Shown piece by piece: positions 1 to 47,532 of a stretch of 47,532 bases of DNA. The DNA lies in the IMG/VR virus record IMGVR_UViG_3300037264_001527, positions 1 through 47,532 of that record; one strand, written 5' to 3'. The position numbers and the translations under genes are program-made. This stretch comes from a virus. Below the pieces are notes generated by a model. It did not search any database and was not told the origin of the DNA. It saw only the letters and a list, made by a program, of their open reading frames with translations. The stretch's first letter is position 1; each line of letters opens with the position of its first letter.

Positions 1-133
1 GTCACTCGCGCAGATAAAAGAAGCCAATTCCATGTCTGCCCAACGCGAAGTAGCAGCCGCCATGACGCTAGAGGATATCGAGTGGGGGAAGAAGGCTGTT
101 GCGGTTATGCAGGAGAACCGTCAGAAGCTGGAT
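1..133. repeat. Terminal redundancy, left copy
   Basis: These 133 bases recur at 47400-47532. The only difference I find is G at 127 against A at 47526. The repeat is what an assembler leaves at the ends of a circular or circularly permuted molecule. The reading frame of the ejection-protein gene continues through it without a break. Confidence 0.95.
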
Positions 134-1201
134 GCCAAGCCTTCGGAAGCATCCAATCCGTTTATGGAAATGGCCGATATCATGAAGGCTCAAGGTGCGC
201 CACCTCGCGTATATATGAAAGCGTATACCGAAGCGGTGGACATGGCCACGAAGACGGCAGAGCTTAGCGAGAAGTCAGCCAAGGCGGATGCTGCCAAAAT
301 AGATGTACAGGAAAAGCGCAATACCATGATCGGGAATATCGCTGCTGCTGCCATGCAGAGCCCACAGGCTTTAGCTCAGATTGCACTCGATCCACAAGCC
401 AAGGGTTTACTCCCTCCTGAAGTATTCACGATGCCATTCAAGGATGCATATTGGGTTATGCAGACTATCGTTGATGAGGCTCAAGGGTCCAAACAGAGAA
501 CCGAGGAACGAAGACTTCAGGCAAGTGCTACCCTCGAAAATGCTAACAAGGTGCAAAACACGGCGCTGGCAAAGGTCAACACCGAGAAGGCCAAGGTCGA
601 ACTAGATAAAGCCAAGCTCGACTATGACACCATGAAGAAGATGGAGGGCGAGGGAACGTCAAACGTACTTGATGCGCTGCTTGCCAAAAAGGATGAGGAG
701 AAGAAGCTCAAGAGGGCTAAGGAGCTTGAGGGTGTCGTAACGCGAAGTAGCGGCATATTGATGGGGCTGTCTGGGTGGTTTGAAAGAGGGCCAGCCGGTA
801 ATGTCTTCGTTGACAATACAGAGAATATGGAATCGCAGGCTACGATGAAGAACATCGAAAACACAGCATTCCAGGTCTTGCGGAGTTCGGTGAGGTATCG
901 GACATCGAAGCTCAGTGATGAGAAGATAGAAGAAATCACCAAGCTTCATGGTGCTTTCATGTCTGATACTGGATCTATCTCACAGATAACAGCTTTGAGG
1001 GATGAGATTGCAAACACCCTGGAAGATACCAAAATCGAATTGGATAGGTCCGGGCTTACCAAGGGTGACAAGGCTAAGTTGGTGAAGGAAGGATTGGATC
1101 AGCAGAGCCTGATCGATACTCTGGACGCTTTGTTAGCGAATCCAAAGGAGCAATCGCCGCTTCTTCCAGAGGGCGTTAAATTCCTGGGGAACATGAAGTA
1201 A
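1..1201 (+). CDS. Ejection-type virion protein, main part (gene begins at 47311)
   Basis: This is the remaining 400 residues of the 429-residue protein that starts at 47311. It is mostly predicted alpha-helix. A long Lys/Glu/Ala-rich coiled-coil stretch of the type NTEKAKVELDKAKLDYDTMKK lies at about residues 180-240 of the whole protein, and there are no transmembrane segments. Its stop overlaps the next ATG by one base (TAATG at 1199-1203), which indicates translational coupling to the 915-residue gene. Together with 45701-47314 and 1201-3948 it forms a likely three-gene ejection set, analogous in position to P22 gp7, gp20 and gp16. Confidence 0.75.
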   Translation, partial: SLAQIKEANSMSAQREVAAAMTLEDIEWGKKAVAVMQENRQKLDAKPSEASNPFMEMADIMKAQGAPPRVYMKAYTEAVDMATKTAELSEKSAKADAAKIDVQEKRNTMIGNIAAAAMQSPQALAQIALDPQAKGLLPPEVFTMPFKDAYWVMQTIVDEAQGSKQRTEERRLQASATLENANKVQNTALAKVNTEKAKVELDKAKLDYDTMKKMEGEGTSNVLDALLAKKDEEKKLKRAKELEGVVTRSSGILMGLSGWFERGPAGNVFVDNTENMESQATMKNIENTAFQVLRSSVRYRTSKLSDEKIEEITKLHGAFMSDTGSISQITALRDEIANTLEDTKIELDRSGLTKGDKAKLVKEGLDQQSLIDTLDALLANPKEQSPLLPEGVKFLGNMK

Positions 1202-3948
1202 TGGCCACTGCAAAGTACAAATTACCTGATGGCTCAACGGTGGGGTATGAAGTCCCTGATGGCCTGTCAGAAGAAGAGGTGCATAAGCTCGTGGCTCCCC
1301 ACCTTGCGCGCTTGGTAGGCCCGCAAGAAGAGAAGTCCGGGATGGTGCAGGCGTTCATTGATTCATTCTATGACGGCTTCAATGACATTGTGGGTATACC
1401 TGGGGCGATAGGGGAAGGCTTGGCGAATCTAGGTCTGTCTGCTTGGGATCTGCCAAATGTTGGAGAACCTGGGAGCGTGTTCAAGCATTCGGCAATTGGG
1501 CCGTCTGGACTGAAATCGGCACAGGTGAAACTCGGGCTTCGCAGTGATGACGAGGAGAAGGATAGAACCCGGTCCGCGCAGATAATGAAGAAGGCCGCCG
1601 ATGTTGCTCTCATGGGCATTGGATTCGAGGCGGCAGCACCCAGCCTTCTGGCAAAGTTCGCACCTGCTGCCATAAAGTCCACCACAGGGACAATTGGACG
1701 CATTGCTAATGATCTGCGAAAGACCTATACAGAAGCTCCTGTGAAATCGCTTATACACGGGACATCGGCTTCTATCGGAGCTGGTTATGGTGCGGCAGCG
1801 GCAGAGATTAGCTCTCCCGGAGACGAGTCCATTGGTCTTGCCGGAACGGTAGCTGGTTCTCTCCTTCATCCGACAGTCTTGGCTGATCGCTTGCTTGCCA
1901 CTCCGATAGTAGCAGCCAAGGACTGGGTAATGGGGTTACTCAAAGGCGATCAGTCCGGTCGTGTTGCCAAGATATATGCAGATGTCATCGAGGCCACAGG
2001 AGAGAACCCTGAGATCATCATCAAAGCTCTACAGGTGCCGAACCCTGGTGGTGCGAAAATTACTCCTGCTGCACAAGCGGGGAGCAAGGCGCTAACCATA
2101 GTTCAGAACTTCGTAGAGAAACAGCCCAAGGTCGGTGGGAGATTCATCGACGCTAATGAGCAGGTCGTAAGTGACGCCATGGGCAAGATGCGCAAGTCCA
2201 TTGATGCTCTTACTAAGGATGGGCGTCCTGAAGCTCTTATTGTGGCGGCCACGTTGCGCAAGAACGCATTTGAAGCGGATATCCAGAACACGATCAGGGT
2301 GGAGCAGAAGAAGGCCGCAATGGCGTCTGGAGCGATCGGTGGGAAGAATGTGGAATCAGCGGTATCGAAGGCCGAATTTACCGGGGTCGAGAATGCCAAG
2401 GCCAAGTTGAAAGTGATCATGGGTGATCTGTGGAAGCAGATGCGCAATGACACCTTGGATACATCATCCATTGGTCCTGCCTTGGATCTGGTAAGGAAGG
2501 GCATGAGAGAAGAGGAAGCTCTGTTCGCTGAGAATACGCTTAGGCGCTTCATAACACCAGAGATAGCACCTGCACCGTCCTATGCTGCATTTGTTACCAA
2601 TCCTGCGCTTATCCCATCCAAAGGATTGACACCAACGGCAACCGCACAAGAGTTGAAGGTTGCACGCTCTGATTTAATGGAGAAGGCGAGTGATTTGCGT
2701 CGGCAAGAGAAACGGTCCGATGCTCGCAATATGGACATTCTAGCGGCCAGCATCACGAAGATCATGCAGGATGTTCCTGGGTTCAGAGAGGCCAATGACT
2801 TCAGTAAGGCTTTCTACAATGAATTCGACAAGGGCTTCGTGGGCAAGATGTTCACGGAAACCAAGAAAGGCCCAACCATGGCACAAGGAACGGTGCTGAA
2901 GAAAGCCCTCGGTGCTGGTGGTGTTCAAGCAGATGTGAACTTCCAGCAGCTTACCCGTGCTGCCATGTTGGCTGATAAGCAGATAGCCAAGTACAACAAC
3001 GAGATATCGACTTTCGTCAAGGACGTTACGCAGAATCAGGATACCTTCTTGCGAATGGCTGCGGCCAAACTCGTCAGACAGGATGGAACCGTCAAGGGTC
3101 CGGCGCTAGAGGCGTTCATGCAGAAGAACGCAGAGCTTCTGGATAGGTTCCCTGTCTTGCGCGATCAGATGAAAAACGCTGCTTCGGCTACAGAGAGGCT
3201 GAGGATGGTTAAAGCCGAATCACGCGACAAGGTTAAGGCATTCGAGCAATCGGTCGTCGGCAAGATCCTCGGCAGTCCTGAAGATCCTGTAGGTGCTGTT
3301 GGGAAGGTGTTGTCCAATACCAAGACAGGTATAGCGGACTATGCGAAGTTGTCCGAACTTGCAAAAGCGGAGGATGCGGTAGATGGCCTGCGAACAGCAA
3401 CCTATCAAGCAGCCACCAAGGGAGTAACCACATTCTCCGGCTTGAAGCACGTTCTGTTCGACGGTGGTAATAAAGCGCCAATGTCCATGATGCTCAAGAA
3501 CGGGATAATGGACAAGCAGACGGCTAAGAACATGCAGATGTTGCTGAAACGGTCCGCTGAGATTGAGGACAACCTTGCCAAAATAGCCGTATCAAAAACA
3601 GATATCCCGGACAGCGCGACTCCGATTGCTGAAGAATTCCTATCGCTCCCGGTAAAGATCCTGGGAGTTAAGGCCGGAGGTATTCTCAGCAGGTTGCTTG
3701 GCATCGGAAGTGGCGGCAGCATTATGATGGCGAGTTTCGGTAAAAGAACAGCAGAGAATGTGTTGTCTAAGGTGCCGTGGTCCAAATCAACTGAATTCAT
3801 GGAAACGGTAGCCAGGGATAATCAGCTCACGATAGATATGTTGAGCCGAGTAAAAGATCCACATAAACAGCGACAAATAGCCAAGAGGCTTGAAGGTGCT
3901 CTGATAGCGGCTGGAGTCATTCGCGCAGAAGGCGACGAGGGCGATTGA
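1201..3948 (+). CDS. Large internal (ejection) virion protein
   Basis: 915 residues. The first 20 residues (TAKYKLPDGSTVGYEVPDG) look like a small beta motif. A stretch around residues 185-230 is rich in Gly and Ala (SASIGAGYGAAAAEIS) and could insert in a membrane. The rest is long, helical and Lys/Ala-rich. A second glycine-rich hydrophobic patch lies near residues 815-850. Length, helical content and position before the lysis genes fit the large DNA-ejection proteins of podoviruses. I see no lytic transglycosylase motif. Specific homology is not claimed. Confidence 0.7.
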   Translation: MATAKYKLPDGSTVGYEVPDGLSEEEVHKLVAPHLARLVGPQEEKSGMVQAFIDSFYDGFNDIVGIPGAIGEGLANLGLSAWDLPNVGEPGSVFKHSAIGPSGLKSAQVKLGLRSDDEEKDRTRSAQIMKKAADVALMGIGFEAAAPSLLAKFAPAAIKSTTGTIGRIANDLRKTYTEAPVKSLIHGTSASIGAGYGAAAAEISSPGDESIGLAGTVAGSLLHPTVLADRLLATPIVAAKDWVMGLLKGDQSGRVAKIYADVIEATGENPEIIIKALQVPNPGGAKITPAAQAGSKALTIVQNFVEKQPKVGGRFIDANEQVVSDAMGKMRKSIDALTKDGRPEALIVAATLRKNAFEADIQNTIRVEQKKAAMASGAIGGKNVESAVSKAEFTGVENAKAKLKVIMGDLWKQMRNDTLDTSSIGPALDLVRKGMREEEALFAENTLRRFITPEIAPAPSYAAFVTNPALIPSKGLTPTATAQELKVARSDLMEKASDLRRQEKRSDARNMDILAASITKIMQDVPGFREANDFSKAFYNEFDKGFVGKMFTETKKGPTMAQGTVLKKALGAGGVQADVNFQQLTRAAMLADKQIAKYNNEISTFVKDVTQNQDTFLRMAAAKLVRQDGTVKGPALEAFMQKNAELLDRFPVLRDQMKNAASATERLRMVKAESRDKVKAFEQSVVGKILGSPEDPVGAVGKVLSNTKTGIADYAKLSELAKAEDAVDGLRTATYQAATKGVTTFSGLKHVLFDGGNKAPMSMMLKNGIMDKQTAKNMQMLLKRSAEIEDNLAKIAVSKTDIPDSATPIAEEFLSLPVKILGVKAGGILSRLLGIGSGGSIMMASFGKRTAENVLSKVPWSKSTEFMETVARDNQLTIDMLSRVKDPHKQRQIAKRLEGALIAAGVIRAEGDEGD

Positions 3949-3949
3949 G

Positions 3950-4270
3950 ATGGGCAAAGCAGATTACTATGCCGAAGGCGACTATAACGCTTCCTGCGCG
4001 GAGTGCGGGCGGAAGTTCAAGGCAAGTACCCTGAAGCGCCACTGGAAGGGATATTACGTCTGTCCCGATCACTGGGAACCGAGACATCCACAGGAATTTG
4101 TTCGTGGCGTACCCGACAACCAGACGCCGCCCTGGACTCAGCCGCCGGCTGACACGTTCATCTACATGAGCAGCTTCAATGCTCGAACGGCCATTGCTGG
4201 GGTTGGTGTGGCTGGGTGTGCAATTGCTGGTTATGTTAGTCCAAATTTCGACCTGCTCAATGGAGCATGA
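3950..4270 (+). CDS. Zinc-ribbon phage protein
   Basis: 106 residues. CAECGRKF at residues 16-23 and CPDHW near 38 form a likely zinc knuckle, and the PRHPQEFVRG stretch that follows is a combination common in small tail-end proteins of tailed phages. The C-terminus holds a short Gly/Ala hydrophobic segment (AGVGVAGCAIAGYV). The gene follows the ejection protein by one base and precedes the lysis cassette. A role in virion assembly or lysis cannot be decided from the sequence. Confidence 0.75.
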   Translation: MGKADYYAEGDYNASCAECGRKFKASTLKRHWKGYYVCPDHWEPRHPQEFVRGVPDNQTPPWTQPPADTFIYMSSFNARTAIAGVGVAGCAIAGYVSPNFDLLNGA

Positions 4271-4273
4271 ACC

Positions 4274-4567
4274 ATGACTCTTTCAAGAGAACTAATTGGA
4301 CCCACCACCAAAGTGGCGTTATCGATAATCTTTGGTGCCATGGTGTTTTATGTTGTCACCATTTCCGATACATCTGCGCGGGATGCTGTAGCTCCGGTGA
4401 GGACGATTGTGGATGCCAATTCCATCAAGATTGCCTTGTTAGAGCAGAGCGTTGAGGAGATCAAGGATTGGCAAAGGGGATCTAGCGCAGACAACAAACT
4501 GATACAAGCGCAACTCTATGAGCAGCAGAAGATCCTGATCCGGATTGATTCGAGGGGGAATCGATGA
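4274..4567 (+). CDS. Membrane-anchored coiled-coil protein, possible spanin or holin partner
   Basis: 97 residues. There is one transmembrane segment at about residues 12-30 (VALSIIFGAMVFYVVTI). A soluble, largely helical domain follows, with heptad-like spacing (SIKIALLEQSVEEIKDW). It sits directly before the endolysin with an ATGA overlap at 4564. The topology of a short N-terminus, one membrane helix and a periplasmic coil is that of an inner-membrane spanin subunit. No proline-rich outer partner is embedded in it, so this is inference from topology and context. Confidence 0.65.
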   Translation: MTLSRELIGPTTKVALSIIFGAMVFYVVTISDTSARDAVAPVRTIVDANSIKIALLEQSVEEIKDWQRGSSADNKLIQAQLYEQQKILIRIDSRGNR

Positions 4568-5133
4568 GCGAGCCATTGGGTGGTCGGGTGATGACCAAGA
4601 CTCAGATCATCAATGCGATCATCGACCGTGAGGGCTCTGAATACACCAACGACCCGGCGGACTCCGGTGGGGCCACCAAGTGGGGCGTAACCGAGAAGGA
4701 AGCGCGGGCGACTGGGTACACAGGGGACATGCGGGTGCTACCGCGAGCCTTTGCCGAACGGATATTCGGGGAGAAGTTTTGGGACTCAGTCGATGCCGAT
4801 CATGTTGGCGTTCTATCTGAGCGGGTGCGCGATGAGCTAGTTGATACAGCTGTCAACTGCGGACCAAACAGGGCGATCATGTTCCTGCAGCGCAGCCTGA
4901 ACGCGCTCAGGGGCGATATCTACGAACCCTTAGTGGTAGATGGCCGGATTGGCAACGAGACGCTGTACCGGCTGCAGGCGTTTCTGGTAGCGCGTGCAGG
5001 CAATGAGGATGAAGAGGTGCTCCTGAGAGTCCTAAACGGCTTGCAGTGCGCCTTCTACGTCGGGCTTACCGAGACTAGAGCGAAGGATCTGAAGTGGTTT
5101 TACGGCTGGATAAGGGCTAGGGTGAGAATATGA
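4564..5133 (+). CDS. Endolysin, glycoside hydrolase family 108 type
   Basis: 189 residues. The N-terminal part holds the family signature DREGSEYTNDPADSGGATKW, in which Glu23 is the expected catalytic acid and D-x-G-G-x-T-x-x-G follows. The C-terminal region has the N-A-x-V-D-G-x-I-G-like spacing of the putative peptidoglycan-binding part (VVDGRIGNETL). The length is normal for phage muramidases of this family. There is no signal peptide, so release depends on the holin encoded next. The start at 4564 overlaps the upstream stop. An internal ATG at 4591 is an alternative start. Confidence 0.92.
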   Translation: MSEPLGGRVMTKTQIINAIIDREGSEYTNDPADSGGATKWGVTEKEARATGYTGDMRVLPRAFAERIFGEKFWDSVDADHVGVLSERVRDELVDTAVNCGPNRAIMFLQRSLNALRGDIYEPLVVDGRIGNETLYRLQAFLVARAGNEDEEVLLRVLNGLQCAFYVGLTETRAKDLKWFYGWIRARVRI

Positions 5134-5546
5134 CTGGTTTGGCATCACTGATTGCATCGCCGATTATTGCTACTATTGGCAAGATTTTGGATAAAGTCAT
5201 CCCGGATAAGGATGCGCGGGCGAAAGCGCAGGAAGAGTTGGCAGCAGTTGCTGGGAGTCAGGAATTCCAGCTCCTACTCGGCCAGATCGAGGTCAACAAG
5301 ATCGAGGCGGCTAGCGAAGGATGGTTCAAGGGCGGGTGGCGGCCGGCAACAGGCTGGGTGTGTGTCCTGGCCCTGGGCTATACCTATGTGCTGTACCCGT
5401 TCCTGCAGTTCATTGTGGTTCTGGTGATGGACAACCCTCCGGTCCTGCCAGAGGTCGGAGTGGCCGACTTGATGCCGATTCTGCTGGGTATGCTAGGGCT
5501 GGGCGCGCTACGGACGTATGAGCGGGTACAAGGATCAATCAAGTAG
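5130..5546 (+). CDS. Holin of the three-transmembrane type
   Basis: 138 residues. A short N-terminal hydrophobic helix (LASLIASPIIATIGKIL) is followed by a charged linker with DKDARAKAQEEL. The motif EGWFKGGWRPATGW then leads into two strong membrane helices (VCVLALGYTYVLYPFLQFIV and the segment ending MLGLGALRTYE). The WRP-x-x-GW motif is typical of the phage 3TM holin family. The start overlaps the endolysin stop by four bases. It is the last gene of the late transcript. Confidence 0.88.
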   Translation: MTGLASLIASPIIATIGKILDKVIPDKDARAKAQEELAAVAGSQEFQLLLGQIEVNKIEAASEGWFKGGWRPATGWVCVLALGYTYVLYPFLQFIVVLVMDNPPVLPEVGVADLMPILLGMLGLGALRTYERVQGSIK

Positions 5547-5861
5547 CTACTCATGCTTCGGCCCGAAGGCCAGGTGGTCGAACTCGTGCGCTAAGTGCCT
5601 CTTGCCTGACCCTGACGTTCCTGGAAATGGCTCCGGTTGGTCGCTCCAGAATATCACGATTGGATCTCGATCTGTGAAGACGCAAGCGGTAGCGTCGAGG
5701 TGGCCTCCGCAGAGTGAGATCAGCGCTCCACGTGGAACCTTCTCCGCGTGGATGTCCATGATTTGGGACGGCTCGTAGTCCTGCCCTTCGTCCACGGTAG
5801 TCGTCGCTTCCTCGATTCTATCGCAGGCGGACAGGAGCAGGAAAAGGATGATTAGTCGCAT
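5547..5861 (-). CDS. Small lipoprotein with HExxHxxxGxxH motif (putative metallopeptidase)
   Basis: 104 residues. The first 13 residues (MRLIILFLLLSAC) form a lipoprotein signal with lipobox L-S-A-C, so Cys13 would be lipidated and the mature protein sits in the periplasm or outer membrane. Near the C-terminus HEFDHLAFGPKH fits HExxHxxxGxxH, the zinc site of small zincin-like phage and plasmid lipoproteins. The preceding strand (DPIVIFW) fits the edge strand of such a fold. The stop codon abuts the holin stop with no spacing. It could be an Rz1-like lysis protein, but the metal motif favours a peptidase. Confidence 0.72.
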   Translation of the reverse strand: MRLIILFLLLSACDRIEEATTTVDEGQDYEPSQIMDIHAEKVPRGALISLCGGHLDATACVFTDRDPIVIFWSDQPEPFPGTSGSGKRHLAHEFDHLAFGPKHE

Positions 5862-5864
5862 CCT

Positions 5865-6065
5865 TCAGGTGTCCAGTGAATCATTTCTTTCTCTCAACTT
5901 TATTGGTTCTCCTATAAAGATTGCGTCAGTGTTCGGCGCTATATAACTTATGCCGCGGCCACTCCAAGGTTTGCCATTGATGAATCGCACAGGTCTAAAT
6001 TCGTACTCCGGTGTCTTCTTGAGTTTCCTGTCAGCTCGCAACTTGACGCGCTTGGCTATCTTCAT
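5865..6065 (-). CDS. Small basic protein of unknown function
   Basis: 66 residues with a very basic N-terminus (KIAKRVKLRADRKLKKTPEY). I do not recognise it. Its start overlaps the stop of the upstream gene (ATGA at 6062-6065) and it ends three bases before the lipoprotein gene, so it belongs to the leftward operon. Confidence 0.6.
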   Translation of the reverse strand: MKIAKRVKLRADRKLKKTPEYEFRPVRFINGKPWSGRGISYIAPNTDAIFIGEPIKLRERNDSLDT

Positions 6066-6439
6066 GGTTTCTCATTCGCTTCAACCATCATTCGCTTAAT
6101 ACTCAGCACATCCATGTTGACGGCGGCAATATCGTTCTTCATCCTAGAGATTTCTACCGCTAAATTCTCAATTACCCGCTCCAGTGGGGCCATGGCGTCC
6201 ATTTCCTTAGTTCTGGCCCACCATGGTACTTTCTCATTAACCCATATCCACCCTTCAGGACGAAAGGTAATAACTGGCCCCGTACAAACCTCACCTCGAC
6301 GAATACACGCTACGAGATAGTAGCTGCTAAAAGTGTTCTGTAGGGTTATTTCAACAGCCTTTTCACCGGGATTCAGAATCCAGACCTGTTCCCCTGCATC
6401 CAGCACCCTTCCCAGTTCCTCTAAGTTTCGAATGATCAT
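6062..6439 (-). CDS. Hypothetical protein, N-terminus shared with 6853-7194
   Basis: 125 residues. The start MIIRNLEELGRVLDAGEQVW matches the N-terminus of the gene at 6853-7194 (TVIRTMEELGRALDKGEEM), so the two are likely diverged copies of one module. The middle is beta-rich with several Trp residues. The last 45 residues are a coiled coil (LERVIENLAVEISRMKNDIA). No enzymatic motif is seen. Confidence 0.7.
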   Translation of the reverse strand: MIIRNLEELGRVLDAGEQVWILNPGEKAVEITLQNTFSSYYLVACIRRGEVCTGPVITFRPEGWIWVNEKVPWWARTKEMDAMAPLERVIENLAVEISRMKNDIAAVNMDVLSIKRMMVEANEKP

Positions 6440-6449
6440 GGTTGTATCC

Positions 6450-6860
6450 TCAGTGCTTCAGTATCAGCGGCGACTGGCCGGGAATGATGATCTTCCTCTC
6501 CACTACCGCGCGGATGTCCTTATCGCACTCCATCAAGACTTCGTTCGTCCACTCGCGGCTAAGGGCATAATCGGTGCTGATCAGGTTCAGGACGTTGCCA
6601 ATGCTTGCAATAGCGCTCAGCCCATGGCGGCTGGCATGCTTGTTCAGGATTGCTCCGACCAGATTAGCCAGCTCATTTGCCGCCCGCATGTTCACTACCA
6701 GCGCGAACATATCCCGTCCGTAGGTCCGCACGATGTCATGGAACTCTGCTGGTATGCCTTGGCATGGATCAGGCGCTGGGATAAGCTCTGGTTGTGGCAG
6801 TTCGGTGTCATCGCCGATGCTGCTTGGCTCTATCGTGTCACGTACCGGCTTGTCATTCAT
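6450..6860 (-). CDS. Hypothetical phage protein
   Basis: 136 residues. An acidic, proline-rich N-terminus (about residues 1-38) precedes a helical domain with NMRAANELANLVGAILNKH and the C-terminal VVERKIIIPGQSPLILKH. It starts inside the upstream gene (8-base overlap). I do not recognise the family. Confidence 0.62.
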   Translation of the reverse strand: MNDKPVRDTIEPSSIGDDTELPQPELIPAPDPCQGIPAEFHDIVRTYGRDMFALVVNMRAANELANLVGAILNKHASRHGLSAIASIGNVLNLISTDYALSREWTNEVLMECDKDIRAVVERKIIIPGQSPLILKH

Positions 6861-7194
6861 GGCGAGGCTCGTTCAGGATGATGGTGTACTGTTCCTGGTA
6901 GCAACCGTTCCATATGGGATCCAGCGGAAACGATTCCACTTTGATTTTATCAACAATCGGCCAAGCGCGTACAACTCTATCACTCCCCCTTTCGCGCTCT
7001 ACGACAATTCTGAGCGTCTGAGGCTGTTGTTTCGTCCGCACTTGTCCGCGTCTTACCATTTCCCGCAGCTCTGGAATGGTAACCATGATGCTGCATATCG
7101 TTTCCCACCCACCTTTAACAAAATTCACTCGCTCCATCTCCTCTCCCTTATCCAACGCCCTTCCTAACTCTTCCATCGTTCTGATCACCGTCAT
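6853..7194 (-). CDS. Hypothetical protein, paralogue of 6062-6439 at its N-terminus
   Basis: 113 residues from the ATG at 7194, which follows a good ribosome site (GGGAGGAAGAC). An in-frame ATG at 7209 lies upstream but contains this ribosome site, so it is unlikely to be the start. The MEELGRALDKGEEM segment matches the paralogue. The rest differs and has many Val/Arg residues (LRIVVERERGSDRVVRAW). Function unknown. Confidence 0.66.
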   Translation of the reverse strand: MTVIRTMEELGRALDKGEEMERVNFVKGGWETICSIMVTIPELREMVRRGQVRTKQQPQTLRIVVERERGSDRVVRAWPIVDKIKVESFPLDPIWNGCYQEQYTIILNEPRHE

Positions 7195-7368
7195 GTCTTC
7201 CTCCCGCATCCTTTGAACCGAGTCGTTGCTCGTATGGTATACCCGTATCGTCCGAGGCTGATTTTGATCAGCATAGGCTTATTGGTTGAGTTGAAAAAGG
7301 CGTTAGGAGTAGCTGGGTATAATGAGAGAAAACCCGACAGCATTATAGCCTCTCTCGGAGGAACAATT

Positions 7369-7404
7369 ATGGCTTGGATTATCTGTTGTCTGCTCATCTT
7401 CTAG
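7369..7404 (+). CDS. Tiny hydrophobic frame behind a ribosome site (speculative)
   Basis: ATG at 7369 with GGAGGAAC eight bases upstream encodes MAWIICCLLIF and then stops. A perfect TATAAT lies at 7318-7323, but no good -35 is spaced from it (TTGAAA at 7291 is 21 bases away). The orientation opposes the surrounding operon. It could be a small toxic peptide or chance. Confidence 0.2.
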   Translation: MAWIICCLLIF

Positions 7405-7451
7405 TTCCCCTCTTCCTGCCCTTGCTAACTCGTTACAACAATCTTTTGGCC

Positions 7452-7520
7452 GGCGGCTAGACTGTGCCTACTGCGGATCGCCTACTTGGGATCTATCGCT
7501 CTCAGCAGCAGTCCGCCGCC
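7452..7520. repeat. Long imperfect inverted repeat (possible structured RNA)
   Basis: GGCGGCTAGACTG at 7452-7464 pairs with CAGTCCGCCGCC at 7509-7520, giving 11 base pairs with a small internal bulge and a 44-base loop. The loop is GC-rich and could fold further. It lies in the leftward operon leader downstream of the LexA-like gene. No run of T follows on either strand, so it is not a simple terminator. Confidence 0.5.
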
Positions 7521-7544
7521 TCTCACCACGACCTCGGCCAGCGA

Positions 7545-7561
7545 GTGAGAATCGAACTCAC
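7545..7561 (-). other. tRNA T-arm-like hairpin without a tRNA body
   Basis: On the minus strand GTGAG-TTCGATT-CTCAC is a perfect five-pair stem with the TTCRANY loop of a tRNA T-arm. The bases on its 5' side, within 7562-7610, do not form an anticodon or D arm and overlap the end of the LexA-like gene. There is no CCA. It may be a relic of a tRNA 3' end, as found at attachment sites, or chance. Confidence 0.3.
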
Positions 7562-7566
7562 CTTGA

Positions 7567-7761
7567 TCAAATAACAACAATCCCCCTAGCCGAACACGGA
7601 ATCACCTTGATATGCCCCGATCTTACCAGCCCGGCTATGTGAACCTGCGCAGAGTTCGGTGATCTCCAGCCGAAATGATCGGCTATCTCTCTGCGGGTTG
7701 GCGGGATCTTTCTGGACTTGATGTAGGCCAGCACCTGCGCTCGGCGTTTCGGTAGGTTCAT
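7567..7761 (-). CDS. Stand-alone LexA-type winged-helix DNA-binding protein
   Basis: 64 residues, the length of the LexA N-terminal domain alone. IPPTRREIADHFGWRSPNSA corresponds residue by residue to the helix-turn-helix of LexA (MPPTRAEIAQRLGFRSPNAA in E. coli), and SARGIVVI matches the end of its wing. The cleavage site and Ser/Lys peptidase domain are absent, so RecA-stimulated self-cleavage is not expected. Its promoter contains a LexA-box-like dyad. It probably binds LexA-type operators constitutively, in its own promoter and possibly in the host. Confidence 0.85.
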   Translation of the reverse strand: MNLPKRRAQVLAYIKSRKIPPTRREIADHFGWRSPNSAQVHIAGLVRSGHIKVIPCSARGIVVI

Positions 7762-7790
7762 GGTATTTGCTCTAAATCAACATGCTGCGC

Positions 7791-7819
7791 ATTGTATGCG
7801 CGTATAACTATACAGTCAA
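7791..7819 (-). promoter_or_regulatory. Sigma70-type promoter with LexA-box-like operator
   Basis: On the minus strand TTGACT (7819-7814), a 17-base spacer and TACAAT (7796-7791) form a strong promoter whose start would lie about 25 bases before the LexA-like gene. The spacer holds CTGTATAGTTATACGC (7815-7800), which agrees with the E. coli LexA consensus CTGTATATATATACAG at most positions and has a perfect GTATA/TATAC core. Repressor binding here would block the polymerase. Confidence 0.72.
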
Positions 7820-7827
7820 CAGCTTTT

Positions 7828-8190
7828 TCAAGTTTCTCTGATCGTGATGCGTGGTAGTTTCTTGACGAAACTGATTGCTTCGTCTGCGCCATAAGCTACC
7901 ATCACAGAGTCTCCCACCTCTTCGCGCAAGTAGTCGATCCAGCTTACTTGGTCCTCGCTCAGCTTGGCGTTCTTCCTCCGCTTCATTTCGATCCACAGCC
8001 TCCATGCCGGGATGTACAAATCAGGAACGCCGGGACTTACGCCCTCAGCCTTCATCTTAACCGCAGTAATCTTCCCTCTCAATCCGCCGTTTGGGATTGC
8101 GAAAATGCGCACGCGCGGGTATTGCAGGCGGAACCATTGGACGAACGCAACCTGCTCTTGGTGCTCGGTGGGGACGCCTAGATGTGCCAT
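7828..8190 (-). CDS. VRR-NUC domain nuclease
   Basis: 120 residues from ATG 8190, behind GGGAG. The order of motifs is that of a VRR-NUC PD-(D/E)XK nuclease: an N-terminal HQEQVAFVQWFRLQYP helix, IPNGGLRG, then GVPDLYIPAWRLWIEMKRR, where D and E-x-K are the metal-binding catalytic residues. Small single-domain versions are common in phages near recombination genes and act on branched DNA. It overlaps the next upstream gene by 13 bases. Confidence 0.88.
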   Translation of the reverse strand: MAHLGVPTEHQEQVAFVQWFRLQYPRVRIFAIPNGGLRGKITAVKMKAEGVSPGVPDLYIPAWRLWIEMKRRKNAKLSEDQVSWIDYLREEVGDSVMVAYGADEAISFVKKLPRITIRET

Positions 8191-8492
8191 GCTTGGATCT
8201 CCCACATAACGTCGTCCGGCACAGGCACAGCACCAAAGCGCATTGCGTACCGCCGCATCTGCCGGGTGAAAAGCGCCTTCTCGTATGGCTTCCTCTCGCC
8301 ATGATTCAGTTTCTTGATGATGCCAAGATCGTGATCTGGCGGCATTGCAATAATTCCCCAGTGCCCAATGTTGCCAACTCCCTTAATCTTGGCTGTCCTG
8401 CCAAAGATGTGATGGATCTCAAATCCGGGATAGAGCGATCTCAAGTTCTCTCGGAATCGTTTTTGTTCTGCGGTCGGCTGATTAGGAGTCAT
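8178..8492 (-). CDS. HNH-like nuclease, putative
   Basis: 104 residues. EIHHIFGRTAKIKGVGNIGH followed by MPPDHDLG resembles the HH...N...H core of small phage HNH-type nucleases. The remaining half is helical and basic. It is translationally linked to the VRR-NUC gene, suggesting joint action in recombination or DNA end processing. Catalytic competence cannot be judged from sequence alone. Confidence 0.6.
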   Translation of the reverse strand: MTPNQPTAEQKRFRENLRSLYPGFEIHHIFGRTAKIKGVGNIGHWGIIAMPPDHDLGIIKKLNHGERKPYEKALFTRQMRRYAMRFGAVPVPDDVMWEIQAWHI

Positions 8493-8643
8493 TTAGACGC
8501 ATACCATGATTCTCATGAAATCCATAAAATCGTTCTGCCGCTTTTCTTATGGCCACCGCCTCATCAAACGTTTTGAAACATCCAAGATATTTTTTTTCAT
8601 TGCTTACCTTGATCTCAGCACCTCGGCCACCAGCTCCTCGCAT
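8482..8643 (-). CDS. Small AP2-type half domain, possibly a homing endonuclease remnant
   Basis: 53 residues. KKYLGCFKTFDEAVAIRKAA ERFYG has the pattern of the second half of an AP2 DNA-binding domain as found at the C-terminus of HNH-AP2 homing endonucleases. The upstream part of such a protein is missing: the frame begins at an ATG inside the preceding gene and overlaps the next by 11 bases. It fills a gap in an otherwise gapless operon, so it may still be translated. Confidence 0.5.
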   Translation of the reverse strand: MRGAGGRGAEIKVSNEKKYLGCFKTFDEAVAIRKAAERFYGFHENHGMRLNDS

Positions 8644-8834
8644 GTGTCGGCATGTCCAGTAGTCAGCCCGGCTGCTATCGCTAGAGCGCAGGCGGCTTCA
8701 ATGTCGGCTTTGTGTTCGGCCTTCAGCGCTGCGATCTCGGCCAGCAATGTTTCTACACAGTCGTGTCGATCAAGGTTAACGAATTCTCTTAAACATTTGG
8801 GACATGCTCCTAGGAGCGGTTCTGCTCTGCCCAT
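8604..8834 (-). CDS. Small Cys/His protein with coiled coil
   Basis: 76 residues from the ATG at 8834 (TGATG overlap with the upstream stop). CPKCLREFVNLDRHDC looks like a C2HC zinc finger. A helix VETLLAEIAALKAEHKADIE follows. The helix resembles one in the neighbouring gene 8834-9016, suggesting duplication. A longer in-frame reading from 8975 lacks a ribosome site. Confidence 0.6.
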   Translation of the reverse strand: MGRAEPLLGACPKCLREFVNLDRHDCVETLLAEIAALKAEHKADIEAACALAIAAGLTTGHADTCEELVAEVLRSR

Positions 8835-9016
8835 CACTTCCCCCCTTGCCCCAATGCTTGCTTCGCCACTCGCGCAGCCTCCTGACACCCTTCGCAGCAG
8901 GTGTTGTCGACTATGGACTGCAATGCGGCCTTCAGTGCGGCGATCTCGACATCCTTCTTCTCGCACTGCGCGCACCCGTGCGTCTGAACTCCCTGCGGTA
9001 TCGTGTCTTCAAACAT
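8834..9016 (-). CDS. Small Cys-containing coiled-coil protein
   Basis: 60 residues. CAQCEKKDVEIAALKAALQS combines a CxxC with a helix like that of the next gene. A second pair of Cys (CCEGCQ) follows. It starts within the end of the upstream gene (8-base overlap). Function unknown. Confidence 0.6.
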   Translation of the reverse strand: MFEDTIPQGVQTHGCAQCEKKDVEIAALKAALQSIVDNTCCEGCQEAARVAKQALGQGGK

Positions 9017-9308
9017 CGTTCACCTCCAATATTGGATACGCATATCTCATAGGCGGAGTCCCGGCCGGCGGTCGCCACGTTACCCACGGTCGCCGAACCT
9101 CCTGCGCATACAGCGATGTGATGGAGCGCGAATGCTCTGGATCTCGGACGGCGGCGTGCAGCTTGAGCTTCTCCTTGCGCAGCTCGTTGGCAGCGAGTCG
9201 GTGGGTATGGCAGCGGCTTCGCATGGCCTTCCCGTCGGATCGTTTGTCGAATTTGTCCGGGTCCGTCTCACCGCATTCCGGCCATTGGCAGTAGAATTTC
9301 CTTGTCAT
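9009..9308 (-). CDS. Small zinc-finger-like protein
   Basis: 99 residues. The first 35 residues hold CQWPEC and, after a basic stretch, RCHTHR, a likely zinc-binding C-x4-C...C-x-H pattern. A strong ribosome site (GGAGAGGGAAC) precedes the ATG at 9308. The rest is basic and unrecognised. Confidence 0.62.
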   Translation of the reverse strand: MTRKFYCQWPECGETDPDKFDKRSDGKAMRSRCHTHRLAANELRKEKLKLHAAVRDPEHSRSITSLYAQEVRRPWVTWRPPAGTPPMRYAYPILEVNDV

Positions 9309-9328
9309 GTTCCCTCTCCTGGTTCCGA

Positions 9329-9850
9329 TTAGAACTGTTTTACCGGGGGCGGGTTGTTCTCCTCATATGGAGTATGATCCCATCTTGCCCGATATGGAGT
9401 GTAGGTATATCCTGCTGGCCGATTAATATGTTTCCATGTCTTGCCAAGCTTGATAAGACTCACTGCCGTATCGGAAACACCATATTCTCTTCCGATCACA
9501 AAACATGGCCTTCTGTCTTGGAGGATCCGCATAACATCTTCGTCCGAAAGCTTCCCGTTGATCCTCTCCCCTCTGGCCTGCCGATTCTTCCTAACTTTAT
9601 CGGCAGTATTCTCGGCGCTAGAAGCCAAAAAAAGATGGTTGGGATTAATACACGGAGGATTGTCGCACCGATGGCACACGCACATTCCCATTGGGATTTC
9701 CCCAACTAATACTTGATAGACGAGGCGATGAGCTAATTGATTCTTTGAATGCACTCCATACCCATCCTGCCTCACCCCGCCTTGCCATATCCAGCACCCT
9801 CCATCATCCACCGTATAATGGCTAGTAATATCCGTTTTTGGTCTACCCAT
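9329..9850 (-). CDS. HNH homing endonuclease
   Basis: 173 residues from ATG 9850, which has GGAGAGGA upstream. The N-terminal CWIWQGGVRQDGYG leads into LAHRLVYQVLVGEIP and then CVCHRCDNPPCINPNHLFLA, the classical HNH_3 core with two zinc-binding CxxC-like pairs and the N-x-x-H end. The C-terminal LSDEDVMRILQ...YGVSDTAVSLIK is a helix-turn-helix that would contact DNA. It overlaps the NinB-like gene by eight bases. It is likely a free-standing mobile endonuclease between operon genes. Confidence 0.9.
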   Translation of the reverse strand: MGRPKTDITSHYTVDDGGCWIWQGGVRQDGYGVHSKNQLAHRLVYQVLVGEIPMGMCVCHRCDNPPCINPNHLFLASSAENTADKVRKNRQARGERINGKLSDEDVMRILQDRRPCFVIGREYGVSDTAVSLIKLGKTWKHINRPAGYTYTPYRARWDHTPYEENNPPPVKQF

Positions 9851-10268
9851 TTTGGAATTCCTCTCCATGCGGATCGGGGATGAAGATCCCTATCTCGGCA
9901 CATTTCTGTTGGATGAAGGCAATATACTCCATGAACTCTACCGTCGATAAAACGGCCCGCTTACCTTCCTCGTTCTTGGTAGTGGTTCGGCGTGGACGTT
10001 TCCTCTTGGTGCCGAATATCTCATATTCAGTCCAGCCGAAATGGGCGCCAAGGAACCAAGTGTGGAGCTCGTCCTTATCATGGCCGGTTTCTTGGTGAAT
10101 GATCTCGTAGCAAGCCCACAGGTAGCTGTTCTGCGCGTCGCTACGGCGTTTCTTGTACGGTGCCACTGTTATGGTCCATGCGCCCTCTGGAAGCGCCAGC
10201 AGGAACCTGGAGATCCGCTCGCAGGCTTTCTGCCGGTCCTCGTCCTTGGCTATCCTGATCTCAGTCAT
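9843..10268 (-). CDS. NinB-like recombination protein
   Basis: 141 residues. PYKKRRSDAQNSYLWACYEI is the R-x-x-x-Q-N-x-x-x-W signature of the NinB/Orf family, which helps load recombination proteins on single-stranded DNA in lambdoid phages. LSTVEFMEYIAFIQQ and IFIPDP at the C-terminus match the usual end of this family. Its place between HNH and RecT in one operon fits a recombination module. Confidence 0.82.
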   Translation of the reverse strand: MTEIRIAKDEDRQKACERISRFLLALPEGAWTITVAPYKKRRSDAQNSYLWACYEIIHQETGHDKDELHTWFLGAHFGWTEYEIFGTKRKRPRRTTTKNEEGKRAVLSTVEFMEYIAFIQQKCAEIGIFIPDPHGEEFQNG

Positions 10269-10508
10269 TTAGTGGCACTCACACAGTCCGCCGTTATACG
10301 CATATGGGCCATATCTTCCATCGGGGTCGTCGGTAGAATAATGACGCCCTTTCTCCCCGTACCACGTATCCCCGTCGCCGCAGCAGTCGCAAATCACAAC
10401 ATCGTGATCTGTGTGGCTGAGTGCCCATTCCTCTATCTCAGCATTGAGCGGCACCTGATGCGCATTCAACCAACCAGTCCCTTCGCAGCGATTGCATGTG
10501 ATTGTCAT
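10269..10508 (-). CDS. DnaJ-type zinc-finger protein
   Basis: 79 residues. CNRCEGTGW at residues 5-13 is half of a DnaJ CxxCxGxG zinc finger and CDCCGDGDTW near residue 40 supplies the second pair. The C-terminus GPYAYNGGLCECH has further Cys/His. Start and stop overlap neighbours. Role unknown, but such mini zinc proteins are common in early phage operons. Confidence 0.7.
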   Translation of the reverse strand: MTITCNRCEGTGWLNAHQVPLNAEIEEWALSHTDHDVVICDCCGDGDTWYGEKGRHYSTDDPDGRYGPYAYNGGLCECH

Positions 10509-10732
10509 GGCTGCCGGTTCTCAGTCACAGGGATCTTCCCGACCGACGGACTTTGTGGCCGCAGGAAGATCCCTAACCGCTCGATCCGGTCCTTGTGGTA
10601 CTGCACCATCCGGTATGCGAGCACCTGGCAGGACTGCGCTTCGAGCAGCGACCTGCGCGCCTCCAGAAGCTCGCGTCTCGCAAGCTCTTCCGGCTTCGGT
10701 AGTGTGAACAGCTTTTTGAAGACCTCAATCAT
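10505..10732 (-). CDS. Small coiled-coil protein
   Basis: 75 residues from ATG 10732, behind AGAAAGG. EELARRELLEARRSLLEAQ is a strong coiled coil, and AYRMVQYHKDRIERL continues it. The type is frequent beside NinB-like genes. The start lies inside the preceding 30-residue membrane peptide gene. Confidence 0.65.
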   Translation of the reverse strand: MIEVFKKLFTLPKPEELARRELLEARRSLLEAQSCQVLAYRMVQYHKDRIERLGIFLRPQSPSVGKIPVTENRQP

Positions 10733-10817
10733 TGCCTTTCTCCTCGTTTCTCTTGGCCCACTGCCAGAACACCAGAAGCCCAACCGTGCATACCAGCAAC
10801 AGAATCAGATCGGACAT
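10725..10817 (-). CDS. Small single-span membrane peptide
   Basis: 30 residues: SDLILLLVCTVGLLVFWQWA forms one transmembrane helix, followed by KRNEEKGND in the cytoplasm. Its ATG overlaps the upstream stop (TGATG at 10815-10819) and its end overlaps the next start, so the frame fits the operon exactly. Confidence 0.6.
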   Translation of the reverse strand: MSDLILLLVCTVGLLVFWQWAKRNEEKGND

Positions 10818-11071
10818 CAGATAGCCCCCTCCATGATCTGCTCACCCAGGTTTTTCCGCTTCTTCTCCAGTTTCCCCGAGCACATCGGGCAGGAGTGCTT
10901 GCCGTTGCGGTGAAAAGTCCAGCCTTCCCGATGCGCGGCCAGCTTGCACTCCCCGAACGTCTCGCCGAAGAAAGCCGCTTCGTTTTTCGTCGAGCTCCAC
11001 CACCGCACGTCTGGGCAATAGCCCTTGGTATCGCATGTCACTATCAGGGTGTAACCGCTTGTCTTGATCAT
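10817..11071 (-). CDS. Small Cys protein of unknown function
   Basis: 84 residues from ATG 11071, with GGAGGAGG just upstream. The N-terminus is beta-rich and hydrophobic (GYTLIVTC). CPMCSGKLEKKRK near the C-terminus gives a CxxC and a basic tail. Further Cys at residues 15, 20 and 42 could complete a zinc site. Not recognised. Confidence 0.62.
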   Translation of the reverse strand: MIKTSGYTLIVTCDTKGYCPDVRWWSSTKNEAAFFGETFGECKLAAHREGWTFHRNGKHSCPMCSGKLEKKRKNLGEQIMEGAI

Positions 11072-11099
11072 TGTGCGTCCTCCTCCGTTTATCACAAGG

Positions 11100-11370
11100 T
11101 TAGCCGGAGCCGGAGCCGCCGGAGCCGTCGCCGTAGCCGGAGCCGTCGCCGTCGCCGTAGCCGTAGCCGTAGCCGTCGCCGTCGCCGTCGCCGTAGCCGT
11201 AGCCGTAGCCGTAGCCGTAGCCGTAGCCGGAGCCGGAGCCGGAGCCGGAGCCGTAGCCGGAGCCGTAGCCGGAGCCGTCGCCGTAGCCGGAGCCGGAGCC
11301 GGAGCCGTAGCCGGAGCCGGAGCCGTCGCCGTCGCCGTCGCCGTAGCCGTAGCCGGAGCCGTCGCCGGAG
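11100..11370. repeat. Hexanucleotide minisatellite
   Basis: Tandem 6-base units, read on the minus strand as GGC followed by TCC, TAC or GAC. Only the second codon varies. All lengths are multiples of three, so unit gain or loss keeps the frame open. Both strands are open in several frames over the whole tract. Confidence 0.9.
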
Positions 11371-11378
11371 CTACTCAT
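11100..11378 (-). CDS. Gly-X low-complexity repeat protein (X = Ser, Tyr, Asp)
   Basis: 92 residues, almost entirely alternating Gly with Ser, Tyr or Asp after the start MSSSGDG. The DNA is about 44 hexamers GGC plus TCC, TAC or GAC. AAAGGAG lies eight bases before the ATG, and the start overlaps the upstream stop, so it is placed as a true operon gene. The product would be disordered and acidic/aromatic, similar in pattern to phase-separating low-complexity domains. No function can be assigned. Confidence 0.62.
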   Translation of the reverse strand: MSSSGDGSGYGYGDGDGDGSGSGYGSGSGSGYGDGSGYGSGYGSGSGSGSGYGYGYGYGYGYGDGDGDGYGYGYGDGDGSGYGDGSGGSGSG

Positions 11379-11727
11379 TGATAGACTCCTTTGCTTTTGC
11401 GCTACACGGGATGATCTCGCAGACGCCGATCAGGGCAATCTCTGGGATGATGACATCCAATTTGCTACTACCAGCTATCACACCGTATTGCGCCACCCCA
11501 GACAGCGCGATGCCCTGTTTGGCTTTCCATTGCCACAGCCTGCGACTATTGCTCAAAATAGCCTGGTCTCCATTGGAGCTCACAAGCGTGCCAGCATGAA
11601 CCCCGGCATGATAGCAGCGAGCTATCACGTACTTGCCAACGAATGGATGGGCTGTCGGTGTCTCGGCTTTCTGGAACATCGCCGCTATAGCTTTCAATTC
11701 GCCATATGTCATTTCGTCAATATTCAT
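11371..11727 (-). CDS. Conserved phage protein, DUF6948-like
   Basis: 118 residues. VGKYVIARCYHAGVHAGTLV, SNSRRLWQWKAK and GIALSGVAQYG follow the order seen in the DUF6948 family of phage proteins, a small beta-rich domain of unknown function. GAGGAAC precedes the ATG. Its stop overlaps the start of the Gly-X repeat gene, and in my memory of phage genomes these two types often sit together. Confidence 0.68.
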   Translation of the reverse strand: MNIDEMTYGELKAIAAMFQKAETPTAHPFVGKYVIARCYHAGVHAGTLVSSNGDQAILSNSRRLWQWKAKQGIALSGVAQYGVIAGSSKLDVIIPEIALIGVCEIIPCSAKAKESINE

Positions 11728-11758
11728 TTCTGTTCCTCGCTTGTTTTATCGTAATTGA

Positions 11759-12382
11759 TCACATCAACCTCCTATGCTCAGCCATCACCATTTGTGTCAA
11801 GCGGCGGTTCTGCGCCGCCAACGCGGCATCCCTCGCGGCAACCCACGCGGCAGCCCTCGCGGCAGCCCTCGCGGCAGCCTCCGCGGCAGCCCACGCGGCA
11901 GCCCTCGCGGCAGCCTCCGCGGCAGCCCTCGCGGCAGCCCTCGCGGCAGCCTCCGCGGCAGCCCTCGCGGCAGCCCTCGCGGCAGCCTCCGCGGCAGCCT
12001 CCGCGGCATCCCGGATGCTTTCATCGCCCGTTTTGAGGTATTGAACCACCACCTCTGGAGCGGCCCATAGGTGGACAACATCCAACGCGCACCTCCGCGC
12101 AAACACTCGCAGGAGGGTCGAGCCGTCAATACCCCATAGATACGTGCGCTCCGTTGCCACCATTTTGTCATTCCCGTGGACCATGGTACCGCCCATATCG
12201 ACTCGCCATATGATTGGCCCAGCCGAGTATTTCAGGGCATCAATCAGTCGATTACTGCCGTGCAGCCCATGCTCGCACAGGATTGGCGTGCCCTTGATTT
12301 TGTGGGTGCGCCCAGTCACGATTCTGCGCCCGTCGCCATGAGCGAGGCGCCTATCTTCTGTTCCGAAATACCATGCCTTCAC
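11759..12382 (-). CDS. Conserved phage protein with C-terminal Ala-rich tetrad repeats
   Basis: 207 residues from GTG 12382, with GAGGAGG five bases upstream (a longer frame into RecT lacks support). MKAWYFGTEDRRLAHGDGR, CEHGLHGSNRLIDALKYSAG and FARRCALDVVHLW belong to a widespread phage domain of unknown function. After residue 132 come about 17 four-residue units A-A-A-X, with X = Arg, Glu or Trp, predicted as one long helix with X on a spiral face. The end (QNRRLTQMVMAEHRRLM) is basic. Confidence 0.78.
   Translation of the reverse strand: MKAWYFGTEDRRLAHGDGRRIVTGRTHKIKGTPILCEHGLHGSNRLIDALKYSAGPIIWRVDMGGTMVHGNDKMVATERTYLWGIDGSTLLRVFARRCALDVVHLWAAPEVVVQYLKTGDESIRDAAEAAAEAAARAAARAAAEAAARAAARAAAEAAARAAAWAAAEAAARAAARAAAWVAARDAALAAQNRRLTQMVMAEHRRLM
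11817..12013. repeat. 12-base tandem repeat in the Ala-rich gene
   Basis: About 16 units read on the minus strand as GCT GCC GCG plus AGG, GAG or TGG. The first three codons are nearly constant and the fourth varies. The first and last units are diverged (GAT, GTT). The period keeps the reading frame. Confidence 0.88.
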
Positions 12383-12392
12383 ATCAACCTCC

Positions 12393-13475
12393 TCAATGAT
12401 CCAATCCACGGATGAAGAAACATGCCTCTTCCGCCACTCCGAGGAGAACAACATCCAGCGCCTCGGTGCTCAGTTCTTCAATCAATTGGGTCGCGGCCAC
12501 ATTGTCGCCAATGGCCGCCGCCTCGGTGATAGCCCTGCGGTATTCATCAATATCAATCGTCCCCTTCTGCACCAAGTCGTTCACCAGCGCCTTGTAGGTG
12601 CCGATATTGCCCTTCTCGAAAGAGTTGTACAGATGAACGAACGTCCCTTCCTCGATGGTCGCCTTGAACACAGCCATACCGAGAGCGTCGCTCGTAGAGA
12701 TCAACTGGTCGAAGTACTTCTTCTGATCGTCTGATGCTATGGCGAGTTGCGGCGATGTTTTCAACGGCTCGAATTGCTCCGCCTGGTTCGACAGCTCTAC
12801 AGCCAGAGCCATCCGCTCCAGGGCGTGCTGGTCGGTGCGCGGCCACATCTTGAAAGCACGACGGACGACTGTTTTCTTCCCCATCTCGTTGAAGTCTGTC
12901 ACCCAAGGGCATGACTTCCCTTTCTCCAGGAAGGTTTTGTATGCCTCGGACCTGCCTCTGACATCTTCGATTTCGGCCTTTGTCATGATGGTAGTCAGGT
13001 AGTCGCCGTCTTTGGTTTTGGCAACCGCGTAGACGCCACGGAATTCCCCGCGATCTCCGAACGGATCAAACTGGTGAACCGGACGCTCGCCGAGGCCAGC
13101 GACCATGAACTTGTCTTCTGAATAGATCAAATCGGCCTGTATCCATTGGATTGACCCGGAGTTGGTCCCCAGCCGACAAAATCCCTGATAACTGACATCC
13201 AAGCAAACCTTGCCCTTGCGAGGCACCAGATAGGCCAGGTGCTCGGCAGGCGATAGGCTCAACCCAATGGCCGCAACGTTACAGATCGCCGCCTGCAGGC
13301 TATGTGGATCGGCCTGGGCTACCTTCATCAGGTAGTCATTGGCCTTGAGAGCCTGTATTGCGAACCCCTTTTCAGACGCATACGTCAGACCACGAGGCGC
13401 AATCTGCGCGAACCGCTCGGCCGCAACCTCGATTACCTCGGCAATCTCCATTTTCCGTGCGCTCTGCTCACTCAT
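12393..13475 (-). CDS. recT: RecT-family single-strand annealing protein
   Basis: 360 residues from ATG 13475. The core ANDYLMKVAQADPHSLQAAI, LSLSPAEHLAYLVPRKGKV and CLDVSYQGFCRLG is that of RecT, which anneals complementary single strands during phage recombination. KGKSCPWVTDFNEMGKKTVVRR completes the family. The last 110 residues are an extra helical region beyond the usual Rac RecT length. The gene heads the repeat and NinB part of the leftward operon. No RecE-type exonuclease lies next to it. Confidence 0.93.
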   Translation of the reverse strand: MSEQSARKMEIAEVIEVAAERFAQIAPRGLTYASEKGFAIQALKANDYLMKVAQADPHSLQAAICNVAAIGLSLSPAEHLAYLVPRKGKVCLDVSYQGFCRLGTNSGSIQWIQADLIYSEDKFMVAGLGERPVHQFDPFGDRGEFRGVYAVAKTKDGDYLTTIMTKAEIEDVRGRSEAYKTFLEKGKSCPWVTDFNEMGKKTVVRRAFKMWPRTDQHALERMALAVELSNQAEQFEPLKTSPQLAIASDDQKKYFDQLISTSDALGMAVFKATIEEGTFVHLYNSFEKGNIGTYKALVNDLVQKGTIDIDEYRRAITEAAAIGDNVAATQLIEELSTEALDVVLLGVAEEACFFIRGLDH

Positions 13476-13489
13476 CTCTTCTATCCTCT

Positions 13490-13819
13490 TCAATCCAATA
13501 TTCGCTCGCCTAATTCGTTTGCAGCCGCCTGGAATGCGTTATGCCGCCCGAGGTGTCCTTGCGCATTAATATGTGCCTGCAAGTGAGTTACTCCGAATGT
13601 CCCGTTTCGCATTTTAGCTTCGTGTCCTAGACAGTCATCCTGTCGCAGCGCTAGGATGTACGCACGATACGCACTATCAGCCTGTCCCTGTAGGCTGTCG
13701 GTGAAGCGGCCAATGCTCGCCCGCAGGCTGGCAAGCTCCCGAAGCGCCGCTTCCAGCGATTCGATATCAACATCCTGATCAGCTATCCACTGCTCCATCA
13801 TTATGGTGCGTTCGGTCAT
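13490..13819 (-). CDS. Hypothetical early protein
   Basis: 109 residues from ATG 13819, behind GGGAGTGAAC. The first half is helical (IESLEAALRELASLRASIGR). The second half contains NGTFGVTHLQAHINAQGHLG, rich in His. Not recognised. It overlaps no neighbour but lies 14 bases before recT. Confidence 0.62.
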   Translation of the reverse strand: MTERTIMMEQWIADQDVDIESLEAALRELASLRASIGRFTDSLQGQADSAYRAYILALRQDDCLGHEAKMRNGTFGVTHLQAHINAQGHLGRHNAFQAAANELGERILD

Positions 13820-13821
13820 GT

Positions 13822-14016
13822 TCACTCCCAGTCACAGTAGACGATTAATTCGTGCTCCATCCCGATATCCTGGATCACCAGCTTTGCGATGTGTTCGCAC
13901 TGTCCTCTGATCGGGTCCAGCGCCTCGGAGATTTTCTCCGATTTGTCGTCGCCGAGGCGCTCTAACTCGGCAGCGTTTATGTCGATTCTCAACTTCAGTG
14001 TTGCGAAGGTTGTCAT
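13822..14016 (-). CDS. Hypothetical small early protein
   Basis: 64 residues, helical and acidic (AAELERLGDDKSEKISEALD). The start overlaps the preceding stop as ATGA at 14013-14016. Unknown function. Confidence 0.6.
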   Translation of the reverse strand: MTTFATLKLRIDINAAELERLGDDKSEKISEALDPIRGQCEHIAKLVIQDIGMEHELIVYCDWE

Positions 14017-14279
14017 GGCGTCACCTCGATAGGGATCTCGATCCTATCCAGCCCTGACTGGTACAGCAGATCGAGCCGAGCGTCTTGTATCGCTCGGCGC
14101 CTATCCCATAGCTTGTTGTCGGCACAGTGACGCTCAAGGATGTCATCCTCTATGGATTTCATCGCTTGCATTGCTGCAATAATGTATTTCGCTTGCATGA
14201 TTCTCTCCCTTGTTTCCTCACCGCGAAGCCCGGACTGCTTACCGGGCCTGTTGGGGGAGGTTTTGGCTCCCGATGTCAT
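14013..14279 (-). CDS. First gene of the leftward operon, unknown
   Basis: 88 residues if started at ATG 14279 (AAGGGGA upstream). An ATG at 14198 with GGGAGAG gives 61 residues and could be the real start, because the first 27 residues are low in structure. The core YIIAAMQAMKSIEDDILERH is helical. It is the first gene behind the leftward promoter at 14327-14355. Confidence 0.55.
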   Translation of the reverse strand: MTSGAKTSPNRPGKQSGLRGEETRERIMQAKYIIAAMQAMKSIEDDILERHCADNKLWDRRRAIQDARLDLLYQSGLDRIEIPIEVTP

Positions 14280-14326
14280 TGTCGTGTCCCCTTCAGGTTT
14301 CTCCTGGCAAGCCGTTCAGTGAAATC

Positions 14327-14355
14327 ACTCTACCACTGCACTATTCCTATTGCAA
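14327..14355 (-). promoter_or_regulatory. Leftward early promoter
   Basis: On the minus strand TTGCAA (14355-14350), a 17-base spacer and TAGAGT (14332-14327) precede the first leftward gene. The -35 hexamer is its own reverse complement and also serves the rightward promoter. Confidence 0.55.
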
Positions 14356-14378
14356 TACCCAACGAAAATATATATTAT
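14350..14378 (+). promoter_or_regulatory. Rightward early promoter
   Basis: TTGCAA (14350-14355), a 17-base spacer and TATTAT (14373-14378) in an AT-rich stretch precede the HTH gene at 14410. It shares the palindromic -35 with the leftward promoter, so only one of the two can be occupied at a time. Confidence 0.6.
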
Positions 14379-14409
14379 ACGCTTATTCATAGATCGGAAG
14401 GTGCAAGTT

Positions 14410-14634
14410 ATGAGTGACATGCTGGAGCTATCAATGCGGGCGTACCGCGCATATTCAGACAGATCCTTTGACTCCATCGCTGCCGAGATCGGGCGACACC
14501 GGCAGACAGTTTGGCAGTGGGGCCAGTTGCGCAAAGATCCGCGCGCTCCGGTAGTAGTGTTCGATCGGCACCGCCCGGAGATCATCGTCAGAGTGTACCG
14601 TACCGAGGAAACTATCTACGAGGCAGGGGCATGA
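14410..14634 (+). CDS. Small HTH protein, Cro-like position
   Basis: 74 residues. SFDSIAAEIGRHRQTVWQWG is a helix-turn-helix at residues 19-38. The gene is the first behind the rightward promoter and ends in an ATGA overlap with the methyltransferase gene. Size and place fit a Cro-like regulator of the divergent promoters, but the fold could also be a transposase-type HTH. Confidence 0.68.
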   Translation: MSDMLELSMRAYRAYSDRSFDSIAAEIGRHRQTVWQWGQLRKDPRAPVVVFDRHRPEIIVRVYRTEETIYEAGA

Positions 14635-15542
14635 GCACAGAACTGATGAGATATGACATCGCTTGTAGAGCGGTAGCTGAAGCCAACTCCATTGATGAAA
14701 TCAAGGACATCAAGGACAAAGCAGAGGCAATGCGGCTATATGCTCGGCAAGCGCAGAACAAGCAACTTGAAGCCGACGCCGGAGAGATCCGCTTTCGGGC
14801 AGAGAGGCGGTTGGGAGAAATGCTGTCGCAGAGCGAACTGGCAAAGGGTGGCAGGCCACCCAAGGAAACCCCTACCCGGAAGGAAGGGGTTTCTCCCACG
14901 TTGGCAGAGGTTGGTATCAGTTACAAGCTCTCCAGCCGGTCCAAGCAGCTTGCCGCCATTCCAGAAGAGGAATTTGAAGGTATCTTGGGTGGCTGGCGAG
15001 ATAGGGTATCGAAGGAAAACGAACGGGTATCAAGTGATTTGTTGAAGGCTGCCGATAATCACCGGGCAATGGGTACTGGCGAGAATGAGTGGTACACGCC
15101 CATAGAATATATCGAGGCGGCCCGTGAGGTAATGGGTGAAATTGATCTCGATCCGGCCACGTCAGAACAGGCTCAAAGTGGCATCCAGGCAACCCAGTAT
15201 TACACCGAGGGCGGACTTTACCGGCCATGGATCGGTAGGGTATGGCTCAATCCTCCGTACTCCCAGCCAGCAATTTCGGATTTTGTGGCGCGTTTGGTTT
15301 CCCACGTAAAGGATGGATTGGTTGAAGAGGCCATTCTCCTCACGCATAACTACACCGACACGAAATGGTTTCACCTTGCGGAATCGGCTGCAGAAAAGAT
15401 TTGCTTCACCCGTGGTAGGATTGCTTTCTTGTCTCCTGCTGGCGTCCCTGCGGCACCAACACAAGGGCAAGCGTTTTTCTATTATGGCTCAGATGGCATG
15501 AAGTTCAAGAAGGTGTTTGTTCAATTCGGGTTCGTTCGATGA
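14631..15542 (+). CDS. Phage DNA N6-adenine methyltransferase (Dam-type)
   Basis: 303 residues. The N-terminal 90 residues are helical (IDEIKDIKDKAEAMRLYARQ, EIRFRAERRLGEML), a known companion of this enzyme. The catalytic part holds WYTPIEYIEAAREVMGEIDL, DPATS and WLNPPYSQ, where NPPY is the motif for adenine-N6 transfer, and GRIAFLSPAG near the end. The family is the phage Dam type, methylating adenine in short sites. It may protect the phage from host restriction or control packaging. Confidence 0.93.
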   Translation: MSTELMRYDIACRAVAEANSIDEIKDIKDKAEAMRLYARQAQNKQLEADAGEIRFRAERRLGEMLSQSELAKGGRPPKETPTRKEGVSPTLAEVGISYKLSSRSKQLAAIPEEEFEGILGGWRDRVSKENERVSSDLLKAADNHRAMGTGENEWYTPIEYIEAAREVMGEIDLDPATSEQAQSGIQATQYYTEGGLYRPWIGRVWLNPPYSQPAISDFVARLVSHVKDGLVEEAILLTHNYTDTKWFHLAESAAEKICFTRGRIAFLSPAGVPAAPTQGQAFFYYGSDGMKFKKVFVQFGFVR

Positions 15543-16057
15543 GCTTTGCCGAAACGCTGAAAAGCGGGCTGATCGGTGAGTCAGAGATTGCCAATTGGCT
15601 CATTCGGAAGGGATATGCAGTGCTGCCGGTTTATGAAACAGAACAGGCGTTTAAGGGGCCTCGGTTATTCAGTCCTGGCGGACAGCTAATAGCTCCAGAT
15701 ATGTTTGTGTTCAAGGCTGGGCGTGCTCGTTGGATCGAAGCCAAAACCAAATCTGCATTCACCTGGCACCGCATAACGCGCAGATGGACGACGGGAATTG
15801 ACATTCACCATTATGAGCATTATCTAGCAATCATGAAATTATCAGACATGCCGATCTATTTGATGTTCTTACACCGTCATGGGTTGGCGGCCAAAGATTC
15901 GCCTGACGGGTGTCCATCTGGATTGTTCGGCGGCGAGCTCGGCTACTTGGAGCAGCATGAGAATCACCGAAGTCCCAATTATGGGAAGCTCGGAATGGTG
16001 TACTGGGCGCATGGAGTACTATCACGGTATGCCACAATTGAGGAGATCGAAGCATGA
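15539..16057 (+). CDS. PD-(D/E)XK-type nuclease, putative
   Basis: 172 residues. GESEIANWLIRKGYAVLPV is the leading helix, followed by APDMFVFKAGRARWIEAKTK, giving D...E-A-K as metal site, and then a region binding DNA (HRITRRWTTGIDIHHYEHYL). The plan is that of Hjc-like or RecB-like phage nucleases. It overlaps the methyltransferase gene by four bases, and a second methyltransferase follows three small genes later. Confidence 0.75.
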   Translation: MSFAETLKSGLIGESEIANWLIRKGYAVLPVYETEQAFKGPRLFSPGGQLIAPDMFVFKAGRARWIEAKTKSAFTWHRITRRWTTGIDIHHYEHYLAIMKLSDMPIYLMFLHRHGLAAKDSPDGCPSGLFGGELGYLEQHENHRSPNYGKLGMVYWAHGVLSRYATIEEIEA

Positions 16058-16263
16058 TCACCGACAGCAAGATCACGGCCATGCTCCAGAGCCTCGACCG
16101 CGGCATCCCACCATCAGTATTAGCGAGGAAATACCATGTCCCAGAGCAAAAAGTATGGGATCTCAAGATCAGCCGGGAATGGCCGAAGCCGCGAGCAAAG
16201 CGACTTACCACTCGCGACTACACCGTCGCTGGGCTCCGCGAGGACCCGTTCCGTGCTGATTGA
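16054..16263 (+). CDS. Small HTH protein
   Basis: 69 residues. GIPPSVLARKYHVPEQKVWD fits a helix-turn-helix at residues 17-36. A basic tail follows. ATGA overlap with the nuclease gene. It may regulate or target the neighbouring nuclease or methyltransferase. Confidence 0.6.
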   Translation: MITDSKITAMLQSLDRGIPPSVLARKYHVPEQKVWDLKISREWPKPRAKRLTTRDYTVAGLREDPFRAD

Positions 16264-16366
16264 GTGCGGCGAGTGTCGGCATAATCTGCTGGGCGTGTGC
16301 CAGCTCTATCCCGCGTACCCGATCAAGATATCGCGGGGGATTGTTTGCGAGTGGGGGGAGAGATAA
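16253..16366 (+). CDS. Small four-Cys protein
   Basis: 37 residues from GTG 16253. CGECRHNLLGVC and CEWGE provide four Cys for one zinc. The stop overlaps the next ATG (TAATG). A longer in-frame reading from 16136 has no ribosome site and overlaps the HTH gene fully, so the GTG start behind GAGGA is preferred. Confidence 0.55.
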   Translation: MLIECGECRHNLLGVCQLYPAYPIKISRGIVCEWGER

Positions 16367-17463
16367 TGGCAGGTAAGATAATCACCGGAGACTGCCGCGA
16401 CGTGCTGCCGACCCTACCGGACGAGTCGGTGCATTGCGTGGTCACGAGCCCGCCATATTGGGGCCTGCGCGACTACGGCGTCGAAGGCCAGCTCGGGTTA
16501 GAAGCTACTCCGCAGGAGTTCGTCGATACGATGGTTGCTATATTCCGCGAAGTGCGCCGGGTGCTACGCGATGATGGAACGCTGTGGCTGAACCTTGGTG
16601 ATTCGTACTCGCAATCTGGGCGGGGCGGCGATAAAGCTGATTCCCTGCACCAAAAACAGGCCACAAACGCAGGGAGCGCCACCGTGGGGCGCGGGAGCAA
16701 GCTCCATGCCGGTCTGCATGAGGCAGCGCGCCATGCGGGCGCTGTAAGCCGGGCGTGGTCAGGGAAAGCCCCTGAAGGGCTGAAGCCGAAAGACCTCGTA
16801 GGCATCCCCTGGCGCGTCGCCTTCGCTCTGCAAGCCGATGGATGGTATCTTCGCCAGGACATCATTTGGAGCAAGCCCAATCCGATGCCTGAGTCAGTGC
16901 GCGACCGCTGCACCAAGGCGCATGAATACATTTTTCTGCTGTCGAAGTCGGAGCGGTATTACTTCGACGCTGCAGCTATAGCGGAGCCGTGCGTAACGGG
17001 AGACAACAGATCCTCCTACACCGACCCGCGCGACGAGGCCACAAAGCCGAATTTAGGCAAGGGGCCTCGCAAGCAACGCAAGCCTTCCGGCTGGGTTACC
17101 GGCGTAGGAGCGCACGGCACGATCCACAGGGACGGACGCGCGCAGGAAATTGAACACACCGAGACGGATGGCACTACGCGCAACAAACGTAGCGTCTGGA
17201 CAGTCTCGACGAAGCCATTCAAGGGATCCCACTTTGCCACCTTCCCGCCTGCGCTTATCGAGCCATGCATTCTCGCAGGGAGCAAGCCAGGCGACGTGGT
17301 ATTAGATCCATTCGGCGGCAGCGGCACCACAGGCCAGGTTGCTGAGAATTTGGGGCGCAAGTGGTTGCTTATCGAGCTAAATCCTGAATATGCCGATTTG
17401 TGCAAAGCCCGCACCAGCCAGACCGGATTGGTGTTTATGCATATGAGTGATGATTTTCCATGA
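16366..17463 (+). CDS. Site-specific DNA methyltransferase, beta class (m4C or m6A)
   Basis: 365 residues. Motif IV TSPPYWGLRDYG lies at about residues 27-38 and motif I DPFGGSGTTG near residue 305, the order of beta-class enzymes. TSPPYW is frequent in N4-cytosine enzymes but also in N6-adenine ones. The target recognition region lies between (about 100-270). Start overlaps the four-Cys gene by one base. This is the second methyltransferase of the cluster and probably modifies the phage DNA against restriction. Confidence 0.93.
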   Translation: MAGKIITGDCRDVLPTLPDESVHCVVTSPPYWGLRDYGVEGQLGLEATPQEFVDTMVAIFREVRRVLRDDGTLWLNLGDSYSQSGRGGDKADSLHQKQATNAGSATVGRGSKLHAGLHEAARHAGAVSRAWSGKAPEGLKPKDLVGIPWRVAFALQADGWYLRQDIIWSKPNPMPESVRDRCTKAHEYIFLLSKSERYYFDAAAIAEPCVTGDNRSSYTDPRDEATKPNLGKGPRKQRKPSGWVTGVGAHGTIHRDGRAQEIEHTETDGTTRNKRSVWTVSTKPFKGSHFATFPPALIEPCILAGSKPGDVVLDPFGGSGTTGQVAENLGRKWLLIELNPEYADLCKARTSQTGLVFMHMSDDFP

Positions 17464-17735
17464 CCGACCTCTTCCCCGACATCCCCGGCGGCCCTCTCTC
17501 AAAGAGCAAGGTGACGCCCCGCGGCTACGCTGCAATGCCTGGTACTGGACCGGACGGAGAGACGTGCCGGAGCTGCGTGCATTGCGTGAGAGTCGGCAAG
17601 GGACGGCAATATGCCAAGTGCGATTTGATGCGGCACAACTGGACGCACGGCCCTGGGACAGACATTCGCGCGCGCAGTCCGGCGTGCTCGATGTGGGAGT
17701 TGGTGGATCCACAGGAGGACAAGCTGCCATGGTGA
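17460..17735 (+). CDS. Small zinc-binding phage protein
   Basis: 91 residues. TCRSCVHCVRVGKGRQYAKC gives a CxxCxxC...C knuckle, then HGPGTDIRARSPACSMWE, a combination repeated in many phages beside methyltransferase genes. It overlaps the methyltransferase stop by four bases and ends the first part of the rightward operon. Confidence 0.72.
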   Translation: MTDLFPDIPGGPLSKSKVTPRGYAAMPGTGPDGETCRSCVHCVRVGKGRQYAKCDLMRHNWTHGPGTDIRARSPACSMWELVDPQEDKLPW

Positions 17736-18125
17736 CCGTAACGAGAAAAGCCCCGACTTTCGCCAGGGCTTCCCAAGACCACCGGGAGGTGGTAGTATCT
17801 TGTCTGCAAGAACAAAGATGTGGTGAACTGTATCACACTCGTAATACAGCCGCAATACCTCCCCTCTTTGTTCTGGCCGTCCGATACGCGATAGTTGATT
17901 GCCTGCGGTGGCAGAATATCAAGAAAGCCGTGACATTGGTGGCTGCTTCGAGCGGCAGCAGCAAAGTGACCAGATGCGCTTTGCAGAAAACAGGGCTATG
18001 TGGCAGGAATAAGAGCGGGCTGGCATCCTTAACTGCTCCTGATAGTTCACCAATGCCGACCACTGGAAAGTTTCCTATAGCCTATAGAGCCACCCCCGCT
18101 CAAACGACAACTGTGGAGGGACAAA
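17736..18125 (+). other. 390-base leader region without a convincing gene
   Basis: A frame stays open across most of this stretch, but it is a continuation of another reading frame without a start or ribosome site. The stretch is dominated by hairpins in its first 140 bases and a tandem CCTATAG repeat at 18074-18087. GGAGGG lies just before the ATG at 18126. It looks like a regulatory leader. Confidence 0.5.
17748..17874 (+). ncRNA. Candidate structured RNA in the leader
   Basis: Four nested or adjacent stems are visible: AAGCCC/GGGCTT (17748-17753 with 17766-17771), ACCACC/GGTGGT with a GGGA loop (17778-17793), TCTTG/CAAGA with a TCTG loop (17798-17811), and a 10-bp perfect stem AGAACAAAGA/TCTTTGTTCT (17809-17818 with 17865-17874). 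The last encloses an inner stem CTGTAT/ATACAG (17828-17833 with 17844-17849). Layout before a small gene recalls the C4-type antisense RNA regions of P1, P7 and P4, which I cannot confirm by eye. Confidence 0.45.
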
Positions 18126-18296
18126 ATGAAACAGACGTTAACGCTAGTTAGCCCAAGCGCCTTTGATAAGATGAGCGAGCAGGAAAAACGGTTTTATGTT
18201 GTTGGCCTTGAGACCCACATCAAGGATCTGCTGTTTGATGTATCACAATTGGAACAGGAGTTGGAGTTGGTGTGTAGGAGGTTGAGCAGTGAGTGA
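18126..18296 (+). CDS. Small helical protein behind the structured leader
   Basis: 56 residues. The ATG follows GTGGAGGGACAAA, a strong ribosome site. The C-terminal half is a coiled coil (IKDLLFDVSQLEQELELVC). Because a structured RNA precedes it, this gene is a candidate for translational control. Function unknown. Confidence 0.65.
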   Translation: MKQTLTLVSPSAFDKMSEQEKRFYVVGLETHIKDLLFDVSQLEQELELVCRRLSSE

Positions 18297-18588
18297 AAAA
18301 ACGGCGACGGGGAATTTGCTAGTGCCGGACTTGATCGAAGCGGGCGTCAGATTGTTACGTGAGTCTGATCCGTCGATACTGAAGCGGTTGTCGTTTCATC
18401 ACATCGACTTGCTGACAAGGCCGATGCGCGATAGGGTGACGGAACTGGAACAGGAGAAATCTCTGGCCATTCAAACGATTGTAAATACAGTTGGAGGGGA
18501 GAGCTTCAACGGCGAACCAACCAACGAATTGAACTATCTTCAGCGATTACGGATTTTGGTGAAAATGGAAATGAATTCAAGACGATGA
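18289..18588 (+). CDS. Hypothetical rightward-operon protein
   Basis: 99 residues from GTG 18289, overlapping the previous gene by eight bases. The first half is helical (LVPDLIEAGVRLLRESDPSI). A heptad-rich stretch VTELEQEKSLAIQTIVNTVG follows. Not recognised. Confidence 0.6.
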   Translation: MSEKTATGNLLVPDLIEAGVRLLRESDPSILKRLSFHHIDLLTRPMRDRVTELEQEKSLAIQTIVNTVGGESFNGEPTNELNYLQRLRILVKMEMNSRR

Positions 18589-18827
18589 ATAGCCCAAAGA
18601 TCCTATACATCGAGTGGGAGGATCACAGCTCTTCCCACGACTCTAGCTGGAAGCCGCCAGAGAGTTTCGACACAGACTCCGTTCTGTGTGTGTCGGTGGG
18701 CCGCGTTGTAGCAGAGGATGCTAACGCAATTACCCTCTGCGGCACATGGAGTCCCGGATACGGACATGGCGATCAGACGATCCTGAAGCGGTGTATCAAA
18801 AAGCGGCGGGTGCTGCGGTCCACATAA
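18585..18827 (+). CDS. Hypothetical protein, possibly beta-rich
   Basis: 80 residues. The pattern ILYIEWEDHSSSHDSSWKPP and VLCVSVGRVVAEDANAITLC looks like a small beta barrel of a kind seen in other phages. ATGA-type overlap with the upstream stop. Confidence 0.6.
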   Translation: MNSPKILYIEWEDHSSSHDSSWKPPESFDTDSVLCVSVGRVVAEDANAITLCGTWSPGYGHGDQTILKRCIKKRRVLRST

Positions 18828-18849
18828 TCCCAACACGAGGAGATTAGAC

Positions 18850-19173
18850 ATATCTGAACCACAATGTCTTTCTGGATCATCCAAACACCCGCAATGTGCT
18901 GCACATAGATTGCGGGAGGAAATCAACGAATTGAACCGCATTCTCGAAGATATAGAGGCGGCAAACTTTGAGTTTGCTTCCCAGGCGGACGATATGAGAC
19001 TAGTTATTGCTAAGTTGCGTGGTTTGCTCCAAGTTTCTGCCTGTCCGGCAGACTGCGACAATGGGAGTATTCCGATAGGAGGACCGGACCCAGACGGAAT
19101 ATGGGATGCAGTCCAATGCCAGTTTTGTCATGAGCGCGGGCAATTACTGGCACAGGCGGGGTCGCAGGCATGA
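18850..19173 (+). CDS. Coiled-coil protein with Cys-rich tail; start codon appears as ATA
   Basis: 107 residues if read from ATA at 18850. GAGGAG lies eight bases before it at the right distance, and no ATG occurs in frame before codon 46. A single G for A would restore ATG followed by SEPQCLSG. TTG 18910 is the only ordinary start in the N-terminal half, but it lacks spacing to a ribosome site. The tail CPADCDNGSIPIGG...CQFCHER is a zinc-like module shared with the next gene. Confidence 0.55.
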   Translation: MSEPQCLSGSSKHPQCAAHRLREEINELNRILEDIEAANFEFASQADDMRLVIAKLRGLLQVSACPADCDNGSIPIGGPDPDGIWDAVQCQFCHERGQLLAQAGSQA

Positions 19174-19691
19174 CTATTGAACTGCACGACAGAGCTAACG
19201 CTCTCATTGACATCTATGGCGGGCTGCGACCGGCAGCGCGCGTGCTGAAGATGGAGCATACATATTTGCTGCGATTGGCAACCAGACAAAAGAAAAACCC
19301 GTCCGCGCTTACGCTGAGCAAGCTAGGAATAAAGAAGGTTGTCATGTATATCATCGCGGACGAGAGGATAGCGGACGACAAAGAGGTGATCTCTCGTATG
19401 GCGAGCGAGATGAAAGAGCTGAGAGAAAAGAAGTCCGCAGTTCACATTTCCCTCGAAGTCGCTCAACAGGAGATTTCTGCAAACAGGCTGTACATAAGCA
19501 ATGTGACCAATGAAAACCTGAAGGTGCGAGAGGAAAATGACGCCTTTGCTAGGATGCTCAAGCAGGCTGATTGTCCGTTGGGATGCACGAATGGATCGTT
19601 TGCCAAAATGACGACCGACGGATGGGATGAAGCGCCCTGTGGTTTCTGCTGTGAGAGGACCATATTACTAGGGCTCGATGATGAGCGTTAG
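19170..19691 (+). CDS. HTH-coiled coil protein with Cys-rich tail
   Basis: 173 residues. IYGGLRPAARVLKMEHTYLL is a helix-turn-helix near residues 15-34, followed by a long coil (about 60-125, MKELREKKSAVHISLEVAQQ). The tail CPLGCTNGSFAKM...CGFCCER matches the tail of the preceding gene. A DNA-binding role is likely. ATGA overlap with the previous gene. Confidence 0.68.
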   Translation: MTIELHDRANALIDIYGGLRPAARVLKMEHTYLLRLATRQKKNPSALTLSKLGIKKVVMYIIADERIADDKEVISRMASEMKELREKKSAVHISLEVAQQEISANRLYISNVTNENLKVREENDAFARMLKQADCPLGCTNGSFAKMTTDGWDEAPCGFCCERTILLGLDDER

Positions 19692-19851
19692 CTATCGGGC
19701 GAAGCCTTGGCTTGAAGTAGGGAAAGCGACAGACGAAAAGGGTGTGTATTTCGGAGAATGCCTTGTGTGCGACGTGTTCAAGTGCTTTCTGATTAGGAGA
19801 ACATTAGCGCGATTCATCCGGGAGCACAGGAAATGCGGGTTGTCAACATAA
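19681..19851 (+). CDS. Small C2HC-finger protein
   Basis: 56 residues, starting inside the end of the preceding gene. ECLVCDVFKCFLIRRTLARF then IREHRKC has the C-x2-C...H-x3-C spacing of a small zinc finger. It fills the space before the next gene exactly, supporting translation. Confidence 0.58.
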   Translation: MSVSYRAKPWLEVGKATDEKGVYFGECLVCDVFKCFLIRRTLARFIREHRKCGLST

Positions 19852-19867
19852 CGTTGAGGTATACATC

Positions 19868-20059
19868 ATGAGTTTCCATTTTGAGTTCGTTTCATCAGTT
19901 CCGGACGCAAGAAAGATCGTTGAACAAGAATACGCTCCGCTCGAAGTTAAACTCTTTTTAAGACAGGCGTTGAGCGGATGCAAGATGGAAGATTTTGTGC
20001 AGGTTAAAGCCAGCGGGCACCTGTGCGTCGAGGTTGTTTGTGTCGTTGAAGAACTATGA
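19868..20059 (+). CDS. Hypothetical small protein
   Basis: 63 residues: FHFEFVSSVPDARKIVEQEY and VKASGHLCVEVVCVVEEL suggest an alpha/beta fold. TTGAGG lies 9-14 bases before the ATG. Unknown function. Confidence 0.55.
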   Translation: MSFHFEFVSSVPDARKIVEQEYAPLEVKLFLRQALSGCKMEDFVQVKASGHLCVEVVCVVEEL

Positions 20060-20143
20060 AGATTTGAGCAAAGTGCATATGCGTCTCATCTTGGCGAGGA
20101 CAGAACAGGGGCGCGACACGAAAGACTGCACAGGTTTTTGACT

Positions 20144-20542
20144 ATGAGTGATCTTGATCTCTGGTTGAATGCTTCGATTGAAGGCGTAGATCCTGAGTTG
20201 TGGAAAGCCTACGTCCTCGATGTCAGGAAGAAGAAAAAGTACACGTTGACGCAAAGGGCGCTGGACATGTTCGAGAACAAGGCTGGGCATCTGCGGGACG
20301 TTGGCTACGATCTGCAATTGTGCCTGCAGGCGAGCTACGACGCGGGCTGGGCATCGATCTTCCCGAAGGGCGAGCCGAAGGTCAAGGCGCTGTCAGCGAA
20401 GGGCTACGGGCCGCTTCTGGATAACCTGGTTGAAGCCAAGCGGCTACCGCAACCGGCGAGTCAGGAGGAAAGGCAAGTTAGGGCACAGGAGGCGCGTCTA
20501 GTGGCGCGTCGTCATTTGGATCAGATGATGGGCAGGAGGTGA
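20144..20542 (+). CDS. Protein resembling the C-terminus of phage replication initiators
   Basis: 132 residues from ATG 20144. The stretch LDVRKKKKYTLTQRALDMFE, then YDLQLCLQASYDAGWASIFP, follows the order RKK...T-x-R-A...L-x-x-S...GW...P known from the C-terminal part of many phage DnaT/O-like replication proteins. The N-terminal DNA-binding part of those proteins is missing, so it may act as helicase-loader fragment. The assignment is tentative. Confidence 0.5.
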   Translation: MSDLDLWLNASIEGVDPELWKAYVLDVRKKKKYTLTQRALDMFENKAGHLRDVGYDLQLCLQASYDAGWASIFPKGEPKVKALSAKGYGPLLDNLVEAKRLPQPASQEERQVRAQEARLVARRHLDQMMGRR

Positions 20543-20546
20543 AGAT

Positions 20547-20753
20547 ATGAGCATGGGATATGTGACTGTGGAGGCGTATCGTGAACTGGAGAAGGAGATC
20601 GCCGCGCTGAAGGAGCAAAAGGAAGTGCAGGATGCCACAGCCAGACGGCGTGACGATCTGGAGGCAGAGATAGTCAAGTTGAAGCTGGAGATTGCATACA
20701 ACTTGGAACCTGGGCGTGGATGGATGGAAGTGCCGGAAGGGTGGGAGGAATGA
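20547..20753 (+). CDS. Small coiled-coil protein
   Basis: 68 residues. YRELEKEIAALKEQKEVQDA through DDLEAEIVKLKLEI is one continuous coiled coil, followed by WMEVPEGWEE. GGAGGTGAAGATATG leads it in. It overlaps the next gene by ATGA. Confidence 0.62.
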   Translation: MSMGYVTVEAYRELEKEIAALKEQKEVQDATARRRDDLEAEIVKLKLEIAYNLEPGRGWMEVPEGWEE

Positions 20754-20878
20754 GCGACGAGCTGAAGGCTGCGCTCGTAGACGCCCACCGAAAGGCTTGC
20801 TCTTACGATAATTGCAGATTTCATGACGACGATGGGCCAGAACATATGGCGGCCTTCGGGCTTAGGGGCAGGAGGTGA
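20750..20878 (+). CDS. Tiny Cys/His protein
   Basis: 42 residues: CSYDNCRFHDDDGPEH could bind zinc. GGGAGGA precedes the ATG and the overlap with the previous stop is ATGA. Unknown function. Confidence 0.52.
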   Translation: MSDELKAALVDAHRKACSYDNCRFHDDDGPEHMAAFGLRGRR

Positions 20879-20882
20879 CGAG

Positions 20883-21080
20883 ATGACTCCAGCATCCGAT
20901 TATATGCAGGTCGTTATACGTCGTGCTGCGATGATTGCAACGAGCAAGGCTATGAACGGGCATCCACTATCCGGTATTACATGGATTCCCCCGCAGAGCG
21001 CAACAGAAGACCCTATGGGAATGTTTGTCCTTCAGGAACACGAGGGATTAACTGCATCAGAAACGCCACCTTGGGAGTGA
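20883..21080 (+). CDS. Hypothetical small protein
   Basis: 65 residues from ATG 20883, behind GGAGGTGACGAG. YMQVVIRRAAMIATSKAMNG is helical. The rest is Pro/Gly-rich. Not recognised. Confidence 0.55.
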   Translation: MTPASDYMQVVIRRAAMIATSKAMNGHPLSGITWIPPQSATEDPMGMFVLQEHEGLTASETPPWE

Positions 21081-21084
21081 AGAG

Positions 21085-21267
21085 ATGAGTTACGATGAAG
21101 CAATTGCTTGGTTACAAGGGGCTAGGTCCATGACAAATACCATCCCTATGGACCCGCATAAAACGTGGCAGGTCAGGATAGCACAGGCGGATGCTGCGAT
21201 GATGCTACAAGCCTACTTGATCGCTCGAGCGTATCAAGAAGAGCTGGTGGGGCAAGAGGTGAAGTGA
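21085..21267 (+). CDS. Hypothetical small helical protein
   Basis: 60 residues, helical, with several Ala and Met (QVRIAQADAAMMLQAYLIAR). GAAGAG upstream, and a one-base overlap with the next start (TGATG). Confidence 0.55.
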   Translation: MSYDEAIAWLQGARSMTNTIPMDPHKTWQVRIAQADAAMMLQAYLIARAYQEELVGQEVK

Positions 21268-21542
21268 TGGCCGGGATAGACAAAATATACGGAACCCGTG
21301 CAGACTATATTGAATTCGAGGAGTGGTGTCAGCACCATTGTAAGGCGGCTTTGAAATACTTCTACCCTATGCCCCCAGACGATGGGGATCCCTACTGCAT
21401 TACCAATTTTCCAGAATACATAGATCGTAGAATGTGGAGATTCTGCCCCTTGGACTTTGTGAGGGATCGGATCAAAGAGCAATACGGCGATTCCAGACCT
21501 AAGTGGAAACCGTATACCGGTTCCAGATCTGCCGGCGCCTGA
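21267..21542 (+). CDS. Hypothetical aromatic-rich protein, last of the rightward operon
   Basis: 91 residues from ATG 21267, behind GGGGCAAGAGGTGAAGTG. YIEFEEWCQHHCKAALKYFY gives Cys/His that might bind metal. It is the last gene before the convergent minus-strand genes. The following 140 bases to 21681 show no clear terminator. Confidence 0.55.
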   Translation: MAGIDKIYGTRADYIEFEEWCQHHCKAALKYFYPMPPDDGDPYCITNFPEYIDRRMWRFCPLDFVRDRIKEQYGDSRPKWKPYTGSRSAGA

Positions 21543-21681
21543 GTTGGTCCTGGCGGAGTGCGACGAGCTTTGACGATCAGCTATCCCCTGAGATACGCTT
21601 TAGCCCGGGCCTCGCTCCCAAACCGTCTCAGAGCGTACTCTAAAACGGTCTGGTCGCTGGCTGACTTGGTGGGGATATCCA

Positions 21682-21858
21682 CTACGGAAGCCGCTTAGGA
21701 GCGCCAGGCGGCAGAGCCTGGAAGCCAGCCTTCTTTCGCTCTTGTGCCGCATATTGCAGAATCTCGTCTTTGATCTTCGGCGGGGCCCAGGTGTTGACGT
21801 TGACGAACCCCAACCTGCGGTAGTGCTCAAGTAACCTCTTCTGTGCTTCAACGGTCAT
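21682..21858 (-). CDS. Hypothetical small basic protein
   Basis: 58 residues: [20 protein letters not shown] followed by KIKDEILQYAAQERKKAGFQ. The start overlaps the upstream stop (ATGA at 21855-21858). It is the last gene of the leftward cluster from 24.2 kb. Confidence 0.58.
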   Translation of the reverse strand: MTVEAQKRLLEHYRRLGFVNVNTWAPPKIKDEILQYAAQERKKAGFQALPPGAPKRLP

Positions 21859-22361
21859 GGTGTTACCTCCAGCATCAGTTTAGCCAGGGCCATTGCCGCT
21901 AGATATTCCCCTGTTTTGCGCGGGTCATTATCCTGCGCCAAATTGTCGTTTAATTGCTGCTCGTTGCCAAAAAAACATCCGGCGCGGATGAAAAACCCGC
22001 AGTCAGTGAAATTGTAGAAATACACCATACTGCGACGGATGCCTATGGGACCGATTTGGACGTAGGGACGGAGGTGGTTCGATGGTGCATGACCGCCCTC
22101 GAAGCTGCACTCCTCGCCGAAGCGGCACCACTCGCCGAAGCTGCACCTCTCGCCGAAGCTGCACCTCTCGCCGAAGCTGCACCCCTCGCCGAAGCGGCAC
22201 CCCTCGTCGAAGCGGCACCACTCGCCGAAGCTGCACCACTCGCCGAAGCTGCCCCCCTCGCCGAAAGCGGCAATCTCTCGATAGTCACCTGATGGGCATA
22301 TCAGACACCCAAAATCATCCCTCTCAAATGCCGCCATATCCTCAACTGTGTAGGTTTTCAT
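21855..22361 (-). CDS. Hexapeptide-repeat protein (FGExCS units)
   Basis: 168 residues from ATG 22361 (GAGGAATT upstream). After the N-terminal [20 protein letters not shown], about ten six-residue units of the type C-S-F-G-E-W follow (about residues 33-92), then a folded end with [18 protein letters not shown]. Period six and regular Phe/Gly suggest a stacked beta solenoid like left-handed hexapeptide or pentapeptide-repeat folds. Such folds can mimic DNA or form scaffolds. The repeats are rich in Cys. Confidence 0.68.
22088..22265. repeat. 18-base tandem repeat in the FGExCS gene
   Basis: About ten units read on the minus strand as TTC GGC GAG followed by TGG, AGG or GGG, then TGC and AGC or CGC. 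Variation is mostly at the first base of the fourth and last codons. The period is a multiple of three, so unit number can change in frame. Confidence 0.85.
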
Positions 22362-22497
22362 GGTATAATTCCTCTGGTTCTTTAACAATTTGTGATAGCG
22401 TCGGGATTGCTGCCAATCGCTCGCAGTAGTCCCGGTAACGCTGCCGGTTGCGCTCGTCCGTGAGCGTGTCGAGGTGGAGCTGCTGGGTGGGGGTCAT
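22342..22497 (-). CDS. Small hypothetical protein
   Basis: 51 residues. TPTQQLHLDTLTDERNRQRY is helical and polar. It starts in an ATGA overlap at 22494-22497 and its end overlaps the start of the repeat gene by 20 bases. Unknown function. Confidence 0.5.
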   Translation of the reverse strand: MTPTQQLHLDTLTDERNRQRYRDYCERLAAIPTLSQIVKEPEELYHENLHS

Positions 22498-23078
22498 GCG
22501 TAAGCGGTCCAATGGCTTTCGCGGTATATCTTGGATCCGGCGACTGTCTCGAAATCAAGAAGGGAAGCCCACGAACCCCAAGAATGGATCTTGATGGTAT
22601 TTCCTTGGCAGACTTTCTTTCGCATGGGCTTTCCGATATACCGCCCAGGAACTGGGATGCATCGGCCTTGCATGTAAGCGGTCTCTTCAGACTCTTGGCC
22701 GATTTCCCGTATCTCAACCATGCACGCGCCTAGGATAGCTGTCACCTCGTAGTAGTCGATGTTCGTCTGATCGTATCCCCATGAATTGCGGAGGATGTCG
22801 CCGACCTGCAGGGTATGCCGGAATGAGCGGCGCTCAACTTTCCGCTTTGCCATGCTTTCCTCGCCGACGCGCAGCTTATCGAGATATTCGGCAATGAACC
22901 GCTCGCGATGATCTTCAGACTTGAAGCTGAAATGGTGGTCCGGCTTGGCGCGCTTGGCACCGAATACGGCAACGCACAGCTTTCCGCCCCGGTCATATCT
23001 GGCGATCAAGGCAACTGGTGATGTGTGCTCTTCAAGAGTAGATCCTTTCGGGTAGTAGAAATCGCGTTGAAACTTCAT
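22494..23078 (-). CDS. Conserved phage protein of unknown function
   Basis: 194 residues. MKFQRDFYYPKGSTLEEHTS, the segment LQVGDILRNSWGYDQTNIDY, and GRYIGKPMRKKVCQGN are features I recognise from a widespread phage protein, including the terminal RESHWTAYA. The order of strands suggests a small beta barrel in the second half. No enzyme motif. GGGGGATGAG precedes the ATG. Confidence 0.72.
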   Translation of the reverse strand: MKFQRDFYYPKGSTLEEHTSPVALIARYDRGGKLCVAVFGAKRAKPDHHFSFKSEDHRERFIAEYLDKLRVGEESMAKRKVERRSFRHTLQVGDILRNSWGYDQTNIDYYEVTAILGACMVEIREIGQESEETAYMQGRCIPVPGRYIGKPMRKKVCQGNTIKIHSWGSWASLLDFETVAGSKIYRESHWTAYA

Positions 23079-23081
23079 GGC

Positions 23082-23183
23082 TCATCCCCCTTTTGTCATG
23101 GTCAGTGCCAGATCCGCTGGCTCGGTAATCGCTCCACCAATGCGCCCCGTGAGGCGCAGTAGTTGAGAGACTATCGGTAGCAA
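23082..23183 (-). CDS. Possible small frame (TTG start)
   Basis: 33 codons starting at TTG 23183: LPIVSQLLRLTGRIGGAITE. It overlaps the end of the upstream gene and fills the gap to the 194-residue gene. No convincing ribosome site. Could be non-coding. Confidence 0.25.
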   Translation of the reverse strand: MLPIVSQLLRLTGRIGGAITEPADLALTMTKGG

Positions 23184-23431
23184 GCAATTCCAGAGTGCGA
23201 CCAGCTTATGGTATGCAGACGGCCACAAGCGTCATATCTCCATCCGCCTGGACGTTTGCCTCTGGCATATTGGGTCGTATTCATGACGTCCAGTTGTACA
23301 GCGTGTCCTTGTGCGGACTGGTGGATACCCCAATAGGCCGCACCAAGCCGATGGGCAATGCCTCGGATGATTTCGGCATCTTCGTCAGTAGTCGGGCAAG
23401 CTGCCCAATCGTAATATCCAGTAGTGATCAT
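23171..23431 (-). CDS. Hypothetical phage protein
   Basis: 86 residues. GYYDWAACPTTDEDAEIIRG and IAHRLGAAYWGIHQSAQGHA. GAGGAGGAAATTG precedes the ATG. Start overlaps the upstream stop as ATGA. Not recognised. Confidence 0.6.
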   Translation of the reverse strand: MITTGYYDWAACPTTDEDAEIIRGIAHRLGAAYWGIHQSAQGHAVQLDVMNTTQYARGKRPGGWRYDACGRLHTISWSHSGIACYR

Positions 23432-23637
23432 GGTACAATTTCCTCCTCAATCGTGAGGTAAAATGGGTTGAGTCGCGCACCAGGCAATTGGCTAAGGTTC
23501 CAGCGGGCGATGGCGTCTTTCGGTGATTCTCCCTGAGCGTAGAATCCGGTATTGTCCTGTCCGAACAGGTCAATCATGTTGTGCGTCCACTTAGGTTGCG
23601 CTCTGGTGAAGTTGTAGCGCACTTTGTAGATGGTCAT
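23428..23637 (-). CDS. Hypothetical small protein
   Basis: 69 residues from ATG 23637, with GAGGAG upstream. TIYKVRYNFTRAQPKWTHNM and FYAQGESPKDAIARWNLSQL suggest a small alpha/beta domain of the kind found in many phage operons. Longer in-frame reading upstream is not supported. Confidence 0.6.
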   Translation of the reverse strand: MTIYKVRYNFTRAQPKWTHNMIDLFGQDNTGFYAQGESPKDAIARWNLSQLPGARLNPFYLTIEEEIVP

Positions 23638-23639
23638 GG

Positions 23640-23780
23640 TTAAAACTCCTCTCTCAAAATGCGCTCGACTTCGGCAGAATCTTTGGCTGTCAGGGCAGCG
23701 CACAGATCGTCATTTTCCAACGCTATTGCTGGGGCAACCGTGTACTGCTCGCAGAGGGCGGTAAATTCATTCTTGGTCAT
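23640..23780 (-). CDS. Small hypothetical protein
   Basis: 46 residues: TKNEFTALCEQYTVAPAIAL, then DDLCAALTAKDSAEVERILR. Acidic and helical. AGAGGAAATATACC precedes the ATG. It ends just before the next gene. Confidence 0.58.
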   Translation of the reverse strand: MTKNEFTALCEQYTVAPAIALENDDLCAALTAKDSAEVERILREEF

Positions 23781-23850
23781 GGTATATTTCCTCTATGCTG
23801 GCTAAGCGCCATTGGTCAGCCTATCAGGGGACAGGCTGGGGCAATGGGGA

Positions 23851-24195
23851 CTATAGGTACTGTGCCAGCGCTTTGCGGGCGATCTGGGTAGCAGCAGTGG
23901 GCGCGTGATGCGAGTAGGAACCCGCATATCGGGTGTACTCTCGCTCGATCTCAATATCGGATTCGATGTCGCGTGCCGGGATTACCTGGCCAGCGATCTC
24001 TAGCCACGAGCGGCCGCAGCCGATATTTCCGTACCCGAGTTTATTGCTGGCGCGCTCCTCGTGCAGGGCAGCGAGGGCCTTGAGCAAATTTCTCGGTCCT
24101 GGTGTCCAGGTACGTACGACGAGATCCTGCCCGCCGCCCTGGGATTTGTAGATGCCGGAGTCTAGCTGTGTGTGGAGCTCAATGCAATTGGTCAT
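23851..24195 (-). CDS. Conserved phage protein, first of the cluster
   Basis: 114 residues. MTNCIELHTQLDSGIYKSQG, GPRNLLKALAALHEERASNK and LGYGNIGCGRSWLEIAGQVI are conserved features of a phage family of unknown function. It is first behind the promoter at 24240-24277, with a leader holding a CCCAGC/GCTGGG hairpin at 24213-24229. Confidence 0.7.
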   Translation of the reverse strand: MTNCIELHTQLDSGIYKSQGGGQDLVVRTWTPGPRNLLKALAALHEERASNKLGYGNIGCGRSWLEIAGQVIPARDIESDIEIEREYTRYAGSYSHHAPTAATQIARKALAQYL

Positions 24196-24239
24196 ATCTG
24201 TGTCCTCTGTTGCCCAGCGGGATGCTGGGTGATAGTGTC

Positions 24240-24277
24240 AGTATAGCTACGTGATTGTACCTGTCAATAGGTGACAG
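24240..24277 (-). promoter_or_regulatory. Strong leftward promoter with dyad operator
   Basis: On the minus strand TTGACA (24267-24262), a 16-base spacer and TATACT (24245-24240). The -35 is embedded in a perfect dyad, CTGTCA-N5-TGACAG (24261-24277), a likely repressor site that would block polymerase. It has the outer CTGT...ACAG of a LexA box but with one extra base between the halves. Confidence 0.75.
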
Positions 24278-24316
24278 ATAGATTATGATCATATAACAGC
24301 GTGATCCAATATTCGA

Positions 24317-24345
24317 TTGCGCTATGCGGCGAGGGCAGGTATAAT
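24317..24345 (+). promoter_or_regulatory. Rightward promoter
   Basis: TTGCGC (24317-24322), a 17-base spacer and TATAAT (24340-24345) lie 29 bases before the GTG at 24375. It diverges from the leftward promoter at 24240, with the dyad operator between them about 40 bases upstream. Confidence 0.7.
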
Positions 24346-24374
24346 GCGGGATACAGGGTAGATCAGGGGGTAGA

Positions 24375-24530
24375 GTGAGCACTAGGAGCACAATCGCCTA
24401 TTGGCCGCGTCTGGGAGTGCACATCTACAGGGAGTTGCTGGACCACAACCGCATCTGGATCGAGCTGGGGCCAGAATCATATGAGATCACGTTCCCAGTC
24501 AATCCGTGGAACGATAGATGGCAATTGTGA
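24375..24530 (+). CDS. Small aromatic-rich phage protein
   Basis: 51 residues from GTG 24375 behind GGGGGTAGA. YWPRLGVHIYRELLDHNRIW, IELGPESYEITF. It is directly downstream of the rightward promoter and overlaps the next gene by 13 bases. Unknown function; single-domain beta protein likely. Confidence 0.58.
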   Translation: MSTRSTIAYWPRLGVHIYRELLDHNRIWIELGPESYEITFPVNPWNDRWQL

Positions 24531-24808
24531 CATGGCCTGAAATCACATGGCCCGGGCCGGATCAGCCGATAGTACATCATGATGAGATGTTCACGCTACA
24601 CGTACATCCTGACAGGCTGCAGGCCGCTCAATCACTCGGAGCCAATGTCAAGCCGATTGATCGAGCTACAAATCCAGATGACTGGTACCTAGAGCGCCCG
24701 CTGCCAGTGATCGCCGACTACCAGCCGGCAATCGCACCCGACACAGCTGCCTCGAGGATGGGTACAAGAAGTACGGTGTCACCGGCGACAAGGAGAAGAG
24801 CGTCGTAA
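24518..24808 (+). CDS. Hypothetical protein, frameshifted near its end
   Basis: 96 residues. The first 70 (AIVTWPEITWPGPDQPIVHH and onward to DYQPAIAP) look like real coding. The last 25 residues are an out-of-frame reading of a second plausible domain that stays open in the -1 frame to 24882. Either a frameshift mutation or a programmed -1 shift between about 24725 and 24755 is needed to join them. I see no classic slippery heptamer. Confidence 0.5.
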   Translation: MAIVTWPEITWPGPDQPIVHHDEMFTLHVHPDRLQAAQSLGANVKPIDRATNPDDWYLERPLPVIADYQPAIAPDTAASRMGTRSTVSPATRRRAS

Positions 24809-24882
24809 AGTATCAAGGTAAGAATGTGGACAAAGAGGCCTTCAAGAAGAGGTACGACAGGCTCGTTGAACAGCCACATTAG
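24682..24882 (+). pseudogene. Downstream fragment in the -1 frame
   Basis: Open from 24682 without any ATG, GTG or TTG start. GYKKYGVTGDKEKSVVKYQG, KNVDKEAFKKRYDRL is strongly protein-like, while the upstream part is not. It ends in TAG at 24880-24882. It is best read as the separated 3' end of the gene at 24518, or of another small gene that lost its start. Confidence 0.5.
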
Positions 24883-24897
24883 ATAAGCATCACAGAA

Positions 24898-24934
24898 CCG
24901 CCGATCTCCGCCGATCTCCGCCGATCTCCGCCGA
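24898..24934. repeat. 10-base iteron-like direct repeats
   Basis: Units CCGCCGATCT at 24898, 24908 and 24918, with a fourth partial copy to 24934. One unit equals about one helical turn, as in replication iterons. No gene covers them. An extended -10 (TGGTATGAT, 24945-24953) follows directly. Confidence 0.75.
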
Positions 24935-24971
24935 AGTAGACTACTGGTATGATCAATCGAGGTTAGGATAG

Positions 24972-25118
24972 ATGGGCAATACTGGCGCAGATCCAGAGAT
25001 CGATAGCACTACCAGCATATCTGCCCTGCCACTCGTGCACGTAGTCGCCTCAGCTCGATCACTGACTGGTACCCCACGGGCTGGGGCACCATGGCTAACC
25101 ACTAACTACCAGCTGTAA
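24972..25118 (+). CDS. Possible small frame downstream of the iterons
   Basis: 48 codons from ATG 24972, behind GAGGTTAGGATAG and an extended -10 at 24945-24953. The composition (STTSISALPLVHVVASARSL) is not typical of a folded protein. Included because control signals line up. Confidence 0.3.
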   Translation: MGNTGADPEIDSTTSISALPLVHVVASARSLTGTPRAGAPWLTTNYQL

Positions 25119-25209
25119 CCTCACAAGAGCCTATCCACACCACTTACCAAGCAATTAGATAGCTCACTGTACCTCAACACATCAAGACAAGTACGCAATC
25201 ACGTATGCC

Positions 25210-25572
25210 TCACAGGCTGAGAGCCCGTAAATCAGAGCCAAGCTGCAATAATGCCTTCCTGCCTTGCTCAGGAACCCACACGCCGATTTTGACTAACCCC
25301 CTGTCATGGTAGTACAGCCTGGTGCTACGTGTGCGCCTACGCCATGCAGGGAGCGGCTCAGGGGGCGTTGGATCTATCGTGGTATCGATCCACGATTGGT
25401 GCGGCAGACATATGTCGGCGAGCCTGAGCATAAGCGGCTCGAAGTCCGGGTGGGATATGGTGCAATGCTCCAGGCGCGCTTCCAGTTCGATGTATCTGGC
25501 GTGGAACTCTGGCCACTTCATGCGCTTGATATGGCCGGGATGCAGGCGTCGGGGGATGAGTTCTACCCCCAT
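25210..25572 (-). CDS. Hypothetical protein, ribbon-helix-helix-like end
   Basis: 120 residues. A helical first half (FHARYIELEARLEHCTISHP) and a C-terminal segment GLVKIGVWVPEQGRKALLQL resembling the strand-helix start of ribbon-helix-helix regulators. It is alone on the minus strand, beside iterons and operators. The overlapping plus-strand frame lacks a start signal and protein-like content. Confidence 0.55.
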   Translation of the reverse strand: MGVELIPRRLHPGHIKRMKWPEFHARYIELEARLEHCTISHPDFEPLMLRLADICLPHQSWIDTTIDPTPPEPLPAWRRRTRSTRLYYHDRGLVKIGVWVPEQGRKALLQLGSDLRALSL

Positions 25573-25920
25573 TATGCGCCCCGATACGGAACAGTAGGGA
25601 ACATAGAGAGGGGACTGGTTGGACGAATCACCGGGGAAACATATTGGGATACGCCGTAATAGGGAATAACAGGGAACAATCGCATGGTTTCAGGCTCCAG
25701 CTGGCTAACGTGTGTGCGCACAGCATAGCACCAGGCAAGGCCAAGGCCAAGGGGTTAGTGAGCGCTAACTGGGTAGGTTAGTGAGTGCTCACTTGCTTCC
25801 GATCACCCCAGGGGGTACGATGGGTCCATTGACGATATTCAGAGGGCGGGGGGGCAAAAAAAGAAAATGGGAAATTATAGTGAATGCCCTCCTCCAAATT
25901 TTCCTTAATTTTGGAATCCT
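25573..25920. other. Non-coding control region before the packaging genes
   Basis: About 350 bases without a gene. It contains CAAGGC tandem units at about 25735-25751, two palindromic operator-like repeats at 25753-25793, a run of seven G at about 25845-25851, an A-rich tract, and a weak TATAGT at about 25877. A late promoter is expected here, but I cannot place it with confidence. Confidence 0.5.
25753..25793. promoter_or_regulatory. Paired palindromic operator-like repeats
   Basis: GGTTAGTGAGCGCTAACT (25753-25770) and GGTTAGTGAGTGCTCACT (25776-25793), period 23. The core AGTGAG-TG-CTCACT of the second is a perfect palindrome; the first differs at one position. Two sites about two helical turns apart are typical for a dimeric regulator. 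They lie about 130 bases before the small terminase gene. Confidence 0.62.
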
Positions 25921-26403
25921 ATGTCCGAGTTAGTTTTGAAACCATCTGAGCCCTCGAAGGCGCTGGCTTCTTTGGGAGAGTTAGAGCGTGAGATGATCAG
26001 TTACATGCTGGTGAATCCTGGTTGTCGGTTGAAGGACATAAGTGCGTACATAGGGAAGCCGGTTGGGTGGATAGCGGTTGTACAGGCGAGTGAGGAGTGG
26101 AAGATAGCGTTTAGGGGGAGGAGGAGTGAGGTAACGGACAGGGTGGTTGAGCAGAGTGTGAGGGAGAGGTTGGAGGGGATAACGGTGATGGGGTTGGAGA
26201 GGTTGAAGGAGAAGTTGGAGGCTGAGGAGGTAGAGGACAGGACGGTATTGAGGGCGGTAGAGATTGGGATTAAGGGGATGGGGATAGGGGAGGAGGTAAG
26301 GGACAGTGGGGTTGATCATTTGGCGAAGTTGGCGAACAGGTTGGTTGAGTTGCAGGGTAAGGCGCAGGGGCGGCTGATTGAGGGTGTTGTGGATGAAAAA
26401 TGA
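25921..26403 (+). CDS. Terminase small subunit, putative
   Basis: 160 residues. YMLVNPGCRLKDISAYIGKP then VGWIAVVQASEEW fits the N-terminal helix-turn-helix of small terminases, followed by an oligomerisation helix (RERLEGITVMGLERLKEKLE). It binds the packaging start (pac) and hands DNA to the large subunit. Position before the large subunit supports it. The coding strand is extremely poor in C between about 26101 and 26340 and uses AGG and GGG codons heavily. The ribosome site is weak (GGAATCCT). Confidence 0.78.
   Translation: MSELVLKPSEPSKALASLGELEREMISYMLVNPGCRLKDISAYIGKPVGWIAVVQASEEWKIAFRGRRSEVTDRVVEQSVRERLEGITVMGLERLKEKLEAEEVEDRTVLRAVEIGIKGMGIGEEVRDSGVDHLAKLANRLVELQGKAQGRLIEGVVDEK
26266..26290 (+). 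other. G-quadruplex motif inside the small terminase gene
   Basis: Four G runs on the coding strand at 26266-26268, 26274-26277, 26280-26283 and 26287-26290, with loops of five, two and three bases. This meets the classic G3+N1-7 rule. It lies in the part of the gene with the strongest G over C skew. Confidence 0.6.
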
Positions 26404-26457
26404 ATTGACCGCCCACCCCTGTTCCTCCCTCTGTTTCCCGGTGTGGCGGTCATCTGA

Positions 26458-26760
26458 ATGACATATCGAAGTCTATTTGATCTCAAGCCGGTAGCGCATG
26501 ATTACAGTGCGGTTTTTGAGTTTGGGAATGAGGTAGCCGTTGGGGAGACGGTTAATTCGGCGACTACGACTTGTGTGTTGTACACGGGGACTGATGCCAG
26601 TCCGAGTGCGATGATTAGTGGGGCGGCGGTGATATCGGGTACCAAGGCCACTCAGAAGGTGATTGATGGTGTTGCTGGGAACGGGTACTTATTGACATGT
26701 ACTGCTTTGACTGACGAATCGAGGACTTTGGTTCGTTCTGGTTATCTGGTGGTTACGTGA
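26458..26760 (+). CDS. Small beta-sandwich virion protein, putative
   Basis: 100 residues, no Lys-rich helices, many Val/Thr/Ser: VNSATTTCVLYTGTDASPSA and GNGYLLTCTALTDESRTLVR look like an Ig-like beta sandwich. It sits between the two terminase genes and overlaps the large subunit by four bases. A head or fibre accessory role is likely. Confidence 0.6.
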   Translation: MTYRSLFDLKPVAHDYSAVFEFGNEVAVGETVNSATTTCVLYTGTDASPSAMISGAAVISGTKATQKVIDGVAGNGYLLTCTALTDESRTLVRSGYLVVT

Positions 26761-28247
26761 TCACGTTGACTGCGGGATTGATCGAGAGTTTTGCGGGTCT
26801 ATTCCTGTCGACGAACTACGACACGGTTAGTGCTAATGCACCGTTTCATCGAGAAGTTTGGGGGATGTACTGTTCGGATCATCCTCAATGTGCTGTAGCG
26901 GCTCCTCGTGGGTCTGCGAAGAGCACCAATTTCACCTTGGCTTATGGTCTGGCTGTAGCTCTGTTTCGAAATGAGAGTTACATCATAGTTTTGGGTTCTT
27001 CTGAGGAGATGGCTGGGGAGGCCATTGGCGAGTTCTCATTTGAGTTGCATGAGAATGAGGATCTGATTCGGGAGTTTGGGATCAAGGGATTTATCACGGA
27101 TACGAAAACCGACTTGATTGTTGAATGTAATGATGGATATCAGTTCAGGATCATCGGTCGGGGGCCCGGGCAGAAGATTCGGGGGCGTAAGTGGCATGGG
27201 AAGAGGCCGGGGTTACTTCTGTTTGATGATGTTGAAGATGATGAACAGGTAGAGACGAAGGAGCAGCGGAGCAAGTTCTTGAAATGGTTCTTTCGGGCTG
27301 CGAAGCAGTGTTTACGGGTGGGTGGGAAGTGTCGGGGTCATGGAACGATCTTGAATGAGGATTCGATGCTTGCGAATCTGATGAAGAATCCAGAGTGGTT
27401 GACTAAAGTCTACAGGGCTCATAAGAGTTTTGACGACTTTAGTGAACTTCTCTGGCCGGAGCGTCTTTCTGAGAAGGTCTTGAGGGCTAAACAGCGAGAG
27501 CTTGTAGCGGCCCATGATGCTGCTGGGTATTCTCAGGAGCTTTTGAACGATCCGCAGGACAATAGCGAAGCCTATTTGAGGCGGGACGACTTCATTTCGA
27601 TGTCCGAAGAGGACTACGACTATCCGAAGTCTGTTAGTGCGGGTTGGGACTTTGCTGTTTCCAAGTCGGACATGGCGAACAGGACCAGTTGTACTGTAGG
27701 GGGTCTTGACACCAGGAACATCCTGCATTTTCTCGATTTTCGGGTTGGGAGATGGAGTCCGTCTGAATCGCCGGCCGATGTTGAGAGGGGGATAATCGGC
27801 TGGATCGACGTGATGTTTCAGGTTGAAGAGCGGTGGCATCCCGAGACGCATTTTGTTGAGGGTGGGCAGATATGGCTTTCCGTTGTGAGCATCGTGCGCC
27901 AGGAAATGCTATTGCGGAATGTCTTTCTCAACATCGAGGTACTTCATCCTATCAAGGACAAAGCAGCTAGAGGAAGGACTTTACAGAAGCGTCATCGTTC
28001 CGGCGCTACCCGGTGGAATACCCAGGCAGATGGTTTTGATGGTGCCAAGGAAGAAATGCTCAAGTTCACGGGTTCTGCCTCTGCGAGGCTTGATGATCAG
28101 TTCGACAGTGCGGCTACCTTGTGTTTGGGCCTTGCGAACACCTCTTTGGTTGAAGAAGAGGACTTCTACGACGAAGATGAGTGGGCGATGGAGCGAGGTT
28201 CCCGGCGCAAGGCTTCCGATGGAAGGTCCTTGGTGACTGGATACTGA
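26757..28247 (+). CDS. Terminase large subunit
   Basis: 496 residues. Walker A APRGSAKST at residues 49-57, Walker B LLLFDDVED near 160, and the coupling motif (GHGTILNEDS) near 200 form the packaging ATPase. The nuclease domain begins with AGWDFAVSKSD at about 298, with further acidic residues (HFVEGG, then QFDSA). It pumps DNA into the prohead and cuts it. The portal gene follows two bases after its stop. Confidence 0.93.
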   Translation: MITLTAGLIESFAGLFLSTNYDTVSANAPFHREVWGMYCSDHPQCAVAAPRGSAKSTNFTLAYGLAVALFRNESYIIVLGSSEEMAGEAIGEFSFELHENEDLIREFGIKGFITDTKTDLIVECNDGYQFRIIGRGPGQKIRGRKWHGKRPGLLLFDDVEDDEQVETKEQRSKFLKWFFRAAKQCLRVGGKCRGHGTILNEDSMLANLMKNPEWLTKVYRAHKSFDDFSELLWPERLSEKVLRAKQRELVAAHDAAGYSQELLNDPQDNSEAYLRRDDFISMSEEDYDYPKSVSAGWDFAVSKSDMANRTSCTVGGLDTRNILHFLDFRVGRWSPSESPADVERGIIGWIDVMFQVEERWHPETHFVEGGQIWLSVVSIVRQEMLLRNVFLNIEVLHPIKDKAARGRTLQKRHRSGATRWNTQADGFDGAKEEMLKFTGSASARLDDQFDSAATLCLGLANTSLVEEEDFYDEDEWAMERGSRRKASDGRSLVTGY

Positions 28248-28249
28248 CT

Positions 28250-30301
28250 ATGCTCAAGCTCGATCAATACATAGAACTCACCCAGAAAGCCATAAACAGC
28301 CCGAACCTTGCTGAATGGTTTAGTGAGGACGATCTCAAGCGCATAGGGAACGAGTGTTATTCGGGGTATGAGAGGGACGAGCGCAGCAGAGAGCATTGGA
28401 TGCGAAGGAACGAGGCAGGGATGGACTTGGCTCTTCAGATCCAGAAGGAAAAGAGTTTCCCTTGGCCTGGGTGCGCGTCGGTAGCCTTTCCCCTAGTAAC
28501 TATCGCCGCCATGCAGTTCCATGCTCGTGCCTATCCGGCAATCGTGAGCGGAACTGATGTCGTCAAGTGTACTGTTCTTGGTGACGATCCTACTGGCCAG
28601 CTTGTCGCTCAAGCTGAGCGCATATCATCCCACATGAGTTGGCAGAGACTCTATCAGGACAAGTGCTGGGAGGAGCAGGAAGACAAGTCCATATTGAATC
28701 TTACCATTGTCGGTACGAACTTCAAGAAGAGCTACCAGTCTCCAAGTGTTGGCTATCCGGTTTCTGAACTGGTCCTGGCTAAGAACCTGGTCATCAACTA
28801 CTGGGCGAAATCTGTAGAGGACTGTCCGAGAAAGACGCACAAGATCCCGATGTTTCGCAACGAGATTTATGAGAAGGTCATGCGCGGGATCTTCTGTGAT
28901 TGTCTGGAAGAACCCTGGTACTTGAATGCACCTGCACCTTCAAACCAAGAGGCTCGGACACATCAGGATCAACGCCAGGGCGTAGATCCACCTCCGCCGG
29001 ACGATACGACTGCTTTGACTATGTGTGAGCAGCATGTAAGTCTGGATCTTGATGGTGATGGGTATGCAGAGCCCTACATAGTGACTTTTGAAGAGGCTTC
29101 TAAGTGCGTCTGCAGGATCGTCACACGTTTTGATCGGGAAGAGGACATTGAGCGCGTAGCTGCTGGTTCTCATAAGGGCAAGATCATTCGGATCAACGCA
29201 ACGGAATACTTCACCAAACGGGCTTTCATCCCAAGTCCGGACGGGGGTATTTATGATATTGGCTTTGGGATATTACTCGGGCCGCTCAATGAGGCAACTT
29301 CTTCCATCATCAATATGCTTCTTGACGCCGGTACAATGCAGACTACTGCTGGAGGTTTCCTTGGGCGGGGCGTTAAGATCCGCGGTGGAGTCTATTCCTT
29401 TGCCCCGTTTGAGTGGAAGCGTGCTGATTCGACTGGTGATGATATCAGGAAGTCGATTCTACCCTTACCTGTCAATGCGCCAAGTGACGTGCTCTTCCAG
29501 CTCCTCGGTCTTCTCATTCAGTACACGAGCCGCATTAGCGGAACTACGGACATTACGGTTGGTGAGAACCCCGGACAGAACACACCGGCGCAGACTTCTC
29601 AGAACCTTGTTGAGATGGGGCAGAAAATCTACAACGCGATCTTCAAGAGGATCTGGAGGTCGAGCAAGGAAGAGTTCGGCAAGATATTCAAGTTGAATGC
29701 GAGTTTCCTTCCTCTGAATCAATCCCATCTAGGTGGGATAACACGTTCCGACTATCTTTCTACCAAGCCGGATCAGATATTCCCGGTTGCCGATCCGAAC
29801 ATCACCAGCGATTCTCTCAGACTTCAGCAAGCTCTGGCTCTTAAACAAGCGGCCGCCACGACTCCTGGCTATGATCGGGATGCGGTAGAGCTTGTATTCC
29901 TTCGTGCTCTTCGCGTAGAGGGCGCTCAGCAGCTCTTCAAGGGCACCCAGGGGCAACCACCTCCTGAAGATCCAAAAGTCACCCTGGAGAAGCTGAAGAT
30001 GGCTGGTAAGGCTGCCGAAGCGGATAAGGACCGGCAGATAGCCATTCAGAAGTGGGTTGCTGAATTCCGGGTAGAGCAGGAACTGAACAACGCCAAGATC
30101 ATCGAACTTCAGGCGAGCGCTGCTGAATCCGCAGCTAATGCTCAGAGTGAGCAAGCCTATGCCCAGGTCGCCATGATCAATGCGCAAATCACCCTGGCGA
30201 AGAGCAGGAACGAGCACATCAACACGCAGATCGAGCACTTGTTGAAGGCTGCGAAGATCGAGTCAGATCACCAGTTAGGTCTAGCGAGGAAAGCGGGATG
30301 A
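28250..30301 (+). CDS. Portal protein
   Basis: 683 residues from ATG 28250, of the size of P22-like portals. SFPWPGCASVAFPLVTIAAM and FHARAYPAIV lie in the N-terminal wing. LDLDGDGYAEPYIVTFEEAS is near 270. GFGILLGPLNEATSSIINML and the crown helix after 550 (QASAAESAANAQSEQAYAQV) complete the usual plan. The portal forms the dodecameric DNA gate at one capsid vertex. Start follows the terminase stop by two bases. Confidence 0.92.
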   Translation: MLKLDQYIELTQKAINSPNLAEWFSEDDLKRIGNECYSGYERDERSREHWMRRNEAGMDLALQIQKEKSFPWPGCASVAFPLVTIAAMQFHARAYPAIVSGTDVVKCTVLGDDPTGQLVAQAERISSHMSWQRLYQDKCWEEQEDKSILNLTIVGTNFKKSYQSPSVGYPVSELVLAKNLVINYWAKSVEDCPRKTHKIPMFRNEIYEKVMRGIFCDCLEEPWYLNAPAPSNQEARTHQDQRQGVDPPPPDDTTALTMCEQHVSLDLDGDGYAEPYIVTFEEASKCVCRIVTRFDREEDIERVAAGSHKGKIIRINATEYFTKRAFIPSPDGGIYDIGFGILLGPLNEATSSIINMLLDAGTMQTTAGGFLGRGVKIRGGVYSFAPFEWKRADSTGDDIRKSILPLPVNAPSDVLFQLLGLLIQYTSRISGTTDITVGENPGQNTPAQTSQNLVEMGQKIYNAIFKRIWRSSKEEFGKIFKLNASFLPLNQSHLGGITRSDYLSTKPDQIFPVADPNITSDSLRLQQALALKQAAATTPGYDRDAVELVFLRALRVEGAQQLFKGTQGQPPPEDPKVTLEKLKMAGKAAEADKDRQIAIQKWVAEFRVEQELNNAKIIELQASAAESAANAQSEQAYAQVAMINAQITLAKSRNEHINTQIEHLLKAAKIESDHQLGLARKAG

Positions 30302-30579
30302 GCGTAACTGAACAAGAATTCACCGACTGGAAGTTACATCCGGTTACCAAGGCGCTTATGGCCTTGCTGGATCTCAAGCGGGATGAAATGCGAAGAGCTT
30401 GGGAGGGAGGGAGTTATACCGATTATGTTAGTGAGACTATGGCGCTTATCAACGTAGCGAATATAGGAACCTGTCGAGGTTATGCCTTTGTGCAGGAGTT
30501 AGAGTACGAGCAACTACTGGAGAGATACGATGACGAACACATCGGGATTGGATCCGAGGGGCGTAGCGGTTCTGATTGA
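30298..30579 (+). CDS. Hypothetical head-region protein
   Basis: 93 residues, helical: VTKALMALLDLKRDEMRRAW. ATGA overlap with the portal stop. The end overlaps the co-chaperonin gene by 50 bases. Such small helical proteins after portals are common and of unknown role. Confidence 0.65.
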   Translation: MSVTEQEFTDWKLHPVTKALMALLDLKRDEMRRAWEGGSYTDYVSETMALINVANIGTCRGYAFVQELEYEQLLERYDDEHIGIGSEGRSGSD

Positions 30580-30844
30580 GCCCTATGAACCTCAGAAGAA
30601 GGGAATGCTGATCGAGATTCCCGATCAGGTGAAGGACAGGATGGCGATGCTGGAGAATCGGGCGGTGGTAATAGCGATTGGACCAAGCGCTTGGCACGAC
30701 GAGCCGTTTCCGAGGGCTGTTGTTGGTGATCGGGTGCTGGTTACCAAGTTCGCCGGTTTCACAGCGAAGGGTCCGGCTGATGGAAAACAGTATCGAATCA
30801 TAAATGACAGGGACGTATTTTGCGCCATCACTAGCGAAGAATGA
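30530..30844 (+). CDS. GroES-like co-chaperonin
   Basis: 104 residues. GVAVLIEPYEPQKKGMLIEI contains the mobile-loop region that would bind GroEL, followed by RAVVIAIGPSAW, VVGDRVLVTKFAGF and YRIINDRDVFCAI, which together give the Cpn10 barrel in the usual order. It lies between portal and scaffold genes. The expected role is to replace or assist host GroES during folding of the capsid protein, as T4 gp31 does. Confidence 0.85.
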   Translation: MTNTSGLDPRGVAVLIEPYEPQKKGMLIEIPDQVKDRMAMLENRAVVIAIGPSAWHDEPFPRAVVGDRVLVTKFAGFTAKGPADGKQYRIINDRDVFCAITSEE

Positions 30845-30847
30845 AGA

Positions 30848-30895
30848 ATGAGAACCTGTAGCTCTTGCAACATCGAAACGAGGAATAGGCAATGA
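30848..30895 (+). CDS. Tiny frame between co-chaperonin and scaffold (speculative)
   Basis: ATG 30848 encodes MRTCSSCNIETRNRQ and stops in an ATGA overlap with the scaffold start. It fits the gap exactly, but 15 codons may be chance. CxxC is present. Confidence 0.2.
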   Translation: MRTCSSCNIETRNRQ

Positions 30896-31752
30896 CTGAG
30901 CAAGTTGAAGAACCGATTGTGGAAAGCGCAGCGACTCCTGAGCGGCAGGCTGAAGCTGAGAAGATGGGCTGGATACCTGCAGAACGCTTTAAGGGTGATC
31001 CTGAGCGCTTCATTGACGCTGAGGAGTACATCGAGCGCGGTGAGACAGTCCTTCCAATCGTGAGAAAGGAGAACAAAAGACTCCATGCTGAGGTTGATGG
31101 GTTGAGAACGACTACTCGACAGACAGAGGCTGCGCTGAAGGCCGCTCAAGATCGCCTAACCACGATTGAAGAGCGCCATGTGGTTGAAAAGCAGCGCGCT
31201 GTTGCTCAGGCGAAGGCGGAGTTGAAGTCCCAGCTTGCTGCGGCCAATGAGGCTGGAGATCATGGCGCTGTGGCGGACATTACCGAGCAGATGGTTGAAC
31301 TGAACGCCCAACCGGCGCTGACCGTCCAGAGGAAAGCAGAACCAGTCGCTGCCTACGTCGCTCCTCCCGAGCTTGTCGCTTGGAATGCCAAAAATCCATG
31401 GTTCGGGCAGGACAAGCGCCGGACGGCTGTTGCTATTGCAGCAGCTCAAGAGCTTCGAGATGGCGGAGAAACGGCCACTGGAGAGGCGTTCTTCGAGAAG
31501 GTGGGCGCTGAGGTTGCCAAGACATTCGGTGAGATGGAGCCTCGGGGCGATAAGGTGGAAGGTGGCAGAAACGGCTCTGACGGCGATGCAAGACCAGGAG
31601 CCAGAGGATCGAAAACCTACGCAAGTCTGCCGGCCGATGCTAAAGCCGCCTGTGAGTCGGAAGTGCGGAACTTTGTCGGACCCGGCAAGAGTTACAAAAC
31701 CAAAGCAGAATGGCAGAGCCGCTATGCTGACATTTACTTTACCCAGGAGTAA
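30892..31752 (+). CDS. Scaffold-like head protein
   Basis: 286 residues, acidic N-terminus, long central coiled coil (KENKRLHAEVDGLRTTTRQT through about residue 130), and a basic C-terminal helix-rich end (KSYKTKAEWQSRYADIYF). Position before the head proteins and this composition are typical of assembly scaffolds, which leave the prohead before DNA packaging. No protease is visible in the neighbourhood. Confidence 0.75.
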   Translation: MTEQVEEPIVESAATPERQAEAEKMGWIPAERFKGDPERFIDAEEYIERGETVLPIVRKENKRLHAEVDGLRTTTRQTEAALKAAQDRLTTIEERHVVEKQRAVAQAKAELKSQLAAANEAGDHGAVADITEQMVELNAQPALTVQRKAEPVAAYVAPPELVAWNAKNPWFGQDKRRTAVAIAAAQELRDGGETATGEAFFEKVGAEVAKTFGEMEPRGDKVEGGRNGSDGDARPGARGSKTYASLPADAKAACESEVRNFVGPGKSYKTKAEWQSRYADIYFTQE

Positions 31753-31757
31753 GGAAC

Positions 31758-32264
31758 ATGGAGAAGCTTAACATCGCATCGAAGCAAGAACCCTCTCGGG
31801 CCGAACGCAAGCGCATTCCAATGAGCGTTCCGGTTATGAGCCTGGAAGTTCCCGAGATCCCTGGGTATTCACAGTATTGGTTTGAAGGCACGCCCGAGCG
31901 GATACAGAGAGCGCTCGATGGCGGCTACGAATTTGTCGATGAACGTGAAGTGCGGCTCAACAATGTTAGCCTGGGCGGGAATAGTGCCGCTTCGGGTAAT
32001 ACTGATATGGGCAGCAGAGTTAGTGTACTTGCTGGACAGGAAGTAGGAACAGATGGGCAGGCCATTCGCCTAGTTCTGATGAAGATTCGTCAGGAGTGGA
32101 AAGACGAAGACGATAAGCTCATCGAGGATAGGAATACGGCGGTACGAAATGCGCTTCTTGGCGGGATGATCGGAGCAGAACGAGACGCTTCCGGTGATAC
32201 TGCTGCACGGTACGTGGACAAGGCGCGGCTTTCAATACCCAAATTCTTCGAACGTAAGACTTAA
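31758..32264 (+). CDS. Head-region protein of unknown function
   Basis: 168 residues. SVPVMSLEVPEIPGYSQYWF, ERIQRALDGGYEFVDEREVR and RVSVLAGQEVGTDGQAIRLV are typical of a protein found between scaffold and capsid genes in related phages. A helical basic tail follows (EDRNTAVRNALLGG). Perhaps a minor head or DNA-binding component. Confidence 0.7.
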   Translation: MEKLNIASKQEPSRAERKRIPMSVPVMSLEVPEIPGYSQYWFEGTPERIQRALDGGYEFVDEREVRLNNVSLGGNSAASGNTDMGSRVSVLAGQEVGTDGQAIRLVLMKIRQEWKDEDDKLIEDRNTAVRNALLGGMIGAERDASGDTAARYVDKARLSIPKFFERKT

Positions 32265-32276
32265 TGGAGATTTGCT

Positions 32277-32909
32277 ATGGCAAATTCTAACAGAGCGTCT
32301 GGGTTCACTCCTGTTCAGTACCTCAACGGTGCTCCCTGGAATGGCCAGACGCGGCTTTACTCAATCATTGCGACCTACGCGACCGCGCTTTATGTCGGCG
32401 ATCCTGTGGTGAGCAGTGGAACGGCTGATGCAGGTGGCATCGCCGGCATCAACATTGGTGCCGGTACTGGTGCTCTGCGCGGTGTGATTACAGCACTCTA
32501 CGATTCCGGTAGAACGACTGCGCCCGTTGGTGGGGTATCTGTCGGCAATATCGGCAATCCGAACATTAGCTATCGTCCTGCTTCTCATGCGAACGTGTGG
32601 TACGCCTCAGTTGTAGACGATCCGAACGTGCTCTTCAGCATTCAGGAAGAGTCTGGTACTACGCAGCTTGCTGCGACGGAAGTCGGCCTCAACCAAATCA
32701 GCGTATCTGGTACGGGTAATGGATATGTTTCGGGGTGGCAGCTCGCCTGCACGACCACCGGGACAGCCAACACGACCAACACCCTACAGCTTCGGCTGAT
32801 GGGGCTGGCGCAAGCACCTGCTGGTACCAATGTATTTGGTGCCTATGCAAAGTGGCTTGTTAAGATCAACGTGCACGAGCTCGCCAGTATTGGCGTGACC
32901 GGCGTCTAA
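32277..32909 (+). CDS. Head decoration-like protein
   Basis: 210 residues, Gly/Thr-rich and beta-rich: TALYVGDPVVSSGTADAGGI, GVSVGNIGNPNISYRPASH. It directly precedes the capsid gene, with a good ribosome site (ATGGAGATTTGCT). Size and composition suggest an outer capsid decoration or coat accessory protein. Confidence 0.62.
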   Translation: MANSNRASGFTPVQYLNGAPWNGQTRLYSIIATYATALYVGDPVVSSGTADAGGIAGINIGAGTGALRGVITALYDSGRTTAPVGGVSVGNIGNPNISYRPASHANVWYASVVDDPNVLFSIQEESGTTQLAATEVGLNQISVSGTGNGYVSGWQLACTTTGTANTTNTLQLRLMGLAQAPAGTNVFGAYAKWLVKINVHELASIGVTGV

Positions 32910-32921
32910 GGAGAACTTATC

Positions 32922-33842
32922 ATGCCAGGCGGCGTAATCACCACAGCAACACATCCGAAACTTCTGTGGCCGGGGGTCTATACGACCTGGGGCCAGATGT
33001 ACAATCAGCACGAGAAGGAATACCCCGATCTCTACGAGATCAGGTATTCCGACAAGGCTTATGAACAGGGCGTGCAGATCGCAGGGTCCAGTCTCGCTCC
33101 GGTGAAGTCTCAAGGCGCTCCGATCAGCTATGCTGGTGAAGTGCAGGGGGTTGTTTCGACCTACCAGCACATCGCCTATGCTCTCGGCTATATCGTGAGC
33201 TACGAAGAGCGGCGTGATAACCTGTACAAGGAAGTCGCGACCCGAAGGGCGGAGGGCAATGCTTTCTCGATGAATCAAACCATTGAGAATGTCGCTGCGT
33301 TCCCGTACAACAACGCCTTTGCTACGACCTACTTCAGCACGGCGGACGCGGCGGCACTTTGTAGTGCCTCGCATGTCAATGTGACTGGCGGGACGTTCAG
33401 CAACTTGCTGAGTCCGGGCGCGGATCTGACAGAAGCGTCTTTGGAAGCTCTGTGTGTTCAGATCATGGGTACACAGAACGACGTTGGCCAACTGATCAAC
33501 GTCATGCCTCAGTCGCTCCATGTCGCCCGACAAAACTGGTTCCCGGCGAATCGAGTGCTGAAGTCGGTTCTTCAGTCCAACACCGCGAACAATGCGATCA
33601 ACGTGTTGAAGGCTACGAACGCCTTCCCCGGCGGGATCAAGCTGAACCACTACTTCACTTCGGCGAACGCTTGGTTCGTCCGGACGAACGCCCTCCACGG
33701 GATGACGTTCTTCTGGAGAGACGAACCGGACCTGCAGCAAGACAATGATTTCGACACGAAGAACGCAAAGGCCGCGTCCTACATGAGATTTTCTGTTGGG
33801 ATCGACGATCCTCGCGGCGTGTTCGGCGTGAATGGGCCTTGA
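32922..33842 (+). CDS. Major capsid protein, putative
   Basis: 306 residues. YEIRYSDKAYEQGVQIAGSS, IAYALGYIVSYEERRDNLYK, then INVMPQSLHVARQNWFPANR and a C-terminal GIDDPRGVFGVN resemble HK97-fold capsid proteins of the Mu-type group. A strong ribosome site (AGGAGAACTTATC) and a hairpin after the gene (33859-33875) fit high expression. The decoration-like gene precedes it. Confidence 0.82.
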   Translation: MPGGVITTATHPKLLWPGVYTTWGQMYNQHEKEYPDLYEIRYSDKAYEQGVQIAGSSLAPVKSQGAPISYAGEVQGVVSTYQHIAYALGYIVSYEERRDNLYKEVATRRAEGNAFSMNQTIENVAAFPYNNAFATTYFSTADAAALCSASHVNVTGGTFSNLLSPGADLTEASLEALCVQIMGTQNDVGQLINVMPQSLHVARQNWFPANRVLKSVLQSNTANNAINVLKATNAFPGGIKLNHYFTSANAWFVRTNALHGMTFFWRDEPDLQQDNDFDTKNAKAASYMRFSVGIDDPRGVFGVNGP

Positions 33843-33858
33843 GGTAAGTCATTGATAT

Positions 33859-33875
33859 TGCTAGTTATTCTAGCA
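33859..33875 (+). terminator. Weak hairpin after the capsid gene
   Basis: TGCTAG-TTATT-CTAGCA, then TTT. The stem is short and the T run only three bases, so read-through to the later structural genes is expected. Confidence 0.35.
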
Positions 33876-33905
33876 TTTCAAGAAGAGTTTAGAAGGAGGT
33901 TTGAA

Positions 33906-33980
33906 ATGCGCGTAGATTCCGTAATCTGCGCGCATCATCAAGCCCCCCCTAGGGGCAAGGTGGACCGGCACCCCCGGTAA
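33906..33980 (+). CDS. 24-codon frame with strong ribosome site and built-in hairpin
   Basis: GAAGGAGGT lies five bases before ATG 33906, one of the strongest ribosome sites of the window. The frame encodes RVDSVICAHHQAPPRGKVDR and stops at 33980. Directly after the ATG an 11-pair hairpin GCGCGTAGATT-CCGT-AATCTGCGCGC (33908-33933, one G.T pair) would form. It may be a leader peptide or an mRNA stability element rather than a protein gene. Confidence 0.4.
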   Translation: MRVDSVICAHHQAPPRGKVDRHPR

Positions 33981-34034
33981 GGCAGTACGCATTGGTGGAG
34001 CTAGAACCTCCATCCCATTTATAGGAGCATAAAG

Positions 34035-35210
34035 ATGTCGTATACAAACTTTCCTAACGGCTTCGCGGGCGGCATAAGCGTTCGTGGAATGCCGTTACTG
34101 CAAATGCAGCCGGGAGCGGTCTTCTATTGCGGCAACGGTCCAATAATGATCGATGACGCAGTTGGTGGCTCGAACGGAAATCGGGGGACCTTCCAAGATC
34201 CTCTTGGAACTCTTACCTACGCGGTCAATACGAAGTGCAGGCCCGGACGCGGAGATATTGTCTTCGTCTTGCCGAACCATAAAGAGACTATCTCCAACGC
34301 GACGACCCTGTTGTTGCAGAATTCGGGCGTGGCTGTGGTGGGTCTAGGGGCGGGGTCTAGTCGCCCGACCTTCACCTTCAGCACAGCGACGGCGGCTAAC
34401 ATCCCTGTCTGGGGCGCGAACATGAGCATCCAGAACTGCCTGTTCGTAGCGAACTTCGCTGACGTAACCTCCTTATTCACCTCCGACGATGGGAGCGTTA
34501 CTGCCTCCATTGCAGGGGAACTGATGACGGTGACAGCCTCTGGTTCGGGCACTCTGGCTCGGGGCCTGACTCTTAGCGCCACCACGGTGACTGCGGGGAC
34601 GGTGATTCTGGAGCAGGTTTCTGGCACGACCGGCGCTGTAGGAACCTATCGGGTCTCTCCATCTCAGACAGTGGCCTCGACAACCATCACCACTCGGCCT
34701 AGAGACTTCGCAATTGACCGTTGCGAGTTCAGGGATACGAGCAGCATTCTCAATGCCCTTAGCATAATGACTCTCTCGGGGACGGCGAATGCGGATGATG
34801 GTTTCAGCTTCACTAACAACCGGATCTCAAGCCTTGGGACGACTGCGGCGACAACCGCGATTATCCTGGGTGCGGCGATTGACCGGATGACGGTGAATGG
34901 GAACTTCGGAAACTGGGCTGTGTTGAACGATACTGCCGCGATGATCGCAGGTGGGGCGCACAACATGACCAACTTCGAGTTCGGGTATAACGTCCTGAAT
35001 CGGCCGAACACCAGTTCGACTAGCGGTTCGTTCATCAGTTCGTCCTCGACTGCCTGCACCGGTCACTGCCATCACAACATGTTGTGGCAGTTGGATGGTG
35101 ATGCGGGCATCTGGATCGCAACTGGAACGAAACTCGCTTTCAGTGAGAACTACAGCCCGATTACCGGTGCTGCGGACAAGAACGGCCTTATCAACCCGGC
35201 TGCGGCATAG
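34035..35210 (+). CDS. Beta-helix-like virion protein with inserted Ig-like repeat domain
   Basis: 391 residues. [20 protein letters not shown] and repeated NCLF/DRCEF/FTNNRI turns look like a right-handed beta helix, as in attachment or capsid-bound proteins. Residues about 155-225 ([20 protein letters not shown], then [19 protein letters not shown]) form a small repeat domain also seen inserted in other phage structural proteins. Possible head fibre or receptor-related role. Confidence 0.68.
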
Positions 35211-35227
35211 CCTAGAGGAGCATTACC

Positions 35228-35860
35228 ATGAGCGAAATATTACAAGGCGATTACTTAGCCGCGGAAGAGGGGAAATTCTTCACTTCGTGGCTCGGGGCGA
35301 CGGCGAACACTGCCGTCGCAACCACTACCCAGGCGCTGGGCACAACCAGCCCGAGCTTGGTGATCTTCAACTCGCAGCCGGAAGGCGGGCGCAATATCTA
35401 CATGCGCTTTGCGAAGTTCGAGATCACGGCCGCTACGACCGGTCTGACGACTGTAGAGCATGTCGGTGTCCTCAACTCTGGTTCGGTTCATACGACCGTT
35501 GGCACTCTGATGAGCACCCCGGAAAATGTGAATGGAGCATCTGGCAATGCGTCGCTCACCCGCCTCTACGGTGGGGTGAATGTGATGGCGACGCCAGCGG
35601 CGGCCAGCCGGATCATCCACACGGGGACAGTCGATACATCAATCCCGATCGTTCTGGACAACTGGGTTCTTGCCTATGGCGAACCTGTCAGTTCCGGATC
35701 GAACCTGATTGGTACGAAGACCCTGGTGAAGCAGATTACCGTGCCTATCCCGCCGGTCATCATCGCGCCACAGCAGTTCTACACCCTGGGTTTCTGGGGC
35801 GCGAGCTGGGCGGCATCAGCCCCGACCTACCGTATGTCGGTTGGCTTCATCGAAAAGTAA
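35228..35860 (+). CDS. Structural protein, beta-rich
   Basis: 210 residues. SEILQGDYLAAEEGKFFTSW, RNIYMRFAKFEITAATTGL, and RMSVGFIEK at the end. Same layout (small N-terminal helix, beta domain, C-terminal strand) as the next gene, so the two may be distant paralogues. Likely virion component. Confidence 0.6.
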   Translation: MSEILQGDYLAAEEGKFFTSWLGATANTAVATTTQALGTTSPSLVIFNSQPEGGRNIYMRFAKFEITAATTGLTTVEHVGVLNSGSVHTTVGTLMSTPENVNGASGNASLTRLYGGVNVMATPAAASRIIHTGTVDTSIPIVLDNWVLAYGEPVSSGSNLIGTKTLVKQITVPIPPVIIAPQQFYTLGFWGASWAASAPTYRMSVGFIEK

Positions 35861-35878
35861 CCCAAAGGAAACCATGAA

Positions 35879-36406
35879 ATGAGCAGCATCGACACAATTG
35901 CATATGGGCGGGCAGGTCAAATCTACACCGCCTCCAATGTCTCTGCGAAGATCATCACCGTTGTCGGAACCGCGATGACGGGGCTGATCCTCTACAATCC
36001 GATCGGATCGGGCAAGTACGTCTCGCTGCTGGATGCAGGATATAGCCTGACGACAGCGCTCGGATCGATCGCCTCGATCGGGGTTGCGATATCCCCGACA
36101 CAGCCGGTCATCCCCTCCAGCAATACGGTGGGTAGCGCGGTGATCAAGTCGGCTAACGGCGGAACGGTTGGTTCGGTCTGTTCGGCTTGGGATATCTCGA
36201 CCCTCGGAGTGGCCTGCGTGGTACAGCGCTGGTTTGCGGGGTTGAACTGGATCACCAGCGGATCTGGCCAAGCTCCTTACCAGTTCGACACCAAGATCGA
36301 TGGTGCGCTGGGCTTGGTTCCGGGCGCGGCAGCCTGCTTCGCGGGTATCGGCGGAACCCTTCCGACAGGGTTGGGTTCATTCAGCTACGTTGAGGTTCCC
36401 CTGTAA
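35879..36406 (+). CDS. Structural protein, beta-rich
   Basis: 175 residues. DTIAYGRAGQIYTASNVSAK, NPIGSGKYVSLLDAGYSLT, and the end GSFSYVEVPL. Similar architecture and length to the gene before it. Probably another virion component. Confidence 0.58.
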   Translation: MSSIDTIAYGRAGQIYTASNVSAKIITVVGTAMTGLILYNPIGSGKYVSLLDAGYSLTTALGSIASIGVAISPTQPVIPSSNTVGSAVIKSANGGTVGSVCSAWDISTLGVACVVQRWFAGLNWITSGSGQAPYQFDTKIDGALGLVPGAAACFAGIGGTLPTGLGSFSYVEVPL

Positions 36407-36415
36407 GGAGGACAT

Positions 36416-36847
36416 ATGGGCCAAGTCACGGTAAGAAAGGTCGTCGAGGGTCCGAGTCAAATAACCATTCGGGTGGATTTGCTGAGTGATGGTACGGGGG
36501 AGTTGGAGAACTACGTTATCCTCTCCCCCGAGGATTTGGTACCAAGGCCGGTGCCGCTGAACATCCCTGCCTTCCGCCTTACTCAGGCGTGGTATGGAAC
36601 CGTCTGGTTCGATGTGACGGTGAAGGTTGGAACAGTGATTCCTTCACCGATCTGGACGTTCGCAAGGGACACCGGCCCACACGTTGACTTTCGGAGCTTC
36701 GGTGGGTTGATTGATCCGGCGGTCTACAGTAATCCTCTGCCTGATGACGATGGGAAGCTGACTATTTCGACCAATGACTTTAACGTCGCTGGTTCGATTG
36801 GTACGCTTGTGCTTGAACTGCGAAAGACCAATCAGGCGTCCGGATGA
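36416..36847 (+). CDS. Structural protein, beta-rich
   Basis: 143 residues. VEGPSQITIRVDLLSDGTGE, YGTVWFDVTVKVGTV, and DDDGKLTISTNDFNVAGSIG point to a jelly-roll or Ig-like domain. AAGGAGG precedes the ATG. Function in the virion is inferred from position. Confidence 0.58.
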   Translation: MGQVTVRKVVEGPSQITIRVDLLSDGTGELENYVILSPEDLVPRPVPLNIPAFRLTQAWYGTVWFDVTVKVGTVIPSPIWTFARDTGPHVDFRSFGGLIDPAVYSNPLPDDDGKLTISTNDFNVAGSIGTLVLELRKTNQASG

Positions 36848-37038
36848 TCAGACAGCAGAGAGAAAGAGGTGGGAGGGCTCCGAGGAATCGGGGCTCTACC
36901 AGATTTGGCGTAGTGGCTACCGTAATGGCTACCAGTGGCGGTGGTGGAGCGGATGATGGCACAGAATCTGTGCGCATAACGTCAGTACCCGACACCCGCG
37001 TTACGTCCACAAGTGATCGACGAATAGCCCTTACTTAG
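36844..37038 (+). CDS. Small basic protein before the fibre gene
   Basis: 64 residues, Arg/Gly-rich at the N-terminus (RQQRERGGRAPRNRGSTRFG), then a Gly/Ser stretch. ATGA overlap with the gene before. Unrecognised. Confidence 0.5.
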   Translation: MIRQQRERGGRAPRNRGSTRFGVVATVMATSGGGGADDGTESVRITSVPDTRVTSTSDRRIALT

Positions 37039-37049
37039 GATGGATTGAA

Positions 37050-38672
37050 ATGGCTGATATAACTATTTCCGGTTTAACATCGAAAGCAACCCCCGCCACT
37101 ACTGATGAGATCGAGATCCAAGAGACTGGCGGAGGAATGTCCAAGAAAACAACGATTGGGGATATTTGGACGAAAGCCGGGTCGTTCGTTGCCTCTGCTG
37201 TAGCGGCGCTTACAACTGCCGCAGAATCATGGATTGGACCGTCGTCGACAACGGGGATTTACTTCAAGAGCGGCAACGTCGGCATCGGGACGACGAGTCC
37301 GGGGGGAAAATTGGAGATAACAACTACAAGATTACCATTTATTGTTGATTCTAAGGGATATGTGGGAATTGGGACGACCACACCTTCTGAGTTTTTAGAG
37401 ATGCGACCCATGCAAGTCGTATCAGAAAATGCAAATATTGCGCTGTGGGGCAACATTAATAGTAATAGTGGCGATAAATCCAATATTACATTCAAACATA
37501 CAATCGGTGGCGGACAGCCAGAATCTTGGATAGGGCAAATTTTGGCAACAACGGATGGTGTAACAAACCGTTTAGATTTCAAAACTGGAACATGGAATAA
37601 CAATAAGACTGTAGCAACAGCGATGTCTATTTTAGGAAGCGGCAACGTCGGCATCGGGACGACGGGGCCGCTAACCATAACCGAAATACAAAACGGCCTT
37701 ACCACCACCGGGGCGATTCTCACGCTATCGTCTAAAGAGACATCTACCGTTGATGGGGATGTATTAGGACGCATAGACTTCCGCGCTGCACTGGATGCTG
37801 CTGGTACTGATGCAATACTTGCGGGAGCGTCTATTTGGGCGGAAGCAGATGACACCTTCTCAGCTTCCGTCAACTCAACTGAGCTTGTGTTTGGCACCGC
37901 CACTACCTCTGTTGCCATTGAGCGTATGCGCCTTGATAGTGCCGGTAATCTTGGTTTGGGTACGCCTACCCCAGGGTATCAGCTTCAACTATCCACGGAC
38001 TCCGCTGGTAAACCAGGAGCTAGTGGCCAATGGACCGTAGTATCCGATGAGCGTATCAAGACCGGCATCGAACTGGCAGACCTGGTCCGCTGTTATGAGA
38101 TTGTCAAGGCGCTCCCCCTGAAACGCTTCTCTTGGGCGGAGGGCGTTTACACCGAGAAACAAGCATCGGATAGAACCAATTTAGGGTGGATGGCCAAAGA
38201 CGTACAGTCGGTATTCCCCAAGGCGGTTTCCGTCAAACCATTTACCCTGTTTCCCGAGATCCCCGATGGCGAGGAAGAGTACGAAGAACAAGACTTCGTT
38301 ATGGAACAGGTTGAGGAAGAGAAAGTCTCGGTTGAGATAAGAGATGGTCAGGCTGTTCATGTCAAGACCCTAGTCAACACAGAACGAAAGGTTCTTCTGT
38401 TTGACAGGATTCCTTTGGTTGATGAAGCGGGGGCGCCCATAACAAAAGATGTTGAGATATCCCCAGCAACAGAAACTGAGAAGGCAGTCATGGAGACGAT
38501 TGCCGTTTTCCACGATCTGCCGCGTATGGTCAAGAAGACCAGGGCGAAAGTTCGTCACGACGTTATCGAGGATTGCCTCGATCTGAACAGCGGACAAATC
38601 TATGCCGCACTGTACGGGGCGGTACAGGAAATAATGCAAAGGTTAGAAGCATTGGAGCTAAAGGCCCTGTGA
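37050..38672 (+). CDS. Tail fibre with C-terminal self-cleaving chaperone (peptidase S74)
   Basis: 540 residues. Four fibre repeats of the GNVGIGTTSP type lie at about residues 74, 108, 197 and 299. The C-terminal domain starts at Ser332-Asp333 (SDERIKTGIELADLVRCYEI), the canonical S74 cleavage site, and includes NLGWMAKDVQSVFPKAV and an end helix (EIMQRLEALELK). The mature fibre would be about 331 residues. The chaperone has a roughly 110-residue insertion. An AT-rich cassette between two direct repeats forms part of the shaft. Confidence 0.9.
   Translation: MADITISGLTSKATPATTDEIEIQETGGGMSKKTTIGDIWTKAGSFVASAVAALTTAAESWIGPSSTTGIYFKSGNVGIGTTSPGGKLEITTTRLPFIVDSKGYVGIGTTTPSEFLEMRPMQVVSENANIALWGNINSNSGDKSNITFKHTIGGGQPESWIGQILATTDGVTNRLDFKTGTWNNNKTVATAMSILGSGNVGIGTTGPLTITEIQNGLTTTGAILTLSSKETSTVDGDVLGRIDFRAALDAAGTDAILAGASIWAEADDTFSASVNSTELVFGTATTSVAIERMRLDSAGNLGLGTPTPGYQLQLSTDSAGKPGASGQWTVVSDERIKTGIELADLVRCYEIVKALPLKRFSWAEGVYTEKQASDRTNLGWMAKDVQSVFPKAVSVKPFTLFPEIPDGEEEYEEQDFVMEQVEEEKVSVEIRDGQAVHVKTLVNTERKVLLFDRIPLVDEAGAPITKDVEISPATETEKAVMETIAVFHDLPRMVKKTRAKVRHDVIEDCLDLNSGQIYAALYGAVQEIMQRLEALELKAL
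37269..37295 (+). repeat. Direct repeat, left copy (fibre cassette)
   Basis: 27 bases identical to 37638-37664, encoding the S-G-N-V-G-I-G-T-T repeat. The 342 bases between them are AT-rich, unlike the rest of the gene. Confidence 0.9.
37638..37664 (+). repeat. Direct repeat, right copy (fibre cassette)
   Basis: 27 bases identical to 37269-37295. Distance between copies is 369 bases, a multiple of three, so recombination between them would delete or duplicate exactly 123 codons in frame. Confidence 0.9.
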
Positions 38673-38684
38673 GGGGATCATTCC

Positions 38685-39404
38685 ATGACCGCACCTAGCG
38701 ATAACACTCCGCTCAGTATCATCCCTGATGCCTACTTCGATGCTGGCCTTCTTCAAGAAGGACAGCCGCCGAGTTCCGAGCAGATGCTTACTGGAATGCG
38801 GAAACTCATTGACCTGATTCGCTTGTGGCAGACGCAGGGACTGAAGCTCTGGTTGCAGCAGGACGTGGCGATTACTCTAGTCGAAAGTCAGGCAAGGTAC
38901 CAGATGGGACCGGGTCTGGACGTAAGCATGGTCAAGCCAACGCGTGTAACTCAGGGCTACTACCTGACTACATCCACTGGGGACAGACGCCCGCTGAGGG
39001 AGCTTTCGCGTCAGGAATACACTACCCTCGGTAATACGACGACGGAAGGCGCAACTAACTCCTACTTCATCGACAAGCAAGCGGCGAGTCTGGATGTCTA
39101 TCTCTGGCTGGTGCCGGATGCTACCGCCGTCAGCGATGGGACTGTTCATCTAATCACTCAGTATCAGGTTACCGGACCCGTACTCTTAACTGAGACGATG
39201 AACTTCCCTGATGAGTGGAGAATAGCTCTTCGATGGGGACTGGCGGATGAAGTCTGTACCGGCCAACCACAGGCGATCATGGACCGATGCGCACAAAGAG
39301 CAGTGACGTACAGGACGATGCTGGAGGACAATGACGTAGAGGACGCTTCGACTTTCTTCACTCCTGATAGCCGAAGCGGGTATTCATCTGGAAGATTCAG
39401 ATAA
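38685..39404 (+). CDS. P22 gp4-like head-tail adaptor
   Basis: 239 residues. PPSSEQMLTGMRKLIDLIRL, LWLQQDVAITLVESQARYQM and VTQGYYLTTSTGDRRPLREL, RQEYTT follow the pattern of P22 gp4 (tail accessory factor), which docks to the portal and stabilises packaged DNA. The neighbour is a gp10-like protein as in P22. Its stop overlaps the next start by one base. Confidence 0.82.
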   Translation: MTAPSDNTPLSIIPDAYFDAGLLQEGQPPSSEQMLTGMRKLIDLIRLWQTQGLKLWLQQDVAITLVESQARYQMGPGLDVSMVKPTRVTQGYYLTTSTGDRRPLRELSRQEYTTLGNTTTEGATNSYFIDKQAASLDVYLWLVPDATAVSDGTVHLITQYQVTGPVLLTETMNFPDEWRIALRWGLADEVCTGQPQAIMDRCAQRAVTYRTMLEDNDVEDASTFFTPDSRSGYSSGRFR

Positions 39405-40831
39405 TGGCTCAACAAGCTCCCACGGTTGCAATGCCGCCGAGGATTCCGCTGGTAGTAGAACCGGCGAACCGGACTGACGATACGCTCAAGGATGCGAAGC
39501 TCGTCAACGCCTATGTGGAATTCAATCCGAAAACTGAGGAATACTGGATCTACAAGCGGCCGGGACTGCTTCAGTCTGGAGCGACGTTGTCCGGAAATGG
39601 CTATGGCGTGCATAACTGGAACGGAAATATCTACTCGATCTTCGGCACGACTCTGTACAAGGATGGGGTCAGTATCGGTACGGTTGATGGAACCGGAGGA
39701 GTTTACAAGTTCAGCGCAAGTCTAGGTTCGACTCCAAGGCTCCAGTTGGGGAACGCGGTAAAGGCGTACAACTGGGACGATACGACGTTAACACAGATCA
39801 GCGGAGTCAACTTTCCAGGAAATAGCTACGCGGATGCGGCGGTTAAGGGATGGGCCTATCTCGATGGAAGCACCTATGTTCTGGATGTTAAAAGCTACAT
39901 CCATGGATGCGATGTCGTTGCTGGCCTGAATCGCCCGGATCTGTGGACTGAACCGCTCAATCTCCTTGGCGCGCAGATAGAACCGGATCGTGGAATCTTC
40001 CTGACGAAGCAGCTTGTTTATGTCCTGGTCCTCAAGGAATGGTCCACCGAGGTGTTCTATGATGCACAGAATACTACTGCCTCTCCTCTTGGCCCGGTTC
40101 AGGGTGCGAAGATCGACTATGGGTGTGTCAATGCCGATTCCGTTCAGCAGATCGATAGTTCCCTTCTTTGGGTGGCGACGAATAGGTCTTCGGGTGCTCA
40201 GATTATCATGGTCGATAATCTCAAGGCCGACATCGTCTCGACAAAGGCCATTGAGCGGCTTTTAGGATCTGCTGACTTCACTAGCATGGCCAGCTTTGCC
40301 TTTCGCTATGGTGGGCACAAGTTCTACGGATTTACCCTGAAGAATGACAACATCACCCTGGTCTACGATCTTGTGGATAAGTTCTGGGCGCAGTGGACGG
40401 ATGAGAATGGGGACTACTGCAAGTTCGTTTCCAGCACCTTCCTTGCGGGCACTGGACGCATTCTTCAGCACGAGACGAACGGGAAGTTGTACCTGATGGA
40501 TTCGGGGTACACCAACGATGATGGAGAGACTATCACGGTGGATATCTATACTCCGAATTGGGATGGTGGAGTACGGCGAAAGAAGCAGATGAACATGATG
40601 GAGTTCATAGGGGATCAGGTTTCTGGTAGTGAGCTTCAGGTGCGAACGAATGACTTTGACTATGATTCCGCGCGCTGGTCCGAATATCGCCGAGTGGACA
40701 TGGGGGCGCAAAAGCCTACGCTTACGAACTGCGGTACGTTCATGCGTAGAGCTACTCATATCAGGCACCAGAGCAACACCAAGATGCGCCTGCAAGCGGT
40801 TGAGTGCCAGCTCGATATCGGGGTGCTCTGA
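39404..40831 (+). CDS. P22 gp10-like tail hub protein
   Basis: 475 residues. IPLVVEPANRTDDTLKDAKL, VNAYVE, then YWIYKRPGLLQSGATLSGNG match the N-terminus of P22 gp10-type packaged-DNA stabilisation proteins. The body is a beta propeller-like series (GNIYSIFGTTLYKDGVSIGT and similar). It would form the tail tube end below gp4 and carry the fibres. Stop overlaps the next ATG. Confidence 0.84.
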   Translation: MAQQAPTVAMPPRIPLVVEPANRTDDTLKDAKLVNAYVEFNPKTEEYWIYKRPGLLQSGATLSGNGYGVHNWNGNIYSIFGTTLYKDGVSIGTVDGTGGVYKFSASLGSTPRLQLGNAVKAYNWDDTTLTQISGVNFPGNSYADAAVKGWAYLDGSTYVLDVKSYIHGCDVVAGLNRPDLWTEPLNLLGAQIEPDRGIFLTKQLVYVLVLKEWSTEVFYDAQNTTASPLGPVQGAKIDYGCVNADSVQQIDSSLLWVATNRSSGAQIIMVDNLKADIVSTKAIERLLGSADFTSMASFAFRYGGHKFYGFTLKNDNITLVYDLVDKFWAQWTDENGDYCKFVSSTFLAGTGRILQHETNGKLYLMDSGYTNDDGETITVDIYTPNWDGGVRRKKQMNMMEFIGDQVSGSELQVRTNDFDYDSARWSEYRRVDMGAQKPTLTNCGTFMRRATHIRHQSNTKMRLQAVECQLDIGVL

Positions 40832-41376
40832 TGCCCGGAGTATTCCAATCACCACCAACCTTCACGCTTCCTATAAGCATTGATCCAATAACCGGAGAGA
40901 TGTCCTTTAGTCCAATCTGGATCAATTGGTTTCTTGAATTAACGGCCAGACTTGATTCAGCAGGGTTACCGCTCCTGTTGAATGAGACAACTCTCAATGG
41001 AGAGCTGATTGGAGCAGATAACGTCATCTCGGGAGTGTTCTTTAGGGATGTTGGAGAGGTTGTTGTTGCGATTGGGAATACCGGAGGAGGAACGCAAGAT
41101 TTCGACATTGAACTGGGCAACGTCTTTACGGCAACAGTTACCACTTCAGCGAATACCTTTACCTTCTCCCATCCATCTCCGACGGGATACGCTTGCAGTA
41201 TCACGATTATCCTTACCAACGGAGGAAGTCAGACAGTCAACTGGCCGGCAAGTGTGGATTGGACGGATGGAACAGCACCAGATTTAACCGTTGCTGGAGT
41301 GGATGTTCTGGAATTCCTCACGGTAAATGCCGGTACTACCTGGCATGGATTTGCCTCCTCTTTGGATAGCAGCTAG
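40831..41376 (+). CDS. Small tail protein with beta-sandwich end
   Basis: 181 residues from ATG 40831. MPGVFQSPPTF and FSPIWINWFLELTARLD form a typical N-terminal anchor of phage tail accessory proteins. The C-terminal half (ANTFTFSHPSPTGYACSITI, then VNWPASVDWTDG) is a beta sandwich often found at tail ends. Its stop overlaps the GTG of the adhesin gene. Confidence 0.68.
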   Translation: MPGVFQSPPTFTLPISIDPITGEMSFSPIWINWFLELTARLDSAGLPLLLNETTLNGELIGADNVISGVFFRDVGEVVVAIGNTGGGTQDFDIELGNVFTATVTTSANTFTFSHPSPTGYACSITIILTNGGSQTVNWPASVDWTDGTAPDLTVAGVDVLEFLTVNAGTTWHGFASSLDSS

Positions 41377-44300
41377 TGTCCCTTCATCACGCCATGCGTA
41401 GAGCGGCTTCTGGAAAACCAATGGTCAGGATTCCGCTACAGACCAGTTTGGGAGCGGGCATCACTCTGACCAGAGCAGTTATTGGTGTGTCGATTGATTT
41501 TGAAGGGCTCATCGTCCCGGCTCTAGCTAATGAACTGCGTGTGCGAGGGGGGCACCGTGTAGAGAATATCCTCCTTGCGACAGAGGATAATACCAACGTA
41601 GCCTTCACGGCTGCTGGTGGGGCTACGGCAAGTTCTGCGACTCAGGTTACCTTTGACGGCACGGCAAACGCGAACATCTCACAGACTGCTACGATTTTAG
41701 ATGATGCTTCGGGCGCAGGGAATAGGACATTCGTCTTATCGGTAGACGTTGCTTTAGTCTCAGGGACGCTTTCGGCTGCGGCTGATGTAACGCTAAGGAT
41801 TGCCGGGAATGCCATTACTGCTGCTTCCCGTGAGATTGGATTGACGATTACAGGGACTTCACAAAGGTTCGAACTGACGGCCCTTACCGACGCTGCTGGG
41901 ACTACGGTTATTCCATCTGTGGAGTGTGATGTTTCTGCGGTCCTGACGATTACCCGATGGCAATTGGAGGAGGTTTCTGGACAAACCGATAAGAGACCTG
42001 GGGAGTACGTCTCCGTCGGTGTGCTGACTGCGCCTTTCCATGGAGCGGGTGTGGCGAGCGTTCAGTGGTTTGATACCCTTCCTGCAAACACAGTATCTGC
42101 TTCGGGTATTGTTACAGAGACCACAGGGCCCACGATATCCCTCGCCACTGCCAGCTTTATGGAGTGGTACGACCTCGTCTCTGGAACCGTCGCGGCAATT
42201 ATGACGGACAGCTCCTCACTAACCAGCGATCTAACGGTCATTGCTTATCTCAATCTTGCCGATTGGACGCCGTCTGTTTACGGGACCATACTTGGGAAGT
42301 TTGAGGACAACAATTTCACTGCTAACAAGTTGTCTTTTCGGTTTGGTATTGAATCCGGTGGAGAGCTTAAATTTCAGACATCCCCCGACGGAACGGCAGT
42401 GGCAATTGTCTCCTCCACGAGTTCCGTTGCAACTGGGATTGATGCCAGTGTCGGTAGATGGGTAAGAGCCTCTTTCAACAACACCAGCAATACGGTTAAT
42501 TTCTTCACGTCTGATCAGTCTTTTGCTACACCGTATGCCAGCTTGAACTGGACGCAGTTAGGGACGGCGGATGTGGCCCACGCCACGACCGGCGTATATG
42601 ATGGAGGTGCGGGCCCCCTGGTCCCGGTTACCGTTGGTTATGATAGACAGGCCGCCGTTATTGAGGATCACCTGCTCTCTGCTGGAACAGCAGGACGGTG
42701 TTATCGTGCGGCAGTTTTCGCGGCCACAAATGCTACTGGAACGCCGGTGTTAAATTTCAATCCAGGTCAGTGGGAGAATAGCCTAACTTGGTGGGATGAC
42801 TACAGCAACCTGTGGCGTGCCAGTGGTCAATCACTTTACGGCCCAAAGCGGTTGTATGCTTACTTCGGGCAGTCGATAACAATTGGTCCAGATCCTCCGC
42901 CGGACATATACATTTCGACCCCTGACAGTGCTGCTGCAAGCCAAACAGGAAGCCTGTGCTTAATTGCTCATGTGAATCTAGTGTTTGGCCCGAGCTATGA
43001 ATCGCCTTTTGTTTCTAAGTGGAGCAGAGCGAACCAGAAGTCATATTGGTTTGGATACAGTGCAGGCTATCTGACTTTTGTAACATCTATAGATGGAGCA
43101 GCGGAAGTCACTTCAGAAAGCTCAGTAGCAGGACCATTTACTGCGACAGATTACGCAGGCGGTTACTGGATAATGGTGGTCTTTGACGACACCAGCGATA
43201 CCGCTACCTATTACACATCCACAGATTCTCCGCTTGTAGATCCGAACAAAGTCTCATGGACACAGTTAGGTACCCCCGTCGCCCACGTTACCTCCGGGAT
43301 TTATGATGGAACCGCTTTGCTGATAGTTGGGCACAATGTCAGTGGTGAGGGCTCTAGTATCTTTTCTGTACAGCGCGCCGTTCTAATTTCTGGCACAGAT
43401 TATACTGCGGCCCCAGCCGTTGACTTTAATCCTGTTGAGTACGATAGGAGTGGGTTGTCTGGCACGGTTACATGGACCGCTAGTACTGGGGAAGCGTGGA
43501 CCGTTAGCACCCATGCAGCATTAGTTGGATACAGTAACCCTGTTAGCGACTGGGATGCCAAGGGTCCGCTAGGCGCGTGGATTGAGGGAGCGAGAACAAA
43601 CCAAGTTAACCACAACGATGTCTCGTGGAACGCTCCTGTTGGGTGTACTGAGACTTGGAATGGAGGCCGATCACCGAACGGGCTCTATGAAGCGGTTTTG
43701 ATCATCGGAACCGGAGGGGGGGCAGGAAATCTATACTCCCGTAAGGTGCATAATCTAGGCGCGACAGGAACCTATTGTGTATCAGCGTATGTCAAGGCGG
43801 TTAGTGGCGCAAGTTGGGCAATGCTTCACGCATTAACATTTACTAACCAAGCTGTTATGTACTACTCCATAAGGAGTCCTATAGGTGTCGGGGCGTCAAG
43901 TACTGGGGCGGCAACGCAAGGCGTTATTCCCTATCCTAATGGATGGGTACGTATCTGGTTTAGCTGGGATCCTGGGGCTGACGTCAACGGCGAGATTCGA
44001 ATCCGAATGGCTGGAGGGGATGGAAGCTCTTCTGTTACTCGAACCTCGGCCTCTCAGATGCTGTGGTGGGGGCTACAGGTGGAACTGGGTACGTTTCCGA
44101 GCAGCCCATACATTGACTGGGCTCTTACAGGAACGCCTGTTGCCAAGGCTGCTGACAACCTAGTTCTTCCTGCCTCCGGATACATCCTTGACGATGCTGG
44201 CATAATCTCAGCGGAAGTACAGACGGACTGGAAGACGGCTGCTGCAAACGCTTGTGTCATCGGGCGGAATATCGTGAATCTATATTCCGCGAGCGGAGAT

Positions 44301-44558
44301 GCAGCGACCTTGATTACCGCCAATGACGGAACCAATACCTCCGTCTCTCCGGCAAGAGATTCCATGTTTTACGCTTCGCATCAGGTGAAGATGAAGTGGG
44401 GTGCTGCTCTTACAGCGTACAAGGATGGGAAACCAGACCCATCTCCAGCGTCCTATGACGGGGCGTTGGGAACTGGCGATATCGGATTGGGATCAACCAA
44501 TGCAGGAGCTTCCCACTTGTTTGGGACCATGCGCAACGTCAAACTGAGTGCGGTTTGA
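41376..44558 (+). CDS. Large adhesin-like tail protein with repeated lectin-type domains
   Basis: 1060 residues from GTG 41376. After an N-terminal region (LRVRGGHRVENILLATEDNT), the protein contains a carbohydrate-binding-like domain (about 60-220) and a LamG-like domain (about 265-470). A second related LamG-like copy follows (about 510-700), then another CBM-like domain (about 740-920) and a final LamG-type end (about 940-1060). The two LamG copies share the order W-x-R/M-x-x-F-x-x-T-S-x-T and NWTQLGT/SWTQLGT. It probably binds a surface glycan. Confidence 0.75.
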   Translation: MSLHHAMRRAASGKPMVRIPLQTSLGAGITLTRAVIGVSIDFEGLIVPALANELRVRGGHRVENILLATEDNTNVAFTAAGGATASSATQVTFDGTANANISQTATILDDASGAGNRTFVLSVDVALVSGTLSAAADVTLRIAGNAITAASREIGLTITGTSQRFELTALTDAAGTTVIPSVECDVSAVLTITRWQLEEVSGQTDKRPGEYVSVGVLTAPFHGAGVASVQWFDTLPANTVSASGIVTETTGPTISLATASFMEWYDLVSGTVAAIMTDSSSLTSDLTVIAYLNLADWTPSVYGTILGKFEDNNFTANKLSFRFGIESGGELKFQTSPDGTAVAIVSSTSSVATGIDASVGRWVRASFNNTSNTVNFFTSDQSFATPYASLNWTQLGTADVAHATTGVYDGGAGPLVPVTVGYDRQAAVIEDHLLSAGTAGRCYRAAVFAATNATGTPVLNFNPGQWENSLTWWDDYSNLWRASGQSLYGPKRLYAYFGQSITIGPDPPPDIYISTPDSAAASQTGSLCLIAHVNLVFGPSYESPFVSKWSRANQKSYWFGYSAGYLTFVTSIDGAAEVTSESSVAGPFTATDYAGGYWIMVVFDDTSDTATYYTSTDSPLVDPNKVSWTQLGTPVAHVTSGIYDGTALLIVGHNVSGEGSSIFSVQRAVLISGTDYTAAPAVDFNPVEYDRSGLSGTVTWTASTGEAWTVSTHAALVGYSNPVSDWDAKGPLGAWIEGARTNQVNHNDVSWNAPVGCTETWNGGRSPNGLYEAVLIIGTGGGAGNLYSRKVHNLGATGTYCVSAYVKAVSGASWAMLHALTFTNQAVMYYSIRSPIGVGASSTGAATQGVIPYPNGWVRIWFSWDPGADVNGEIRIRMAGGDGSSSVTRTSASQMLWWGLQVELGTFPSSPYIDWALTGTPVAKAADNLVLPASGYILDDAGIISAEVQTDWKTAAANACVIGRNIVNLYSASGDAATLITANDGTNTSVSPARDSMFYASHQVKMKWGAALTAYKDGKPDPSPASYDGALGTGDIGLGSTNAGASHLFGTMRNVKLSAV

Positions 44559-44570
44559 TAAGGACAGACT

Positions 44571-45689
44571 ATGGCTACCACAGATTTTGTAGATGAAAGC
44601 ACGGTAATCGAAGCCGACTGGCTCAATGACGTAGATGCACACGTCTACAGCACGACTCCGCTTTCCGTAGCTGCCTCGACGGACACAACGATGTGGCCGG
44701 TACTGGCAGGATCGGTCTCTGGAGCGCAGGCTGCCCTCGTAAGCGTGCTCCTCACCTACAATGCCACTACAGGGATAATGACTACGCCTGGGTTCGTCAC
44801 CACGGCTACTGCGGCTCTTACTACGGCTGCTGAGGCTTGGGTAGGGCCTTCATCGACTTTAGGCGTCTACTTCAAGAGCGGGAACGGAGGAACCGGGACG
44901 ACAGATCCACAATCCCAGTGGGAAGTGCGCGGACCTATCGGAACGGGAGCGACGCCTGCCGGGATTCTGACCCTCTCGACGAAAGAGACTACCATCATCG
45001 CTGGCGATCAGCTCGGGAGAATCAACTTCTTAGCGCCTGAAGAGGCTTCTGGGACGGACGCGATCCTGCCAGGTGCCGCGATATGGGCTGAGGCTGAGGA
45101 CACCTTCACGGCCTCTGTGAACTCTATAGCGATCGTTTTCGGGACGGCGACCACTTCTGTTCCTGTTGAGCGAGGGCGTCTTACCTCTGGCGGGGCCTGG
45201 GCTCTGACGGAAATGGCTGCCGCCGATACCGACGTTGCCGGAAGGGGCCAGACATGGGTTAAGAATACGACTCCGAACGAATTCTGGTTCACCAATGATG
45301 CCGGGACAGACTTATGTCTCTCTGGAGAGCAGTACACCGCTGCTTCGACCGCCTGCACGGGAGCCATTACGACTGCCTGTGTATGGAAGCTCACGAAGAC
45401 TGGGAACGTCGTTACGCTAACTCTTCCAGCAGTTCAGGGTAATGGCGTGGCTACGACGAACTTCACGGTTGGGCTTACTATCCCGGCAGACTACCGTCCG
45501 GCGGCTGACATCGCCTCAGTAAGTGCGCCGATCATCAACAACGCGGCCAACCAATCGGCTCCCGGTGCCATTAAGGTAACGTCGGCTGGAGTAATCTCGG
45601 TGTGGCTGAATGGTACTTTCTCGGGGAACTTCACCGTGACGGCTAATGCTGGGCTGGCGTACACTACGTCAGTGAGATGGACGATTTAA
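44571..45689 (+). CDS. Second tail fibre, related to 37050-38672
   Basis: 372 residues. TVIEADWLNDVDAHVYSTTP near residue 10 is a typical fibre anchor. ALTTAAEAWVGPSSTLGVYF and the following ILTLSTKETTIIAGDQLGRI, FLAPEEASGTDAILPGAAIW, AEAEDTFTASVNS match the first fibre closely but without the AT-rich cassette between them. The last 120 residues are a different beta-jelly-roll-like end (NVVTLTLPAVQGNGVATTNF). No S74 chaperone. Confidence 0.78.
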   Translation: MATTDFVDESTVIEADWLNDVDAHVYSTTPLSVAASTDTTMWPVLAGSVSGAQAALVSVLLTYNATTGIMTTPGFVTTATAALTTAAEAWVGPSSTLGVYFKSGNGGTGTTDPQSQWEVRGPIGTGATPAGILTLSTKETTIIAGDQLGRINFLAPEEASGTDAILPGAAIWAEAEDTFTASVNSIAIVFGTATTSVPVERGRLTSGGAWALTEMAAADTDVAGRGQTWVKNTTPNEFWFTNDAGTDLCLSGEQYTAASTACTGAITTACVWKLTKTGNVVTLTLPAVQGNGVATTNFTVGLTIPADYRPAADIASVSAPIINNAANQSAPGAIKVTSAGVISVWLNGTFSGNFTVTANAGLAYTTSVRWTI

Positions 45690-45700
45690 GGAGAAGGATT

Positions 45701-47314
45701 GTGAGCGAGCAGATCAACTATGATGAGATATACGGGAACATAAATCCCTTCTCGACTCCCGGAAGCATAGAGAGTATCGGCGCTCCTGGGGCACCAACAC
45801 CTTCAACTGATTACGTGGGCCAGCCCGCACAAAGCCTTCCTGGATTACCTCCTGACTTTCCTGGTTTCAAGTCAGCAGAAGAGTCGGCGGCCTACTGGAA
45901 GTGGAACAAGGAAGTCCTGACTCCAGCCTATCAGAAGGCAAATGAAGGAAAGAGCTTCTTTGTGGGGATGAGGGATTGGGCTGAGACAATGTTCAGCATG
46001 GGGCTGAACACCATGTTCCCCGGTGCTGGGCTTGTCGCGAACAAGTTGCTTGGAAGCGAAGGCTCGCAGGAGATGTATCAGCAGACTGCGCCGCTGCAGA
46101 CTATGGCTATGATAGCTGGAATGGTTCCAGAGCCTACGTCACTTCTCGACTACAGCGGATCTTCTCTCTATCCAGCTGCTGGTTCTGCTGGCGCTTTTGG
46201 TGCGCCATCGATGGGAGCCTTTAGTCCAACCGCCGCGGGAGCAAGCCTTGCTGGCCTCGGGACGAGCCTTCCTGGTGCGAGTCTGCTGAACTACGGCGTA
46301 TCGGATACCGCTCTTGGCGCTACAGCACAGCAGGCGACTGGTGCCCTTGCCGGTGGTACTAGCGCAGGGGCTTCTATGGGATTACCACCTGGAGCGGTTC
46401 TCAGCGCGCTTGGGAGCCCAGTTGGAACTGGTGCTGGAAGCATTTTCGCTCCGAGTGGGCCTCCAGATGTCGGTGGATTCAGCCCGGAGATTGATCCTTT
46501 CGCTGGGATGCCGGTAGCTCCACCTGTAGCACCATCGTCACCTTTCGCCAATATGCCCACCAACGTTCCTGACGTGATGACAGTCACTGGGGCAGCTCCG
46601 ACAGGGGTAAACATTCCCGCCATACTTGGTGGTGCTGGTGCTGCGGCTGTACTTGGAGGACTGGTGACTGGAGGCGGTGGTGCGGCTCTTCCTGCGACTA
46701 CTAGTGGTGAGGTTGCTCTCCCTTATCCAAATCCAGATGCAGTTGCGCCATTTTCAAATCTAGGAGCTGGTGCTACAGGGGCTGCTGCTGGAGGAGCCCT
46801 TTCTACGCTTGCAAAGTGGCTCGATCCAGTGATGTCGGTCGCCTCGGGAGCGCTTATGTTGGGTAACGCCAACGACATCTCCGACACGGCTGGCGATGCG
46901 ATTGCAGGCTCTTCACCTTGGGCTACAGGGACTGGGATCACCAATGCAGGGGCCGCGCTTACTGCGGCGATCAACGGAGACTTTGCGAACGATCCGGGGT
47001 TTGCCCTTGCTCAGCGGGCGGCGGCGGCTACGTCCTCAACTCAACCCGGTGGGTACTCTGCTCAGGCGGCTGCAAATGCTGCCTTGATGTACCAGAACAA
47101 CAGGATTCAGGCGCTGAGCGGCCCGGCTGGGGTTGGGTTCAATCCGGCCAATGGATACAACACGGCTCTGACTGGAGCCGGTGCGGCGAACTCTCTCTAC
47201 GGACAGGGCCTGGCTAACATCAGCTATGGGGTTAATCAAGCTCTCGGCGGGACGGGTATGCCGCCATGGCTGACACAGTGGCTGATCCAGAATGGCCTGC
47301 GGAGGGCAGCATGA
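45701..47314 (+). CDS. Gly/Ala-rich virion protein, ejection-type
   Basis: 537 residues from GTG 45701, behind AGGAGAAGG; an ATG at 45677 lies within the preceding gene and lacks a ribosome site. SAEESAAYWKWNKEVLTPAY and SFFVGMRDWAETMFSMGLNT are followed by a hydrophobic Gly/Ala-rich body (ILGGAGAAAVLGGLVTGGGG) and a helical end with QALGGTGMPPWLTQWLIQN. Such glycine-rich membrane-active stretches are typical of ejection proteins. ATGA overlap with the next gene. Confidence 0.65.
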   Translation: MSEQINYDEIYGNINPFSTPGSIESIGAPGAPTPSTDYVGQPAQSLPGLPPDFPGFKSAEESAAYWKWNKEVLTPAYQKANEGKSFFVGMRDWAETMFSMGLNTMFPGAGLVANKLLGSEGSQEMYQQTAPLQTMAMIAGMVPEPTSLLDYSGSSLYPAAGSAGAFGAPSMGAFSPTAAGASLAGLGTSLPGASLLNYGVSDTALGATAQQATGALAGGTSAGASMGLPPGAVLSALGSPVGTGAGSIFAPSGPPDVGGFSPEIDPFAGMPVAPPVAPSSPFANMPTNVPDVMTVTGAAPTGVNIPAILGGAGAAAVLGGLVTGGGGAALPATTSGEVALPYPNPDAVAPFSNLGAGATGAAAGGALSTLAKWLDPVMSVASGALMLGNANDISDTAGDAIAGSSPWATGTGITNAGAALTAAINGDFANDPGFALAQRAAAATSSTQPGGYSAQAAANAALMYQNNRIQALSGPAGVGFNPANGYNTALTGAGAANSLYGQGLANISYGVNQALGGTGMPPWLTQWLIQNGLRRAA

Positions 47315-47532
47315 GCGAACTTTGGGGTTGGGCTGCTGGTGCTCGTGAGTACAAGAAGGATCAGATGGATGATGCACTCAAGCAAGTGCAGGCTCTAGCG
47401 TCACTCGCGCAGATAAAAGAAGCCAATTCCATGTCTGCCCAACGCGAAGTAGCAGCCGCCATGACGCTAGAGGATATCGAGTGGGGGAAGAAGGCTGTTG
47501 CGGTTATGCAGGAGAACCGTCAGAAACTGGAT
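47311..47532 (+). CDS. Ejection-type virion protein, N-terminal part (continues at base 1)
   Basis: The ATG at 47311 overlaps the stop of the preceding gene in an ATGA arrangement. The 30 codons from 47311 to 47400 join in frame to base 2, giving a protein of about 429 residues. The start MSELWGWAAGAREYKKDQMD is helical and charged. The position after a Gly/Ala-rich virion protein and before a 915-residue protein fits the internal ejection proteins of P22-like podoviruses. Sequence similarity is not obvious by eye, so the function rests on context. Confidence 0.75.
   Translation, partial: MSELWGWAAGAREYKKDQMDDALKQVQALASLAQIKEANSMSAQREVAAAMTLEDIEWGKKAVAVMQENRQKLD
47400..47532. repeat. Terminal redundancy, right copy
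   Basis: Second copy of bases 1-133, with one G/A difference at 47526. It lies inside the gene that starts at 47311 and continues at base 1. The mismatch shows real variation or a read error, so the two ends were not simply copied from each other. Confidence 0.95.

Follow-up and report, generated by a model that had tools for sequence, protein, structure and literature searches.

A compositionally foreign cassette between two copies of a hinge word in an S74-type phage tail fibre gene

The tail fibre gene P0001 of a 47,532-nt viral record (IMG/VR IMGVR_UViG_3300037264_001527, analysed over its whole length and called the window here) carries a compositionally foreign insert between two identical, in-frame direct repeats, and this cassette is real and part of a broader mode of fibre evolution. 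With a probability of about 0.72, we read it as the product of in-frame cassette exchange by short-homology recombination at the repeated word, which we call the hinge word. Five observations bear on this reading: the exact word stands at both joints, colinear relatives are free of the insert, motif-bounded cassettes occur in other phages, the cultured cyanophages S-CRES1 and S-CRES2 differ in a conversion-like manner, and one synonymous spelling is reused across unrelated genes. The insert would be one beta-helix unit of an S74, MAT-like (mosaic adhesive trimer) trimeric fibre, with the hinge word encoding the capping loop between units and the cassette sitting between two copies of it, and cassettes might enter, leave, duplicate or be replaced through recombination or gene conversion across a word of 24-30 nt. 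The products of such exchange would stay open because the hinge word is in frame and lies at a structurally neutral boundary.

The fibre gene, its insert and insert-free joints

P0001 matches Peptidase_S74 in Pfam (PF13884, E 2.9e-9, 37.5 bits against a cut-off of 22) and the tail fiber family phrog_9942 in PHROG (E 1.8e-15), and the SDxxxK motif of its S74 chaperone is intact. The features discussed here, and the evidence for each, are as follows.

37050..38672, + strand: S74-type tail fibre gene P0001, 540 aa (open frame, Pfam Peptidase_S74, PHROG match)
37269..37295, + strand: hinge word copy 1 (AGC plus the 24-nt word W), encoding SGNVGIGTT (exact repeat)
37296..37637, + strand: AT-rich cassette, 342 nt, aa 83-196 (GC 0.401, GC3 0.287; missing at the same joints in relatives)
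37356..37379, + strand: internal capping-loop motif GYVGIGTT, with codons unlike those of the hinge word (sequence reading)
37638..37664, + strand: hinge word copy 2, the same letters as copy 1 (exact repeat)
37665..37943, + strand: downstream unit, common to the paralogue P0002 and 72 viral loci, the closest being L398 (sequence comparison)
37944..37967, + strand: fourth capping-loop motif, GNLGLGTP (sequence reading)
38043..38228, + strand: S74 intramolecular chaperone/protease domain, SDERIK at aa 332 (Pfam, motif reading)
44571..45689, + strand: second fibre gene P0002, colinear round the joint, without the cassette (alignment)
44877..44903, + strand: eroded single hinge of P0002, SGNGGTGTT (21/27 nt as in the hinge word)

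Four capping loops can be read in P0001, at aa 75, 103, 198 and 299. The consensus for this loop in Bdellovibrio MAT fibres, V-G-x-G/N-x-x-x-P-x-x-x-L (a symbol seems to have dropped out of the printed text; PMC10769870), is matched exactly at aa 77 and 105, and at aa 301 L replaces V. A preliminary description of this DNA had been silent on the insert's own capping loop (37356), on the loop at 37944 and on the S74 chaperone.

That description had proposed 27-bp direct repeats, 369 bp apart, round an AT-rich insert of 342 bp and about 37% GC, and the repeats are exactly so: AGCGGCAACGTCGGCATCGGGACGACG occurs at 37269-37295 and 37638-37664, 369 nt from start to start, both copies in the frame of the open reading frame and both encoding SGNVGIGTT. 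The identity is exactly 27 nt, as the preceding and following bases differ, and the hinge copies in direct orientation within 35000-47532 are these two exact words and the eroded one in the paralogue. The low GC of the insert also stood, at 40.1% instead of the earlier figure; of 4719 windows of 342 nt, taken every 10 nt along the record (mean 53.8%, sd 3.9), none reaches so low a value. In GC3 the insert lies under all 622 windows of 114 codons from 22 other open reading frames (minimum 0.30), while its codon-usage likelihood is only mildly odd (19/622 windows as low or lower). Searches with the insert (viral scan, local tblastn and phage tblastn) found no donor beyond motif-level similarity and no other carrier of the insert itself.

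On its capping-loop motif and database matches, the insert is one fibre unit together with its boundary loop; a beta-helix fold is likely for it, though not proven. Three Bdellovibrio fibre sequences are the PDB sequence matches of P0001 (E 2e-4, 0.012 and 0.67), and when the cassette is modelled as a monomer (mean pLDDT 67.5), its best 11 Foldseek matches in the PDB are all Bdellovibrio MAT fibre chains, but at E 4.6e-3 at best and a TM of about 0.3.

The same joints can be read in genes that are free of the insert. The second fibre gene, P0002, reads TALTTAAEAWVGPSSTLGVYFKSGNGGTGTT...ILTLSTKETTIIAGDQLGRINF and is colinear with P0001 minus the insert, with 58% amino acid identity after the joint and an eroded copy of the hinge at it, so that the junction reported earlier in this gene is confirmed; a Pfam search found no S74 domain in P0002. 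Two further viral loci each hold one flank beside a different module: L234 matches AESFIGPSSTTGVYFK and then W (24/24 nt), with another module following, whereas L398 has the downstream unit (84% amino acid identity) preceded by a GNVGIGTT that is 23/24 nt as in the window, with another module ahead. In the flanks of L234 only 20% of identical residues use the same codon, yet W itself is the same at every base. The preliminary description would have been refuted had all relatives carried the insert at uniform composition; this is not what was seen, the insert being missing at the same joints in P0002, L234 and L398.

An improbable alternative is vertical inheritance, in which the ancestor had the unit, P0002 lost it, and the two words reflect nothing but the conservation of a peptide and its codons, with no mobility involved. 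The motif is indeed strongly conserved at the protein level, and from the two genes alone a loss in P0002 would be as parsimonious as a gain. However, peptide conservation does not suffice to explain the repeat, because the probability of choosing the same codons for SGNVGIGTT twice (9/9), under the phage's own usage, is about 1e-5, and the motif inside the insert (37356) is spelled with other codons. The GC3 of the insert and the different modules at the same joints in L234 and L398 also speak against descent without exchange. Cassette exchange, with this phage having probably gained the unit rather than kept it, fits these observations better, and the earlier proposal of an in-frame cassette that can be gained or lost holds up on the foreign composition, the insert-free joints, and the cassettes swapped or duplicated at the motif elsewhere.

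A wider comparison used the adjacent gene (38685-39404), whose homologues define relatives L004-L010. The slot upstream was read in L004, L005, L006, L007 and L010; the remaining two, L008 and L009, begin within the match to that gene and were left out. In none of the five was a VGIGTT fibre found upstream of the homologue; the slot between the capsid and connector genes holds unrelated proteins, and therefore the fibre position is itself hypervariable. The slot protein of L005 consists of short LSG-type repeats.

Two other kinds of repeat were seen in the window. Its ends (1-126 and 47400-47532) are identical repeats of about 126 nt, as expected where a genome is complete and has direct terminal repeats, or where a record was assembled as a circle. 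GC-rich short-period repeats at 11118-11362, 11842-11990 and 22118-22252, in or near open reading frames 10895-11599, 11706-12044 and 21954-22292, are built of six-base units (GCCGTA/GCCGGA/GCCGTC) and also of GGCAGCCCTCGC-type and GCCGAAGCTGCACCTCTC-type units.

One synonymous spelling of GNVGIGTT

The preliminary description did not recognise the repeat as a protein motif of many fibres, nor that phages and bacteria with no close relation to this one use the same DNA spelling for it. The word W (24 nt, GGCAACGTCGGCATCGGGACGACG) encodes GNVGIGTT, and the 26-mer AGC+W has matches in 34 other viral stretches; each of its 37 matches encodes SGNVGIGT(T) and lies in an open frame of 167 aa or more. 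As that sample was chosen by the word itself, three more were chosen by peptide only (GNVGIGTTxP): V1, with at least 120 viral stretches; V2, with at least 112 new loci from the TGP subset; and G, with at least 117 loci from bacterial and archaeal genomes. Among the matches listed, W accounts for 4/221 sites (3/120 loci) in V1, 41/339 sites (17/112 loci) in V2 and 15/202 sites (6/117 loci) in G, where each gene's codon usage predicts 0.01, 0.01 and 0.05 sites, respectively, or 60/762 sites over the three samples with about 0.07 expected. It is the commonest encoding of the peptide among the matches listed in every sample, jointly with two others in V1.

The same excess appears when genes are compared in pairs. 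With one site taken from each of 375 genes, all eight codons are identical in 352 pairs, compared with 13.6 expected from codon usage and 13.4 after position-wise codon shuffles within GC3 classes (maximum 23 in 20 runs), and the GC3 of the genes that bear W runs from 0.22 to 0.63. Even the order of the glycine codons is particular: GGC,GGC,GGG is found at 126 of the 762 sites, GGC,GGG,GGC at 13 and GGG,GGC,GGC at one, and where the other five codons are those of W, 60/87 sites have the first of these orders. Among whole genomes of the Patescibacteria (the phylum of G001), 18/286 contain W, in up to 12 copies, whereas neither the reverse control of W (0/286) nor any of four synonymous sister words (0/286; Fisher p 2.9e-6) is present in the same set; in the Omnitrophota (the phylum of G004), W is found in 10/117 genomes, one of them with 12 copies, the phylum names being those in the titles of records L277 and L318. 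Among viral contigs, 15 stretches match one or other of the four sister words in any frame, vs 34 for W alone. That the spelling is fixed across phyla is, as a fact, well supported. Exact W was absent from the cultured phages searched and from the sample's isolate genomes, every record found to carry it being derived from a metagenome, and a 33-nt hinge searched against a plasmid collection returned no S74 fibre among the best 20 of 63 matches, one of which was full-length, at 85.3% identity.

Is the hinge kept beyond what common descent would leave? Over all spellings, for pairs with homologous but codon-diverged flanks, the hinge exceeds the flank in 34 vs 25 and 27 vs 21 cases, a weak excess (p 0.15 and 0.24), and mean pairwise codon identity along the motif has no general excess either, since genes of low GC have AT-rich codons in common through their usage; what signal there is sits in the tail of near-identical words. 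Hinges in general are therefore no more conserved than their homologous flanks, and only the W-bearing sites stand out. With partner loci from the samples not chosen by codon, at least 7/8 hinge codons are kept in 20/88 partners of an exact-W member, the flanks averaging 33% kept, vs 0/207 partners of non-W reference words (p 6e-12, uncorrected for kinship of the partners), which makes W special rather than every hinge.

These last results, together with the preference for W over sister words of the same peptide in the Patescibacteria, are what would be expected if selection on the hinge DNA or RNA, and not homologous recombination, fixed the spelling, through programmed ribosome pausing at rare codons, a hairpin (CGUCG..CGACG) or the site of some recombinase. 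We regard this as unlikely. Were pausing the reason, genes as far apart in GC3 as 0.22 and 0.63 would not be expected to use the same codons, and the existence of 538 different spellings implies that no one spelling is required. The hairpin (arms CGTCG/CGACG in W) was tried and rejected, the pairing excess coming from W-like words only: without words at most two codons from W, V3-T7 pairs number 131/310 against 125 +- 8 in shuffles, 242/1000 of which are as high. The N-T8 pair stays slightly high (106/310; shuffles 93.6 +- 4.0), as does the control pair N-T7 (143; shuffles 132.4 +- 3.9).

Exchange at the motif in other fibre genes

When 410 motif genes were compared all against all (segments of at least 90% identity and at least 100 nt, internal ends de-duplicated), 11/29 segment ends fall within the motif in both genes, where random placement gives a mean of 2.0 and a maximum of 8 in 2000 runs; for the strict motif, 6/29 ends (random mean 0.9) are not beyond every run, because the random maximum is also 6. 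Four boundaries were read base by base. L122 and L193 have 333 nt in common at 99.1% identity, stopping on the last base of GNVGIGTT between unrelated flanks, and similarity likewise changes at the motif in L181/L257, L171/L242 and L140/L241. L140 is also 95.4% identical to L168 over 10.5 kb, up to a block of 1127 vs 1328 nt between motifs that is mostly non-homologous, although it includes one stretch of 88 nt and a few shorter ones that are similar. There is good support for module exchange at the capping-loop codons.

Units also recur within genes. Two patescibacterial fibre-like genes, L482 and L480, have 6 and 14 hinges, and some of their non-adjacent whole units are duplicated at 99.5-100%: in L482, on a contig of 818,817 bp, two non-adjacent motif-to-motif units of 291 nt are 100% identical, and in L480 a 195-nt unit recurs at 99.5%.

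A repeated word of 24-27 nt could also join fragments of different fibres during assembly, and chimeric cassettes, possibly including that of P0001, would result. Whole contigs do end within 130 nt of the word in 4/9 cases in the exact-word sample vs 2/30 in a codon-unselected one (Fisher p 0.018, counted by eye), and contig C8 of G002 begins with W. Frequent contig ends at W agree with the word having many different neighbours in one sample, but they also mean that a false join may lie behind any one swap read from a metagenome contig. As an account of the whole pattern, however, artefact is very improbable: the same synonymous spelling in many samples cannot arise in this way, swaps occur at words other than W too, with 1-9% divergence, the 818,817-bp contig has both W hinges and a duplicated unit, and the window record has 126-nt end repeats and an intact frame. 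In several bacterial genomes, contig starts at or just before a hinge word (G002:C8:1-24, G394:C3:3-26, G370:C29:54-77 and G124:C30:49-72) are a sign that the word breaks assemblies.

Exchange between hinges is also what two cultured cyanophages point to. S-CRES1 and S-CRES2 (L394/L395 vs L507/L508) are 95.7% identical over 37.2 kb, but in the fibre gene they reach 99.65%, which suggests a recent exchange of this gene as a whole. This ten-hinge gene differs at 14/3954 nt, and 7 of the 14 differences fall in the 240 nt of the hinges (p 7e-6). At each of the four hinges that differ, one phage has a word that recurs at two or three further hinges in the same gene, the other a word that recurs at no further hinge. 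This is the pattern that conversion between hinges would leave, which argues against artefact as it is independent of metagenome assembly; the hinge word of these phages differs from W.

Known systems and the meaning of a shared word

Phage genomes recombine at short conserved linker sequences, and phages of the P2, Mu, P1 and lambda types share segments of their tail fibres, exchanges that are not known beyond related phages. The hinge word resembles such linkers in that short homology at module borders would direct in-frame exchange, but here one synonymous word recurs in phages unrelated to one another and in bacteria of several phyla. Gin/Cin-type invertible cassettes of tail fibres likewise have a DNA joint inside the fibre gene that changes the tip; the repeats in P0001 are instead direct and in frame, not inverted. 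Targets of diversity-generating retroelements are recognised by a variable repeat that has a template repeat and a reverse transcriptase close by; in 35000-47532 the direct hinge copies are the three given above.

The closest relatives in protein architecture are the Bdellovibrio MAT fibres, which are described as beta-helix units with an S74 chaperone bearing SDxxxK and a conserved, beta-rich domain of about 130 aa after the signal peptide (PMC10769870). P0001 is like them in its capping loop (SGNVGIGTTSPxxKL), in the SDxxxK of its S74 domain and in its best sequence and fold matches, the fold match being weak, a likeness judged on the C-terminal S74 domain, the capping loop and the sequence and cassette matches. 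It is unlike them as a phage gene, and the available portion of PMC10769870 treats tip swapping at the protein level, with no DNA hinge word. Domain mosaicism of receptor-binding proteins, an ongoing exchange of fibre fragments between phages that resembles what we see here, has been described by protein profile comparison (PMC10684548); the text available from that study differs in naming no fixed nucleotide joint, and the words 'linker', 'breakpoint' and 'S74' are absent from it. Searches of the open-access literature, which did not cover subscription journals, found no paper on VGIGTT/GNVGIGTT or a DNA joint in tail fibers, on endosialidase in Patescibacteria, on S-CRES1, or on gene conversion, direct repeats or homogenization in tail-fiber genes; the papers that did come up deal with no joint of this kind, to judge by their titles and the openings of their abstracts.

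The agent of cassette exchange would be short-homology recombination by a phage annealing recombinase or by host RecA, and its outcome may be altered receptor binding, or even the change of host range that the preliminary description proposed. A more tentative possibility, which we think somewhat doubtful, is that W is a cross-phylum exchange handle through which fibre modules can recombine with one another whether they belong to phages, to Patescibacteria, to Omnitrophota or to other bacteria. Recombination would be more frequent between modules with the shared spelling, the spelling would spread in consequence, and its own use would keep W identical even where the surrounding codon usage and base composition run the other way.

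That phages shuffle their fibres is well established, whereas the DNA joints between unrelated phages have so far mostly been inferred. A word that breaks metagenome assemblies may also mislead them, and this one prompts us to ask what keeps a silent choice of codons the same from one phylum to the next. At the same time, one synonymous spelling at module borders is something physical that can be put to the test: with it, exchangeable fibre modules can be predicted and recombination breakpoints located in metagenomes.
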